Origin: Candidatus Peribacteria bacterium
Lineage (GTDB): Bacteria > Patescibacteriota > Gracilibacteria > UBA1369 > UBA12463
Assembly: GCA_943355055.1 (NCBI GenBank)
Contig: CALREA010000005.1
Coordinates: forward strand, 1-46,584
DNA length: 46,584 nt
Reading direction: 5' to 3'
How positions within the stretch are numbered: position 1 is the first letter of the stretch; each line of letters opens with the position of its first letter. The position numbers and the translations under genes are program-made. Below are positions 1-46,584 of this stretch, piece by piece. The notes beneath the pieces were generated by a model. The model did not search any database and was not told where the DNA came from. It saw only the letters and a list, made by a program, of their open reading frames with translations.

Positions 1-1
1 G

Positions 2-1012
2 GCTCGGCGGCTTGGTTTTGAGCCGATGGTGAGTGAGCCGAGGGAGCCGAAGGGCTGTAACTTCACCGTGTCGGTCGATGCCTCTGATGGAATTACGACC
101 GGCATTTCTCCGGCAGATCGGGCGTATACGATTCGTAAGATGGTAGATAGTGGTGCGAGTTCCGAATCTTTTGTGAAACCAGGACATGTATTTCCTTTGA
201 TAAGTAAGGATGGAGGTGTTTTTATCCGTCCCGGACATACGGAGTCTGCTTGTGATTTGGCTCAGTTGGCGGGATTCCAGCCGGCTGGTGTGATTTGTGA
301 GATTATTTTGGATAACGGAGAGATGGCTCGTGGGGAGGAGTTAGTGGCTTTTGCGGAGCGGCACGGATTGGTGATGATTTCTATTGCTGATTTGATTGAG
401 TACCGTAGCTCACGTGAGAAGTTGATTGAGAAAAAGGTTGAGGCGTCGCTTCCTACGAAATATGGCGAGTTTCAGATGAGTGTGTATACGGATATCTTCA
501 GTTGGCATGAACATGTTGCGTTGGTCAAAGGCGATGTTTGCGGGAAAAAAGATGTACTGGTACGTGTGCATTCCGAGTGTATGACTGGCGATGTGTTTTC
601 GTCACTGCGATGTGATTGTGGCGATCAGCTAAGTGCTGCGATGAAGGTCGTAGGCGAGGCGGAGGCGGGTATTGTGTTGTATTTGAGACATGAGGGACGA
701 GGTATTGGACTGGTAAATAAATTGAAGACGTACGTATTGCAGGATAAGGGATACGATACGGTCGAGGCGAACGCGATGCTCGGGTTTGCAGATGATTTGC
801 GTGAGTACCGTGTTGCGGCGCAGATACTGAAGGACTTGGGCGTGAAATCGGTGGCGTTGCTTACGAATAACCCACGGAAGGTCGCCGGGCTCGAAGAGCA
901 CGGCATGAGTGTTTCCAAAACCGTACCCATCCAGATTCCCTCTAATGCGACCAATGCAAAATATCTGCATACCAAAAAGGAAAAGCTAGGGCATACCCTC
1001 ACGGAACTCTAA
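2..1012 (+). CDS. ribBA: RibBA, DHBP synthase / GTP cyclohydrolase II (5' end cut by window)
   Basis: Bifunctional riboflavin enzyme. The N-terminal part makes 3,4-dihydroxy-2-butanone 4-phosphate from ribulose 5-phosphate, and the C-terminal part opens GTP to start the pathway. The frame is open from base 2 and already reads DHBP-synthase sequence (ARRLGFEPMV) before the first ATG at 26, so the true start lies left of the window. The DHBP part shows TTGISPADRAYTIR and GHTESACDLAQLAG. The cyclohydrolase II part has the zinc cysteines (HSECMTGD, SLRCDCGDQL) and the catalytic RHEGRGIGL. The C-terminus looks complete and ends in TAA. ribD follows after 15 nt, so the two are probably cotranscribed. 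Riboflavin synthase and lumazine synthase are not seen and may lie upstream. Identification is secure. Confidence 0.96.
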   Translation, partial: ARRLGFEPMVSEPREPKGCNFTVSVDASDGITTGISPADRAYTIRKMVDSGASSESFVKPGHVFPLISKDGGVFIRPGHTESACDLAQLAGFQPAGVICEIILDNGEMARGEELVAFAERHGLVMISIADLIEYRSSREKLIEKKVEASLPTKYGEFQMSVYTDIFSWHEHVALVKGDVCGKKDVLVRVHSECMTGDVFSSLRCDCGDQLSAAMKVVGEAEAGIVLYLRHEGRGIGLVNKLKTYVLQDKGYDTVEANAMLGFADDLREYRVAAQILKDLGVKSVALLTNNPRKVAGLEEHGMSVSKTVPIQIPSNATNAKYLHTKKEKLGHTLTEL

Positions 1013-1027
1013 TTTATTTATTTTTAT

Positions 1028-2116
1028 ATGAAATTTACCAAGTCCGATACCGCGTATATGGAGCTTGCCCTTTCGCTTAGCCAGCGTGGTTTCGGGAAGA
1101 CCCAACCTAATCCGATGGTGGGATGTGTTATTGTGAAACATGGAAAAATAATCGGCCAGGGGTATCATCAGAAGTGCGGAGGTGCGCATGCCGAAGTGAA
1201 CGCGCTCAAGAATTGTAAGACGAATCCTAAAGACGCAACCGTCTATGTGACACTGGATCCGTGCAATCATGTTGGAAAAACAGGAAGGTGTACTGAGGCA
1301 CTTATGCAGGCTGGCGTGAAACATGTTATGTCTGCTACGGATGATCCGCATGACAAAAAACATGAAGGCGAAAAATTACTCAAAAAAAATGGAATATCCT
1401 TCCGAAGAGGACTACTTTCAGATGAATCACGACTGATCCTCCAGCCCTATTTGAAATGGGTGAGTAAGAAGCTCCCCTATGTCATCCTGAAAGTGGCAAC
1501 AACGCTCGATGGCAAGATTGCCACCGTCAACGGCGTATCACGTGGAATCACATCAGATGCCTCCTTGAAGGAGGTCCACCGTCTACGTGCGAACGTTGAC
1601 GCCATCCTGACCGGCTCCGGAACGGCGTTACAGGATAATCCCCATCTAGGAGTCAGATATACAAAAGGTATTGATCCTTTACGTATCTTGCTCGATAGCT
1701 CTCTCTCTACCCCTGCCAATTCTTTGATGTTCCGTGACGAGAATTGTATCGTGTATACTACCTATCAAGCTCCAAAAAATCGCATCCAGACTCTTGAATC
1801 GAAGGGTATTGAGGTTGTAACTATGGGTAGCTCTATCGAACTCTTGACTGTTATGAAAGATTTATTCGCACGAGGAGTTTATCTGTTACTCATCGAGGCG
1901 GGCTCCAGTGTCATGACGAGCTTTTTGAATGAAAAGTTAGTCGATAGATATGTTCAATTTATCGCTCCGAAGTTATTGGGCGGTGAAGATTCTTTGACCG
2001 GGTTTGAGGGAGAAAATCCGGTGGATTTCTATAAGGTCGTTGGACTGAAAAATGTTGAGTGGAAGCAGTTTGGAGAGGATATGCGGGTGGAGGGGGTTTA
2101 CAGGATATATTCCTGA
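1028..2116 (+). CDS. ribD: RibD, riboflavin pyrimidine deaminase/reductase
   Basis: Bifunctional enzyme for the second and third steps of riboflavin synthesis: deamination of the pyrimidine made by RibA, then NADPH-dependent reduction of its ribosyl side chain. The N-terminal cytidine-deaminase-like domain has HAE at residues 54-56 and PC at 78-79 with Cys88, the usual zinc site. The C-terminal reductase domain begins near VILKVATTLDGKIA. At 362 residues it is of normal length. It starts 15 nt after ribBA and ends with tandem in-frame stops TGA TAG. Its 3' end overlaps the antiparallel toxin-like gene, by 19 nt if that gene's ancestral stop is used. Substrate roles are from the family; residues are read directly. 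Confidence 0.96.
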   Translation: MKFTKSDTAYMELALSLSQRGFGKTQPNPMVGCVIVKHGKIIGQGYHQKCGGAHAEVNALKNCKTNPKDATVYVTLDPCNHVGKTGRCTEALMQAGVKHVMSATDDPHDKKHEGEKLLKKNGISFRRGLLSDESRLILQPYLKWVSKKLPYVILKVATTLDGKIATVNGVSRGITSDASLKEVHRLRANVDAILTGSGTALQDNPHLGVRYTKGIDPLRILLDSSLSTPANSLMFRDENCIVYTTYQAPKNRIQTLESKGIEVVTMGSSIELLTVMKDLFARGVYLLLIEAGSSVMTSFLNEKLVDRYVQFIAPKLLGGEDSLTGFEGENPVDFYKVVGLKNVEWKQFGEDMRVEGVYRIYS

Positions 2117-2477
2117 TAGCTATCACTTTCAATATCCTCACGATTGCATCGATATTCTTATCAAGTATTTTTTTGAATTTTGGATTCTTGATGGTCATGT
2201 TGGAGCCAATATGTTTGTCGTTTTTCATTCGAATCATGACAAGTGCGGATTTACAATTTCCAATTGTTAACAAAAATATAGCTCTTCCTGCGCCTGCCTT
2301 GCTTGTCAGATAAAGCTTCCTCAGAGATGTTGACGGAATCTTATGCGAACTTTTGATATTTTCCCCAAGGCCTTCGAGGGATTTCTTAGCCGCTATTTTT
2401 ATAGCTTCAAGTGGGAAGTTGTCCTCTAGCGGCTCTAATTCGTTTCTCTTCACCGATAACGTGATGATAAGCTGCAT
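1959..2477 (-). CDS. Toxin-antitoxin-like partner protein, frameshifted near its 3' end
   Basis: Small protein directly downstream of a ribbon-helix-helix-type antitoxin (5-nt gap), so probably the toxin of a type II pair; the exact toxin family is not certain. The body (about residues 1-115) is compact and basic, with GAGRAIFLL, MIRMKNDKHIG and NMTIKNPKFKKIL. After DKNIDAIVR the frame runs into a proline-rich, low-quality tail that is only the antisense of ribD. Restoring one missing base near 2137-2140 gives instead an ending DIESDSYQEYIL with a stop at 2098. The frame seen here therefore looks like a 1-nt deletion that replaces the last 12 residues and adds an artificial tail. It may be inactive, or the sequence may carry an indel error. 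The open frame given runs to the TGA at 1959. Confidence 0.6.
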   Translation of the reverse strand: MQLIITLSVKRNELEPLEDNFPLEAIKIAAKKSLEGLGENIKSSHKIPSTSLRKLYLTSKAGAGRAIFLLTIGNCKSALVMIRMKNDKHIGSNMTIKNPKFKKILDKNIDAIVRILKVIAIRNISCKPPPPAYPLQTASTQHFSVQRPYRNPPDFLPQTRSKNLHRPITSER

Positions 2478-2482
2478 AGTGT

Positions 2483-2698
2483 CTACCTAGAGAGTAATTT
2501 TCCGATTTTATCCATCTTCTTTTGGATTGCCGGGGTGACGGCGATTGTTTCTGCTTTGCCGACCGTGAAGCTTTTGGCTTCGATGAAGTTTTTTAGGGCG
2601 CTTTTGAGCACGAGCGTAAGAGGAATTCCCATTTTTTCTGCCTGATAGAAGGCCTTTTTCTTTAGGGTTTCGTCTATGCGAATAGTGAGGGTGGTCAT
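2483..2698 (-). CDS. RelB/DinJ-like ribbon-helix-helix antitoxin
   Basis: 71-residue protein with the start MTTLTIRIDETLKKKAF, typical of RelB/DinJ-type antitoxins. A beta strand is followed by two helices that dimerise on DNA, and a variable C-terminal tail would wrap the toxin. An earlier in-frame ATG at 2743 would add 15 residues, but it lies inside the operator and upstream of the predicted transcription start, so the ATG at 2698 is preferred. The gene precedes the toxin-like gene by 5 nt. A TATAAT box with a perfect palindrome just upstream suggests autoregulation by the antitoxin, as is usual for the family. Confidence 0.75.
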   Translation of the reverse strand: MTTLTIRIDETLKKKAFYQAEKMGIPLTLVLKSALKNFIEAKSFTVGKAETIAVTPAIQKKMDKIGKLLSR

Positions 2699-2731
2699 AT
2701 GATATAATGGTAATATAATGTTGTTGATTAT

Positions 2732-2760
2732 ATTATACTGCACTAACAGTGTTAGTGCAA
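2732..2760 (-). promoter_or_regulatory. Antitoxin-toxin promoter with embedded palindromic operator
   Basis: On the minus strand: TTGCAC (2755-2760), 17-nt spacer, TATAAT (2732-2737). The spacer and -35 hold a perfect inverted repeat, TGCACTAAC / GTTAGTGCA with a 3-nt centre (2739-2759). A repressor bound there would cover the space between the -35 and -10 boxes, the classic arrangement for TA autorepression. Confidence 0.75.
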
Positions 2761-2791
2761 TCTAAAATTAATGGAAACTTCTTCAAGTTCA

Positions 2792-3172
2792 CTATTCCAT
2801 TCTCTCCAGAATATCTATCACATATTCATGCATGCGAATAAGCGATTTTTGAATAGACAGCATATATTCTTGGGCTTTTTTTAGTACTAATTCGTCATTA
2901 CATTCTCCGAAACAGATCATGGCAACGTATCCCTTGTCGTCACCTTGATAATATGAATTTTCAATAAGCTCCTGTACTCTTGGATCATATTTAAAATAAA
3001 GTTTGGCTTTTTCAATAATTTCACGCGTAAAAGGATTGATGGATACCTCAATAAGAAGAATATTTTCCGATATCTCATCGTCAAAAATTTTACTCTCAAA
3101 TACCAATCGAGCTCGAGAATGTGGCCCATTCTCTCCCCAAAGCCTATCCCGTTGTTTGTCGGATAATTTCAT
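2792..3172 (-). CDS. Hypothetical protein next to BRO-N gene
   Basis: 126-residue protein I do not recognise. It begins MKLSDKQRDRLWGENGPHSRARLVFE and has a mixed alpha/beta composition with no signal peptide or membrane segment. The C-terminus looks helical (KKAQEYMLSIQKSLIRMHEY). The ATG at 3172 is chosen, 4 nt after the stop of the BRO-N gene; a TTG at 3187 would overlap that gene. The close spacing suggests the two are cotranscribed. It may belong to the same accessory patch as the TA pair downstream. Function unknown. Confidence 0.6.
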   Translation of the reverse strand: MKLSDKQRDRLWGENGPHSRARLVFESKIFDDEISENILLIEVSINPFTREIIEKAKLYFKYDPRVQELIENSYYQGDDKGYVAMICFGECNDELVLKKAQEYMLSIQKSLIRMHEYVIDILERME

Positions 3173-3176
3173 TAAA

Positions 3177-3995
3177 TTATGTATCAAGTTTCTTTATTGT
3201 TCTTTCGGGAATAATTATTGTCTTCCCGGTTTCCTTCTCAATAGCCTTCCGAGTATTGCCCGCAATAGTGCCGCCTTGTCTTGCCACTGATTTATTTTGA
3301 GGAAATGTTTTTGGTTTTTTAATTTTTGAAATTTCAGTTGTTGTGGCCTCGGCCAGCATATTGAGAACTAGCTCCAAATTCGTCATATTATCACGGAGGC
3401 TTTCTTTTTTGAGATTTTTGTAATCCTTGTATTCGCGAACGGTCTTGCCTGCCCACGCCTTGGTAATCTCATCTGTCAAAATGGCATATTCCAGACCTTC
3501 CTTCACGCCTCTCGTCTGCCATTCATCCGTCAGATCTTTTCTCACCTCAATAGTCTTTAGACGCTGGTTAATCCATTCTTTTGGATATTCTTTCTGCTCA
3601 TACATCCTCATCGCACGATCGATACTTAGCTCGGGATCTTCCATTTCCTCAATTCGCTCATAACCAACGCTGGCAAGCCATACCTTGAGAGGTTCCGCTT
3701 TTGGAGAAGGAACTGACTGAATAAGACGTAATATGTTTTCGGTTGTTAAACAATCGGTGGCATATTTTTTGCCATCTGAAGCTAATAATTTCAGTTGGTG
3801 ACATTTTGTCACCACCTCACTACCCTCATCCGCTAGACGCTCTTTGAGCTTATTCCAATATTTTCTCGGATCTACACTATCTGTTAGAATTCCAATTACA
3901 TCCACAACCGAAAAATACCAAAGCTCTCCTGCCGCATCCCAATGCCGGCGAACATGCTTTTGATTAAACAATATAATCGAACGATCTTTATCCAT
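3177..3995 (-). CDS. BRO-N domain protein (DinD/antirepressor-like)
   Basis: 272-residue protein of the BRO-N family, related to phage antirepressors and DNA-damage-inducible protein D. The N-terminal BRO-N part has RRHWDAAGELWYFSVVDVIG followed by the SVDPRKYWNKLKERL segment, and the middle part has LASVGYERIEEMEDPELS. The C-terminal third (about residues 130-272) is a conserved extension with ELVLNMLAEATTTEI and a basic end. Family members bind DNA or modulate phage and host regulators; the target here is unknown. It starts with ATG at 3995. A TATGCT hexamer sits exactly 6 nt upstream (4002-4007), but without a convincing -35. It is probably the first gene of a short unit with the hypothetical below. 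Confidence 0.82.
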   Translation of the reverse strand: MDKDRSIILFNQKHVRRHWDAAGELWYFSVVDVIGILTDSVDPRKYWNKLKERLADEGSEVVTKCHQLKLLASDGKKYATDCLTTENILRLIQSVPSPKAEPLKVWLASVGYERIEEMEDPELSIDRAMRMYEQKEYPKEWINQRLKTIEVRKDLTDEWQTRGVKEGLEYAILTDEITKAWAGKTVREYKDYKNLKKESLRDNMTNLELVLNMLAEATTTEISKIKKPKTFPQNKSVARQGGTIAGNTRKAIEKETGKTIIIPERTIKKLDT

Positions 3996-4042
3996 ATCGG
4001 AAGCATAGCGAGAAAAAATGTACTATACTAGATTAAATGGAT

Positions 4043-4071
4043 AAAAAGTGTCATCAGTTTTGGACAACAGT
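4043..4071 (+). repeat. 29-nt asymmetric site, copy 1
   Basis: Left arm AAAAAGTGTCAT, core CAGTTTTGG, right arm ACAACAGT. Copy 2 at 29957-29985, read on the minus strand, has the same two arms but the core is its reverse complement (CCAAAACTG). It lies between the BRO-N gene start (3995) and the 3' end of the Tat-signal gene (4105). Possible recombination site or operator. Confidence 0.55.
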
Positions 4072-4104
4072 ACAGGATACGTGCTTGACGCCCGAAATGC
4101 CTCA

Positions 4105-5064
4105 TTATTTATCGCTGTATAGAACTAGCATATTTGTACAGCCATGACCCTTTCCGAAATCTTCATCCACCATTAAGTAGCCTTTTCCGTTCTTGTCATA
4201 AAAATATCCTTCAGAGGCGATGCCTGTATCAAGGCAAATTGCTTTTTCGATCCTAAAATTAGCCATTTTTTGCATCACCTCCAGAGCTTCTTTGTATGTC
4301 ATATCTTGGGAGAAGTTTATCACTCCTTTTTTACCCTCCCCTTCTACGAAAAATCTAAGTTCATATTTATTTGGATTAGAGGATTGAAATTTACCACCAG
4401 GTCGAATAAATGACGCCTGTTGAAAAAGTGACCAACCTTCCTTTTTTGCTTGAGCTAGGTAAGCATTTATATTAGGGATTTGGTTCAAATATTGAATTTC
4501 AGGTACTCCATTTTTCATTACCAGTAGGCCGTTAAATTCTCCAGCTGGGGTATCCTTACCAACCATTTCCCCATGCTCTAGTGCAACACCCTTTATTTGA
4601 TGGTGCCCTGTTGTTGATAGAAAGGCACCGGCAACAATGAGCGCGGTATGTTCATGTTTTTTTCTTATATCTTGAAAATTAGGACGACCATTGCCATCGA
4701 AAAATTGAGGATGTTTTTTGTTTGAAACAAGATCTGCCTTTGCATGGCCATCTTCCATGTTAAAAAAACTCCCAATTAGTTTCTCTTGCCCATTTTCTAA
4801 TGTTACATGAACTTTGTATCGAGCAAATCCTTTATGCATATTGTGATCTGCTGCTATTTCTAACCTGGAGCTTTTTATTCTATTTTGTTCGTTTGGTTTA
4901 GCCTGTCCCTCGGTAGGTATTATTCCCGAAGCAACACCAGCAAAAGTAAGACCTGCCATTTTTAAAAGATCTCTTCTGGACAGTCCTTTATCTTCTTTCC
5001 CGTGATCTTCTTCTGGATAGTTTTCAGGTTTTTCCATAGTATTTTGAATTATATTATTTTGCAC
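4105..5064 (-). CDS. Tat-signal exported protein, possibly phosphodiester-glycosidase-like
   Basis: 319 residues with a twin-arginine signal (SRRDLLKMAGLTFAGVASG, about residues 28-46), so probably exported folded. The mature part resembles the NAGPA/DUF2233 phosphodiester glycosidase layout: ALIVAGAFLS (compare NGGFF), GLLVMKNGVPEI, FQQASFIRPGGK, then a helix before AICLDTG (compare LDGG). This fold assignment is tentative and rests on pattern only. The GTG start at 5064 shares one base with the TAG stop of the preceding gene (TAGTG), implying translational coupling; an ATG at 5037 is an alternative. It is the last gene of the murJ-led operon, which hints at a role at the envelope. Confidence 0.6.
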   Translation of the reverse strand: MQNNIIQNTMEKPENYPEEDHGKEDKGLSRRDLLKMAGLTFAGVASGIIPTEGQAKPNEQNRIKSSRLEIAADHNMHKGFARYKVHVTLENGQEKLIGSFFNMEDGHAKADLVSNKKHPQFFDGNGRPNFQDIRKKHEHTALIVAGAFLSTTGHHQIKGVALEHGEMVGKDTPAGEFNGLLVMKNGVPEIQYLNQIPNINAYLAQAKKEGWSLFQQASFIRPGGKFQSSNPNKYELRFFVEGEGKKGVINFSQDMTYKEALEVMQKMANFRIEKAICLDTGIASEGYFYDKNGKGYLMVDEDFGKGHGCTNMLVLYSDK

Positions 5065-5687
5065 TAATTCTTAGCAGGCGTAGGATCATTTTCTTTAATT
5101 CTTTTTCTGCAAATTTGTTCCACCTCAAATGCATTTGGTATTTCTGAAATATATATGAAATCCGGAACATATCTGTCTGGGCCATTTTTCCTACTTTCCA
5201 TTTTTCCGGTTCTCATTTGAAGCGATATATTGCCTTTCTGCGCATTACTATCAACCTCTATATCTCCGGAAAATTGTTCCCAATCGATAGATCTGATATT
5301 GCCATTCTGATAGTGTATTAATCTTGTCGGCGTACCTACGAAATATCCTCCTTTTTTGTGTATTGCATAAATGCCCCAAGATATCATGCCGATTCCGGCT
5401 AGTACAAAAGTACCAATAATCAATGCAGGTATGATAAGTGGACTTACATTATCAAGACTTGCAACCGTAGGTACTCCATTTGTTTCAAAGTGAACTTCTT
5501 TACCTACGAGCAATGGACCAAAAAAGACAAATACAAAAATGCTCGTGAATGCACTCCAGAGTATTCCAAAGCGAATGAGAGAATATGATTTTTTTAATGG
5601 CTGATCAAGGCCAGCTTTGATCGCAAAATCTTTGTTTTCGGAACCTAAAGAAAATGCTAATTCTGGCGGCAGTGTCATGTTTTTCAT
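5064..5687 (-). CDS. Two-helix membrane protein, unknown function
   Basis: 207-residue protein with two hydrophobic segments, around residues 38-60 (FGILWSAFTSIFVFVFFGPLL) and 85-110 (LIIPALIIGTFVLAGIGMIS). A cytoplasmic-looking C-terminal beta-rich part follows (GYFVGTPTRLIHYQNGNIRSIDWEQF). The arrangement of paired membrane helices followed by a strand-rich domain recalls PH-like membrane proteins, but I do not recognise a named family. It lies between the DUF3147 gene (28-nt gap) and the Tat-signal gene (1-nt overlap), so it is presumably cotranscribed with murJ. ATG at 5687; a second ATG three codons later is possible. Confidence 0.6.
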   Translation of the reverse strand: MKNMTLPPELAFSLGSENKDFAIKAGLDQPLKKSYSLIRFGILWSAFTSIFVFVFFGPLLVGKEVHFETNGVPTVASLDNVSPLIIPALIIGTFVLAGIGMISWGIYAIHKKGGYFVGTPTRLIHYQNGNIRSIDWEQFSGDIEVDSNAQKGNISLQMRTGKMESRKNGPDRYVPDFIYISEIPNAFEVEQICRKRIKENDPTPAKN

Positions 5688-5715
5688 GGTGTATTAATTA
5701 GCTAAGAAACAGTTT

Positions 5716-6063
5716 TTAAATTTTAATGCCAAATTTCGCAAGTACAACGATATATAAGCTATATGCAATGAACATGGTAATTACAGAAATAATCATTGCT
5801 GGAGTGAACTTAAGGTCGTTTTTTAGAAGTAGCGGTAATACTAAGAAGAAAATTAGGGAAGGTAGAACTACCCAAAAAATACTGGTAGATAGGTCAATGA
5901 CTTTTTGTACATTTTTTGTTTCGTTGTATAGCCAAATGATGGCCAGAATAGATATAAGTGGAAGTGAGGCCAGTATGGCTGCGACTGGTGTAAATTTTTT
6001 ACCTAGTTCCGACACTCCGGCGATGATGAGTGCGGACACTACAATTTTGATGATGTATTGCAT
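5716..6063 (-). CDS. DUF3147 family membrane protein
   Basis: 115-residue integral membrane protein with four predicted helices and short loops. It matches the DUF3147 pattern: an N-terminal helix ending SELGKKFTPVAAILASLPL, then IWLYNETKNVQKV, then STSIFWVVLPSLIFFLVLPLLL. Family function is unknown; members are small inner-membrane proteins, sometimes suggested to be transporter-like. It follows murJ by 19 nt in the same orientation, so cotranscription is likely. Confidence 0.85.
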   Translation of the reverse strand: MQYIIKIVVSALIIAGVSELGKKFTPVAAILASLPLISILAIIWLYNETKNVQKVIDLSTSIFWVVLPSLIFFLVLPLLLKNDLKFTPAMIISVITMFIAYSLYIVVLAKFGIKI

Positions 6064-6082
6064 ATCTTTTTTTAAAATAACT

Positions 6083-7651
6083 TTAATCCTCCGCCCTATC
6101 CCCCCTTATTTTCCACAACTGATGATACTTGGGATATTTGAGGAGTTTGAGTGTGAATAAGTATATCAGGTAGCCGATAATTGAGCAACCGGCTAGAATG
6201 ATTAGACTTCTGAAGCGACCGGGGATGAGCATGGTTTCGAGGGTGGCTTTAGTGAGGAGGACGGAGAGGAGCATGACTATGGAGGCAAAGATTATTTGGA
6301 ATTGTTTTTTGAAGTGGATTAGGGGGGTGGTGGTGAAGTCGGAGCGGATGCGGTGAAGGTAGAGGAAGAGTTGGACGTAGCAGGCGATGGAGAAGGCGGT
6401 GACGACGCCGGTGATTTGGTAGTGAAGGGTTATGCCGAGGTAGAGGGAGAGGAGGGTGTCGACGGTGAGGCCGGTAATGGAGATTTTGACGGGGGTACGG
6501 GTGTTCTGTTGAGCGAAGAAGTAGCGGGATAGGAGAGGCATTAGGTTTTGGGCGAGGAGAGACAGGGCGAAGATTGCGAGAAGGTTTGCGGTGAGGGTGA
6601 TGTCTTGCTGGGTGAATTGGCCGGCACCGAGGAGGGTGGTGACGATTTCGGTGCGGAGGATGATGAGGCCGATGGTGGCGGGAAGAGTGAAGAGGATGAT
6701 TTGTTCGATTTTTTCTGAGAGGGTCGTGCGCATGCCATCGTGATCCCCTGTTGCCATTTGTTGGGCGAAGATGCCAAAGGCTATAATTGCTGTGGATATG
6801 CCGATGATGCCTAGGACGACACTTTGCATGTTGTATGCGAAGTTGAATGAGGCGATGGAGCCGGTCACGAAGGTGGAGGCGATGAGGGTGTTAATGACGA
6901 GATTAAACTGATTGACTCCCGTAGAGAAGATTCGTGGGATGGCGAGGAGAATGAACTGCTTGATGTCTGGTGATCGGAAGTGGAAGTTGGGCTGATATCG
7001 GTAGCCGAGCTGGTAGATGGCCGGGAGCTGTGTGGCGGCGTGGAGAATGGAGCCGATTGCGACGGATATGGCGATGGCGTAGACGCCGTATTGTTGGGAG
7101 AAGAAGAGTGTGCCGATAATGATCGAGAGATTGTAAGCAATCGGCGCGAGGGCGAAGTAGGCGTACTTCTTAGCCGAGTTCTCTACCCCCTGGAAGATGC
7201 TACTGAGACCGAAAAATATCGGACTGACGAGCATGATTTGTGTGAGTTGGGTGGTGAGTTTGATCTTCTCGGGACTGAAGCCGGGCACGAGGAGAGGGAT
7301 AAGGAATGGGGCGAGAATGAAGGTTAGTGTGGAAATTGTCAGCATCAGGATACCGATGCCGGTGAGGGTGGTGTTGAGGAATTTCCAGGCTTTTTCCTTT
7401 TCTTCGGTGTGGAGATAGCCGGAAAAGATAGGGACAAAGGCGGCGGAGACTGCACCGATTATGAGGATCTGGAAGAGCAAATCCGGTATGCGGAAAGCTG
7501 CGTAGTAGGCGTCGAGGTCGAAAATGCCACCGCCTTGGAGGGCTCCGAAGCGAGAAGCAAAAAGATGGTCGCGGACGACTCCTAGGATGCGGCTGAGGAG
7601 CGAGGAGATAGCGAGAATTAGGGTGGCCGAGAAGATGGCTTTTTTGGACAT
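6083..7651 (-). CDS. murJ: MurJ lipid II flippase (MviN family)
   Basis: 522-residue polytopic protein of the MOP superfamily with about 13-14 hydrophobic segments. It flips lipid II across the cytoplasmic membrane for peptidoglycan synthesis. Hallmarks are the start ILAISSLLSRILGVVRDHLFA, then DAYYAAFRIPDLLFQILIIGA with SAAFVPIFSGYL, and LMPLLSRYFFAQQNTRTPVKIS in the second half. Length is typical. It is the first gene of a minus-strand operon with DUF3147 and two further membrane or exported proteins. Its start lies 42 nt from the divergent gene at 7694, so the promoters share this short region. Confidence 0.96.
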   Translation of the reverse strand: MSKKAIFSATLILAISSLLSRILGVVRDHLFASRFGALQGGGIFDLDAYYAAFRIPDLLFQILIIGAVSAAFVPIFSGYLHTEEKEKAWKFLNTTLTGIGILMLTISTLTFILAPFLIPLLVPGFSPEKIKLTTQLTQIMLVSPIFFGLSSIFQGVENSAKKYAYFALAPIAYNLSIIIGTLFFSQQYGVYAIAISVAIGSILHAATQLPAIYQLGYRYQPNFHFRSPDIKQFILLAIPRIFSTGVNQFNLVINTLIASTFVTGSIASFNFAYNMQSVVLGIIGISTAIIAFGIFAQQMATGDHDGMRTTLSEKIEQIILFTLPATIGLIILRTEIVTTLLGAGQFTQQDITLTANLLAIFALSLLAQNLMPLLSRYFFAQQNTRTPVKISITGLTVDTLLSLYLGITLHYQITGVVTAFSIACYVQLFLYLHRIRSDFTTTPLIHFKKQFQIIFASIVMLLSVLLTKATLETMLIPGRFRSLIILAGCSIIGYLIYLFTLKLLKYPKYHQLWKIRGDRAED

Positions 7652-7658
7652 GGGTTTA

Positions 7659-7687
7659 TTGTGCTTTTAGCTTTATTATGGTATAAT
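7659..7687 (+). promoter_or_regulatory. Leaderless-type promoter for the transporter-HEAT gene
   Basis: TTGTGC (7659-7664), 17-nt spacer, TATAAT (7682-7687) preceded by TG plus one base (extended -10), then exactly 6 nt to the ATG at 7694. Transcription would be expected to start at or next to the A of the start codon. Confidence 0.75.
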
Positions 7688-7693
7688 GGTTTA

Positions 7694-10183
7694 ATGGATA
7701 AAACACAAACACAAAACGTAGTGCTTGAGCGTTCGTGGCTCTATAGGCTCATCCGACTTCATCCGAACGAGGTGAGTCGAACCTTCATGGTCTGGATTAT
7801 TCGATTATTATACCGTTTTGTATTCGTGGTGAGCTGGACCTTGATCGTCGCCCACGTGGCGAGTACCTATCACAGCGAAATTGCTTTGCCGGTGCTGTTC
7901 TTGATTCATGCATTTCTTGTATTGCTCGGCAGCGTACTTTCATTTTTCCTCTTTACCCGGCTTCCTCTTGAGAATATTTTCCTCTATTCATTGATTGCCG
8001 GAGTTTCTGTTCTCTTCGGTTGTCAGCTTTTTGTCTTTGATGAGACGATTAAAATCGGCATTCTTCTTTTCGTAGAGTCGTTTATTCTCGTTCAACTTTC
8101 TATCAATATTGAGACATTTACGGAGCGATTTTTTACGCCATTCGAAAGTGCTCGTACGTTTCCTATTGCTGAGTCCGGCGACACTATTGCGACGTTGCTG
8201 GCAGGTGCCTTCCTCTACTTCAATGCTTCTCAACTTACCATGACCCGTGTTTTGTGGGTTGTAGTAGCGGTTCTTTCACTTATGATTCCGTTCTTTCTTC
8301 ATTATCATTCTTTTTTGCGTTCGAATCCCGGACTGTGTTTATTCCGAAAGCAGTTCATTGGCGGGGAGCATGAGGAGTTCCAACCGTCGTATGTAGCAAA
8401 AATTATTGCTCGTCATCCTTACATCGTTACGCTGATTGGAGTGGTTTTGGCACAGTGGTTTTTCTCGGTGGTGCTGGAGTATCTCTTCACCTATTCTGTC
8501 TCAATGCAATATGTCGGTGAACATGCCGAACTGATTCCTGCGACTGCCGGGGCGGTTGAAAATTTGCTGATTGAGGAGTTTGGCGCATTGCAAATTTTGT
8601 TTGCTTCTGCTGCCCTTGTCTCGCATTTTTTCTTGGCGGGAAGATTTATTTCCACTCTTGGAGTCATAGGAAGTATTTTCCTTCATCCACTTGTGTCACT
8701 TCTGAGCTTAGCAGGAATGATTACCCATTTTGGACCACTCACCACCATTGTGGCACGCGCTAATTCTGAGGTTACAGGTGTAGTATATCGTAATTCCTAT
8801 CAGTCTACTTATTACGTGTTTGACGAGATGGAAAGTCAATATACTCGTATCTTTATGGATGGAATTATTCGTCCCCTGGGAGCGATGCTAGGTACGTCAT
8901 TTCTCGTTCTTTCCTACTTTTTCGTTCCCCACGGTTCTTATTTAACATTTGTCCTGACAGGACTTTTTGTCGTTCTCTTGTTTTTTGCTCTATCGGCGTT
9001 GACATTGCAGAAGCAATACAATCGATTAATAGTTCATCAGCTCAAGAAATCCGATACTCATCTTGACCAGAAGTTAAATTTGATTGATGTGCTTTCGCGA
9101 ACAGAATATGCGCAGAAGACGTTGCTATTTGATGGTATTTTCCACGATTCTCGTGAATCTCCATTGATTCAGGTGAAAATGATGGAAATTTTTGCCCGAG
9201 AATTAAGTCATTTTCCTGACATCATCCAGTGTTTACGTCATCCGGACCCTGCCGTTCGCTTTGCTAGCGTATCCGCGTTGCAGCAGTTTTTTGATGCCAA
9301 GTATTTTGAGATTAATTTGTTGTCTCATCGAACCGTGATTAGTGAGTTAATGTATTGTTCGGTTCATGAGACCGATCGAAAAATTAGACTGCTCATGCTT
9401 CTACTTTTGGCTCGCTTCAAAGAAAAAGAAGTTTTGGATTTCCTCCTGGAGCATCTTCAAAATGATCAGGGAGATTATCTCAGCACTATCATTATGGCGT
9501 GCGATGTGTTTGATGATCCCTCTTTCCATCCTCTGATAAAAGGCTTTTTGTCATCCAATGATCCGCGAGTATGGGCGCATGCAGCTCTTATTCTTTCTCG
9601 TTTTGATGAGTATCGTGATGCTGTTCGAACCTTACTTCATACAAAAATGAATGACCATTCACGTCCTACGAGAGTTGCCGTGGCTTTTGTTCTTGCGCAG
9701 ATGTTCGATGTTTCTTATACATCTTATTTTAGAGATCGTCTCGAAAAATCTGATGATATGTTGGAGAAGGTTTTTTTATCATTCGGATTGGTTTCTGTCG
9801 GTGAAGATACATCGATCACGATATTTTCCAATCATCTTTTTAATTTAGATGCAGGTAGTTTAGACGATACCTCCCGTTATCTGTCGTTGATACCGGGTTT
9901 TATGGATTTACTCCCTCCGACAAATCGATATGTGGTTGAGAGATATTTGCAGCAGCATGCCATTCATACGTTACATGCTCTCTTGCAAACGATTGAGCAT
10001 GGTTCTCTTGACCATTTGCAACTGTCAGAATTGAAGAAATTACGGAATATGTATGGTATCCTGAACGCGACCGAAGAAATATACAAGATTGATCTTGTTA
10101 TACGTTCTCATGATCCGTCATTTCGTCCTGAGTCTCGATTTTTCGGTAAGGTACCATTGCTACTTTCTTCTTACTTATCGTAA
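7694..10183 (+). CDS. Nucleotide-transporter-like membrane domain fused to HEAT-like repeats
   Basis: 829-residue fusion protein. Residues to about 435 hold some 11-12 hydrophobic helices with an MFS-like layout, most like the ATP/ADP (TLC/NTT) carrier family; the call rests on overall pattern, as no single signature is decisive. From about residue 455 to the end the protein is soluble and alpha-helical, with repeating helix pairs resembling HEAT repeats (HPDPAVRFASVSALQQF, SNDPRVWAHAALILSRF, HSRPTRVAVAFVLAQMF). TLC carriers with HEAT extensions are known from other bacteria. The ATG at 7694 is chosen because it sits 6 nt after a strong -10 box; the longer frame from 7661 would begin inside the promoter. 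The PP2C gene follows after 11 nt, suggesting a joint regulatory or transport unit. Confidence 0.72.
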   Translation: MDKTQTQNVVLERSWLYRLIRLHPNEVSRTFMVWIIRLLYRFVFVVSWTLIVAHVASTYHSEIALPVLFLIHAFLVLLGSVLSFFLFTRLPLENIFLYSLIAGVSVLFGCQLFVFDETIKIGILLFVESFILVQLSINIETFTERFFTPFESARTFPIAESGDTIATLLAGAFLYFNASQLTMTRVLWVVVAVLSLMIPFFLHYHSFLRSNPGLCLFRKQFIGGEHEEFQPSYVAKIIARHPYIVTLIGVVLAQWFFSVVLEYLFTYSVSMQYVGEHAELIPATAGAVENLLIEEFGALQILFASAALVSHFFLAGRFISTLGVIGSIFLHPLVSLLSLAGMITHFGPLTTIVARANSEVTGVVYRNSYQSTYYVFDEMESQYTRIFMDGIIRPLGAMLGTSFLVLSYFFVPHGSYLTFVLTGLFVVLLFFALSALTLQKQYNRLIVHQLKKSDTHLDQKLNLIDVLSRTEYAQKTLLFDGIFHDSRESPLIQVKMMEIFARELSHFPDIIQCLRHPDPAVRFASVSALQQFFDAKYFEINLLSHRTVISELMYCSVHETDRKIRLLMLLLLARFKEKEVLDFLLEHLQNDQGDYLSTIIMACDVFDDPSFHPLIKGFLSSNDPRVWAHAALILSRFDEYRDAVRTLLHTKMNDHSRPTRVAVAFVLAQMFDVSYTSYFRDRLEKSDDMLEKVFLSFGLVSVGEDTSITIFSNHLFNLDAGSLDDTSRYLSLIPGFMDLLPPTNRYVVERYLQQHAIHTLHALLQTIEHGSLDHLQLSELKKLRNMYGILNATEEIYKIDLVIRSHDPSFRPESRFFGKVPLLLSSYLS

Positions 10184-10194
10184 TATTCATTTGT

Positions 10195-11292
10195 ATGAAT
10201 TTTCTCCGACGTAGTTTTACCGTTAAAATCTTATCTATCCTCCTGGGCATAGTCGTTGTATTGTCAGCGACACTGTATATCTTTGGAAGATACTACGGCT
10301 TGTCTTTTGTTCCTTTGGAGTTTGTTTATTACGGATTAATTGCTTTATTCATATTAGTGGCTTTTGTGTTTTGGTACAGTGTTTCCAGACCTTTGAAGGG
10401 TATTATCATGCAGATGCAAGCACTTCTTACCGGAAGAGAGTATAAGAAATTCTTCACGGATCGCGTAGATGAAGTTGGAATTATGGCGCATTTTTTCAAT
10501 GAAATTACCAGAAGTATGAATCGTTTTTCTGGTGATATCGCCGAGGGCAAAAGAATGGCGGGTGATTTGAAAATTGCGAGTGGTTTACAACATGATATTC
10601 TCCCGAGAACAGCGCCACAGATTCCCGGGTTGGTTGTTGCTATCAAGTCTCAGTCGGCCGCCGAGGTTGGAGGTGATAGTTTCGGTTTCATTCCTGTGAA
10701 GGATGCCCATTATTTGTATATTGGCGATGCGGCTGGTGACAGTGTCGCCGCGGGAATTTTGATGACTATTGTTAGCACTCTTGTTTCTGCGTATAGCGAG
10801 ATTGCTCAATCTCTCAAGGAAATGGTCTATCACATAAATCGACAGCTCAAGTTACGCATTCATTCCACGCTCTATATGACCATGACCCTCTTGAAGTGGA
10901 ATCCTCTAGGAAAAAATATGACGTTTGTCGGAGCGGGTCATGAATTTATCCTGACGTATAGTATGAAAACCGGACGTTGTGAGGCGACACCTTCCGGGGG
11001 TATTGCGTTGGGGATGGTTCCTGATAATTCAACGTTGATCAAGGAGCAGACACTTATTTTTGAGAATAGGGATATTATCATTCTTTATACCGATGGGGTG
11101 ATCAGATCCAAAAATACGTCCGGTGAGGAGTTCGGTCTCAAGCGGCTCGAGGAGGCTATTGCCAAGTATGCTTCACAATATGGACCGGTTCCGACACTTG
11201 ATAAAATCATGGCTGATATTAGCTCATTTATGGCTAGTACTAGTCAGCTGGATGATATGACGCTGATAGCGATTCAGAGGGTTGATGCCTAA
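10195..11292 (+). CDS. Membrane HAMP-PP2C (SpoIIE/RsbU-type) phosphatase
   Basis: 365 residues. Two transmembrane helices (about 8-28 and 40-62) are followed by a HAMP-like linker (SVSRPLKGIIMQMQALLTG, DEVGIMAHFFNEI) and a SpoIIE-type PP2C serine phosphatase domain (about 122-362). The metal-binding acidic motifs are present: GGDSFGF, GDAAGDSVAAGILM, ILYTDGV and SQLDDMTLI. Such enzymes dephosphorylate anti-anti-sigma factors or other partners in response to membrane signals; no partner is encoded nearby. There is little outside the membrane between the helices, so the signal may be sensed in the membrane or through the transporter-HEAT protein encoded 11 nt upstream. Confidence 0.88.
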   Translation: MNFLRRSFTVKILSILLGIVVVLSATLYIFGRYYGLSFVPLEFVYYGLIALFILVAFVFWYSVSRPLKGIIMQMQALLTGREYKKFFTDRVDEVGIMAHFFNEITRSMNRFSGDIAEGKRMAGDLKIASGLQHDILPRTAPQIPGLVVAIKSQSAAEVGGDSFGFIPVKDAHYLYIGDAAGDSVAAGILMTIVSTLVSAYSEIAQSLKEMVYHINRQLKLRIHSTLYMTMTLLKWNPLGKNMTFVGAGHEFILTYSMKTGRCEATPSGGIALGMVPDNSTLIKEQTLIFENRDIIILYTDGVIRSKNTSGEEFGLKRLEEAIAKYASQYGPVPTLDKIMADISSFMASTSQLDDMTLIAIQRVDA

Positions 11293-11310
11293 AGCTCTTT
11301 GCTGTAGGAT
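11282..11310 (+). promoter_or_regulatory. Leaderless-type promoter for queA
   Basis: TTGATG (11282-11287), 17-nt spacer, TAGGAT (11305-11310), then 6 nt to the queA ATG at 11317. The -35 lies inside the 3' end of the phosphatase gene. The geometry is identical to the promoter at 7659. Confidence 0.6.
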
Positions 11311-11316
11311 TTCGCC

Positions 11317-12342
11317 ATGAATTTGAGTGATTTTGATTATGTGCTGCCCCGTGAGCTGATTGCTCAAGTGCCTCTCGAGCCAAGAGATATGTCACGTATG
11401 ATGGTGCTGGATCGTGCGAGCGGGACGTTATCACACCATCATTTTTCCGATCTCCCGAAGTTTTTGACAATGAATGATGTGTTGGTTTTTAACCAGTCAA
11501 AGGTAATTCCGGCTCGTATTACGTTTGTATTTGAGGGAAAAGAGTGTGAATTATTTTTTTTACGCGTGTCCGATGAAAATGAATGGGAAGTGATGGTTCG
11601 ACCCGGGAAACTTTTTCGTGAGAGTTGTAAGGTAGCGATTAATAATGAAGTATCCGTGGAGGTTTTGCGCGTGATGTCGGAGGCGGAACATGGTCATCGA
11701 ATTGTGAGGGTGAGCGATGTGCTGAAGCGCGATACGTTCGATCTCCTGGATGATATCGGTACGATTCCCCTTCCGCCGTATATTGAGACTCAGGAGGGCG
11801 CAGGTCAGTATCAGACGGTATATGCGTCCGTTCCCGGAAGTGTAGCCGCGCCTACGGCGGGTTTTCATTTTACGCAGCGATTGCTGGATGAGATTACTGC
11901 CATGGGGGTTAAGTGTGAATATGTAACGCTCCACGTAGGCGCGGGTACGTTCCTCCCTGTTATGGTTGAGAAAATTACTGATCACGTGATGCATCATGAG
12001 TATTACTCGATTGAGCCTGAGGTTGTGGCTCGACTCATCGAGGCGAAAAAGAATGGAAAGAGAATTATCGCGGTTGGGACGACGGCGTGTAGGGCGCTGG
12101 AGAGTTGTTTCAGGGATTTTGAGAATCCACTTTTGGAGAGTTCAACTAATTTGTTTATCTACCCAGGGTATGAGTTTACCTTTATTGATAGTTTGATTAC
12201 GAATTTTCATCTACCGAAGAGTACGTTACTCATGTTGGTTTCTACGTTAGCCGGTCAGGATGTTATAAAAAAAGCGTATCAGGCAGCGGTTTGTGAAAAA
12301 TACCGATTTTTTAGTTTCGGAGATGGGATGTTTATCATGTAA
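11317..12342 (+). CDS. queA: QueA, S-adenosylmethionine:tRNA ribosyltransferase-isomerase
   Basis: 341 residues of normal length. QueA transfers and isomerises the ribose of SAM to preQ1 at tRNA position 34, making epoxyqueuosine. Recognised from the start DFDYVLPRELIAQVPLEPRD, the block VLVFNQSKVIPARI, the central PTAGFHFTQRLLDEI with LHVGAGTFLPV, and the C-terminal NFHLPKSTLLMLVSTLAG. It lies 24 nt downstream of the phosphatase gene but has its own promoter-like sequence. No other queuosine gene is visible in the window. Confidence 0.97.
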   Translation: MNLSDFDYVLPRELIAQVPLEPRDMSRMMVLDRASGTLSHHHFSDLPKFLTMNDVLVFNQSKVIPARITFVFEGKECELFFLRVSDENEWEVMVRPGKLFRESCKVAINNEVSVEVLRVMSEAEHGHRIVRVSDVLKRDTFDLLDDIGTIPLPPYIETQEGAGQYQTVYASVPGSVAAPTAGFHFTQRLLDEITAMGVKCEYVTLHVGAGTFLPVMVEKITDHVMHHEYYSIEPEVVARLIEAKKNGKRIIAVGTTACRALESCFRDFENPLLESSTNLFIYPGYEFTFIDSLITNFHLPKSTLLMLVSTLAGQDVIKKAYQAAVCEKYRFFSFGDGMFIM

Positions 12343-12381
12343 TGTCGTTGACGTATTTTTGTCTTGTTATTTAATCAAGTT

Positions 12382-12401
12382 ATTTCGCCGGCGAAATTTT
12401 T
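12382..12401 (+). terminator. Possible intrinsic terminator after queA
   Basis: Perfect 16-bp palindrome ATTTCGCCGGCGAAAT (stem ATTTCG/CGAAAT with a CCGG loop) merging into a run of five T. It sits 40 nt after the queA stop. The remaining gap to 12531 holds further weak inverted repeats but no gene. Confidence 0.55.
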
Positions 12402-12531
12402 AGCTTTGAATATGGCTTATTTTTGCCAGAAACGCTATTTCAACCTTGAATTTTAAAAAGTAAAGGTTCCGCGGAGCTCAAAACCTGTGGTTTTTTGATT
12501 GTGACAGTGGATTAAAGCTGGGAAATGAGGT

Positions 12532-12537
12532 ATAATA
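12532..12537 (+). promoter_or_regulatory. -10 box for surface-protein gene
   Basis: Consensus TATAAT 34 nt before the ATG at 12572; no good -35 at the usual spacing. The leader of about 29 nt carries a GAGAAG / CTTCTC inverted repeat and no Shine-Dalgarno sequence. Confidence 0.5.
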
Positions 12538-12571
12538 GTGAGAAGACAAAAATATCACTTAGAGCTTCTCT

Positions 12572-14722
12572 ATGTACTCATTTGTTCCCCCATCTCCTCC
12601 ATTACGCTCATCATCGGAGTTTCACCTTACTCGGTATATTATTCTTCCAGTGATTGCTGCTGTCATCGCGGTTGTGTTTTTTTCCGCGTCAGCCGTAACG
12701 AGACATCCAGCGCTTCGCGTGACAGGTACGGTCGCCGGGTATGGGACTACGTTGCAACTTGATGGATTGAATCAATTTGAGCAAGTCTCTTTGTCGATTA
12801 GTAACCCAAAAGATGTTACGTTCCAACTCTCCGCGCGCGCTGATAGCAAGGGAAATGTATCTTACACCGTTGATGATATGTATACGAGAGTGTCAGGTAG
12901 TTATGATGTTCAGGTTTTTTCGAGAGAAAATAATGCGCTGATTGCAACCGGTTCATTTACCGTGAGTTCAGATTTGAGTTCACCTGATCATTCAGGAGTT
13001 GTTCTTTCGAAGGATGTGGTGAATGTGGGATCTTATGATTTTTCCGTACTTAATATCAAATTAACGGATGTGATGAATAATCCCGTTCCACATCACTTCA
13101 TGAGCGTAGTGTCGAATCGTGAATCAGATGTTATTAAGCCACTCAAGGCAGGTATTACCCACACAGATGCCAATGGAATGGTTGCATTCGCGGTTACATC
13201 TCCGCTGGCGGGACAGTCGGTATATGTTGTGTATGACATGACAGCGCAGAAAATCGTAAGTGATTCCGTTCATGTAATGTATGTTGGATCAAATGCTATT
13301 GCCTCGCTTCCTGTCTCCGTGAAGCCATCGTACCTCTCTGCAAGTGTTCTCGGTGGTATCGGTGGTGATTATGTTGCCGCGAGTACTTTGGAAGCCGGTC
13401 CCGCAGAGAGTTTTAAGTTCGAGGATATGCCAGCCAGTATCAAAACAAACGCGCCCGTGGATTTCACAGTTACGGCTTATGACGTGAATCAGAAGCTTGC
13501 CGTGGGGTATCTTGGAACGGTTCATTTTCAGACCGTTAGCAAGAACGCTGTTTTCGCGAGTCTTCCCAAGGATTATACCTTCACGCCGGAGGATCTTGGT
13601 AAACATGTCTTCCCTCTTGCGATGCAGTTTCAACAGGAAGGAACCTATGATATCGAGGTATCCGATATGGTAAAGAAAACAGCCGTCGGCCAGATTTCTC
13701 TGGTAGTAAAGGGTGGTTCCGCCGCTGCATCAGTGGATACAAAAATTACTATTACGACACCTTCTTCCGGTTCCTATAGTACCAATACTCAGAATGTCAC
13801 CGGTATGGCTCCCGCCGGTAAGGATGTTAAACTTTATGACGGGCAGGAAGAAATCGGATCAGCCGTTACTAATGTTCAAGGACTCTATTCTTTTACGACA
13901 CAGCCATTGATTGATGGTGAGCATACGCTTTCCGTCTCTGTGCTTGATCAAAACGGGGCGGTACTTGGGAAATCAGACAACGTAAAAATTAAGATTGATA
14001 CCATGCCTCCAAAAGTTGATTCCGTCGTGTTGACTCCGGGATTTGAGGTTACTACCGGTCTTCCCGTGCAGATAGAAATGACTTCTGAGGAAAAATTAAA
14101 GAAAATATTGGTTGATATTAACGGTACGGTTTCGGAACTGTCCGAGGATTTGGAAAAAGCAGGAACCTATCATGGTTCTTTTGCTGCGCCTGATAAGGAC
14201 GGTGATTTTGATATTAAGTTTACGCTCGCCGATGATTTGAACAACGAAAGTGTCATCACTCATGCGACTAAGCTGCATGTGGTTACCTTAGGCCAGATGA
14301 AACCGGTACGACAGTTGAAGGCTGTTGGAGGAGCTTTTAGGACAGATTTGAGCTGGTTGGCGCCTGATGGGGATACCAAATCCATCGATCACTATCGTAT
14401 TTTCTACGGAACGGATGCCAATAATTTGACACAAAAGGTTGACACGGTCGGCAATGTCTTGAGTTGGTATATACCGAATTTGCAGAATGGAACCGCTTAC
14501 TACTTCGGAGTGGTTGCCATGGATAAAAATGGCTATATTGGCGAGCCTGGTACACTTGCGGTTGCTACTCCTCAAGAAAACGGATTGGTCAATGGTGGTT
14601 TACCTGTAGCTGATAGCTACATTTCTACGATGAACATGCGTGGTGAGACCGGACCTGAAATACTTTGGCTTTTCCCTTTGAGTATTGGCATCGGTAGTTT
14701 ATTGCGACGTCGTCGTAAGTAG
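12572..14722 (+). CDS. Large surface protein, Ig-like and FN3 domains, TGPE C-terminal signal
   Basis: 716 residues. An N-terminal hydrophobic segment (about residues 20-43) acts as an uncleaved anchor or signal. A long beta-rich ectodomain follows, with Ig-like modules (for example KIDTMPPKVDSVVLTPGFEV near residue 472) and a fibronectin type III domain (about 576-668, QNGTAYYFGVVAMDKNG). The C-terminus has TGPE, then a hydrophobic stretch, then RRRRK (about 692-716), a tripartite layout like sortase or exosortase-type sorting signals but without a classic LPxTG. Likely cell-surface adhesion or structural protein; the specific role is unknown. It stands alone between queA and the YggT gene. 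Confidence 0.75.
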   Translation: MYSFVPPSPPLRSSSEFHLTRYIILPVIAAVIAVVFFSASAVTRHPALRVTGTVAGYGTTLQLDGLNQFEQVSLSISNPKDVTFQLSARADSKGNVSYTVDDMYTRVSGSYDVQVFSRENNALIATGSFTVSSDLSSPDHSGVVLSKDVVNVGSYDFSVLNIKLTDVMNNPVPHHFMSVVSNRESDVIKPLKAGITHTDANGMVAFAVTSPLAGQSVYVVYDMTAQKIVSDSVHVMYVGSNAIASLPVSVKPSYLSASVLGGIGGDYVAASTLEAGPAESFKFEDMPASIKTNAPVDFTVTAYDVNQKLAVGYLGTVHFQTVSKNAVFASLPKDYTFTPEDLGKHVFPLAMQFQQEGTYDIEVSDMVKKTAVGQISLVVKGGSAAASVDTKITITTPSSGSYSTNTQNVTGMAPAGKDVKLYDGQEEIGSAVTNVQGLYSFTTQPLIDGEHTLSVSVLDQNGAVLGKSDNVKIKIDTMPPKVDSVVLTPGFEVTTGLPVQIEMTSEEKLKKILVDINGTVSELSEDLEKAGTYHGSFAAPDKDGDFDIKFTLADDLNNESVITHATKLHVVTLGQMKPVRQLKAVGGAFRTDLSWLAPDGDTKSIDHYRIFYGTDANNLTQKVDTVGNVLSWYIPNLQNGTAYYFGVVAMDKNGYIGEPGTLAVATPQENGLVNGGLPVADSYISTMNMRGETGPEILWLFPLSIGIGSLLRRRRK

Positions 14723-14747
14723 CCCTAGACCTTTTCTGCTATTTTGG

Positions 14748-14753
14748 TAGAAT
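14748..14753 (+). promoter_or_regulatory. Extended -10 box for the YggT gene
   Basis: TAGAAT preceded by TG plus one base, 9 nt before the ATG at 14763, so the leader would be only 2-3 nt. The -35 is weak (TAGACC at 14726). Confidence 0.45.
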
Positions 14754-14762
14754 GGGTAAAGT

Positions 14763-15059
14763 ATGGCTCTTATTGGAATTATTGCTATGTTTGTGTTCTT
14801 CCTCCAACGTCTTCTGGACGTTTTACTTTTTGTTGTTTTCGCGAGGGTGATTTTTTCTTGGTTTCCCATGCATAATATTCAACAAAGCCGTATTTATAGT
14901 TTTCTTCATGACGTGACAGAGCCTATGTTTCAATTAGTACAAAAACTTCCTCATCGATTTGGCATGATGGATATTTCCGCTATTTATGTTTTTGTTTTGA
15001 TTGATGTTGTCCGATGGGTTTTGAGTGTTGTTGCCGCTTCTTTTATATCATCATTGTAG
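14763..15059 (+). CDS. YggT family membrane protein
   Basis: 98-residue membrane protein with two main hydrophobic segments, matching YggT: an N-terminal helix, then VIFSWFPMHNIQQSRIYSFLHDVTEPMFQLVQKLPHRF split by the conserved FLxxxTEPxxxxxR-type region, then DISAIYVFVLIDVVRWVL. YggT proteins are linked to cell division and osmotic behaviour in other bacteria; the biochemical role is not settled. It ends 8 nt before the cysS start, so the two are probably cotranscribed. Confidence 0.85.
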   Translation: MALIGIIAMFVFFLQRLLDVLLFVVFARVIFSWFPMHNIQQSRIYSFLHDVTEPMFQLVQKLPHRFGMMDISAIYVFVLIDVVRWVLSVVAASFISSL

Positions 15060-15067
15060 TGCCGTAT

Positions 15068-16447
15068 ATGCTTTTGATTCATACTACCAATCATCGCGAG
15101 AAGGTTGTTTTTAAGCCCTTGGTTGAGGGTGAAGTTTCCATGTATGTATGTGGACCGACGGTGTACGATAAGGGCCATCTGGGTCATGGGAGGAGCGCGG
15201 TGGCGTTCGATATGATTCGGAGATTTTTGATGTATCGAGGGTATAAGGTTCGTTATGTGAGTAATTACACCGATATTGATGATAAAATGATCAATCGGGC
15301 CGCGGAAAGAGGCATCAGTGTTCCTGAGTTGGCGAGTGAAATTATTCCTTTGTATGTGAGGGATTTTGGCGAGTTGCGGGTTTTGCCGGCGGATGTGAAT
15401 CCCAGGGCGACGGAATTTGTGCCGCAGATGATTGAGCTGATTGGCGAGTTGGAGTCTCGTGGATTTACGTATGTGATTTCTGATGGGGTGTATTTTGATG
15501 TTTCGAAGTTTGCTGAGTATGGAGCTCTTTCGGGACAAAATATGGAAGATTTGCAGGCAGGTGCGCGAAAAGAGGTGAATACGGAGAAGCGGAATCATCA
15601 GGATTTTGTGTTGTGGAAGATGGCGAAGGCGGGCGAGCCCGCATGGGCGAGCCCATGGGGTTTGGGTCGTCCAGGCTGGCATATTGAGTGCTCAGCGATG
15701 GTACGAAGTGTTCTCGGCCAACCCATCGATATCCATGGTGGTGGCCTGGACTTAACCTTCCCTCACCATGAGTGCGAAATCGCCCAAAGCGAAGCGGCTT
15801 ACGAAGTGAAGTTTGCGCAGTACTGGATGCATAATGGTTTTGTGAATATCAATAAGGAGAAAATGTCAAAATCACTTCATAACTTCATTACCCTCGAAGA
15901 TGTCTTGAAAATATATGAAGGCCGCGTGATTCGATTTTTGTATCTACAGACGCACTATCGTTCCCCTCTTGATTTCTCTGAAGAGATGCTTGAGCAGAGT
16001 AAAAATGGATTAGCTCGCGTGGATCAATTTATTGCTTTAGTGAAGCATTATACCACCGTTGGTGATTCGAGCGATCTCGCTTCTGTTTTGGAACAGTATC
16101 GTGGAGAATTTATCACCTGTATGGATAATGACTTTGATGTGCCGGGCGCCATCGGCGTGATGTTTTCTTTTATTAATACGTGTCAGGATTTCTTGAGGAA
16201 AAAAGTCTTATCAGTTGAAAATGTGCAGGATATTCTTGGATTTATAGATGAGCTCGATTCTGTTTTTTCTATTTTATCTCGCGAAAAGCTTGATATTCCT
16301 GATGATATTCGCACTTTAGTTGCCGAGCGTGAACAAGTACGAAAAGAACGTAATTTTAAACGTTCTGATGAGATTCGAGATGAGCTGAGGGGGCGTGGAT
16401 TTGAGGTTGAAGATACTCCGGATGGACCGATGGTGAAGAGAATTTAG
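15068..16447 (+). CDS. cysS: Cysteinyl-tRNA synthetase
   Basis: 459-residue class I synthetase charging tRNA-Cys. The zinc and substrate cysteine (Cys28 in MYVCGPTVYD) is followed by the HIGH-type motif HLGH at 37-40. Further hallmarks are GRPGWHIECSAM, LTFPHHECEIAQSEA and the KMSKS loop (INKEKMSKSLHNF, near residue 266). The frame extends upstream to 15014 but overlaps YggT, so the ATG at 15068 is chosen by homology to the usual start. Length is normal. The C-terminal anticodon-binding part ends FEVEDTPDGPMVKRI, as in other CysS proteins. Confidence 0.97.
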   Translation: MLLIHTTNHREKVVFKPLVEGEVSMYVCGPTVYDKGHLGHGRSAVAFDMIRRFLMYRGYKVRYVSNYTDIDDKMINRAAERGISVPELASEIIPLYVRDFGELRVLPADVNPRATEFVPQMIELIGELESRGFTYVISDGVYFDVSKFAEYGALSGQNMEDLQAGARKEVNTEKRNHQDFVLWKMAKAGEPAWASPWGLGRPGWHIECSAMVRSVLGQPIDIHGGGLDLTFPHHECEIAQSEAAYEVKFAQYWMHNGFVNINKEKMSKSLHNFITLEDVLKIYEGRVIRFLYLQTHYRSPLDFSEEMLEQSKNGLARVDQFIALVKHYTTVGDSSDLASVLEQYRGEFITCMDNDFDVPGAIGVMFSFINTCQDFLRKKVLSVENVQDILGFIDELDSVFSILSREKLDIPDDIRTLVAEREQVRKERNFKRSDEIRDELRGRGFEVEDTPDGPMVKRI

Positions 16448-16501
16448 AATTGAAAATAAATCCAAGCTTTCCAAATTTTCCATAAGTTCGCGAAGGTGTT
16501 A

Positions 16502-16554
16502 TGTCTTCAGGACCTCTATCCAAATGTACAGCAAAAAGACATCGAAATCGATAG
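16502..16554. repeat. Two-copy intergenic element with pseudoknot-capable pairing, copy 1
   Basis: Lies between the convergent cysS and murC genes. It shares a block of about 37 nt (TATCCAAATGTRCAGCAAAA onward) with 38786-38849. Pairing 1: TGTCTT (16502-16507) with AAGACA (16536-16541). Pairing 2: CTATC (16516-16520) with GATAG (16550-16554). The two pairings interleave as in an H-type pseudoknot. The strand of function is unknown. Confidence 0.55.
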
Positions 16555-16583
16555 TGATGAAAAATACCGTGATGGCCAAAATG

Positions 16584-17876
16584 CTAGCTTACTAATGCCT
16601 GACTTATTTGATTCACATTCCCTGCTCCCATGGTAATAATCACGTCGAATTGTGGAGCAATTTTTTGACACATAGATATAGTTTTTTCGATTGATATGCC
16701 GTCGGATGCTTTTGTTCCTTTCACTCCGTTTATAGCATCAATAAGTTTTTTTACCGATATGGAGGCCTTGTCTTTGGCGGTATCTCGTGCCTCATAAATA
16801 TTGGGAATAATTACTTTGTCGGTTTGGGAGAATGCCGTGGCGAAGTCTTTGATGAAGGCTTTTGTGCGGCTGTATTGGTGGGGTTGGAAAATAGTGAGAA
16901 TTTTTCCGGTTGGGTAAAGTTCGCGGATGGCCTCGAGGGTTGCCTTAATTTCGGTTGGGTGGTGGCCGTAGTCGTCGTAGATTTTGGTTTTATCTTTTTT
17001 GCCAATGAATTCCAGGCGGCGTTTGGTGCCGCTGAATTCGAGAAGGGCCTTGCGGGCAACTTTCGGATCGACGTCGAGGTACTCGCTAACTGCGAGGGCG
17101 AGCGAGGCATTTTTTTGGTTATGAATGCCTGGAATGTGCATTTTTATTTTTTCAATTTCTACCGGGATGGCCAGTGGATGATTCACTTTCTTCAGTAATT
17201 TTTCTACGGTTTTTTCTCCCTTCAGGTAGATAATAGCTCCTGTTTTCGGCACCATCTTCATGTATTTCAAAAATGCGGCATCATAGCGCGCTTTGGTTTT
17301 GTAGTAGTCGATATGATCGAAATCAATATTCGTAATAACAAGAATATCGGGAGGAATATCGAGGAATGATTTTTTGTACTCGCAGGTTTCGACGACGGCG
17401 AGGTGAGATGTTCCGAGGTGTTCGTTTTGATTATTAAGTTCCTTGACCTCTGAGCCGACGATGACGGTTGGGTCTTTCTTGGCTGCGAGTAAGATACTGG
17501 CGATCATAGCGGTTGTGGTTGTTTTTCCGTGAGTTCCGGAGACGCATATTTTTGTCTTATCCTTGAGGTACTTCCCTACTGCCTGCGGATAGGTGATGGT
17601 TGGAATTTTCCTTCGCTTCGCTTCTTTTAGCTCCGGATTTGTAAGTGGAATGGCTTGGGAATAAATCACTTCGTCTATGGTTTTACCAATGTGGGATGTG
17701 TCGTGTGTTGGATATATTTCTATGCCAAGTTTTCGTAGGGTTCGTTTTTTGGCATTGTCAGGGGATGAGTCAGACCCTGAAACGTGATGTCCCATTTCCT
17801 GAAGCATGCGGGCGAGACCGCTTAGGCCACTTCCTCCTATACCAATCGCAAATATGTTTTTCTTCGTTGTTTTCAT
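16584..17876 (-). CDS. murC: MurC, UDP-N-acetylmuramate-L-alanine ligase
   Basis: 430 residues, slightly short for MurC. It adds L-alanine to UDP-MurNAc, the first peptide-stem step of peptidoglycan synthesis, in the cytoplasm. The N-terminal UDP-binding loop GIGGSG is at residues 12-17, the ATP P-loop GTHGKTTTT at 114-122, then NIDFDHIDYY, and the C-terminal ligase domain has IYDDYGHHPTEI and FQPHQYSRTK. It is transcribed divergently from the FtsB/DivIC-like gene with overlapping promoters, so wall synthesis and division may be co-regulated here. Confidence 0.97.
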   Translation of the reverse strand: MKTTKKNIFAIGIGGSGLSGLARMLQEMGHHVSGSDSSPDNAKKRTLRKLGIEIYPTHDTSHIGKTIDEVIYSQAIPLTNPELKEAKRRKIPTITYPQAVGKYLKDKTKICVSGTHGKTTTTAMIASILLAAKKDPTVIVGSEVKELNNQNEHLGTSHLAVVETCEYKKSFLDIPPDILVITNIDFDHIDYYKTKARYDAAFLKYMKMVPKTGAIIYLKGEKTVEKLLKKVNHPLAIPVEIEKIKMHIPGIHNQKNASLALAVSEYLDVDPKVARKALLEFSGTKRRLEFIGKKDKTKIYDDYGHHPTEIKATLEAIRELYPTGKILTIFQPHQYSRTKAFIKDFATAFSQTDKVIIPNIYEARDTAKDKASISVKKLIDAINGVKGTKASDGISIEKTISMCQKIAPQFDVIITMGAGNVNQISQALVS

Positions 17877-17884
17877 CGTGCCTA

Positions 17885-17913
17885 AGATTACTTTGTTTGT
17901 CCCAACCTGACAA
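17885..17913 (-). promoter_or_regulatory. Near-leaderless promoter for murC
   Basis: Minus strand: TTGTCA (17908-17913), 17-nt spacer, TAATCT (17885-17890), then 8 nt to the murC ATG (17876). The predicted transcript starts within about 2 nt of the ATG. Confidence 0.6.
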
Positions 17914-17925
17914 GTATGCTATATA
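17897..17925 (+). promoter_or_regulatory. Leaderless-type promoter for the FtsB-like gene
   Basis: TTGTCC (17897-17902), 17-nt spacer ending in TG plus one base, TATATA (17920-17925), then 6 nt to the ATG at 17932. It overlaps the divergent murC promoter, so the two would compete for polymerase. Confidence 0.65.
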
Positions 17926-17931
17926 GATAGC

Positions 17932-18369
17932 ATGAAATTCGAGTTTCATCATGCCTCGAGAATGACGAAAATGGTACTCATTGGTGAGTTCCTCCTTGTT
18001 TCGTATCTGCTGTATGCGCTTACAACGCATATTTATAATAATTACCAAATTGATTATCACATCAATAATTTCCGCGCGATGAATGATAAAATCACCCTGG
18101 ATAACCGAAAAGCGGCTGAGGATTTGGTGTATTACAAATCAGATCAATTCATTGAAAAAATGGCGAAACAAAATTTTAATCTCGTGAATCAGGGGGAAGA
18201 AGTGATCGTGGTTTCGGATGATTTACTGCAGACGCCTGTCGCTGAGTCGAGTGTTCCTGAAAATACGGATCAGATTTCGAAGTACTATTCTCTTTCGAAT
18301 CCCCAAAAATGGTGGAAGTTTTTCTTCGAGATTGATCATACCGTGAAAGCTGTTAAGCCCGCGAACTAG
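17932..18369 (+). CDS. FtsB/DivIC-like septum formation initiator
   Basis: 145-residue bitopic membrane protein. A short basic cytoplasmic N-terminus is followed by one transmembrane helix (about residues 14-36, VLIGEFLLVSYLLYALTTHI), then a helical, coiled-coil-prone stretch (about 40-75). The FtsB/DivIC signature follows: YYKSDQFIEKMAKQNFNLVN then QGEEVIVV (compare the family pattern YIExxAR...GxVxxGE). These proteins join FtsL and FtsQ in the divisome. The C-terminal tail of about 40 residues is unlike the usual family. It sits divergently from murC, a dcw-type neighbour, which supports the call. Confidence 0.7.
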   Translation: MKFEFHHASRMTKMVLIGEFLLVSYLLYALTTHIYNNYQIDYHINNFRAMNDKITLDNRKAAEDLVYYKSDQFIEKMAKQNFNLVNQGEEVIVVSDDLLQTPVAESSVPENTDQISKYYSLSNPQKWWKFFFEIDHTVKAVKPAN

Positions 18370-18390
18370 TATTTTGGCTTTGTTCTGCTT

Positions 18391-18418
18391 TTGACTTTCC
18401 TTTAAAATGCTCTATACT
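18391..18418 (+). promoter_or_regulatory. Promoter for initiator tRNA
   Basis: TTGACT (18391-18396), 16-nt spacer, TATACT (18413-18418), about 37 nt before the mature tRNA 5' end. Confidence 0.65.
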
Positions 18419-18455
18419 CTTGGCGTTGTTCGTCTAGCTTTGATATTTATCGCGT

Positions 18456-18530
18456 CGCGGGGTGGAGCAGTGGTAGCTCGCAAGGCTCATAACCTTGAGG
18501 TCGGTGGTTCGAGTCCACCCCCCGCAACCA
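18456..18530 (+). tRNA. Initiator tRNA-fMet (CAT)
   Basis: 75 nt with encoded CCA. Cloverleaf: acceptor CGCGGGG / CCCCGCA with the C1:A72 mismatch diagnostic of bacterial initiators, D-stem GAGC/GCTC with the initiator A11:U24 pair, anticodon loop CTCATAA, T-arm GGTGG TTCGAGT CCACC. The anticodon stem is CAAGG/CCTTG, so only two of the three usual G:C pairs at 29-31:39-41 are present (29:41 is A:U). Confidence 0.96.
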
Positions 18531-18605
18531 GAAGAGAGGCCAGAATGAGACCAGAATTTATTGTTTCATTTTTCAAGGTGTATACTTTAGTCACTTGATT
18601 TTTTT

Positions 18606-18851
18606 ATGTCTTTCTTTGTTTACATTCTCTGCTGTAATGATTCGACCCTTTATGTTGGATCTACCAATGACATCGTGCGGAGACTTTATCAGCATAATAA
18701 TTTAAAATCGGGGGCGACCTATACGAAGGGACGGCGACCGGTGACGCTTATTTATATAGAAATGTTTAAAACACTCAGAGAAGCTAAGCAGAGAGAATAT
18801 GCGATTAAGTGTTTGACGAGGGAGGAGAAATTAGAACTTATTGGGATTTAG
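18606..18851 (+). CDS. GIY-YIG nuclease-domain protein (UPF0213/YhbQ-like)
   Basis: 81-residue single-domain GIY-YIG protein: VYILCCNDSTLYVGSTNDIV carries the two strands (VYI and YVG), followed by the catalytic-type Arg (RRLYQHN) and a C-terminal helix with EAKQREYAIK. Family members are small putative DNA-binding or nuclease proteins of uncertain role. A TATACT box at 18581-18586 lies 19 nt before the ATG. The gene sits between two tRNA genes of opposite orientation. Confidence 0.9.
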   Translation: MSFFVYILCCNDSTLYVGSTNDIVRRLYQHNNLKSGATYTKGRRPVTLIYIEMFKTLREAKQREYAIKCLTREEKLELIGI

Positions 18852-18877
18852 AGAAAAACCGAATCGGGAACGGGTAC

Positions 18878-18898
18878 AATTTTTCCTTCGGAAAAATT
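18878..18898. repeat. Inverted repeat at tRNA 3' flank
   Basis: AATTTTTCC / GGAAAAATT, perfect 9-bp arms with a 3-nt loop, directly abutting the CCA end of the minus-strand tRNA and 27 nt after the GIY-YIG stop. It may act as a weak bidirectional terminator or a processing signal; there is no clear U-tract beyond the stem. Confidence 0.5.
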
Positions 18899-18973
18899 TG
18901 GTGGCAGGGGCGAGAGTTGAACTCGCGACCAACGGCTTATGAGTCCGCTGCTCTACCACTGAGCTACCCTGCC
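18899..18973 (-). tRNA. tRNA-Met (CAT), elongator type
   Basis: 75 nt with encoded CCA: acceptor GGCAGGG/CCCTGCC, D-stem GCTC/GAGC, anticodon loop CTCATAA, T-arm GCGAG TTCAACT CTCGC. It starts with a paired G1, unlike the initiator at 18456, so it is an elongator; tRNA-Ile2 (lysidine-modified CAT) cannot be excluded from sequence alone. The anticodon stem GCGGA/GCCGT has an A31-G39 mismatch and a G27-U43 wobble. Confidence 0.9.
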
Positions 18974-18998
18974 AGGCTATGCGATTGTGGTCGCGGAA

Positions 18999-19027
18999 AG
19001 TGTAATGGAGGAGGCTTGGAATTGCAA
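18999..19027 (-). promoter_or_regulatory. Promoter candidate for tRNA-Met
   Basis: Minus strand: TTGCAA (19022-19027), 17-nt spacer, TACACT (18999-19004), 25 nt upstream of the tRNA. Confidence 0.45.
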
Positions 19028-19047
19028 GTCTTAGCTTCCGTTTCGCT

Positions 19048-20076
19048 TTATTCGGCGATCCAGGCTTGAACCTGTTTCTGGATATCCTCGTAGTTGCCTG
19101 TTTTCGGGAGGAGGATCCACTGTCCCTGCTTGTTGTAGGTGGAAAATAACAGATTTGAGGATTCGATCATATGATTCGTTTTGATCGTATAATCGGCTGT
19201 TTGTGAAGCTAGGGCCATGGCTTCAATGAATGAGATATTCGTTTCTATATTCTTGCTGAGATTGTTGTAAAGGTTTGCTAATATATCGTAGAAGCCTCCC
19301 GTTTTCAGACGTTCTTTGACAGCGCTGATAATCTGTTGCTGGCGTCTGGATCGGTCAAAGTCCGAGGTTGATTTGCGGCTACGGGCGTATTTGAGGGCGG
19401 TCGTTCCATCCATATGATGCATACCGGCGCCAATGGAAAATGTTTCATATTCGATATTATTCTTTGGATACTTATAGTCATATATCCCCTTTTCCACATC
19501 TATATCAATTCCACCAATCGCGTCGATATATTGCGTGAACGCTTTCATATCCACAATAATAAAATTGTTGATTTTTATACCAGTGATTATTTCAACTTCG
19601 TCTGCTAATTTTTGTATCCCAAAAAACTCATAAAACTCATTTATTTTTCTTCCCTCAATCGCGAAGTCACGAGGGATACTTATGAGGGTCACCTCTTTGC
19701 TTGCATTGTTTAGAGTTGCTACGATAATGGAATCAGTGAGCCTGCTATGTTGTCCAACCAATAAGTAGGATGTCATATCATTTACCAATGGTGGTGTTAC
19801 TACGGGTGGTGTAGTAACCTGGGTAGTGCTGATTTTTTCATCTTCTTTCGTTATCTCTTTTGATAGTGGCGTGAGGTGTATTTTTTCTTTTTTAACCTGT
19901 TTTTTCTCTTTTTCATTTCCTCCTTTTAGATTTCCCACTTCATCGATGAGCACGTTAATTTGTGCTTGTTTGAGCTGAAGATCTTTAACGATATTAATCC
20001 CCGTCACCAGCATCATGACAGTTGCTAGTGAGATTACGGAGACAAGTATACCGAGTTTTATTTTCCAATGTTTCAT
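19048..20076 (-). CDS. LytR-CpsA-Psr (LCP) family protein
   Basis: 342-residue membrane-anchored LCP protein. There is one N-terminal transmembrane helix (about 7-28), a charged linker rich in K, E, T and P (about 50-95), then the LCP domain. Motifs are SRLTDSIIVATLN (112-124), LISIPRD (131-137), ALKYARSRKSTSDFDRSRRQ (227-246). LCP enzymes transfer polyprenyl-linked glycopolymers to peptidoglycan outside the membrane. The ATG overlaps the TAA of the upstream VirD4-like gene (TAATG), implying translational coupling, so the two products may act together at the envelope. Confidence 0.93.
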   Translation of the reverse strand: MKHWKIKLGILVSVISLATVMMLVTGINIVKDLQLKQAQINVLIDEVGNLKGGNEKEKKQVKKEKIHLTPLSKEITKEDEKISTTQVTTPPVVTPPLVNDMTSYLLVGQHSRLTDSIIVATLNNASKEVTLISIPRDFAIEGRKINEFYEFFGIQKLADEVEIITGIKINNFIIVDMKAFTQYIDAIGGIDIDVEKGIYDYKYPKNNIEYETFSIGAGMHHMDGTTALKYARSRKSTSDFDRSRRQQQIISAVKERLKTGGFYDILANLYNNLSKNIETNISFIEAMALASQTADYTIKTNHMIESSNLLFSTYNKQGQWILLPKTGNYEDIQKQVQAWIAE

Positions 20077-22796
20077 TACGGTTGCGGTGGAGTAGTAGGT
20101 GTTTGCATTTCCGGAGGAGTTTGAGGCTGTTCAGGAACTTGAACTTCCGTGGATGTCTCAGCAGTAGGCGCTTCTTCGACTTCCGGTGTTTCAGGTGTTT
20201 CGGGTGCCGTCTCTTCTTCGGCTTCAATCCCGATTCTTGCCATAATTTCCTGTTCGACGAAGTCATGTTTGCGGCCGTATTTCATACGCGCGTACTCGCG
20301 GACAATTTCACCAATCTTCTTGTTTTCGCCCTTCTTGTCCCAAATGGTTTCGAGAGAGAATGGACGGGAGGTGGTATTATTAATATTGAGTTTTACGTAG
20401 GCTTTGTAGTTGGAAATACCTACGAGGTCTTGCTCCGTAACGATTGGCGCGAATTCCTTTGCGAGGTATTCGGCATCCTCGGCGCCGACCTTGAAAGCAC
20501 ATATGGTACCGACGTTACCGAATACGGCATCACGTATCTGCGTGTTGCTTGAGCCTGTCTTTGTCACGACCAGCTGACTAATATACTGATGAGCCATGAT
20601 CAATGCGAGATGGTACTTACGAGCCTCAGATAGAATTGATGCAAAGCTTTCTGTGGCAAAGTTCTGGAACTCATCTACATAGAGGTAGAAGTCACGTCGT
20701 TGTTCTTCCGGGATATCGGCACGACTCATGGCTGCCATCTGAATACGGGCTACCATAATCAAACCGAGAAGCTGCGTGTTGAGATCACCAATCTTACCTT
20801 TTGAGAGGTTCACGAGGAGAATCTTCCCGGAGTCCATACACTCACGGAAGTTAAAGGCTGACTTAGGCTGTCCGATGGTATTACGCATAATGGAGTTCGT
20901 AATGAACGGACCGAACTTCGCCGAGAAGTATGGGATCATTTCTTGCTTTTCTCTATCGCCGGTTTCGGCATATTCATGTTTCCAGAATGAGAGGACGACC
21001 GGGTTTTTTGCCTTACTAATTTTGTAATTTCGGAACTCGGTGTCCACGAAGATTCTTGGGACGTCAATAAGTGTTGCTCCTTCATCAGGATCTTCCATAA
21101 GCGTCAAACAGGCGTTGCGGAAGTAGTGCTGAATACGTGGCCCAAAGATCTCATCACCGAACAATTTGATAAAGATTTCTGTCGCCTGGCTCGAGGCGAG
21201 GTCTTGCTCTGCCGGAGTTTTTGCCTCGAGAATGTTGAGACCCATCGGTCTGTCGGTATCACCGGCATCAAATATAACCACATCTTTTACACGCTCCTTT
21301 GGTACATAATTTAATGCATCCTCAATCAAGTCTCCGTGCGGATCGATAACGCATATACCCTCTCCATTCTTGATATCCTGACGGATCATATAGCTCAAGA
21401 GTGAGGACTTACCTGAACCGGATTTACCGATGATATAGTGATGACGAGCTCGATCTTTCTTTAGAAAGACGACTGGCTTGATTACGCCTCGATAACTGTT
21501 ATTTCCTAACATCATACCCTCCATTCCCATATCGGCCGGCACCGGAAGCTTCTTGTACGAGAGCCACATAATAGACGGCGTGAAGTTATACTTGCCATCC
21601 GGGAAGTGGTATACCGTTGCGAGCTCTTCTTCTGATAATATATTCTCTTGTTCTCCCCATCCGAAGATTCTCGTCTCCAAAATTCTTTTGTTGAAGTTCC
21701 GTAACATATATATGTTATTGATGAAATCAATTGGGATAACTCTACGAGTATCGAATCCGTTTGATCCTTCATCGTTTACCGAATTTATAGCAATTTCCAT
21801 GCTACTCATCATTTTTTGCGCTTTCTCTTCCGTAGAGGATGAGGCGATCATTCTGATGACGACGTGAAAATTTGATTGCTGGGATTTTTCACCCATTCTT
21901 TTTGCGGTGTCTTCTTTGCTCGCTATCATACGCACCATACCTCGCTGATAGTAGTCCTCCCCTTTTTCCTGCTTCTGATCGTCCTTTCCCTTTGCGGCTA
22001 ATGTGAATAAGTCCCCGATGAATCCAAGTATTGATGAGCCCTTTGGATTTCCTTCACTATCTACGGGTCTTCCCTGAAATATGGCTTCGCTCACTTTTAA
22101 AGCTTTGTTTGCAATTTTTTTTGCGGCCGGTCTCATGATTATTTGGATGCCCCCAACTTCATCTTCGTCCATCTTGGTAAATATATTCGTGATGGCATTG
22201 AGCGGATCATTTTCAATTGTTTTGAATGTTTTTATCGGGAACCAGTATTTTTCCTTTTGTCTGACGTAGAAGCATTTTATGAAATTTGTGCTGGTTTTCT
22301 TGATATAAATTGGGCTTACCGGCTCTATCTCGGCACTTGGGTATAATGACGTAATCTGTTTTTCGATTAATCCGCTGTAACTTTCGACTGTTACGACATA
22401 AAAATTGATTATTTTCTTTTCTACAATAATTTCGAAAGAAAATATATCGGAGTGGAAGAAATATCTCCGTATCATGTTCATGATGTTGAGGCCGCGAAGC
22501 TCGTAGAGCGAGCGGTAGCACTGTTGCATGATGGCTATTTTTTCTTTTAAGTCCTTTTGGACCTCCTTCTCCTTGTCCTTTTGTGAGTCTTCACGAGGCA
22601 ACGTTACTTTGAAGTAGACATTTTTTACATGCCCTATATACAAATAGCGAAAGAGCCAGGATAAAGAATGGAGCATAAGAGGTGCTCCAATAACTACCAC
22701 TACAATCGCGATTGGGTTTGCCTTGGTGAAGCTCCAGACGATGTTCCAGTAGTGTAGGATGGCTGCCGTGTCGATATTTATTTCCGGAAGAGTCAT
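20076..22796 (-). CDS. VirD4/TraG-like membrane ATPase (type IV secretion-type)
   Basis: 906 residues. There is a hydrophobic N-terminal helix (about 27-52), then a long N-terminal domain (55-430), then a RecA-like motor of the VirD4/TraG/HerA class. Walker A is GKSGSGKSS (457-465), then CVIDPHGDLIEDAL (482-495) and Walker B FYLYVDEFQNF (703-713). The last 45 residues are a low-complexity P/E/T tail. In conjugation and type IV secretion such ATPases pump DNA or protein through the membrane. No VirB4, VirB6 or relaxase lies in the window, so the substrate is unknown. A solid minus-strand promoter precedes it, and the LCP gene is coupled downstream. Confidence 0.87.
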   Translation of the reverse strand: MTLPEINIDTAAILHYWNIVWSFTKANPIAIVVVVIGAPLMLHSLSWLFRYLYIGHVKNVYFKVTLPREDSQKDKEKEVQKDLKEKIAIMQQCYRSLYELRGLNIMNMIRRYFFHSDIFSFEIIVEKKIINFYVVTVESYSGLIEKQITSLYPSAEIEPVSPIYIKKTSTNFIKCFYVRQKEKYWFPIKTFKTIENDPLNAITNIFTKMDEDEVGGIQIIMRPAAKKIANKALKVSEAIFQGRPVDSEGNPKGSSILGFIGDLFTLAAKGKDDQKQEKGEDYYQRGMVRMIASKEDTAKRMGEKSQQSNFHVVIRMIASSSTEEKAQKMMSSMEIAINSVNDEGSNGFDTRRVIPIDFINNIYMLRNFNKRILETRIFGWGEQENILSEEELATVYHFPDGKYNFTPSIMWLSYKKLPVPADMGMEGMMLGNNSYRGVIKPVVFLKKDRARHHYIIGKSGSGKSSLLSYMIRQDIKNGEGICVIDPHGDLIEDALNYVPKERVKDVVIFDAGDTDRPMGLNILEAKTPAEQDLASSQATEIFIKLFGDEIFGPRIQHYFRNACLTLMEDPDEGATLIDVPRIFVDTEFRNYKISKAKNPVVLSFWKHEYAETGDREKQEMIPYFSAKFGPFITNSIMRNTIGQPKSAFNFRECMDSGKILLVNLSKGKIGDLNTQLLGLIMVARIQMAAMSRADIPEEQRRDFYLYVDEFQNFATESFASILSEARKYHLALIMAHQYISQLVVTKTGSSNTQIRDAVFGNVGTICAFKVGAEDAEYLAKEFAPIVTEQDLVGISNYKAYVKLNINNTTSRPFSLETIWDKKGENKKIGEIVREYARMKYGRKHDFVEQEIMARIGIEAEEETAPETPETPEVEEAPTAETSTEVQVPEQPQTPPEMQTPTTPPQP

Positions 22797-22841
22797 TTTT
22801 TGATTATTTTTGGTTTCAGTTAGCTTTGAATATTTCTGTTT

Positions 22842-22870
22842 ATTATATCATAGTTTAGCTTTGTTAGCAA
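22842..22870 (-). promoter_or_regulatory. Promoter of the VirD4-like/LCP operon
   Basis: Minus strand: TTGCTA (22865-22870), 17-nt spacer ending in TG plus one base (extended -10), TATAAT (22842-22847). The leader to the ATG at 22796 is about 40 nt. Confidence 0.75.
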
Positions 22871-22969
22871 GGCTATGGAGCGTGATTCCCAAAGCTGAAG
22901 TGGCACAAGTAGTACTTTCGAAATGGTATCGATATATCCATTTATGTAACTATGTGTTTTGGTTTGATG

Positions 22970-22975
22970 TATACT
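22970..22975 (+). promoter_or_regulatory. -10 box for the secreted-protein gene
   Basis: TATACT with a weak -35. In-frame GTG (22978) and TTG (22981) codons lie 2 and 5 nt downstream, but the ATG at 23011 gives a normal signal peptide and is preferred. Confidence 0.45.
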
Positions 22976-23010
22976 AAGTGTTGGTTATTTATTCTTTATC
23001 CTCAAAACGT

Positions 23011-24576
23011 ATGAAAACGTTCCTCGTCAGGTTGTTAGGTAGTTTCGGTCTTTTGTCGGTATTAGCGCTGGGTGCAGGTACGGCATATGCCTCACCTTAT
23101 CCATACAATTCGACTAATCTTTCACTCACGCAGAGTGTTGATGGATCCGGCATGATTCAGCTCAAGTGGAATCCTATCGCTGCAGGTTCGAAAATTTCCG
23201 GTTCCGGTGATACCGGTATTGTTGATGGGTATGCTGTTTTTCTTCGTAAGTCTTCTGATACGGATGCTGCATGGAACAAGAAACCGTTTGCGCTTTTGAA
23301 GATTAGCGGTAACGAGTATACCTACTACAATCTCTCTAATATGCCGAGCGCTACCTATGTCGCGCAAGTTGCCGCGTATGGTGTTGATGTAACGGGGTAT
23401 CATTTTAATTACTATACAAACCAAGTGTTCGTTCAGGTTGGCTCTACGATCAACGATTCCAGCTCATTGATTTGGAATACCTATCCTCAGGATTTTGTAC
23501 CTGCTAATATTGCCGGCACTACCACTTCCCTTTCTCTGACCGGAACAGTTTCGGAATGCATGCTTAAATATAACTGGACTACACTGCCTTCATCAGCCGT
23601 GCAACCGGAGGGATATGCGGTATTTTTGAAAAATGCGAATGAAACTGATCCAAATTGGAGTATCAAGCCCTTTGCCCTTTTGAGAAAGTCATTGAATAAC
23701 TACAATTATTATAATCTCTCCGGAATGCCTTATGGTACCTATATCGCGAAGGTCGCAGCGTATAATTATGACGTAATCGGATATAAATTTGATACCTATA
23801 GCAACGAAGTTACGATTACGAATACTTGCGGTGTTCCCCCTGTCATTGTTTCGTTGACGGCCCCTATGATTGTTCAGCCAATGGCTGGTCAGGTTTTCAC
23901 CACTATGCCACGAGTTACGACGATTCAGTGGTCTCCCGTCAAAGATGCCGCTTCGTACCAAATCGCTATTGAGTGTGATATCTGTGGATCCGCGATGTGG
24001 GAGAGCAAGTATCCAATTTATTCCACCTCTGCTACGTCACTTACCACTCCCGCGCTCGCTGGTGACAATACGTTCCGAGTGAGAGTAAGGGCTATTTCTG
24101 CCGGAACAGAAGGGCCGTGGTCTGATTACCGACTTTTCTCTTTTGTTACCCCTGCTTCGACCAATACTGTACCCGTTGTGGTGCCTGTGACTCCTCCCGT
24201 CACTCAACGTCCAAGCACTGTACCTTATACTATGCCTCCTCTAACGGGAGTTAATCTTAATCAAGATCTTTATCTCAATGCGAGCTATGGTCGCGAGGGG
24301 GTTACGTTGGGTTTTGGATTCCAAAATGATGCCGCTCAGGAAGAATCGAGCTACCAACAGTTTATGGTTGAACGATATCTGGTTTCGAAGCGAAACATGC
24401 GTGTTATGTCGTCAAAAAAGCTCTTTTACGTCGATCCGGATGAGGATACCTTCCTTGATACCAGTGCGATCTATGGCAAGAAGTATGCTTACCGTGTCTA
24501 TGCCATCACGTATCTTGCCAATGGGCAAAATAAGATTCTTGGATCAAGTCCGACGGTGAAGTTATTGGTGAAGTAG
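23011..24576 (+). CDS. Secreted protein with two repeat domains and FN3-like modules
   Basis: 521 residues with a cleavable signal peptide (VRLLGSFGLLSVLALGAG, cleavage after AYA). Two homologous domains of about 110 residues follow, each with GYAVFL(R/K), KPFALL and a Y-rich NYYNLSxMP block followed by TYxAxVAAY. A fibronectin III-like module (AAYQ-type region SPVKDAASYQIAIE; NTFRVRVRAIS), a proline/valine linker and a last beta-sandwich domain ending at LLVK complete it. Cysteines are few. It has no C-terminal anchor, so it may be released or bound non-covalently. Probable surface or secreted binding protein; ligand unknown. Confidence 0.7.
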   Translation: MKTFLVRLLGSFGLLSVLALGAGTAYASPYPYNSTNLSLTQSVDGSGMIQLKWNPIAAGSKISGSGDTGIVDGYAVFLRKSSDTDAAWNKKPFALLKISGNEYTYYNLSNMPSATYVAQVAAYGVDVTGYHFNYYTNQVFVQVGSTINDSSSLIWNTYPQDFVPANIAGTTTSLSLTGTVSECMLKYNWTTLPSSAVQPEGYAVFLKNANETDPNWSIKPFALLRKSLNNYNYYNLSGMPYGTYIAKVAAYNYDVIGYKFDTYSNEVTITNTCGVPPVIVSLTAPMIVQPMAGQVFTTMPRVTTIQWSPVKDAASYQIAIECDICGSAMWESKYPIYSTSATSLTTPALAGDNTFRVRVRAISAGTEGPWSDYRLFSFVTPASTNTVPVVVPVTPPVTQRPSTVPYTMPPLTGVNLNQDLYLNASYGREGVTLGFGFQNDAAQEESSYQQFMVERYLVSKRNMRVMSSKKLFYVDPDEDTFLDTSAIYGKKYAYRVYAITYLANGQNKILGSSPTVKLLVK

Positions 24577-24608
24577 TTTTTCCACATGTCTTCATTCATT
24601 CCGATATA

Positions 24609-25748
24609 TCAAAGAGTCACCTGTATGGGTGGCTCTTTTGAGAAAAATGAAAACAGGTAACATTTTATTCCGCCGTTGAACAACTTTCGATTCTTGTCAG
24701 CAGGACGACCAAAGAGCTGGGGGAAGTTTTCAACAGGAGTGATGATGAAGAGTGAACAGTTTTTTGCTTGTGTAAATTCTTTTCCAAATTCGCGATACAT
24801 TTTTTCAACAGATGGCTTGTCTTCCAGTCGTTCGCCGTATGGAGGGTTGCAAATAAAGGTGGCGTTTTCGAACTTAGTAAAGTCGAGATCGTGAAAGTCT
24901 GTACATTGGAAATTAATATTTCTGAAACCTGCGTTTCCGGCGTTTCCACCTGCTGTTCGAAGTATTCCCGCATCGATATCAAAGCCATATATTCGAAGTT
25001 TTACGTCTGATTTTTCCGCTTCTTGAATTTCAGTATGATTTTTTTCGAATTGTTTTTTATCCATCCATGGCCATTTTTCGAAGGCGAACGTTCGGTTGAG
25101 GCCGGGCGCTTTGTTTTGCGCTGCGAGTGCCGCCTCGATGAGGATTGTTCCGCTTCCGCAGAATGGGTCGACTAGCGTGCGGTCCGGAGTCCAATCAGAG
25201 AGTTTTACCATGGCTGCAGCGAGCGTCTCCTTCATCGGTGCATCGTTGGTCTTGGTGCGGTAGCCACGTTTATGGAGGCTATCTCCAGAGGAATCAATTG
25301 TTATTACGAATTGATCTTTGTTTGACTTCACCATGATCTGGTAGGTGACCCCTGAATTTTCCGAGAGAATCTCGCTTTTATGTTTTAATTGGAGCCTCTT
25401 TACTACTGATTTTTTTACAATACTCTGAATCGCCGGCTCGGAGTGGAGTATGGATTTCACGCTTGTAGCGTCCACGGGGAAGGCGTCGCTTTTGCCAATA
25501 TATTTCTCCCAGGGAAGTACGCCTACCATATCGAAGAGTTCATCAAATGTCGTTGCCTGGAACTCCCCCATTTTTATCTGAATTCGGTCGGCGCAGCGAA
25601 GCCAAAGATTTGTCTTCATCAAAGCTGTCTCATCACCCTCGAATGTAATTCTTCCGTCCTCGGTTTTTAGAACAGGCAGACCAAGTTTCTTTAGCTCATC
25701 CTGTACGAGCTTTTCCAGTCCAAAGGCGCATGTAGCAATCAATTCCAT
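24609..25748 (-). CDS. ypsC: THUMP-domain RNA N2-guanine methyltransferase (YpsC/RlmL-type)
   Basis: 379 residues, the length of YpsC-type enzymes. The N-terminal ferredoxin-like and THUMP region (about 1-165) begins LIATCAFGLEKLVQDELKKL. The Rossmann-fold methyltransferase has SAM motif DPFCGSGTILIEAAL and catalytic NPPYGERL. Family members methylate N2 of guanine in 23S rRNA; the exact target here is inferred. It starts with ATG at 25748; a TACAGT hexamer lies 6 nt upstream (25755-25760). It ends with TGA inside the bidirectional terminator shared with the secreted-protein gene. Confidence 0.9.
   Translation of the reverse strand: MELIATCAFGLEKLVQDELKKLGLPVLKTEDGRITFEGDETALMKTNLWLRCADRIQIKMGEFQATTFDELFDMVGVLPWEKYIGKSDAFPVDATSVKSILHSEPAIQSIVKKSVVKRLQLKHKSEILSENSGVTYQIMVKSNKDQFVITIDSSGDSLHKRGYRTKTNDAPMKETLAAAMVKLSDWTPDRTLVDPFCGSGTILIEAALAAQNKAPGLNRTFAFEKWPWMDKKQFEKNHTEIQEAEKSDVKLRIYGFDIDAGILRTAGGNAGNAGFRNINFQCTDFHDLDFTKFENATFICNPPYGERLEDKPSVEKMYREFGKEFTQAKNCSLFIITPVENFPQLFGRPADKNRKLFNGGIKCYLFSFFSKEPPIQVTL
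24611..24639. terminator. Bidirectional intrinsic terminator
   Basis: Stem AAAGAGTCACC / GGTGGCTCTTT (11 bp with one G-U), 6-nt loop, followed by T on the plus strand. It lies between the convergent secreted-protein and methyltransferase genes and overlaps the latter's stop codon. Confidence 0.75.
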
Positions 25749-25877
25749 GGGTGTACTGTACCGTATCTATCGATTTTTGAATAGGTGCTCATTAATGATA
25801 ATCATATGGTTTAGAATCTCTGTACTATCGAGAACGATTTTTATCTCATACCTGTTTGATAGTTGCCATATACGTTA

Positions 25878-27593
25878 TTAATAAAGTTCTTTTATATAGC
25901 ACTCTTCGCAATAAACTATTTCCCCCCAAGGGGCGCTCTTGCTAGAGTGAGGTCGATCCGGTGAATAGGTCGTTTGCATATTCTTTTGGCATTTGCCGCA
26001 TTTACGAGCCCAGAATTTGCGTGGGTTGCGCTGGAGAAATCTATCAAGGTGACGTTGGTCAGGATGTCGTCGTGGCAATGGAATATCTTGTTGGCGATAA
26101 AATTTTAACTCTTGTGGAGTGATCTTGAAGAGTTTATTTGTGAGTTCGCATTCTATTGCAGAGTTTAGTACGTCATCTGATATGTCCTTGATTGCATCTT
26201 GGATTTCGCTCGCTGCTATTTTTTTTGCTACGTTTGGTTGTGTTGGTTCATAGTCATCCCACGGAAGTTTTTTGGCCAATGCTTCTTCTTGTTTTAGTGG
26301 GAAATACATTTGAGCCGAACTTTTGTTATATCCGTGCGGAGAAATTTCTGATGGGAAAAATTCGCCCCACTCGCCTGTTTTCCGCATCTGTTCTATTATT
26401 TTTGGTACCAATTGTTCGTATTCTTCTTTTGAATATTGCTTGTTGAGAATGCAATATTTTGCGCCGTGCATGTTCGCGCAGCCAAAATTATCCTTTGATC
26501 TTTCCATGTACCAACAATAAATGAGGTCCGATGAACTTACGTGACAGTTATCGCAGAAGAGCAGATGGTAGCTATTTTCTCCGGAAATGGAACACTCATA
26601 CGATTGTTGAAGATTTGTTCCGTATTGGTATATATCGTAAATATCTTTTGCGCCGAGGACTATCTGGTAACAGAATTTTCCATTTTCAATATCTTCACAG
26701 TCAAAACTATTTGATACGTTTTTGCAATTGTAGAGATGATTTCCCGTGCAATTCTCTAGATTATTTCCTTGGAATTCCTTGAATGTATGCGCTTTTTCGA
26801 GCTCTTTGCGTCGTGACTTCCAATATTGATATTGTTTATAGGATCCGGTATCTATTTCCGATATTCGCTTTTGATATTCTTCTTTTGTGAGTTGTTGATT
26901 TTCAAAACAATATTCTTTGTTTCGAAGTCCGACCGAGCAGAAGCAGTTCTGGCATCCAATACAATCTCTTAAGAAGGCGCTTGAACTGCAGTTAATACAG
27001 TCCTGACTTCCTTTTAAATCATATGATTTGTGTACGTCTATACAGTCATAGCATAACTCGCAGTGGAGGTTGTAGAAGCCATCCACGCACGATCGGTCTT
27101 TTTTGAATCCGTATCCATAATAGCAATCTTCGCAGAAATCGGCGTGCATGATGAGGTAGCAGTTTTTGCATGAGCCGGCGTAATGGATGTAGTCGGAATT
27201 TATAATTTCCCCCTGAACACTTAGGGCCAATGCCGGAGTCTTGAGTTTTAGTTCCTTAATTTGTTCAAAAAATGATTTGCTGAAGTCAAAATCCATCCCG
27301 TAGTCCCTAGCGTCCCATTTATCACTATGCCAACATTCCCTACAATATATTGGTTGCTTGCGATCTGGAGAATATTCAGTGAGTGTTCTTTTTTTGCATA
27401 ATCCGCACTCTCCTGGATATAAATTTCGTTCATTGCAAATTGAGAGTCGTCTCTGTTGCCGACAGTCAGGGCAAATTGTTGGTTCTGTAATCGAATATTT
27501 TGTACCACTGAATATGGGACTTACTTTTTCATAGAATAATCTGTCTTCATCCGTGACATCGAAATTATTTTGGCATTGGTTGCAAGTTTTCAT
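25878..27593 (-). CDS. Cys-rich multi-zinc-ribbon protein, Patescibacteria-type family
   Basis: 571 residues with about 39 cysteines, mostly CxxC pairs. The N-terminal ribbon (MKTCNQCQNNF, ICPDCRQQRR) is followed by a first treble-clef-like unit with YSPDR at 74-78. The centre (about 150-390) is a run of irregular Cys repeats spaced every 8-15 residues. It contains two copies of a (K/A)(E/K)YCxxNxQ(L/Y)(T/S)KEEYxx unit (about 226 and 377). The C-terminal domain has PLPRRHPDQRHLDRFLQRNP and a second YSPDR ribbon (543-547). The protein probably binds several zinc ions or metal clusters; the function is unknown. An extra segment (HSSKSAPWG) splits the last ribbon and matches a GC-rich element also found in the HIT gene. 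Confidence 0.72.
   Translation of the reverse strand: MKTCNQCQNNFDVTDEDRLFYEKVSPIFSGTKYSITEPTICPDCRQQRRLSICNERNLYPGECGLCKKRTLTEYSPDRKQPIYCRECWHSDKWDARDYGMDFDFSKSFFEQIKELKLKTPALALSVQGEIINSDYIHYAGSCKNCYLIMHADFCEDCYYGYGFKKDRSCVDGFYNLHCELCYDCIDVHKSYDLKGSQDCINCSSSAFLRDCIGCQNCFCSVGLRNKEYCFENQQLTKEEYQKRISEIDTGSYKQYQYWKSRRKELEKAHTFKEFQGNNLENCTGNHLYNCKNVSNSFDCEDIENGKFCYQIVLGAKDIYDIYQYGTNLQQSYECSISGENSYHLLFCDNCHVSSSDLIYCWYMERSKDNFGCANMHGAKYCILNKQYSKEEYEQLVPKIIEQMRKTGEWGEFFPSEISPHGYNKSSAQMYFPLKQEEALAKKLPWDDYEPTQPNVAKKIAASEIQDAIKDISDDVLNSAIECELTNKLFKITPQELKFYRQQDIPLPRRHPDQRHLDRFLQRNPRKFWARKCGKCQKNMQTTYSPDRPHSSKSAPWGEIVYCEECYIKELY
25919..25950. repeat. GC-rich micro-palindrome inside Cys-rich gene
   Basis: Contains CCCCAAGGGGCGCTC and a second small hairpin CTCT-TGCT-AGAG. 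It corresponds to residues HSSKSAPWG, which are absent from the parallel N-terminal ribbon. It resembles the element at 38606-38641. Confidence 0.45.
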
Positions 27594-27628
27594 ATTTGGA
27601 TGGTAAATATTAGGAGTTTATTGCAATC

Positions 27629-27952
27629 TCACCAGGTAAATGGAATTATACCATGTGGAAAAAAATTAAATTCATAGAAAACTCCACTTGCTTCACATCC
27701 ACTACCACATCCAATGAACTTATATTGAAATATATAAAGAATAAATAGTAAAAAAAATATTATCTGAAGAACAATTAAAAATTTTCTATGGCTATTTAGG
27801 TAAAGTAGAAGCATTACCAGCCCCATTATCCCAAATAATATTCCTAGTTTCGAAATGGAATAATATGTTTGTTGCGTGCAAGTACTAGGACATATGTTAC
27901 TGATCGTTGTTGTAGAAAAATCTGTAAGATTTGGAAAAGGTACTTCATTCAT
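27629..27952 (-). CDS. Small two-helix membrane protein, unknown
   Basis: 107 residues. The N-terminal part has two cysteines (SNICPSTCTQQ), then two hydrophobic helices (about 33-51 and 58-75) and a short tail with GCGSGCEASG, so the four cysteines may pair outside the membrane. No recognised family. It lies between glyQS (43 nt beyond its own start) and the Cys-rich gene, in the same orientation as both, and ends with TGA. AT-rich compared with glyQS. Confidence as a real gene is moderate and rests on the clean membrane pattern. Confidence 0.55.
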   Translation of the reverse strand: MNEVPFPNLTDFSTTTISNICPSTCTQQTYYSISKLGILFGIMGLVMLLLYLNSHRKFLIVLQIIFFLLFILYIFQYKFIGCGSGCEASGVFYEFNFFPHGIIPFTW

Positions 27953-27995
27953 TTTATTAATTTATTATAGAATCAGAAATAGTTTATGCATTTCT

Positions 27996-29396
27996 TTATA
28001 TCGTCAGCCCCTTCCCGTTAAACCACTCAACTAACTCATCAATCGCAACGCGTTCTTGAGCCATGGTATCGCGATCGCGTACTGTGACCTTTCTATCTTC
28101 AACCGTGTCGAAGTCGATCGTGATGCAGTAGGGGGTGCCGATTTCGTCTTGGCGGCGGTAGCGCTTGCCGATGGAGCCGGTTTCGTCGTATTGGCACATC
28201 CAGGACTTTTTGAGCTTGTTGGCGATTTCGTGGCCGATGGTAGAAAGGGGCTCTTTTTTGGATAATGGGAGGACGGCCATTTTGATGGGGGCGAGTTTCT
28301 TTGGGAGGCGGAGGATGTATTCTTTTTCGTGGACGGTGTCTTCTTCACCGGATCGGGCGTCGAGTTCTTCGAAGGCGGAACAGAGGACGACGAGGAGGGT
28401 GCGGTTGAGGCCCCATGTAGGTTCGATGCAGTGTGGCATGAAGACTTCATTGGTGAGCGGGTCGCGGTACTGGAGGTCTTGCTTGGAGGCCTTGGAGTGG
28501 GCTTGGAGGTCGAAGTCGGTACGGTAGGCGATGCCATAGAGTTCCTTGAGACCGAATGGAAACTGGTACTCGGTGTCGACGGAGCGTTTGGAGTAGTGGG
28601 CGCGGTCTTCGGGAGCGATTTCGTGGAAGACGAGGTTTTCTGGTTTGGCACCAATTTGGGTGAGCCAGTTTTTCTGCTGATCGAGCCAGTACTCGAACCA
28701 CTTTTCCCAATCATTTGGGTGAACGAAAAATTCAATTTCCATCTGCTCGAACTCGCGGGTGCGGAAGATGAAGTTTCCAGGAGTGATCTCGTTGCGGAAG
28801 GCGTGGCCGATCTGGGCGATACCGAATGGGATTCTTTGACGTGCTGTTTCCTGTATCGTCTTGAAATCGACGAACATACCCTGGGCGGTCTCGGGACGCA
28901 GGTAGACCGTGTTCTCGGCGTCTGCGGTGGGGCCGAGGTGAGTCTGGAACATCATGTTGAACTGTTTCGGTGCGGTGAGCTCGTTTCCTTTTGGGGATTT
29001 GAGGTTGAGTTCAGAAACTTTTGCCACCATATCGTCAAATGAGAGGCCATTGACGTTTACTCCTTTTTCCTCGAGGAGGTGATCGAGACGATAGCGTTCA
29101 TTCGTTTTTTTGTCCTCTACGAGTGGATCGTTGAAGTTGGCGACGTGACCGGAGGCCTGCCAGACTTTTGGGTTCATGATGAGGGCGGCGTCGAGACCGA
29201 CGACGTCGTCACGTTCCTGGACGAACGTCTTCCACCAGAGTTTCTTGATATTGTTTTTGAGTTCAACTCCGAGTGGTCCGTAGTCCCATGAGTTCGCCAG
29301 CCCACCATAGATGTCACTTCCGGGGAAGATGAATCCCCTTCTTTTGCAAAGAGATGTAATTTTTTCCATAATGGAATTTGCGTCTGGTTTTGCCAT
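27996..29396 (-). CDS. glyQS: Glycyl-tRNA synthetase (alpha2 type)
   Basis: 466-residue class II synthetase of the single-chain dimeric type. Hallmarks: CKRRGFIFPGSDIYGGLANS with WDYGPLGVELKNNIK at the N-terminus, then QTHLGPTADAENTVYLRPET with AQGMFVDFKTI, motif 2 FRNEITPGNFIFRTREFEQM, motif 3 VLCSAFEELDARSGEE region with EPTWGLNRTLL, and the C-terminal anticodon-binding domain (APIKMAVLPL). It charges tRNA-Gly. dtd lies 11 nt upstream in the same orientation; pairing it with a D-aminoacyl-tRNA editing enzyme fits, since DTD also clears glycine from mischarged tRNA-Ala. Confidence 0.97.
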   Translation of the reverse strand: MAKPDANSIMEKITSLCKRRGFIFPGSDIYGGLANSWDYGPLGVELKNNIKKLWWKTFVQERDDVVGLDAALIMNPKVWQASGHVANFNDPLVEDKKTNERYRLDHLLEEKGVNVNGLSFDDMVAKVSELNLKSPKGNELTAPKQFNMMFQTHLGPTADAENTVYLRPETAQGMFVDFKTIQETARQRIPFGIAQIGHAFRNEITPGNFIFRTREFEQMEIEFFVHPNDWEKWFEYWLDQQKNWLTQIGAKPENLVFHEIAPEDRAHYSKRSVDTEYQFPFGLKELYGIAYRTDFDLQAHSKASKQDLQYRDPLTNEVFMPHCIEPTWGLNRTLLVVLCSAFEELDARSGEEDTVHEKEYILRLPKKLAPIKMAVLPLSKKEPLSTIGHEIANKLKKSWMCQYDETGSIGKRYRRQDEIGTPYCITIDFDTVEDRKVTVRDRDTMAQERVAIDELVEWFNGKGLTI

Positions 29397-29407
29397 GGGT
29401 TGGTTTG

Positions 29408-29866
29408 TTATACGTTAGATAGAGTATGATTTCTTTCAAGGGTGAATGTTGCGGGACCGTCGTTTTCGAGCGAGACGATCATGTGGGCGCCGAACTCGCC
29501 GGTTTGGATGTTGAGGCCTTTGTCCCGAAGGAGCTGTACTGTTTTCTCGTAAAGAGGTTTTGAGTGGTCGGGTCGTGAGGCGTTGGCAAAGTCTGGGCGT
29601 CGCCCTTTGTCGCAAGACCCATAGAGTGTGAACTGAGATACGATGAGGATTTCTAATTTGGTATCGAGGACGGAGAGGTCGAATTCTTGCTCTCCTTGCG
29701 GAAAAAGCCGGAGGTTTGTGATTTTCTCTACCATCCACTTCGCTTCCTCCTCGGTGTCGGTCTGGGTGATTCCGAGGAGTACGAAGAGACCTTTTTGGAT
29801 AGTGCCGATTGCCTGGGCGCCGACGGTTACGGAGGCGCTGTTTACTCGTTGAATAATAGCTTTCAT
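29408..29866 (-). CDS. dtd: D-aminoacyl-tRNA deacylase
   Basis: 152 residues, the usual DTD length. It hydrolyses D-aminoacyl-tRNAs and Gly-tRNA-Ala in the cytoplasm. The start MKAIIQRVNSASVTVGAQ, the SQFTLYG motif and the cis-proline motif NDGPATFTLE are all present. Unlike many genes here it has a plausible Shine-Dalgarno (AGGAAG, 4 nt before the ATG) and a leader of about 20 nt. It is first in an operon with glyQS. Confidence 0.96.
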   Translation of the reverse strand: MKAIIQRVNSASVTVGAQAIGTIQKGLFVLLGITQTDTEEEAKWMVEKITNLRLFPQGEQEFDLSVLDTKLEILIVSQFTLYGSCDKGRRPDFANASRPDHSKPLYEKTVQLLRDKGLNIQTGEFGAHMIVSLENDGPATFTLERNHTLSNV

Positions 29867-29889
29867 AGTTCTTCCTTTATAGTGCGCTT

Positions 29890-29919
29890 ATTATAGACAG
29901 GTGGTGGCGGTGTTGTCGA
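29890..29919 (-). promoter_or_regulatory. Promoter of dtd-glyQS
   Basis: Minus strand: TCGACA (29914-29919), 18-nt spacer, TATAAT (29890-29895), followed by a leader with an AGGAAG ribosome-binding site. Confidence 0.65.
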
Positions 29920-29956
29920 GTCGCGAATATGATACCATCTGATATCTATAGCAAAA

Positions 29957-29985
29957 ACTGTTGTCAGTTTTGGATGACACTTTTT
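29957..29985 (-). repeat. 29-nt asymmetric site, copy 2
   Basis: On the minus strand: AAAAAGTGTCAT, core CCAAAACTG, ACAACAGT. The arms equal those at 4043-4071 but the core is reverse-complemented. On the plus strand AAAACTG-TTGT-CAGTTTT also forms a perfect 7-bp hairpin. It lies between divergent dtd and the winged-helix regulator. Confidence 0.55.
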
Positions 29986-30106
29986 TGAAAGAGGTTTTTT
30001 GTTGGCGAGATGCTCCTAATGTTCCGATATTTCGCGCTGCATATTTGTTATTCCTTTTTTCTTCCATCATCATGCCACTACTTTTTTACTTCGTAATCCA
30101 TTTCTC

Positions 30107-30769
30107 ATGTACGGTGTTATTTTTACGCGTCAGTCGAATCCTTTTTCATTCATGGTTGAGGGGTTTCTTCGTGAGGGTATTCGGTTGGACATCGTGAATC
30201 CTGTTTCTAACCTGAGAGAGAACGATATTATTTATACATCGAGTGTTTTTCTTTTTAGAGGGAGACTTTCCGTGTTGGATTTAAATGTTATCAAACTGAT
30301 CAGACTTCTTAAGCCCACGGGATGTATCGTTCTTATGGATCCTGATGAAATTTCTGATTCTCAGTATGTTGATTTGATGGTGACGAGACCATTTTCGTAT
30401 CCCTATTTGAGCGTGATGATTCAGAAACACATTTGTGAGATGCGCGAAGAGCGCAAGGGGAAATCTTTGCGCGTCGGACCACTAACGCTGCATATCTATA
30501 CGAGAACTTTGGTTATAGGGCGCCATGAAATTATTCTTCGTAACAAGGAATTTGAGTTGGTTCGTTACTTTTTTCTTAATCCCGGTCGAGTTGTTACGCG
30601 CACGGATTTACTCGAGAGTGTGTGGGATCGTAGTTCTACCATCGGTACGAATACTATTGATGTTCACATATCACGATTGCGCAGAAAACTAAAAGAATGT
30701 GATGCACATGACCTGTTACGTACCGTTCCCTGTTTAGGATATCAGTGGGCAGTTGGTGTTACATCATAA
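30107..30769 (+). CDS. OmpR/PhoB-type winged-helix regulator with degenerate receiver
   Basis: 220 residues. The N-terminal about 105 residues keep a CheY-like strand-helix rhythm, but the phospho-acceptor position after strand 3 reads DIIYTSSV with no Asp, and the conserved Lys is Arg (TRPFSYPYL). It is therefore a pseudo-receiver that cannot be phosphorylated in the usual way. The C-terminal domain (about 118-215) is a full OmpR winged helix: LRNKEFELVRYFFLNPGRVV, then LLESVWDRSS, and the recognition helix NTIDVHISRLRRKLKE. No histidine kinase is encoded nearby. DNA target unknown. The start ATG follows a 240-nt region with repeat copy 2. Confidence 0.85.
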   Translation: MYGVIFTRQSNPFSFMVEGFLREGIRLDIVNPVSNLRENDIIYTSSVFLFRGRLSVLDLNVIKLIRLLKPTGCIVLMDPDEISDSQYVDLMVTRPFSYPYLSVMIQKHICEMREERKGKSLRVGPLTLHIYTRTLVIGRHEIILRNKEFELVRYFFLNPGRVVTRTDLLESVWDRSSTIGTNTIDVHISRLRRKLKECDAHDLLRTVPCLGYQWAVGVTS

Positions 30770-30795
30770 ATATTTTTTTTCACAATCGCATTTCC

Positions 30796-30823
30796 TTCAC
30801 ACCTTCAAAAATTATTCTATAAT
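30796..30823 (+). promoter_or_regulatory. Promoter of first sigma-4/HARE-like gene
   Basis: TTCACA (30796-30801), 16-nt spacer, TATAAT (30818-30823). The leader to the ATG at 30861 is about 31 nt and contains C-rich CCCCCCACTCACC with no Shine-Dalgarno. Confidence 0.55.
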
Positions 30824-30860
30824 TTCAAATGTTATTATATGACTTACCCCCCACTCACCT

Positions 30861-31937
30861 ATGGATGCTATTCAACAAAATGCGAAGGACGTTTTCTCGA
30901 AAGTTTCTGATGTTGTCGCGGAATTATTGCGACTTCTCTCTCCGAAGGAGCGTTTGGTTATCGAGAGGCGTTACAACTTGAGTCATACTAAGCGCGCTAC
31001 ACTTGAGGAAATTGGAAAAGACTTCAAAGTCACTCGCGAACGTATCAGACAAATTGAAAAAAGCGCGCTGCAAAAATTGCGAAGAAACGTCTTCACCACG
31101 CCACTTTCTTCTTTGTTTACTATCGCTACGGAGGTGATGAAAGAACGCGGAGGTGTTATGCATACGGATCTCTTTTTCAATGAGTTGATACAGAAAATTG
31201 TGGGTACGGGTACCGTAGATCGTGATTCTCTTGCTCTTGCTTTTGAGCTTGATCCGGCCTATGTCGTGGTTGGAAATACCATCAAATTGCACCCTTATAT
31301 TCGTCTTACTTTTGTACCTGATGATTTGATTACTGAAATTTGCACCGGAGCGGTGCGGCTTTTGGATGAGGGTGGAGATGTGGCAGTGAAGAGTGATTTT
31401 GTGAAACGTCTTTTTGCGGTTCACCAGTCGAAGCAGCATGTTTCACCTGCTCTTATTGAATCGGTTTTGCATCTTGATAAGAATTTGAAAGTTCTCCCTG
31501 AGGGATACGGGCTTTTCAGTTGGAGACATATTCATCCACGAACATTGAGGGATAAAATTTTCTTCACCTTGCGCGGACATACGAAGCCTCTTCATTTTGT
31601 TGAGATTGCCAATCGAATTATCGAGACACGTTTTGATTCAAAGCGTGTCAATTTGCAGGCGGTTCATAATGAACTTATCCGATGTGGTGACTTTGTCTTA
31701 ATTGGACGAGGTATTTACGCGCTGAAGGAGTGGGGATATTCATCCGGAACGGTTCTGGACGTGATTGAGAGCGTTCTTCGTGAACACAAGGAGCTTGAGC
31801 AAGAGGAGATCGTGAAGGCGGTGCTTGAGCGACGTCAGGTCAAGCGAATTACGATTCTGCTCGCTCTGAAAAACGGTGAAAAGTTTACCCGTGTTGGGCG
31901 TAAACAGTATCGATTGGCTTCCGCGATAAAGGCGTAG
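30861..31937 (+). CDS. Sigma-region-4 / HARE-HTH-like transcription factor, paralogue 1
   Basis: 358 residues. The N-terminus (about 25-75) is a sigma-70 region 4 helix-turn-helix: LLSPKERLVIERRYNL, TLEEIGKDFKVTRERIRQIE and KSALQKLRR. There are no sigma regions 2 or 3, so it cannot melt a promoter on its own. The middle (85-205) is divergent. The C-terminal half has a winged-helix module like HARE-HTH (KPLHFVEIANRIIETRF, AVHNELIRCGDFVLIGRGIY) followed by a second short winged helix (DVIESVLREHKELEQEEIV). HARE-HTH also occurs in the RNA polymerase delta subunit. It is strikingly similar to the protein at 38996-40075. Likely an RNA polymerase-associated factor; target unknown. Confidence 0.83.
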   Translation: MDAIQQNAKDVFSKVSDVVAELLRLLSPKERLVIERRYNLSHTKRATLEEIGKDFKVTRERIRQIEKSALQKLRRNVFTTPLSSLFTIATEVMKERGGVMHTDLFFNELIQKIVGTGTVDRDSLALAFELDPAYVVVGNTIKLHPYIRLTFVPDDLITEICTGAVRLLDEGGDVAVKSDFVKRLFAVHQSKQHVSPALIESVLHLDKNLKVLPEGYGLFSWRHIHPRTLRDKIFFTLRGHTKPLHFVEIANRIIETRFDSKRVNLQAVHNELIRCGDFVLIGRGIYALKEWGYSSGTVLDVIESVLREHKELEQEEIVKAVLERRQVKRITILLALKNGEKFTRVGRKQYRLASAIKA

Positions 31938-31953
31938 GTTTCTACGGAGGTGA

Positions 31954-32883
31954 TTACAATGACGTGAAGGCGTTTTGATTCAGTGCTTTTTCCGCCTTCA
32001 TTTCCTGGTAGCTCGTCGCTATCTGGTTTTCGGTCTCTTCTTGAAGTTGTTTTGCATATTTGGATGTTGCTTTTTTTAGCATCGTTTTCGCGAGCTTGTC
32101 GAGAGGGTCGAAATGAAGAATTTCCTCTGCCACCTGCGCGGCTTTTTCGTATTTGCCGAGCTGATACAACGTGGTCATATTTTCCGTTGCTCTGAGAGTA
32201 AATTCTTGCTTGTTGCTGACTTGCGATACGAGAAGGTTTTTGCGATATTTCTTGAGAAGGCTTTCTACTTGAACGTTTGTGCGGTCGATTTGCTGCATCT
32301 GGTAGAGGAAGTTTACAATGTCTTCATTTTTTTCCGTGTCGAAGAGGGATTTCTTTTCTTCGATTTTTATCAAGATAATTTTGTCACGGTAGGTTTGATG
32401 AATGGCTTTGAGCTGTGGATTTGTTAAGGCTTCACGATTTTTTCCAATCATGAGCTTGATCATTTCATCATATTTTTTTTCCTGGAGGAGATTTTCCAAC
32501 TCTTGCGTGTAGAGCTGGAGAACGTCTTTGGTCTGCGCCGCGAACTGCTTGCGGTACATATCCTGCGCCTGCGCGAGCTGCTCCTCGAGAGGTCCGTAGT
32601 GAGGCGCATAGCGATAAAGTTCGGTAAGATTTTTGATTAGTTCGGCATATTCTCCATTTTCCCAAAGGGGTTTGAATGCTTTTAATTTTTCGTCGATTGC
32701 CTTTTGATTGAAATTCATTGCCGCGTCGGAGATTTTCTCTTTCATCTTCAAAGCACCCTCGTTTTCAGGGTCGGCCTCTAGTACCTTCGTACAGAGATTA
32801 TAGGCATCTTTGAGTTTCCCCTCGTTGAGGAGAAGATCGGCTTGCGCTACATATTGTTTGAATACGTCCTGTATGTCTGCCAT
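31954..32883 (-). CDS. TPR-like helical repeat protein
   Basis: 309 residues, almost all alpha-helical. The N-terminal TPR unit (YVAQADLLLNEGKLKDAYNL with VLEADPENEGALK) and a C-terminal one (YQLGKYEKAAQVAEEILHFD) are clear; the middle is charged and coiled-coil-like. No signal peptide or membrane segment, so cytoplasmic. TPR proteins scaffold complexes; no partner can be named. It converges on the sigma-4/HARE-like gene with a 16-nt gap and lies 52 nt downstream of valS in the same orientation, so it could be read from the valS transcript. Confidence 0.75.
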   Translation of the reverse strand: MADIQDVFKQYVAQADLLLNEGKLKDAYNLCTKVLEADPENEGALKMKEKISDAAMNFNQKAIDEKLKAFKPLWENGEYAELIKNLTELYRYAPHYGPLEEQLAQAQDMYRKQFAAQTKDVLQLYTQELENLLQEKKYDEMIKLMIGKNREALTNPQLKAIHQTYRDKIILIKIEEKKSLFDTEKNEDIVNFLYQMQQIDRTNVQVESLLKKYRKNLLVSQVSNKQEFTLRATENMTTLYQLGKYEKAAQVAEEILHFDPLDKLAKTMLKKATSKYAKQLQEETENQIATSYQEMKAEKALNQNAFTSL

Positions 32884-32934
32884 GAGTGATTTTTTAGAGA
32901 GAAATCTAGGTTCTGCTAGATTCCAGCTATTGTA

Positions 32935-35649
32935 TCATATTTTGGCGGCTTTTTCGAGGGATTTTTCGTGAGCGGCGAGGTTTTCGAGTTGTTCGGTGAG
33001 TTGGGCGGCCTGTTCTTTGGCTTGTGACACCACTTCTTTTGGGGCGTTGGCGACGAAACTTTGATTGCCAAGACGGCCATTGATGGCGGCAAGTTCTGAC
33101 GAAATTTGCTTCTTTTCCTTCGAAATTCTCTCTAATTCTTGTTCGAGATTGAACATATTCTGGAGTGGAAGGTAGATCTCCATCGGCCCGGCGAGAATTT
33201 TGAGTGCTTGTGGAATTGATGAACCTTTCTTGGCAATTTCGAGATTGCTGAGATTTCCAAGTCGCATGATCGCCTCTTTCTTTTCCCAAATGAGATCGGT
33301 GAGTGTGCCGCCGTAGATTGTCGCATCAATTTTCTTTACGGGATCAATCTTGTATTCGGATTTCGTTTTTCTGATCGTTGTGATCGCCGTGTAGAGATGC
33401 TCAATCTTTTTCGCCTCTGCGGTGAAAACAAGTGATGCATCGTATCTTGGCCATGGTTCGAGCATAATGAATTTCTTCTCGCCAAGTAATGACCAAATGG
33501 CTTCCGTAACGTACGGAACGAATGGATGAAGAAGCTTGAGTGTGGTCTTGAGCGCGTGGATGAGTACGGCAGGATTCTTGTGCTCGCCTTTGGAGAACTC
33601 GATATACCAGTTACACATTTCATTCCAAAGGAAGTCGTAAATCTGCGTTCCTGCCTCTGAGAAATTGTATTTTTCTATCTGCTTCGTTGCGTCTTTCGTA
33701 AGATGCTGAAGACGAGTCATGATCCACTTATCTGCCGTGGAGGTGACATCTTTTTTGCTGAATTTTTTGTTCAAATCCTCCGTAGAAACATTGAGAAGGA
33801 TGAATCGTGATGCATTCCAAATCTTGTTGACGAAGTTGCGGTATCCGGCAATTTTCTCTTCGTAGAGCCGCATATCGTTGCCTGGGGCGCCACCGATCAC
33901 CATGCTAAGTCGGAGCGCATCGGCCCCGTATTTGTCGATCATGTCGAGCGGATCGATGCAGGAATCCGGTTTGGATTTGCTCATTTTTTCTCCGGAGCGC
34001 GTACGGACGAGACCGTGAAGGTAGACTGTTTTGAATGGCACTTCGTTGAGCGCGTACGTTGTCATGAGAATCATTCTGGCGACCCAGAAAAACAGAATAT
34101 CATAACCGGTTTCGAGGACGGATGTCGGGTGAAAGTACTCGAGTTCCTTTGTTTTTTTCGGCCAACCGAGCGTGGAAAATGTCCAGAGTCCTGCGGAAAA
34201 CCAGGTGTCGAGCACGTCTGGATCCTGCGTGAGGTCTTTACTTTTACAGGTCGGACACTTTGATGGCGTTTCGACGGATACGATTGGTTTGTTTTCACAA
34301 GTCCCGCAGTACCACACCGGAATTTGGTGACCAAACCAGAGTTGTCTGGAAATACACCAGTTATGTAGATTGTTCATCCAGTGGAAATAAATTTTTTCAA
34401 ATTTCTCCGGAAGAATTTCTGTTCCACCTTTCTTCACCGCATCGAGCGAGAGTTGTTTGAGCGTTTTGTTTCGTTTTGGGATTTTCTTATCAACATCAAT
34501 AAACCACTGCGTAGAGAGGATAACCTCGACGGTCGTTCCACATCGATAGCATGAACCGACATTGTGCGTGATGTCCTGAACTTCTTTCATCAAGCCCTGT
34601 AATTCCAAATGCATCACAATTTCCTCTCGCGTTTGCTTCACGCTTTTTCCATCAAATTCCGTTACGACTCCTTCTTCATTAATAACGTTATGTAAACTTC
34701 GTACGGCTTTTGAGCCGGCATGTCGCTCGTACATCTCGAAGTCTACGTGGCTATGAGCAGGGGTTATTCCAACCGCTCCCGTTCCGAATGCCGGATCGAT
34801 ACTTTTATCAGGAAAAACTTCTATCGTGAGTTTTTTCCCTCCGGCGAATGTGACATCGAATTTTTTGTAGAGATATTTTTTGAAACGTTTGTCATCGGGA
34901 TGTACGGCTACGCCGACGTCGCCGAGTTTGGTTTCAGGTCGCGTAGTGGCGATTTCAAATGGAAAATTCAGATCATATTTGAATACATAGAGTTTTCCTT
35001 TTGATTCTTTATAATCCACTTCATCGTCTGCCAGCGTCGATTGGCAGCGCGTACACCAGTTAACGGTTCGATTGCCGCGATAAATTAATCCATCATCAAA
35101 CATGCCTTTGAACACGGTACGAACGGCAAGTGATGGACCTGCGTCGAGCGTATATGATTCACGGCTCCAGTCACAACTTGATCCCATTTTGCGAACTTGA
35201 TTTCTGATCGTTTCTTTCGATGTTTCTACGAATGCTTCAACTTCTTTGAGAAACTTCTCTCTGCCGAGGTCGTGCCTAGTAATTCCCCTAGCGGCGAGAT
35301 TCTTCTCCACACGATTTTGGGTTGCGATGGCGGCATGATCGGTTCCGGGAAGCCAGAGGGTCTCATCCCCCTTCATACGGTGATACCGAATCATAATGTC
35401 TTCGAGCGCGAGCATGACGGCGTGGCCGAGGTGAAGAGTTCCCGTGGCGTTTGGCGGTGGCATGATTATGGAAAAAGGCTTCTTTTTTGGGTTTACCTTT
35501 GCCTTGAAAGCGCCGGAATTCTCCCATTTTGTATAGATATCAGCTTCAAATTTTGAAGCGTCATAGGCCTTGGGAAGCTGGTCTTCCGTAAGGTGGTTCG
35601 ATATAATCGATGGTGAACGGGAAGGTGTTTTTAGCTTTGCTGGTTTCAT
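32935..35649 (-). CDS. valS: Valyl-tRNA synthetase
   Basis: 904-residue class I synthetase. HIGH-type motif TLHLGH (71-76) within IMPPPNATGTLHLGHAVML, GTDHAAIATQ, the CP1 editing domain with ATTRPETKLGD and GTGAVGITPAHSHVDFE, zinc-like CxxC pairs (CTRC, CYRC, CGTC, CPTC), and the KMSKS loop (GEKMSKSKPDSCIDP). A C-terminal coiled-coil arm ends the protein (LEQELERISKEKKQISSELA). Length is normal, and it ends with TGA. The upstream region to 35778 holds the divergent gene's promoter. Confidence 0.97.
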   Translation of the reverse strand: MKPAKLKTPSRSPSIISNHLTEDQLPKAYDASKFEADIYTKWENSGAFKAKVNPKKKPFSIIMPPPNATGTLHLGHAVMLALEDIMIRYHRMKGDETLWLPGTDHAAIATQNRVEKNLAARGITRHDLGREKFLKEVEAFVETSKETIRNQVRKMGSSCDWSRESYTLDAGPSLAVRTVFKGMFDDGLIYRGNRTVNWCTRCQSTLADDEVDYKESKGKLYVFKYDLNFPFEIATTRPETKLGDVGVAVHPDDKRFKKYLYKKFDVTFAGGKKLTIEVFPDKSIDPAFGTGAVGITPAHSHVDFEMYERHAGSKAVRSLHNVINEEGVVTEFDGKSVKQTREEIVMHLELQGLMKEVQDITHNVGSCYRCGTTVEVILSTQWFIDVDKKIPKRNKTLKQLSLDAVKKGGTEILPEKFEKIYFHWMNNLHNWCISRQLWFGHQIPVWYCGTCENKPIVSVETPSKCPTCKSKDLTQDPDVLDTWFSAGLWTFSTLGWPKKTKELEYFHPTSVLETGYDILFFWVARMILMTTYALNEVPFKTVYLHGLVRTRSGEKMSKSKPDSCIDPLDMIDKYGADALRLSMVIGGAPGNDMRLYEEKIAGYRNFVNKIWNASRFILLNVSTEDLNKKFSKKDVTSTADKWIMTRLQHLTKDATKQIEKYNFSEAGTQIYDFLWNEMCNWYIEFSKGEHKNPAVLIHALKTTLKLLHPFVPYVTEAIWSLLGEKKFIMLEPWPRYDASLVFTAEAKKIEHLYTAITTIRKTKSEYKIDPVKKIDATIYGGTLTDLIWEKKEAIMRLGNLSNLEIAKKGSSIPQALKILAGPMEIYLPLQNMFNLEQELERISKEKKQISSELAAINGRLGNQSFVANAPKEVVSQAKEQAAQLTEQLENLAAHEKSLEKAAKI

Positions 35650-35715
35650 GGTATTTTTGGTTGTGTAATTTGGCTTCGAAATGATAACATGAGCTTCATA
35701 GGGAACCCAAACTAT

Positions 35716-35744
35716 TTGACAAAGTACAGTATTTAGCTTATAGT
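35716..35744 (+). promoter_or_regulatory. Promoter of small charged-protein gene
   Basis: Consensus TTGACA (35716-35721), 17-nt spacer, TATAGT (35739-35744). The leader to the ATG at 35779 is about 28 nt. Confidence 0.75.
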
Positions 35745-35778
35745 TAGCTTGTGGACAGCTATATCATCTTTTCTTCAC

Positions 35779-36249
35779 ATGGCAGAGAATAAACCATTAT
35801 TCAGTATCGCCCCTCATCAAAGTCCGCAGGCTGAATCTAGGCCTACAGCTTCCACTGATCTATCTCCTGATTTAAATGGAGATGTTACGGCGAGTTTGCG
35901 TGAAGTCATCGGATCGCTTCCTGCTGAGCAAAAAGCTGGTGCATCCGCAGCGCAGGCCCAGCAAAAAGTTGTCAAAACCCCACAAGAACGAAAAGAAGAA
36001 TTGCTGGCTCGACTTCCTAAGGATCCAGAAAAGGCTGAGCGTTTTTTGAGACATGATATTGAGAAAAATTTAGAAAAGACTTTAGGAGAGCTGGAGCATC
36101 AGCTCCACAGTAATCCTTCATTCTTTGAAATGAACAGTCTTCTGTCTAGAATACGTGAGTTTCGTGAGGTTTTGGCACAACTGGCCTCCTATGCATTTGA
36201 GCAATTGAAGGTTTTGTGGCTTCGGTTTGTGCATAATCTTTCCATATAG
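35779..36249 (+). CDS. Hypothetical charged helical protein
   Basis: 156 residues, no recognised family. The N-terminal 60 residues are Pro/Ser/Ala-rich and probably disordered. The rest is predicted helical, with KTPQERKEELLARLPKDPEK and a charged amphipathic stretch (IEKNLEKTLGELEHQLHSNP), ending with an aromatic helix (YAFEQLKVLWLRFVHNL). The ATG at 35779 is preferred to the TTG at 35749 because the latter lies at the predicted transcription start. nadA follows 12 nt later but has its own leaderless-type promoter inside this gene's end. Confidence 0.65.
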   Translation: MAENKPLFSIAPHQSPQAESRPTASTDLSPDLNGDVTASLREVIGSLPAEQKAGASAAQAQQKVVKTPQERKEELLARLPKDPEKAERFLRHDIEKNLEKTLGELEHQLHSNPSFFEMNSLLSRIREFREVLAQLASYAFEQLKVLWLRFVHNLSI

Positions 36250-36255
36250 TAGAAT
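36227..36255 (+). promoter_or_regulatory. Leaderless-type promoter for nadA
   Basis: TTGTGC (36227-36232), 17-nt spacer, TAGAAT (36250-36255), then 6 nt to the GTG start at 36262. Same -35 hexamer, spacer and start distance as at 7659. Confidence 0.7.
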
Positions 36256-36261
36256 CCGGGT

Positions 36262-37242
36262 GTGACGACCCTAACTACCCATCAACTTGAGCTTGTTGAG
36301 AAGATTCGCGACTTGAAAGCTGCGAAGAATGCCCTTGTTCTTGTTCATAATTATTTGCGGCCGGAGGTGTATGAAGTTGCGGATTACATTGGCGACTCTT
36401 TGGGTTTATGTGAAAAGGCGGCTGAGACTGATGCGGATATAGTCGTATTTTCTGCGGTGCACTTCATGGCTGAGAGTGCGGCGCTCCTCCTTCCTTCGAA
36501 AAAGGTGTTGTTACCCGATTATGACGCTGGATGTGCATTGTCTGACATGATTACTGCAGAGCAATTGCGTGAGTTCCGTGCGCAGTATCCCAAGGCCGGA
36601 GTTGTGTGCTATATTAATTCTACCGCCGAGGTGAAGGCTGAATCTGATTCCGTGTGTACATCATCGAATGCGGTGGAGGTTACCCGGGCACTCCCCTATG
36701 ATCAGATATTGTTCGTTCCGGATAAAAACCTTGCGGCATTTGTGGCAAAGCAGGTTCCTGAAAAAGAAATTATCCCATGGGTAGGATACTGTCCTATTCA
36801 TCACCGAATTAGCGCCGAGCAGGTGATGCGGGCGAAGGCGGAACATCCGAATGCTAAGGTTATTGCCCATCCGGAGTGTCCTGAAGATGTACTGATGATT
36901 GCCGATGAAGTGGCGAGTACCTCGGGTATGATTTCTTATGCTGAAAAAAGTCCTGATACTGAGTTTATTGTTCTTACTGAGTGCGGATTGACGCAACGTA
37001 TGATCCGAGATATGCCCGGGAAAAAATTTATGTCCGTCTGTAATCTCTGTTATGATATGAAAAAAACGACATTGGATTCCGTCTATGAGGCTCTGATGCA
37101 TGAACAGTATGAAATCAAGATTCCCGAACCTGTCGCGATTCGTGCGCGCGAAAGTTTCCGAAAAATGTTTGCCCTAACCAGTGTGCCGATTTCCCTCCCC
37201 TCTCTCATTTCCCATACCTCCCTAACTTCTACCCATGGATAG
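36262..37242 (+). CDS. nadA: NadA, quinolinate synthase
   Basis: 326 residues. A [4Fe-4S] enzyme condensing iminoaspartate with dihydroxyacetone phosphate to quinolinate, for NAD synthesis. The start region VLVHNYLRPEVYEVADYIGD with DSLGLCEKAA, the block CYINSTAEVKAESD with VCTSSNAVEV, AHPECPEDV, and MSVCNLCYDMKKTTL provide the usual cluster cysteines. The start is GTG, 6 nt after a -10 box. It overlaps nadC by 8 nt. NadB (aspartate oxidase) is not in the window. Confidence 0.96.
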   Translation: MTTLTTHQLELVEKIRDLKAAKNALVLVHNYLRPEVYEVADYIGDSLGLCEKAAETDADIVVFSAVHFMAESAALLLPSKKVLLPDYDAGCALSDMITAEQLREFRAQYPKAGVVCYINSTAEVKAESDSVCTSSNAVEVTRALPYDQILFVPDKNLAAFVAKQVPEKEIIPWVGYCPIHHRISAEQVMRAKAEHPNAKVIAHPECPEDVLMIADEVASTSGMISYAEKSPDTEFIVLTECGLTQRMIRDMPGKKFMSVCNLCYDMKKTTLDSVYEALMHEQYEIKIPEPVAIRARESFRKMFALTSVPISLPSLISHTSLTSTHG

Positions 37243-38212
37243 ATCATTACTGGCTCAAAAAACGCATAATCAGTCGCAGCGTCTTCATCCGAGTGATGCT
37301 TTGTACAAACAGTGGATTTTTCGATATACGTTTTTGGAATACGAGAAGGATCTTGGTGAGAGTGGCGATATTACTACCGAAGCACTTTTTCCTGATCCGG
37401 TAGAGATTGATGCCTTTATTGTTTCCAAGGTGACCGGCGTGGTCGCCGGTCTGCAGGAAGCCCATTACTTTCTCGTCGCGAGCGATCCCGCCTTCAAGCC
37501 CCGACTTGGGCATATCACCGCTGATTTTTTGAAGAAAGATGGTGATGCCGTTGTGCCCGGAGATATTTTACTACGGTTGCGCGGATCTATTCAGGATATT
37601 CTCAGGGTTGAGAGAGTGTTGTTAAATTTACTTCAGCGCATGAGCGGTATCGCTACCTTTACTCGTCGGTATATTGATTACTTACGTCGTTTGGGATCAA
37701 ATGTTCTGATTGTTCCTACTCGCAAAACACTATGGGGATTACTAGATAAACGAGCGGTGGTCGTGGGTGGAGGTGGAACCCATCGATTGGATCTGTCTGA
37801 CGCGGTGTTAATCAAAGACACTCATTCCGAGCTTTTACAGCATAATATCTCCTATATGTTGGGTGTGTGCGCGAATCATCCGGGGAGATTTTTGGAGATT
37901 GAGGTTGAAACGAAGGAGCGAGCTGTCGAGGCGGCTAAGGTTTTCCAAAAATTACATACTCCCGGTGGATTGAGTGTTCCTGGCGTGATTATGTTTGATA
38001 ATATGAAACCGTCGCAGATCCGTGAGGCTTTGGTTGCTGTTCGAGAGGGCGGATATGAATCAGATGAAGTCCTCTATGAGGCTTCCGGTGGCATTACGTT
38101 GGATAATTTGGAGCACTACGGCCCATGCGGTGTTGATATCTTGTCCGTTGGTGAAATTACCCACTCGGCTCCGAGTTTGGATTTTTCGTTAGAGATAACG
38201 GTGCAGAATTAG
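37235..38212 (+). CDS. nadC: NadC, quinolinate phosphoribosyltransferase
   Basis: 325 residues, somewhat longer than many NadC proteins because of an N-terminal extension (MDRSLLAQKTHNQSQRLHPS). It converts quinolinate and PRPP to nicotinate mononucleotide. Hallmarks: EDLGESGDITTE-type start (KDLGESGDITTEALF), LNLLQRMSGIATFTRRY, PTRKTLWGLLDKRAVVVGGG, HRLDLSDAVLIKDTH, IEVETKERAVEAA, IMFDNMKP and YEASGGITLDNLEHY. Its ATG overlaps nadA by 8 nt, so translation is probably coupled. The gene gives the product of nadA its next step. Confidence 0.96.
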   Translation: MDRSLLAQKTHNQSQRLHPSDALYKQWIFRYTFLEYEKDLGESGDITTEALFPDPVEIDAFIVSKVTGVVAGLQEAHYFLVASDPAFKPRLGHITADFLKKDGDAVVPGDILLRLRGSIQDILRVERVLLNLLQRMSGIATFTRRYIDYLRRLGSNVLIVPTRKTLWGLLDKRAVVVGGGGTHRLDLSDAVLIKDTHSELLQHNISYMLGVCANHPGRFLEIEVETKERAVEAAKVFQKLHTPGGLSVPGVIMFDNMKPSQIREALVAVREGGYESDEVLYEASGGITLDNLEHYGPCGVDILSVGEITHSAPSLDFSLEITVQN

Positions 38213-38330
38213 TAGAATTATCATGAACTGTCATGATATCGAATTTATGTTTTGATTCCATTCTTCGTACGTACGAGGAATTACGCGTAAATCTTTTCTC
38301 ATTTCTGACAAACAGTGAAACTTCGTTGTT

Positions 38331-38699
38331 TTAATGTCCGATCAGGTGGAGATGAATGTGGAAGACTTCTTGTCCGCCTTCTTTCCCGACGTTGAATTGA
38401 AGCTTGAATCCTGAGAGGTTTAACTTCTGTGCCAACTTTTTTCCCGTTACGATGAGATGTCCCAGTAATGGCTCCTGTTCGCCATTTGCATCGGCTACGG
38501 TTGGAATATGTTCACGTGGAACAATGAGCAGGTGCGTTTTATCTTTTGGATGAATATCATTGAAAGCCACACACTTCTCATCTTCGTAGATGAGAGGTGA
38601 TGGGATTTTCCCCAAGGGACGCTCCCCCGAGGGACAACTCTGTTGAGCCGCCTGCTGGAGTCCTTGCGAAATGATTTTACAGAAGAGACAATCGGGCAT
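38331..38699 (-). CDS. HIT family (histidine triad) hydrolase with internal insertion
   Basis: 122 residues. HIT-type nucleotide phosphoramidase/hydrolase with zinc-like Cys (CLFCKII), LLIVPREHIPTV and the triad HIHLHLIGH at the C-terminus. Between FCKIISQG and KIPSPLIYEDE lie about 17 extra residues (LQQAAQQSCPSGERPLG) that HIT proteins normally lack. Their DNA is GC-rich and palindromic and resembles an insertion in the Cys-rich gene at 25919-25950. The insertion is in frame and in a surface loop, so the enzyme is probably active. Confidence 0.9.
   Translation of the reverse strand: MPDCLFCKIISQGLQQAAQQSCPSGERPLGKIPSPLIYEDEKCVAFNDIHPKDKTHLLIVPREHIPTVADANGEQEPLLGHLIVTGKKLAQKLNLSGFKLQFNVGKEGGQEVFHIHLHLIGH
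38606..38641. repeat. GC-rich micro-palindrome inside HIT gene
   Basis: TCCCCAAGGGA and CTCCCCCGAGGGA mini-hairpins in tandem; on the minus strand two copies of GTCCCTYGGGG separated by 4 nt. It encodes part of the HIT insertion. It shares GAGCGYCCCTTGGGG with 25919-25950. Confidence 0.45.
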
Positions 38700-38785
38700 G
38701 TTGAAGTGGTTGATGCGAGTTAATTGTATATATTCTCTCTATTTTTTGCAGATTTTACAATGTTGTTTTGCAATCAATGATGGGC

Positions 38786-38849
38786 GTCTTTTTTACCTCT
38801 CCATTGCCTATATCCAAATGTGCAGCAAAAAGACAGCAAAATGGATATA
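38786..38849. repeat. Two-copy intergenic element with pseudoknot-capable pairing, copy 2
   Basis: Pairing 1: GTCTTTTT (38786-38793) with AAAAAGAC (38827-38834). Pairing 2: TATATCCA (38809-38816) with TGGATATA (38842-38849). The arms interleave as in copy 1 at 16502-16554, and both stems differ from copy 1 by compensating changes. It lies in the 296-nt gap between the HIT gene and the second sigma-4/HARE-like gene; no other gene is seen there. Confidence 0.55.
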
Positions 38850-38995
38850 TACTATATATCACTTAATCACCCGTCAATTTCCTTAGACGGCCGCCTTGGA
38901 GGAGTAGATGTCACAAAAGTTTAAAATGTGTTCTTACTTTTTCACGTGAAGAAATAAGAATTTGTTTAGAAAATATTGCAACGTGCGGTTCGTAT

Positions 38996-40075
38996 TTACT
39001 TCTTCAAAGCATAGACCGCTCTGCCAACTCGGACGAACTCAGGGTTCTTCTGGAGGTTCAACGAGATCGTGCCTTTTTTGACCTGACGCTGTTTGAGAAC
39101 GCCGAGGATGATGTCTTGTTTTGAGAGTGGGCTCTTCTTTTTGAGAAGACCTTCAATGATTTCGGAGACGGTCCCTTTCTTATAGCCCCATTCTTTGAGT
39201 GCGTAGAGACCACGGCCTACGAGAACGAACTGTTCGTAACGGATGAGCTCATTGTGAACGGCCTGGACGGTGACGACCTTTTTATCAAAACCGCTTTCGA
39301 TAATTTTGTTGGCAATTTCGATGAAGTGAAGAGGATTACCAATTCTCTTGAGAACGATATACGCCTTGTCTCGGATACTGCGGGGATTGATGTGTCTCCA
39401 GGTGTTCAGACCGAAGCCTTCCTTCATCTTTCGGAGACGCTTGTCGACTTCGAGACTTGAGAGAATGGCGGCGGCATCATAATTGAGGCCTTCTTCGAGA
39501 ATCTTGTTCTTGATTTGTTCTCCTATCTGCTCAAAAGCTACCACATCACCGGCATCCTGAAGCTTCTGTACGCCAACCTCTACCATTCGCTGTACATCTT
39601 TCATGGGAATTTCTTTCAGTCTCCAAAAAGCGTGAATTTGGTTGTTCTTTTCTGACTTCACGAGCGATGGATTGATGTTGAGAGAGAGTCGGATGATATT
39701 TCCGTCGATGACATTGTCAGATCCAATAGCGTTGAGAATCTCGGCAAGAATTTTGGACTCGAGGCAGATACCGCCACACTTCTTGATAGATGCGCTGGCA
39801 AGCTCGTTGATCATTTGCAACTTAGAGTTCTGAACGGTTCGGCGAAGTTTCGTAAGGGCGATCTTTTCGATTTGTCGGATACGTTCGCGAGTAACCGCAA
39901 ACTTCTGACCGATCTTCTCGAGCGTGAGACGCGGACCATCATCGAGACTGAAACGCTTGATCATGACTTCTTTTTCCTTTGGAGAAAGAACCAGAAGCAT
40001 TTCCTGCATGAGCTGTTCGAGATTCATTTTTTGTGATGTTGCCTTTTTATCTTGGCTTTCTAGTGTGGTATCCAT
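38996..40075 (-). CDS. Sigma-region-4 / HARE-HTH-like transcription factor, paralogue 2
   Basis: 359 residues, same architecture as 30861-31937. Sigma region 4 lies at about 28-78 (LVLSPKEKEVMIKRFSL, KFAVTRERIRQIEKIALTKL), then a divergent middle, then HARE-HTH-like (NPLHFIEIANKIIESGFDKK, AVHNELIRYEQFVLVGRGLY) and a final winged-helix unit with KQRQVKKGTISLNL. The C-terminal halves of the two proteins are much more alike than the middles. It lacks the sigma regions that bind the -10. Start ATG at 40075; another ATG (MNLEQLM) 16 codons later is possible. A good promoter lies upstream. Confidence 0.83.
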   Translation of the reverse strand: MDTTLESQDKKATSQKMNLEQLMQEMLLVLSPKEKEVMIKRFSLDDGPRLTLEKIGQKFAVTRERIRQIEKIALTKLRRTVQNSKLQMINELASASIKKCGGICLESKILAEILNAIGSDNVIDGNIIRLSLNINPSLVKSEKNNQIHAFWRLKEIPMKDVQRMVEVGVQKLQDAGDVVAFEQIGEQIKNKILEEGLNYDAAAILSSLEVDKRLRKMKEGFGLNTWRHINPRSIRDKAYIVLKRIGNPLHFIEIANKIIESGFDKKVVTVQAVHNELIRYEQFVLVGRGLYALKEWGYKKGTVSEIIEGLLKKKSPLSKQDIILGVLKQRQVKKGTISLNLQKNPEFVRVGRAVYALKK

Positions 40076-40103
40076 GAATGTTGATTGTTACTGGGCGGGT
40101 TTT

Positions 40104-40132
40104 ACAATATGTAGTAATAGACTGCTTGTCAA
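40104..40132 (-). promoter_or_regulatory. Promoter of second sigma-4/HARE-like gene
   Basis: Minus strand: TTGACA (40127-40132), 17-nt spacer, TATTGT (40104-40109). The leader is about 22 nt. Confidence 0.6.
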
Positions 40133-40210
40133 ATATATATTATTCTTTTTTTCTCACTTGAAATGCTTAAGGGTTCATTTTAGGCAATAGTATTTATTTT
40201 GTCAAGTTTT

Positions 40211-40239
40211 TTGATATTTTCCTCTTTTGGCTTTAGATT
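40211..40239 (+). promoter_or_regulatory. Promoter candidate for tRNA-Leu
   Basis: TTGATA (40211-40216), 17-nt spacer, TAGATT (40234-40239), 38 nt before the tRNA. Confidence 0.5.
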
Positions 40240-40277
40240 TCTGCTGGGACATGATACAAATAATGGGCTATCCAAAC

Positions 40278-40361
40278 GCCTGGGTGGTGAAATGGCAGAC
40301 ACGCCAGCCTTAGGAGCTGGTATCGCAAGATGTGGAGGTTCGAGTCCTCTCCCAGGCACCA
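40278..40361 (+). tRNA. tRNA-Leu (TAG)
   Basis: 84 nt with encoded CCA. Acceptor GCCTGGG/CCCAGGC, long class II variable arm (GGTATCGCAAGATGT region), anticodon loop CTTAGGA giving anticodon TAG, T-arm GGAGG TTCGAGT CCTCT. Directly upstream of dnaE. Confidence 0.95.
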
Positions 40362-40391
40362 GACTCGCGTATGCGAGTCGGATTGCGATCC
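40362..40391 (+). other. Two stem-loops between tRNA-Leu and dnaE
   Basis: GACTCGC-GTAT-GCGAGTC (40362-40379), a perfect 7-bp hairpin, then GGAT-TGCG-ATCC (40380-40391), then a T-rich stretch. They abut the tRNA 3' end and may serve 3' processing or partial termination before dnaE. Confidence 0.5.
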
Positions 40392-40432
40392 CGCTTCCGT
40401 TTTCTTCCCGTTTTTGTATTTTTAGCTTAAAA

Positions 40433-43400
40433 ATGTCATTCGTTCACCTCCACTCCCATTCCTATTATAGCCTTTTGGATGGACTCAGGTCGCCGGACGT
40501 GATGGTTCAGCGTGCCAAGGAGATGGGATGTCCAGCTTTGGCTGTGACGGATCATGGAGTTCTGTATGGTGCGATTGATTTTTATAAAGCTGCGAAGAAG
40601 GCCGGGATTAAGCCTATTATCGGATGTGAAATGTATGTGGCGCAGCGCACACGTTTTGATAAGTCGGCCGGTATTGACAATAAGCCGTTCCATTTGACGG
40701 TGTTAGCCACGAGTTTCACGGGATATCAGAATTTGATGCAATTGGTGACGAAAGCGAATTTGGAAGGATTTTACTACAAGCCGCGTATAGATCATGCGCT
40801 TTTGGGTGTTTATAAGGAAGATTTAATTATATTGAGCGGATGCCTGAATGGTGAGGTGAGTCGGGCTATTTTGTCCGGTGATACCGCGAAGGCAGAGGAA
40901 ATTGTTGCGTTATATAAAGCAATGATGGGTCCGGATCGATATTATTTGGAGATTCAGGATAATCCGGAGCTGGAGCAGCAGACCATAGTGAATGAGGGTA
41001 TGATTGCGCTTTCGAGGAAGATGGGAGTGGGACTTGTGGCGACCGGAGATTCTCATTACGTAAAGGAGTCCGAGCATCATTCCCACGATATTCTCTTGTC
41101 GATTCAGACAGGTACCAATATTCATGATGAAAACCGAATGAAGTTTTCCGGAGATTTTTCGTTACGAACACCCGAGCAGATGAAGGAGTCGTTCAAGCAT
41201 GTGCCGGAGGCGATTGAAAATACCTTGAAGATTGCGGCAATGTGTAATATTGAAATTCCACTTCATCAGAACCTGCTGCCGAATTTTGATACGCCTAATA
41301 GTGTGCCTGCACATGAGTATCTCAAGGAGTTATGCTATGAAGGTTTACAGGTAAGGTATGACGGCGCACCGTCGGAGAAGGTCGTTGCGCAGCTTGAATA
41401 TGAGCTGGGGATCGTGCATCAGATGGGGTTTGATGCGTATTTTCTTATCGTGTGGGATTTTATCAGGGCCGCGCGTGAGCGCGGCATCGTGGTTGGTCCG
41501 GGCCGCGGCTCCGCCGCGGGCTCCCTCCTCTCTTACGCCCTCTTTATCACTCAACTTGATCCACTCGAACATGGCCTCATATTCGAGCGCTTCTTGAATC
41601 CTGAGCGTATCTCGATGCCTGATATCGACGTTGATTTTGCCGATGATCGTCGTGGTGAGGTTCTTGAATACGTTATCAATAAATACGGTCGTGAAAATGT
41701 TGCCCAGATTATTACCTTTGGAACGATGGCTTCCAGAGCGGCCGTTCGTGATGTTGGTCGCGCGCTCGGTTATCCGTATGCGGAGGTAGATGCCGTCGCC
41801 AAAAAAATTCCACCACCGGTTCAGGGTAAGCACGTGCCTCTTACGGAGTCACTTGAAAAAGATCCTGAACTCAAGGAACTTTATAAAAAAGATGAACGTG
41901 CCAGGACGCTCCTGGACGATGCTATCGAGCTGGAAGGCACCGTCCGACATGCCGGTACGCATGCGTGCGCTGTTGTTATCTCCTCTAAGCCATTGGTTCA
42001 GTATACCCCATTGCAGTTTGGCGCCGGTGGTGAGCAGAAAGACATCGTAACGCAGTACTCTATGAAACCGATTGAGGAGATTGGTCTGCTCAAGATGGAC
42101 TTTTTGGGTTTGAAAAATCTTACCGTTATGGAGAAGGCACTGGGCATTATTAAACGTTCTCGTGGTATAGAAATTGATCTCAATAAACTTCCGAAGGACG
42201 ACCCAAAAGCTTTTGCGCTTCTGCAGAAGGGTGAAACGACCGGGGTATTTCAATTGGAATCGGGTGGTATGCGTCGATATTTGAAGGAGCTTATTCCTAC
42301 GAATTTTAATGATATTGTGGCGATGGTTTCCCTCTATCGTCCGGGTCCGATGGACTGGATTCCGAGTTACATCAAGGGCAAGCACCATCCGGAAACTGTA
42401 CATTATTTGGATAAAAGTTTTGAGAATATTTTGAATGAGACCTATGGTGTGGCGGTCTACCAGGAGCAAATTTTGCAAATTGCTCAGCAGTATGCTGGAT
42501 TCTCGCTTGGAGAAGCGGACTTATTGCGCAAGGCTGTAGGTAAGAAAATTATGGAGTTGCTCGTAGAGCAGAAGGAAAAATTTATTAGAGGCGCTGTGAA
42601 AAAGGGTCATACCAAAAAAAATGCCGAAGAAGTTTTTGAAAAAGTTATTGAGCCGTTTGCCGGCTATGGTTTCAATAAGGCTCATGGTGCTTGCTACGGA
42701 ATGATTGCTTATCAGACTGCTTTTTTGAAAGGCAACTATCCTGACGAGCTGATGACGGCACTGCTCATGTGTGACCAGGGTGATTTGGATCGTATGGCTA
42801 TAGAAATCGAGGAGTGCGAGTCGATGGGTATTCAGGTTCTTCCTCCTTCCATCAATGAGTCTGAGTCGAATTTTACGCTTGTAGAACCGGGGAAAATTCG
42901 GTTTGGATTGTCTGCCGTGAAGGGTGTCGGTGAGGCTCCTGTCTTGGAGATTCTCCGTATTCGACGTGAGGGTGGTCCATTTACTTCCATCCAGAACTTC
43001 GCGGAGCGTGTTCCTTCTTCCTGTATTAATAAAAAACTTTTTTCCGCATTGGCTTATTGCGGTGCGATGGAAGAGTTCGGAGAACGAATGACGTTGATCG
43101 AAAATTTCGATCGTATTGTCCAGCATTCCAAGTCGCATCAAGGCGGGCAAGCCCATGGTCAAACCGGATTATTTGATAATTTCGGATCCGATGACGGCAT
43201 CCCTGAATTTTCCCTTGAAAAAGCCAAGGCGGCTTCCCATACCGACTGTCTGCGGTGGGAAAAGGAATATCTTGGTTTGTATGTTTCGAGTCATCCATTG
43301 CAAGGACTTCGATCCTACTTTGGAAAAAAAGTACTTCTCGCGGAAAAAATTACCAAAAAATATCTTGGAAAAAGTCTCCAATTCGCGGGGCTCGTTACCA

Positions 43401-44047
43401 ATCCGAAAAAAATCTTCACCAAGTCCGGAACGTACATGATGCAGTTTATGCTGGAAGATCCTACCGGTAGAATCAATGCTGTTGTTTTCCCAAAGTCATA
43501 CGCGATGTTCGCTGAAAAGCTCAAGCAAGATCATATCGTTATCGTCACGGGTCGCTTAGATCTCCGGCGAAGTGAGTACAATCTCACGGTCGATGCCGTT
43601 TCAAGTATGTCCCTCGAGAGCATGATCGAGAAGGCGAAGGAGTTGAATTTATACAAACCTGACGAAAAAGTTCGTCGTCAGTTGATCGTTATCGCACCTG
43701 ACGAAGTGAAGAAGGAAAAATCACATGCTGAAGATGATGGTGAGGTCCCTGATGAAGGTCATGTGGACGGAGAACCTACTAGAACTGTCCCTGTTTCCGG
43801 TATTTCCGGTCCTATGGTTTCTCTTTCCGGCGATATGCTTATCGTCTCTCTTCTAAAGGACACTCCCGCACCTATTATGGCTGCGGTAAAGGAGATTCTT
43901 GCTAAACATAAGGGTATTCATCCTGTCGAAATTCATCTCCGGGATGGTCGTGAGGTGAGGAAAATTCGACTGCCGGTCGGCGTTTCGTTTGAAGGCGCCG
44001 TCAAGGAAGAACTGGAAGCTCTTTTCCAACAGCCGAAGATAGGATAA
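40433..44047 (+). CDS. dnaE: DNA polymerase III alpha subunit (DnaE)
   Basis: 1204 residues. Main replicative polymerase, C-family. The PHP domain starts at once (FVHLHSHSYYSLLDG) with further PHP metal motifs (VTDHGVLYGAIDFY). The polymerase core has PGRGSAAGSLLSY and the catalytic aspartates MPDIDVDFADDRR (near 396) and KMDFLGLKNL (near 554). Thumb and finger motifs include TGVFQLESGGMRRYLKEL, NEVY-type YQEQILQIAQQYAG and AYGF-type AGYGFNKAHGACYG. An OB-fold lies near 980 (LQFAGLVTNPKKIF). The ATG at 40433 is chosen because the frame upstream runs through tRNA-Leu. Confidence 0.97.
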   Translation: MSFVHLHSHSYYSLLDGLRSPDVMVQRAKEMGCPALAVTDHGVLYGAIDFYKAAKKAGIKPIIGCEMYVAQRTRFDKSAGIDNKPFHLTVLATSFTGYQNLMQLVTKANLEGFYYKPRIDHALLGVYKEDLIILSGCLNGEVSRAILSGDTAKAEEIVALYKAMMGPDRYYLEIQDNPELEQQTIVNEGMIALSRKMGVGLVATGDSHYVKESEHHSHDILLSIQTGTNIHDENRMKFSGDFSLRTPEQMKESFKHVPEAIENTLKIAAMCNIEIPLHQNLLPNFDTPNSVPAHEYLKELCYEGLQVRYDGAPSEKVVAQLEYELGIVHQMGFDAYFLIVWDFIRAARERGIVVGPGRGSAAGSLLSYALFITQLDPLEHGLIFERFLNPERISMPDIDVDFADDRRGEVLEYVINKYGRENVAQIITFGTMASRAAVRDVGRALGYPYAEVDAVAKKIPPPVQGKHVPLTESLEKDPELKELYKKDERARTLLDDAIELEGTVRHAGTHACAVVISSKPLVQYTPLQFGAGGEQKDIVTQYSMKPIEEIGLLKMDFLGLKNLTVMEKALGIIKRSRGIEIDLNKLPKDDPKAFALLQKGETTGVFQLESGGMRRYLKELIPTNFNDIVAMVSLYRPGPMDWIPSYIKGKHHPETVHYLDKSFENILNETYGVAVYQEQILQIAQQYAGFSLGEADLLRKAVGKKIMELLVEQKEKFIRGAVKKGHTKKNAEEVFEKVIEPFAGYGFNKAHGACYGMIAYQTAFLKGNYPDELMTALLMCDQGDLDRMAIEIEECESMGIQVLPPSINESESNFTLVEPGKIRFGLSAVKGVGEAPVLEILRIRREGGPFTSIQNFAERVPSSCINKKLFSALAYCGAMEEFGERMTLIENFDRIVQHSKSHQGGQAHGQTGLFDNFGSDDGIPEFSLEKAKAASHTDCLRWEKEYLGLYVSSHPLQGLRSYFGKKVLLAEKITKKYLGKSLQFAGLVTNPKKIFTKSGTYMMQFMLEDPTGRINAVVFPKSYAMFAEKLKQDHIVIVTGRLDLRRSEYNLTVDAVSSMSLESMIEKAKELNLYKPDEKVRRQLIVIAPDEVKKEKSHAEDDGEVPDEGHVDGEPTRTVPVSGISGPMVSLSGDMLIVSLLKDTPAPIMAAVKEILAKHKGIHPVEIHLRDGREVRKIRLPVGVSFEGAVKEELEALFQQPKIG

Positions 44048-44082
44048 TATGCTGACGATTTTTACTCCTCTATTTATTTATT

Positions 44083-45885
44083 ATGTATCGTTCACATACC
44101 TGTTCCGAGTTACGTCTTTCACATGTTGGTTCTGAGATTACCCTTGCCGGTTGGGTTCACCGTCGACGTGATCATGGTGGTCTGATTTTCATCGATTTAC
44201 GCGATCGTTATGGTTTGACCCAGATTGTTATCGATCCGTCTCAAGAAGGCGTTCATGAGTTAGCCGAGGGCGTTCGAAGTGAATATGTACTGCAGATAAC
44301 CGGTAGTGTTCGACCAAGGCCTGATGGATCAGCGAATAAAAATATTCCTTCAGGTGATATAGAAGTAGTAGTTAACTCGTTGAAGGTTTTGAATCCTTCC
44401 AAAACTCCCCCATTTGAAATTGATATTGAAAAGGATGCTAATGAAGAGCTTCGCTTGCAGTATCGTTATTTGGATCTGCGACGCGATCGTATGAAGAACA
44501 ATATCGTCGCTCGACACAAGATCGTTAAGACGATGCGCGATTATATGGATCGACATGATTTTGTTGAAATTGAAACCCCTATCTTGATTAAGGGTACGCC
44601 GGAGGGTTCACGTGAATATATTGTTCCTTCGAGGGTGTATCCAGGGAAGTTTTTTGTTCTTCCTCAGTCACCCCAGCAGATGAAACAGCTTCTAATGGTG
44701 GCCGGTATGGACCGTTACTTCCAGATTGCCCGATGTTTCCGTGATGAAGATCAGCGAGGAGATCGACAGCCGGAGTTTACTCAACTCGATATCGAGATGT
44801 CTTTCGTGGAGAGCGAAGATATTATGCATTTGACAGAAGGATTGATGATTGAACTTGTTGAGAAATTTGTTCCGAATAAAAAAATGCTCAAGAAGCCGTT
44901 TCCGCGTTTGACTTGGAAAGAAGCTATGTCAAAATATGGCTCAGACAAGCCAGATTTGCGATTTGGAATGGAGATTTGTGATGTGAGTGACTTGGTACGC
45001 GGTTGCGGATTCAAAGTGTTTGCCGATGCGGTTGCTCAGCCGGAGGGCGTTGTTTTTGCATTGCGAGTTGAGGGCGCTGCCGGATTTACTCGCAAGCAGA
45101 TCGATGATCTTACCGAAGTGGCGAAAATTTATGGAGCTAAGGGATTGGCCTATATCGTATTAGAGAAATCTGAAGAGGGAACGGGAGCAGGCACCGGCGG
45201 AGCTGGTGTGAAGTCCCCTATTGCGAAATTCTTCTCAGAAGAAGAAATGAAGAAATTAGTAGAAGCCAGCGGAGCCAAGACGGGAGATATCGTTTTCTTT
45301 GGTGCTGATACGTTCGATGTCGCCGCCACCGCCCTGGGACAGGTGCGATTGGCCTGTGGAGATATGTTAGGTCTGCGAAAGGGCGATGAGCTCGCCTTCT
45401 GCTGGATTTATGAGTTTCCATTGTTCGAGTATAGCAAGGAAGACAAACGTTTAGTTTCCGCTCACCATCCGTTCACGGCTCCTATGAAGGAAGACGTTGC
45501 AATGCTCGATACCGACCCAAAACATGTTCGCGCGCAGGCGTATGATCTCGCGTTGAATGGCTCGGAAATCGGTGGTGGAAGTATTCGTATCCATGATGCT
45601 GTCGAGCAGGCGAAAATTTTTGAGGTGCTGGGAGTTTCAAAATCTGACTGCGAGATTCGTTTCGGTCATATGCTGAGAGCTTTCGAGTATGGCGCTCCAC
45701 CGCATGGTGGTATTGCCTGGGGTATCGATCGTCTGGTCATGATTTTCCAAAACGAACCAAACATCCGCGAAGTTATCGCTTTCCCGAAGGATCAGAAAGC
45801 CAAAGATCTGATGATGGGCGCCCCTTCTGAAATCCCTGCTGCACAGGTTGCGGAGATGCATATTGAGGTGATGAAGGAGGATTAA
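44083..45885 (+). CDS. aspS: Aspartyl-tRNA synthetase (bacterial type)
   Basis: 600-residue class II synthetase with the bacterial GAD insertion. N-terminal OB-fold (GWVHRRRDHGGLIFIDLRDR), motif 1 region (FVEIETPILIKGTPEGSRE), motif 2 (FRDEDQRGDRQPEFTQLDIE), the GAD domain (about 290-420, with a glycine-rich GTGAGTGGAG loop), and motif 3 (GGIAWGIDRLVMI). Tandem class tRNA specificity (Asp only or Asp/Asn) cannot be settled from sequence by eye. It starts 35 nt after dnaE; a TATTTA lies 6 nt before the ATG, without a clear -35. Confidence 0.96.
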   Translation: MYRSHTCSELRLSHVGSEITLAGWVHRRRDHGGLIFIDLRDRYGLTQIVIDPSQEGVHELAEGVRSEYVLQITGSVRPRPDGSANKNIPSGDIEVVVNSLKVLNPSKTPPFEIDIEKDANEELRLQYRYLDLRRDRMKNNIVARHKIVKTMRDYMDRHDFVEIETPILIKGTPEGSREYIVPSRVYPGKFFVLPQSPQQMKQLLMVAGMDRYFQIARCFRDEDQRGDRQPEFTQLDIEMSFVESEDIMHLTEGLMIELVEKFVPNKKMLKKPFPRLTWKEAMSKYGSDKPDLRFGMEICDVSDLVRGCGFKVFADAVAQPEGVVFALRVEGAAGFTRKQIDDLTEVAKIYGAKGLAYIVLEKSEEGTGAGTGGAGVKSPIAKFFSEEEMKKLVEASGAKTGDIVFFGADTFDVAATALGQVRLACGDMLGLRKGDELAFCWIYEFPLFEYSKEDKRLVSAHHPFTAPMKEDVAMLDTDPKHVRAQAYDLALNGSEIGGGSIRIHDAVEQAKIFEVLGVSKSDCEIRFGHMLRAFEYGAPPHGGIAWGIDRLVMIFQNEPNIREVIAFPKDQKAKDLMMGAPSEIPAAQVAEMHIEVMKED

Positions 45886-45898
45886 AAAAATATTACTT

Positions 45899-46351
45899 AT
45901 GAGCGAAAGCATTACCACCATCCCGGATTTTCTCCTTGGTTTAGGTATGTTTTTTGTTTTTTTTACTTTTCCCTTAGGAGTTTTTTATTTTTGGGGAAGG
46001 ATTTTTTTATATAAGTTCGATCAGAATAAAGTAAAATATTGGCTTATATCTTTTTGGTCACTTCTCCCATTTTCTTTCGCACTTCTAGGTAAAAATTCTT
46101 TGATATTTTGTCTGTCTGCATTGTTTGTAGGCGCAGCTTCTGGCTATATTCTAGAGCTATTTTGCGTGTATTTGGATAATAGAAAGACTCATTATAATGG
46201 TGACAATAGTATATATATTCGCTTCCTAGGACGTTTTCGTAGTAATTCCAAGTCTTCCTCGTCTTCTTCTCGATCTTCTTCTTCCAGCTCCAATCGTTCG
46301 AATTTTGGAGGTGGTGGCTTTTCCGGCGGTGGAGGTAGCGGAAAGTGGTAA
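45899..46351 (+). CDS. Small membrane protein with Ser-rich and Gly-rich tail
   Basis: 150 residues. Three hydrophobic segments (about 9-30, 46-62 and 68-90) are followed by a cytoplasmic or external tail made of a serine run (SKSSSSSSRSSSSSS) and a glycine run ending GGGGSGKW. Glycine-rich GGGxSGxW-type endings occur in TPM/YgcG-like membrane proteins, but the TPM domain itself is absent. Unknown function. It lies 13 nt after aspS. Confidence 0.6.
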   Translation: MSESITTIPDFLLGLGMFFVFFTFPLGVFYFWGRIFLYKFDQNKVKYWLISFWSLLPFSFALLGKNSLIFCLSALFVGAASGYILELFCVYLDNRKTHYNGDNSIYIRFLGRFRSNSKSSSSSSRSSSSSSNRSNFGGGGFSGGGGSGKW

Positions 46352-46399
46352 TGTTTTTTTTAGCTGGCTCGGTAATCAACTCTCCCCTACAATACCCAC

Positions 46400-46584
46400 A
46401 TGATTATCGAGCAACATGAGCAGTTTACGCGGGCGATGCACTTGATGGAGGATACGCATCATAGTGTGTTTCTGACGGGCAAGGCGGGTACAGGAAAGTC
46501 GACGCTGCTCACGCATTTCATGGGGCGGACGGCGAAAAAGGTTGTTGTGCTGGCGCCGACGGGTGTGGCGGCGCTGAATGTGCA
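46400..46584 (+). CDS. PIF1-like helicase, 5' part (cut by window)
   Basis: First 61 residues of an AAA/helicase protein: P-loop FLTGKAGTGKSTLL (about 24-37) followed by VVVLAPTGVAALNV, which is motif Ia of PIF1/RecD-type SF1 helicases. Such proteins unwind DNA at forks, G-quadruplexes or R-loops. The 3' end is beyond the window. A TACAAT hexamer sits exactly 6 nt before the ATG (46388-46393), suggesting leaderless expression, though the -35 (TGGCTC) is weak. Confidence 0.78.
   Translation, partial: MIIEQHEQFTRAMHLMEDTHHSVFLTGKAGTGKSTLLTHFMGRTAKKVVVLAPTGVAALNV

Follow-up and report, generated by a model that had tools for sequence, protein, structure and literature searches.

The window analysed here is a stretch of 46,584 nucleotides, contig 5 of a Candidatus Peribacteria assembly of 1.14 Mb in 44 contigs (96% complete), and the genes at the sites named below were identified by profile searches against Pfam and NCBIfam. 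The quinolinate synthase gene nadA (36262..37242, forward strand; TIGR00550/NF006878 in NCBIfam, PF02445 in Pfam) begins with GTG and is followed by a gene for NadC, placed by profile search from 37235 onwards. Upstream of nadA, a -35 hexamer TTGTGC (36227..36232, forward strand) falls within the 3' end of the preceding gene, whose stop codon lies at 36249, and is followed by the -10 hexamer TAGAAT (36250..36255, forward strand) and six nucleotides leading to the GTG, an arrangement from which we infer a transcript start at G36262, where the GTG itself begins. The same arrangement precedes queA (11317..12342, forward strand; TIGR00113, PF02547), with -35 TTGATG at 11282-11287, -10 TAGGAT at 11305-11310 and six further nucleotides (11282..11316), and a HEAT-repeat protein gene with an ATG start (7694..10183, forward strand; PF13646), whose putatively leaderless mRNA would arise from TTGTGC-N17-TATAAT-N6 with an extended -10 element, TGG TATAAT (7659..7693, forward strand). 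The original prediction had assigned one geometry to these three genes, with 17-nt spacers and precisely six nucleotides separating the -10 hexamer from the start codon (7659-7696, 11282-11319 and 36227-36264, start codons included), and all three match the sequence exactly.

The HEAT-repeat gene is divergent from murJ on the minus strand, with an intergenic region of 42 bp between them (window 7652-7693). A minus-strand CACAAT-N6-ATG lies before murJ, so that murJ and the HEAT-repeat gene might both be leaderless through overlapping divergent promoters.

The remaining sites in the window are more variable. The fourth site named by the original prediction (17897-17934), TTGTCC-N17-TATATA-N6 at 17897..17931 on the forward strand before the ATG at 17932 of a DivIC-like gene (PF04977), has the right spacing but a defective hexamer, TATATA, in which the conserved final T is missing, and by coding score an ATG at 17962 is slightly favoured over that at 17932; it is a weak candidate, and single weak sites of this kind are uncertain. 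The looser cases, listed as 46388, 25755 and 4002 with six-nucleotide gaps and 14748 with nine, are all present as described. These are TACAAT-N6 at 46388..46399 (forward strand) before an ATG at 46400, whose open reading frame extends past the window end; TACAGT-N6 at 25749..25760 (minus strand) before the ATG of an RlmL-like methyltransferase gene (24609-25748, start at 25748; PF01170); TATGCT-N6 at 3996..4007 (minus strand) before the ATG of a Bro-N/DinD-like gene (3177-3995, start at 3995; PF02498); and TAGAAT-N9 at 14748..14762 (forward strand) before a YggT-family gene at 14763 (PF02325), for which a very short leader is predicted rather than a strictly leaderless mRNA.

Spacing of -10 hexamers across the genome

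Twenty further genome stretches were combined with the window into a sample of 443 kb and 340 genes, covering 39% of the genome. Gene calling relied on a simple Markov coding score; among candidate starts the choice was made from this score, with ATG given a slight constant advantage, and was therefore independent of any signal upstream. Translation table 11 fits this genome, as long frames are ended by TAA, TAG and TGA alike.

The recurrence of a -10 hexamer at a gap of exactly six nucleotides from the start, as originally predicted, was borne out across the sample, where 23 strict -10 hexamers fell at gap 6 and an average of 2.5 at each control gap (Poisson P = 6e-15). An enrichment over shuffled upstream sequences, the check proposed alongside that prediction, was strong and confined to spacing 6 in the 443-kb sample. 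A possible objection is that TANNNT is common in AT-rich upstream regions and that the fitting cases were simply picked out; hexamers of this form do occur at approximately 4% of genes at every spacing, and several of the looser cases, taken alone, are within chance. Within the window only, TANNNT at gap 6 was found in six of 31 called genes, the sample-wide background being approximately 12.6 of 340 per gap. However, 200 dinucleotide shuffles yielded a mean of 2.2 and a maximum of eight hexamers at gap 6 against the 23 observed, and the phase-matched, gap-shifted and reversed controls were all lower: across the whole genome, TANAAT-N6-ATG occurred 78 times against 17 for the reversed pattern, and TATAAT-N6-ATG 29 times against 14 for the codon-phase-matched TATAAT-N3-ATG. 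On the strength of these shuffles and controls, AT-richness was rejected as an explanation for the class, and coincidence of composition has a close to negligible probability.

A de novo motif search of the last 24 nt before starts recovered TAAAAT at gaps 6, 8 and 9 in this genome, while in G005, a genome from another genus of the same family, the motif drifted toward an A-rich pattern, for which reason the fractions obtained by EM were left out of the estimates of class size given below.

Promoter elements and base composition at gap 6

The hexamers near starts carry further features of promoters. A -35 element (at least four of six matches, with a 16-18 nt spacer) accompanied 17 of 40 hexamers (42%) at gaps 6-9, compared with 12% for hexamers located within genes (P = 3e-6), and the extended -10 motif TGn accompanied 35% compared with 7% (P = 1e-6); TGn was likewise enriched in G005 (P = 4e-11). 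Base composition was examined in a pool of 1152 genes from three genomes of the family, 126 of which formed the gap-6 group. Position -1 was a pyrimidine in 95% of these gap-6 genes, compared with a baseline of 73%, and specifically C in 56% compared with 27%; the G content of positions -6 to -1 was 16.4% compared with 8.9%; TGn was found in 36 of the 126 and a TTG start in none. Among the gaps, only gap 6 combined these marks at -1, in G content, in TGn and in start codon. In other genes G is strongly avoided just 5' of the start, and the relaxation of this avoidance in gap-6 genes would follow if these six positions belonged to the promoter and were never transcribed into mRNA. The relaxation was weaker in the same-genus genome G002 and absent in G126, a genome of the distant family f28 whose other leaders bear Shine-Dalgarno (SD) motifs and are not G-poor, and it is thus a supportive mark rather than a universal one. 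Separately, where no -10 hexamer lies near the start, leaders in both the sample and G005 are poor in G and tend to have a pyrimidine at -1, though these leaders are SD-free.

These features bear on two other readings of the hexamers. The first is that they are A/U-rich translational enhancers, such as S1 sites or Kozak-like A-rich stretches of the type seen in Bacteroidota, and not promoters; the leaders of the remaining genes are indeed A-rich and G-poor, and an S1-domain protein is present in the genome. However, enhancers would bring neither a -35 element at 16-18 nt nor TGn, would not relax the avoidance of G in the adjacent six bases and would not lock to a single-base spacing, and this reading is accordingly regarded as highly improbable. 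The second accepts the promoters as real but gives the transcripts leaders of 1-5 nt, making them near-leaderless rather than leaderless. A smaller excess of hexamers at gaps 7-10 in this genome (21 compared with 10 expected) is in keeping with it, as are the N9 case at 14748 and the N9 spacing before nadA in the sister genus described below, and individual genes could have leaders of 1-3 nt. Against it, the peak is sharp at 6, and only gap 6 combines a pyrimidine at -1 with a start codon beginning in a purine, which together leave near-leaderless transcripts an unlikely, though not far-fetched, explanation of the class.

The gap-6 hexamers are therefore best read, with high confidence, as belonging to ordinary housekeeping sigma70-type promoters that would yield leaderless mRNAs. 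Under this model, RNA polymerase would read a -35 element (approximately TTG...), a spacer of 16-18 nt, often an extended TGn, and a -10 element TANNNT, and would initiate 7 nt past the hexamer, at the initial A or G of the ATG or GTG, producing an mRNA whose 5' end is the AUG or GUG itself, with no leader. Ribosomes carrying initiator tRNA would then directly recognise the 5'-terminal start codon. Both the transcript 5' ends and initiation at a 5'-terminal codon are deduced here from the arrangement of signals in the DNA.

Counted above background, TANNNT at gap 6 precedes 9.5% of genes in the sample, against 6.6% for G005 and 5.4% for G002, and over gaps 6-9 the excess rises to 18%, 10% and 13%, respectively; as estimates from excess counts rather than lists of genes, these figures suggest a leaderless fraction of about 5-10% of genes, or about 10-18% if leaders of 0-3 nt are counted.

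Conservation and distribution within the phylum

The nadA promoter TTGTGC-N17-TAGAAT-N6-GTG was retained in the same-genus genomes G001 and G003, and in G002 it appeared with -35 TTGTAC and the -10 element as TATGAT-N6-GTG, while the sister genus g2 carried TACAAT-N9-ATG. The queA promoter, TAGGAT-N6-ATG, was also retained in G001 and G003, and three genomes of another genus (G005, G006 and G007) had TATAAT-N6-ATG in differing surroundings; among the relatives compared at queA, the promoter was absent in G002 and G004. Two relatives (L001 and L002) have the 42-bp region before the HEAT-repeat gene in nearly identical form. Assessed gene by gene, membership of the predicted leaderless class was not significantly conserved between genera (two of 10 kept, Fisher P = 0.37), while within the genus three of five were kept (P = 0.012), although from few cases.

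The spacing peak itself recurred more widely. At gap 6, 37 hexamers were found in G005 against 7.8 expected from background (P = 4e-14), 13 against 2.35 in G002 (P = 1e-6) and 19 against 1.4 in G126; no gap-6 peak was present among 108 genes of G014, from the same order. These results suggest a stable class with changing membership, in which individual genes seem to enter and leave while the class itself persists. Counts of TATAAT-N6-ATG and TATAAT-N3-ATG were made in 380 genomes of the phylum, and a tally by hand was taken over a chosen subset of 125 genomes comprising the order and class of the present genome and five large families. In this subset, gap 6 accounted for 3764 occurrences compared with 1110 at gap 3, and an excess at gap 6 was seen in 121 of the 125 genomes. 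Family f28 was extreme, with 1138 occurrences at gap 6 compared with 175 at gap 3 over 23 genomes.

The arrangement itself was described in 2011, in a survey of 953 genomes that defined bacterial leaderless genes by TANNNT located approximately 12 bp ahead of the start codon (Zheng et al. 2011, PMC3160421). The consensus is the same here, and a first T approximately 12 bp before the start is equivalent to a hexamer plus six nucleotides. The leading groups in that survey, Actinobacteria and Deinococcus-Thermus, had more than 20% leaderless genes, compared with the approximately 5-10% estimated at the exact spacing here, in a genome without SD. The survey predates most Patescibacteria genomes, and the term TM7 is absent from its text; no description of leaderless genes in this phylum was found in the open-access literature, subscription papers and preprints being outside the scope of the search. 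The present results thus extend a known geometry to a lineage that seems to be without an SD docking signal.

Absence of Shine-Dalgarno motifs and the 16S tail

The original prediction had also described the genes with gap-6 promoters as lacking an SD motif, and this holds well beyond them. SD 5-mers at the proper distance were found near the start in only three of the 340 genes in the sample, below the 10-11 found in far windows, and duplexes with the 16S tail at dG of -5 kcal/mol or lower numbered 12 near starts compared with 30-44 far from them. SD motifs are thus depleted before starts in this genome. The same method applied to G126 as a positive control gave 84 SD motifs near starts compared with four in far windows, showing that SD is detected where it is present. 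SD was likewise absent in G005, of the same family, and in G014 and G020, by which two other families of the order were covered. A variant SD complementary to the altered 16S tail of the genus (AAAAGAGG) was considered and rejected, as it showed no enrichment (eight near starts compared with 12-17 far).

The suggestion that two classes of mRNA may coexist is supported, as a second, broad hump of -10 hexamers at approximately 22-39 nt upstream of other starts apparently marks ordinary leadered promoters. The second class needs a different description, however, since leaders bearing an SD are very rare. The gene offered as an example of a normal leader, at 29866 on the minus strand of the window and taken as dtd, does have an SD-like AAGGAAG a few bases before its ATG, and in this it is one of very few such genes in the sample.

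The 16S rRNA gene is absent from the window's own assembly, and the tail was read in G001, G002 and G003 of the same genus (L032, L033 and L035), where it is GGAATACCTCTTTT, with ACCTCT in the DNA and CCUCU replacing CCUCC. G005, G007, G014 and G020 keep ACCTCC, and CCUCC is also kept in the sister genus g2 and in other families of the order. Among the 380 phylum genomes scanned, a draw that did not contain G001 and G003 and from which incomplete 16S genes would escape, the altered tail was found only in G002. Since SD is absent even where CCUCC is kept, its disuse appears to be wider, and by extension older, than the change in the anti-SD. A possible explanation, put forward tentatively and with slightly less than even confidence, is that much of the order dropped SD recognition and initiates only through leaderless mRNAs and G-poor, SD-free leaders, and that this loss preceded the erosion to CCUCU. 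As a minor observation, a divergent candidate for an S21-like ribosomal protein lies on contig C20 of this genome (C20:7659-7817), just under the Pfam cut-off.

An association of altered anti-SD sequences with a lack of SD has been described previously (PMC6107228). The accessible portions of a 2024 PLoS One article (PMC10783764) describe Candidatus Peribacter riflensis, which also belongs to the Peregrinibacteria, as SD-scarce, with approximately 7% of genes having SD, and as lacking CCUCC, with an altered 16S anti-SD; the close relatives of the present genome, labelled Peregrinibacteria/Peribacteria, carry ACCTCT. Those portions treat a single species of the lineage and report no promoter-based leaderless class for it, whereas here the absence of SD extends to G005, G014 and G020, all of which have ACCTCC. 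Bacteroidota share the general absence of SD, with SD-less initiation and a lowered GC content in the 5' leader (PMC3155529, accessible portions); they are a different phylum, and no leaderless promoter class is defined in those portions.

Annotation of starts in Patescibacteria (CPR) often leans on SD, whereas here SD is missing and the promoter signal marks many starts. Further, a single phylum contains both family f28, as in G126 with SD and putative leaderless genes together, and the SD-free order, providing a natural series for the loss of SD recognition. G126 combines strong SD usage with 124 occurrences of TATAAT-N6-ATG in a 0.7-Mb genome, and the counts in several other f28 genomes (L125-L135) resemble it.
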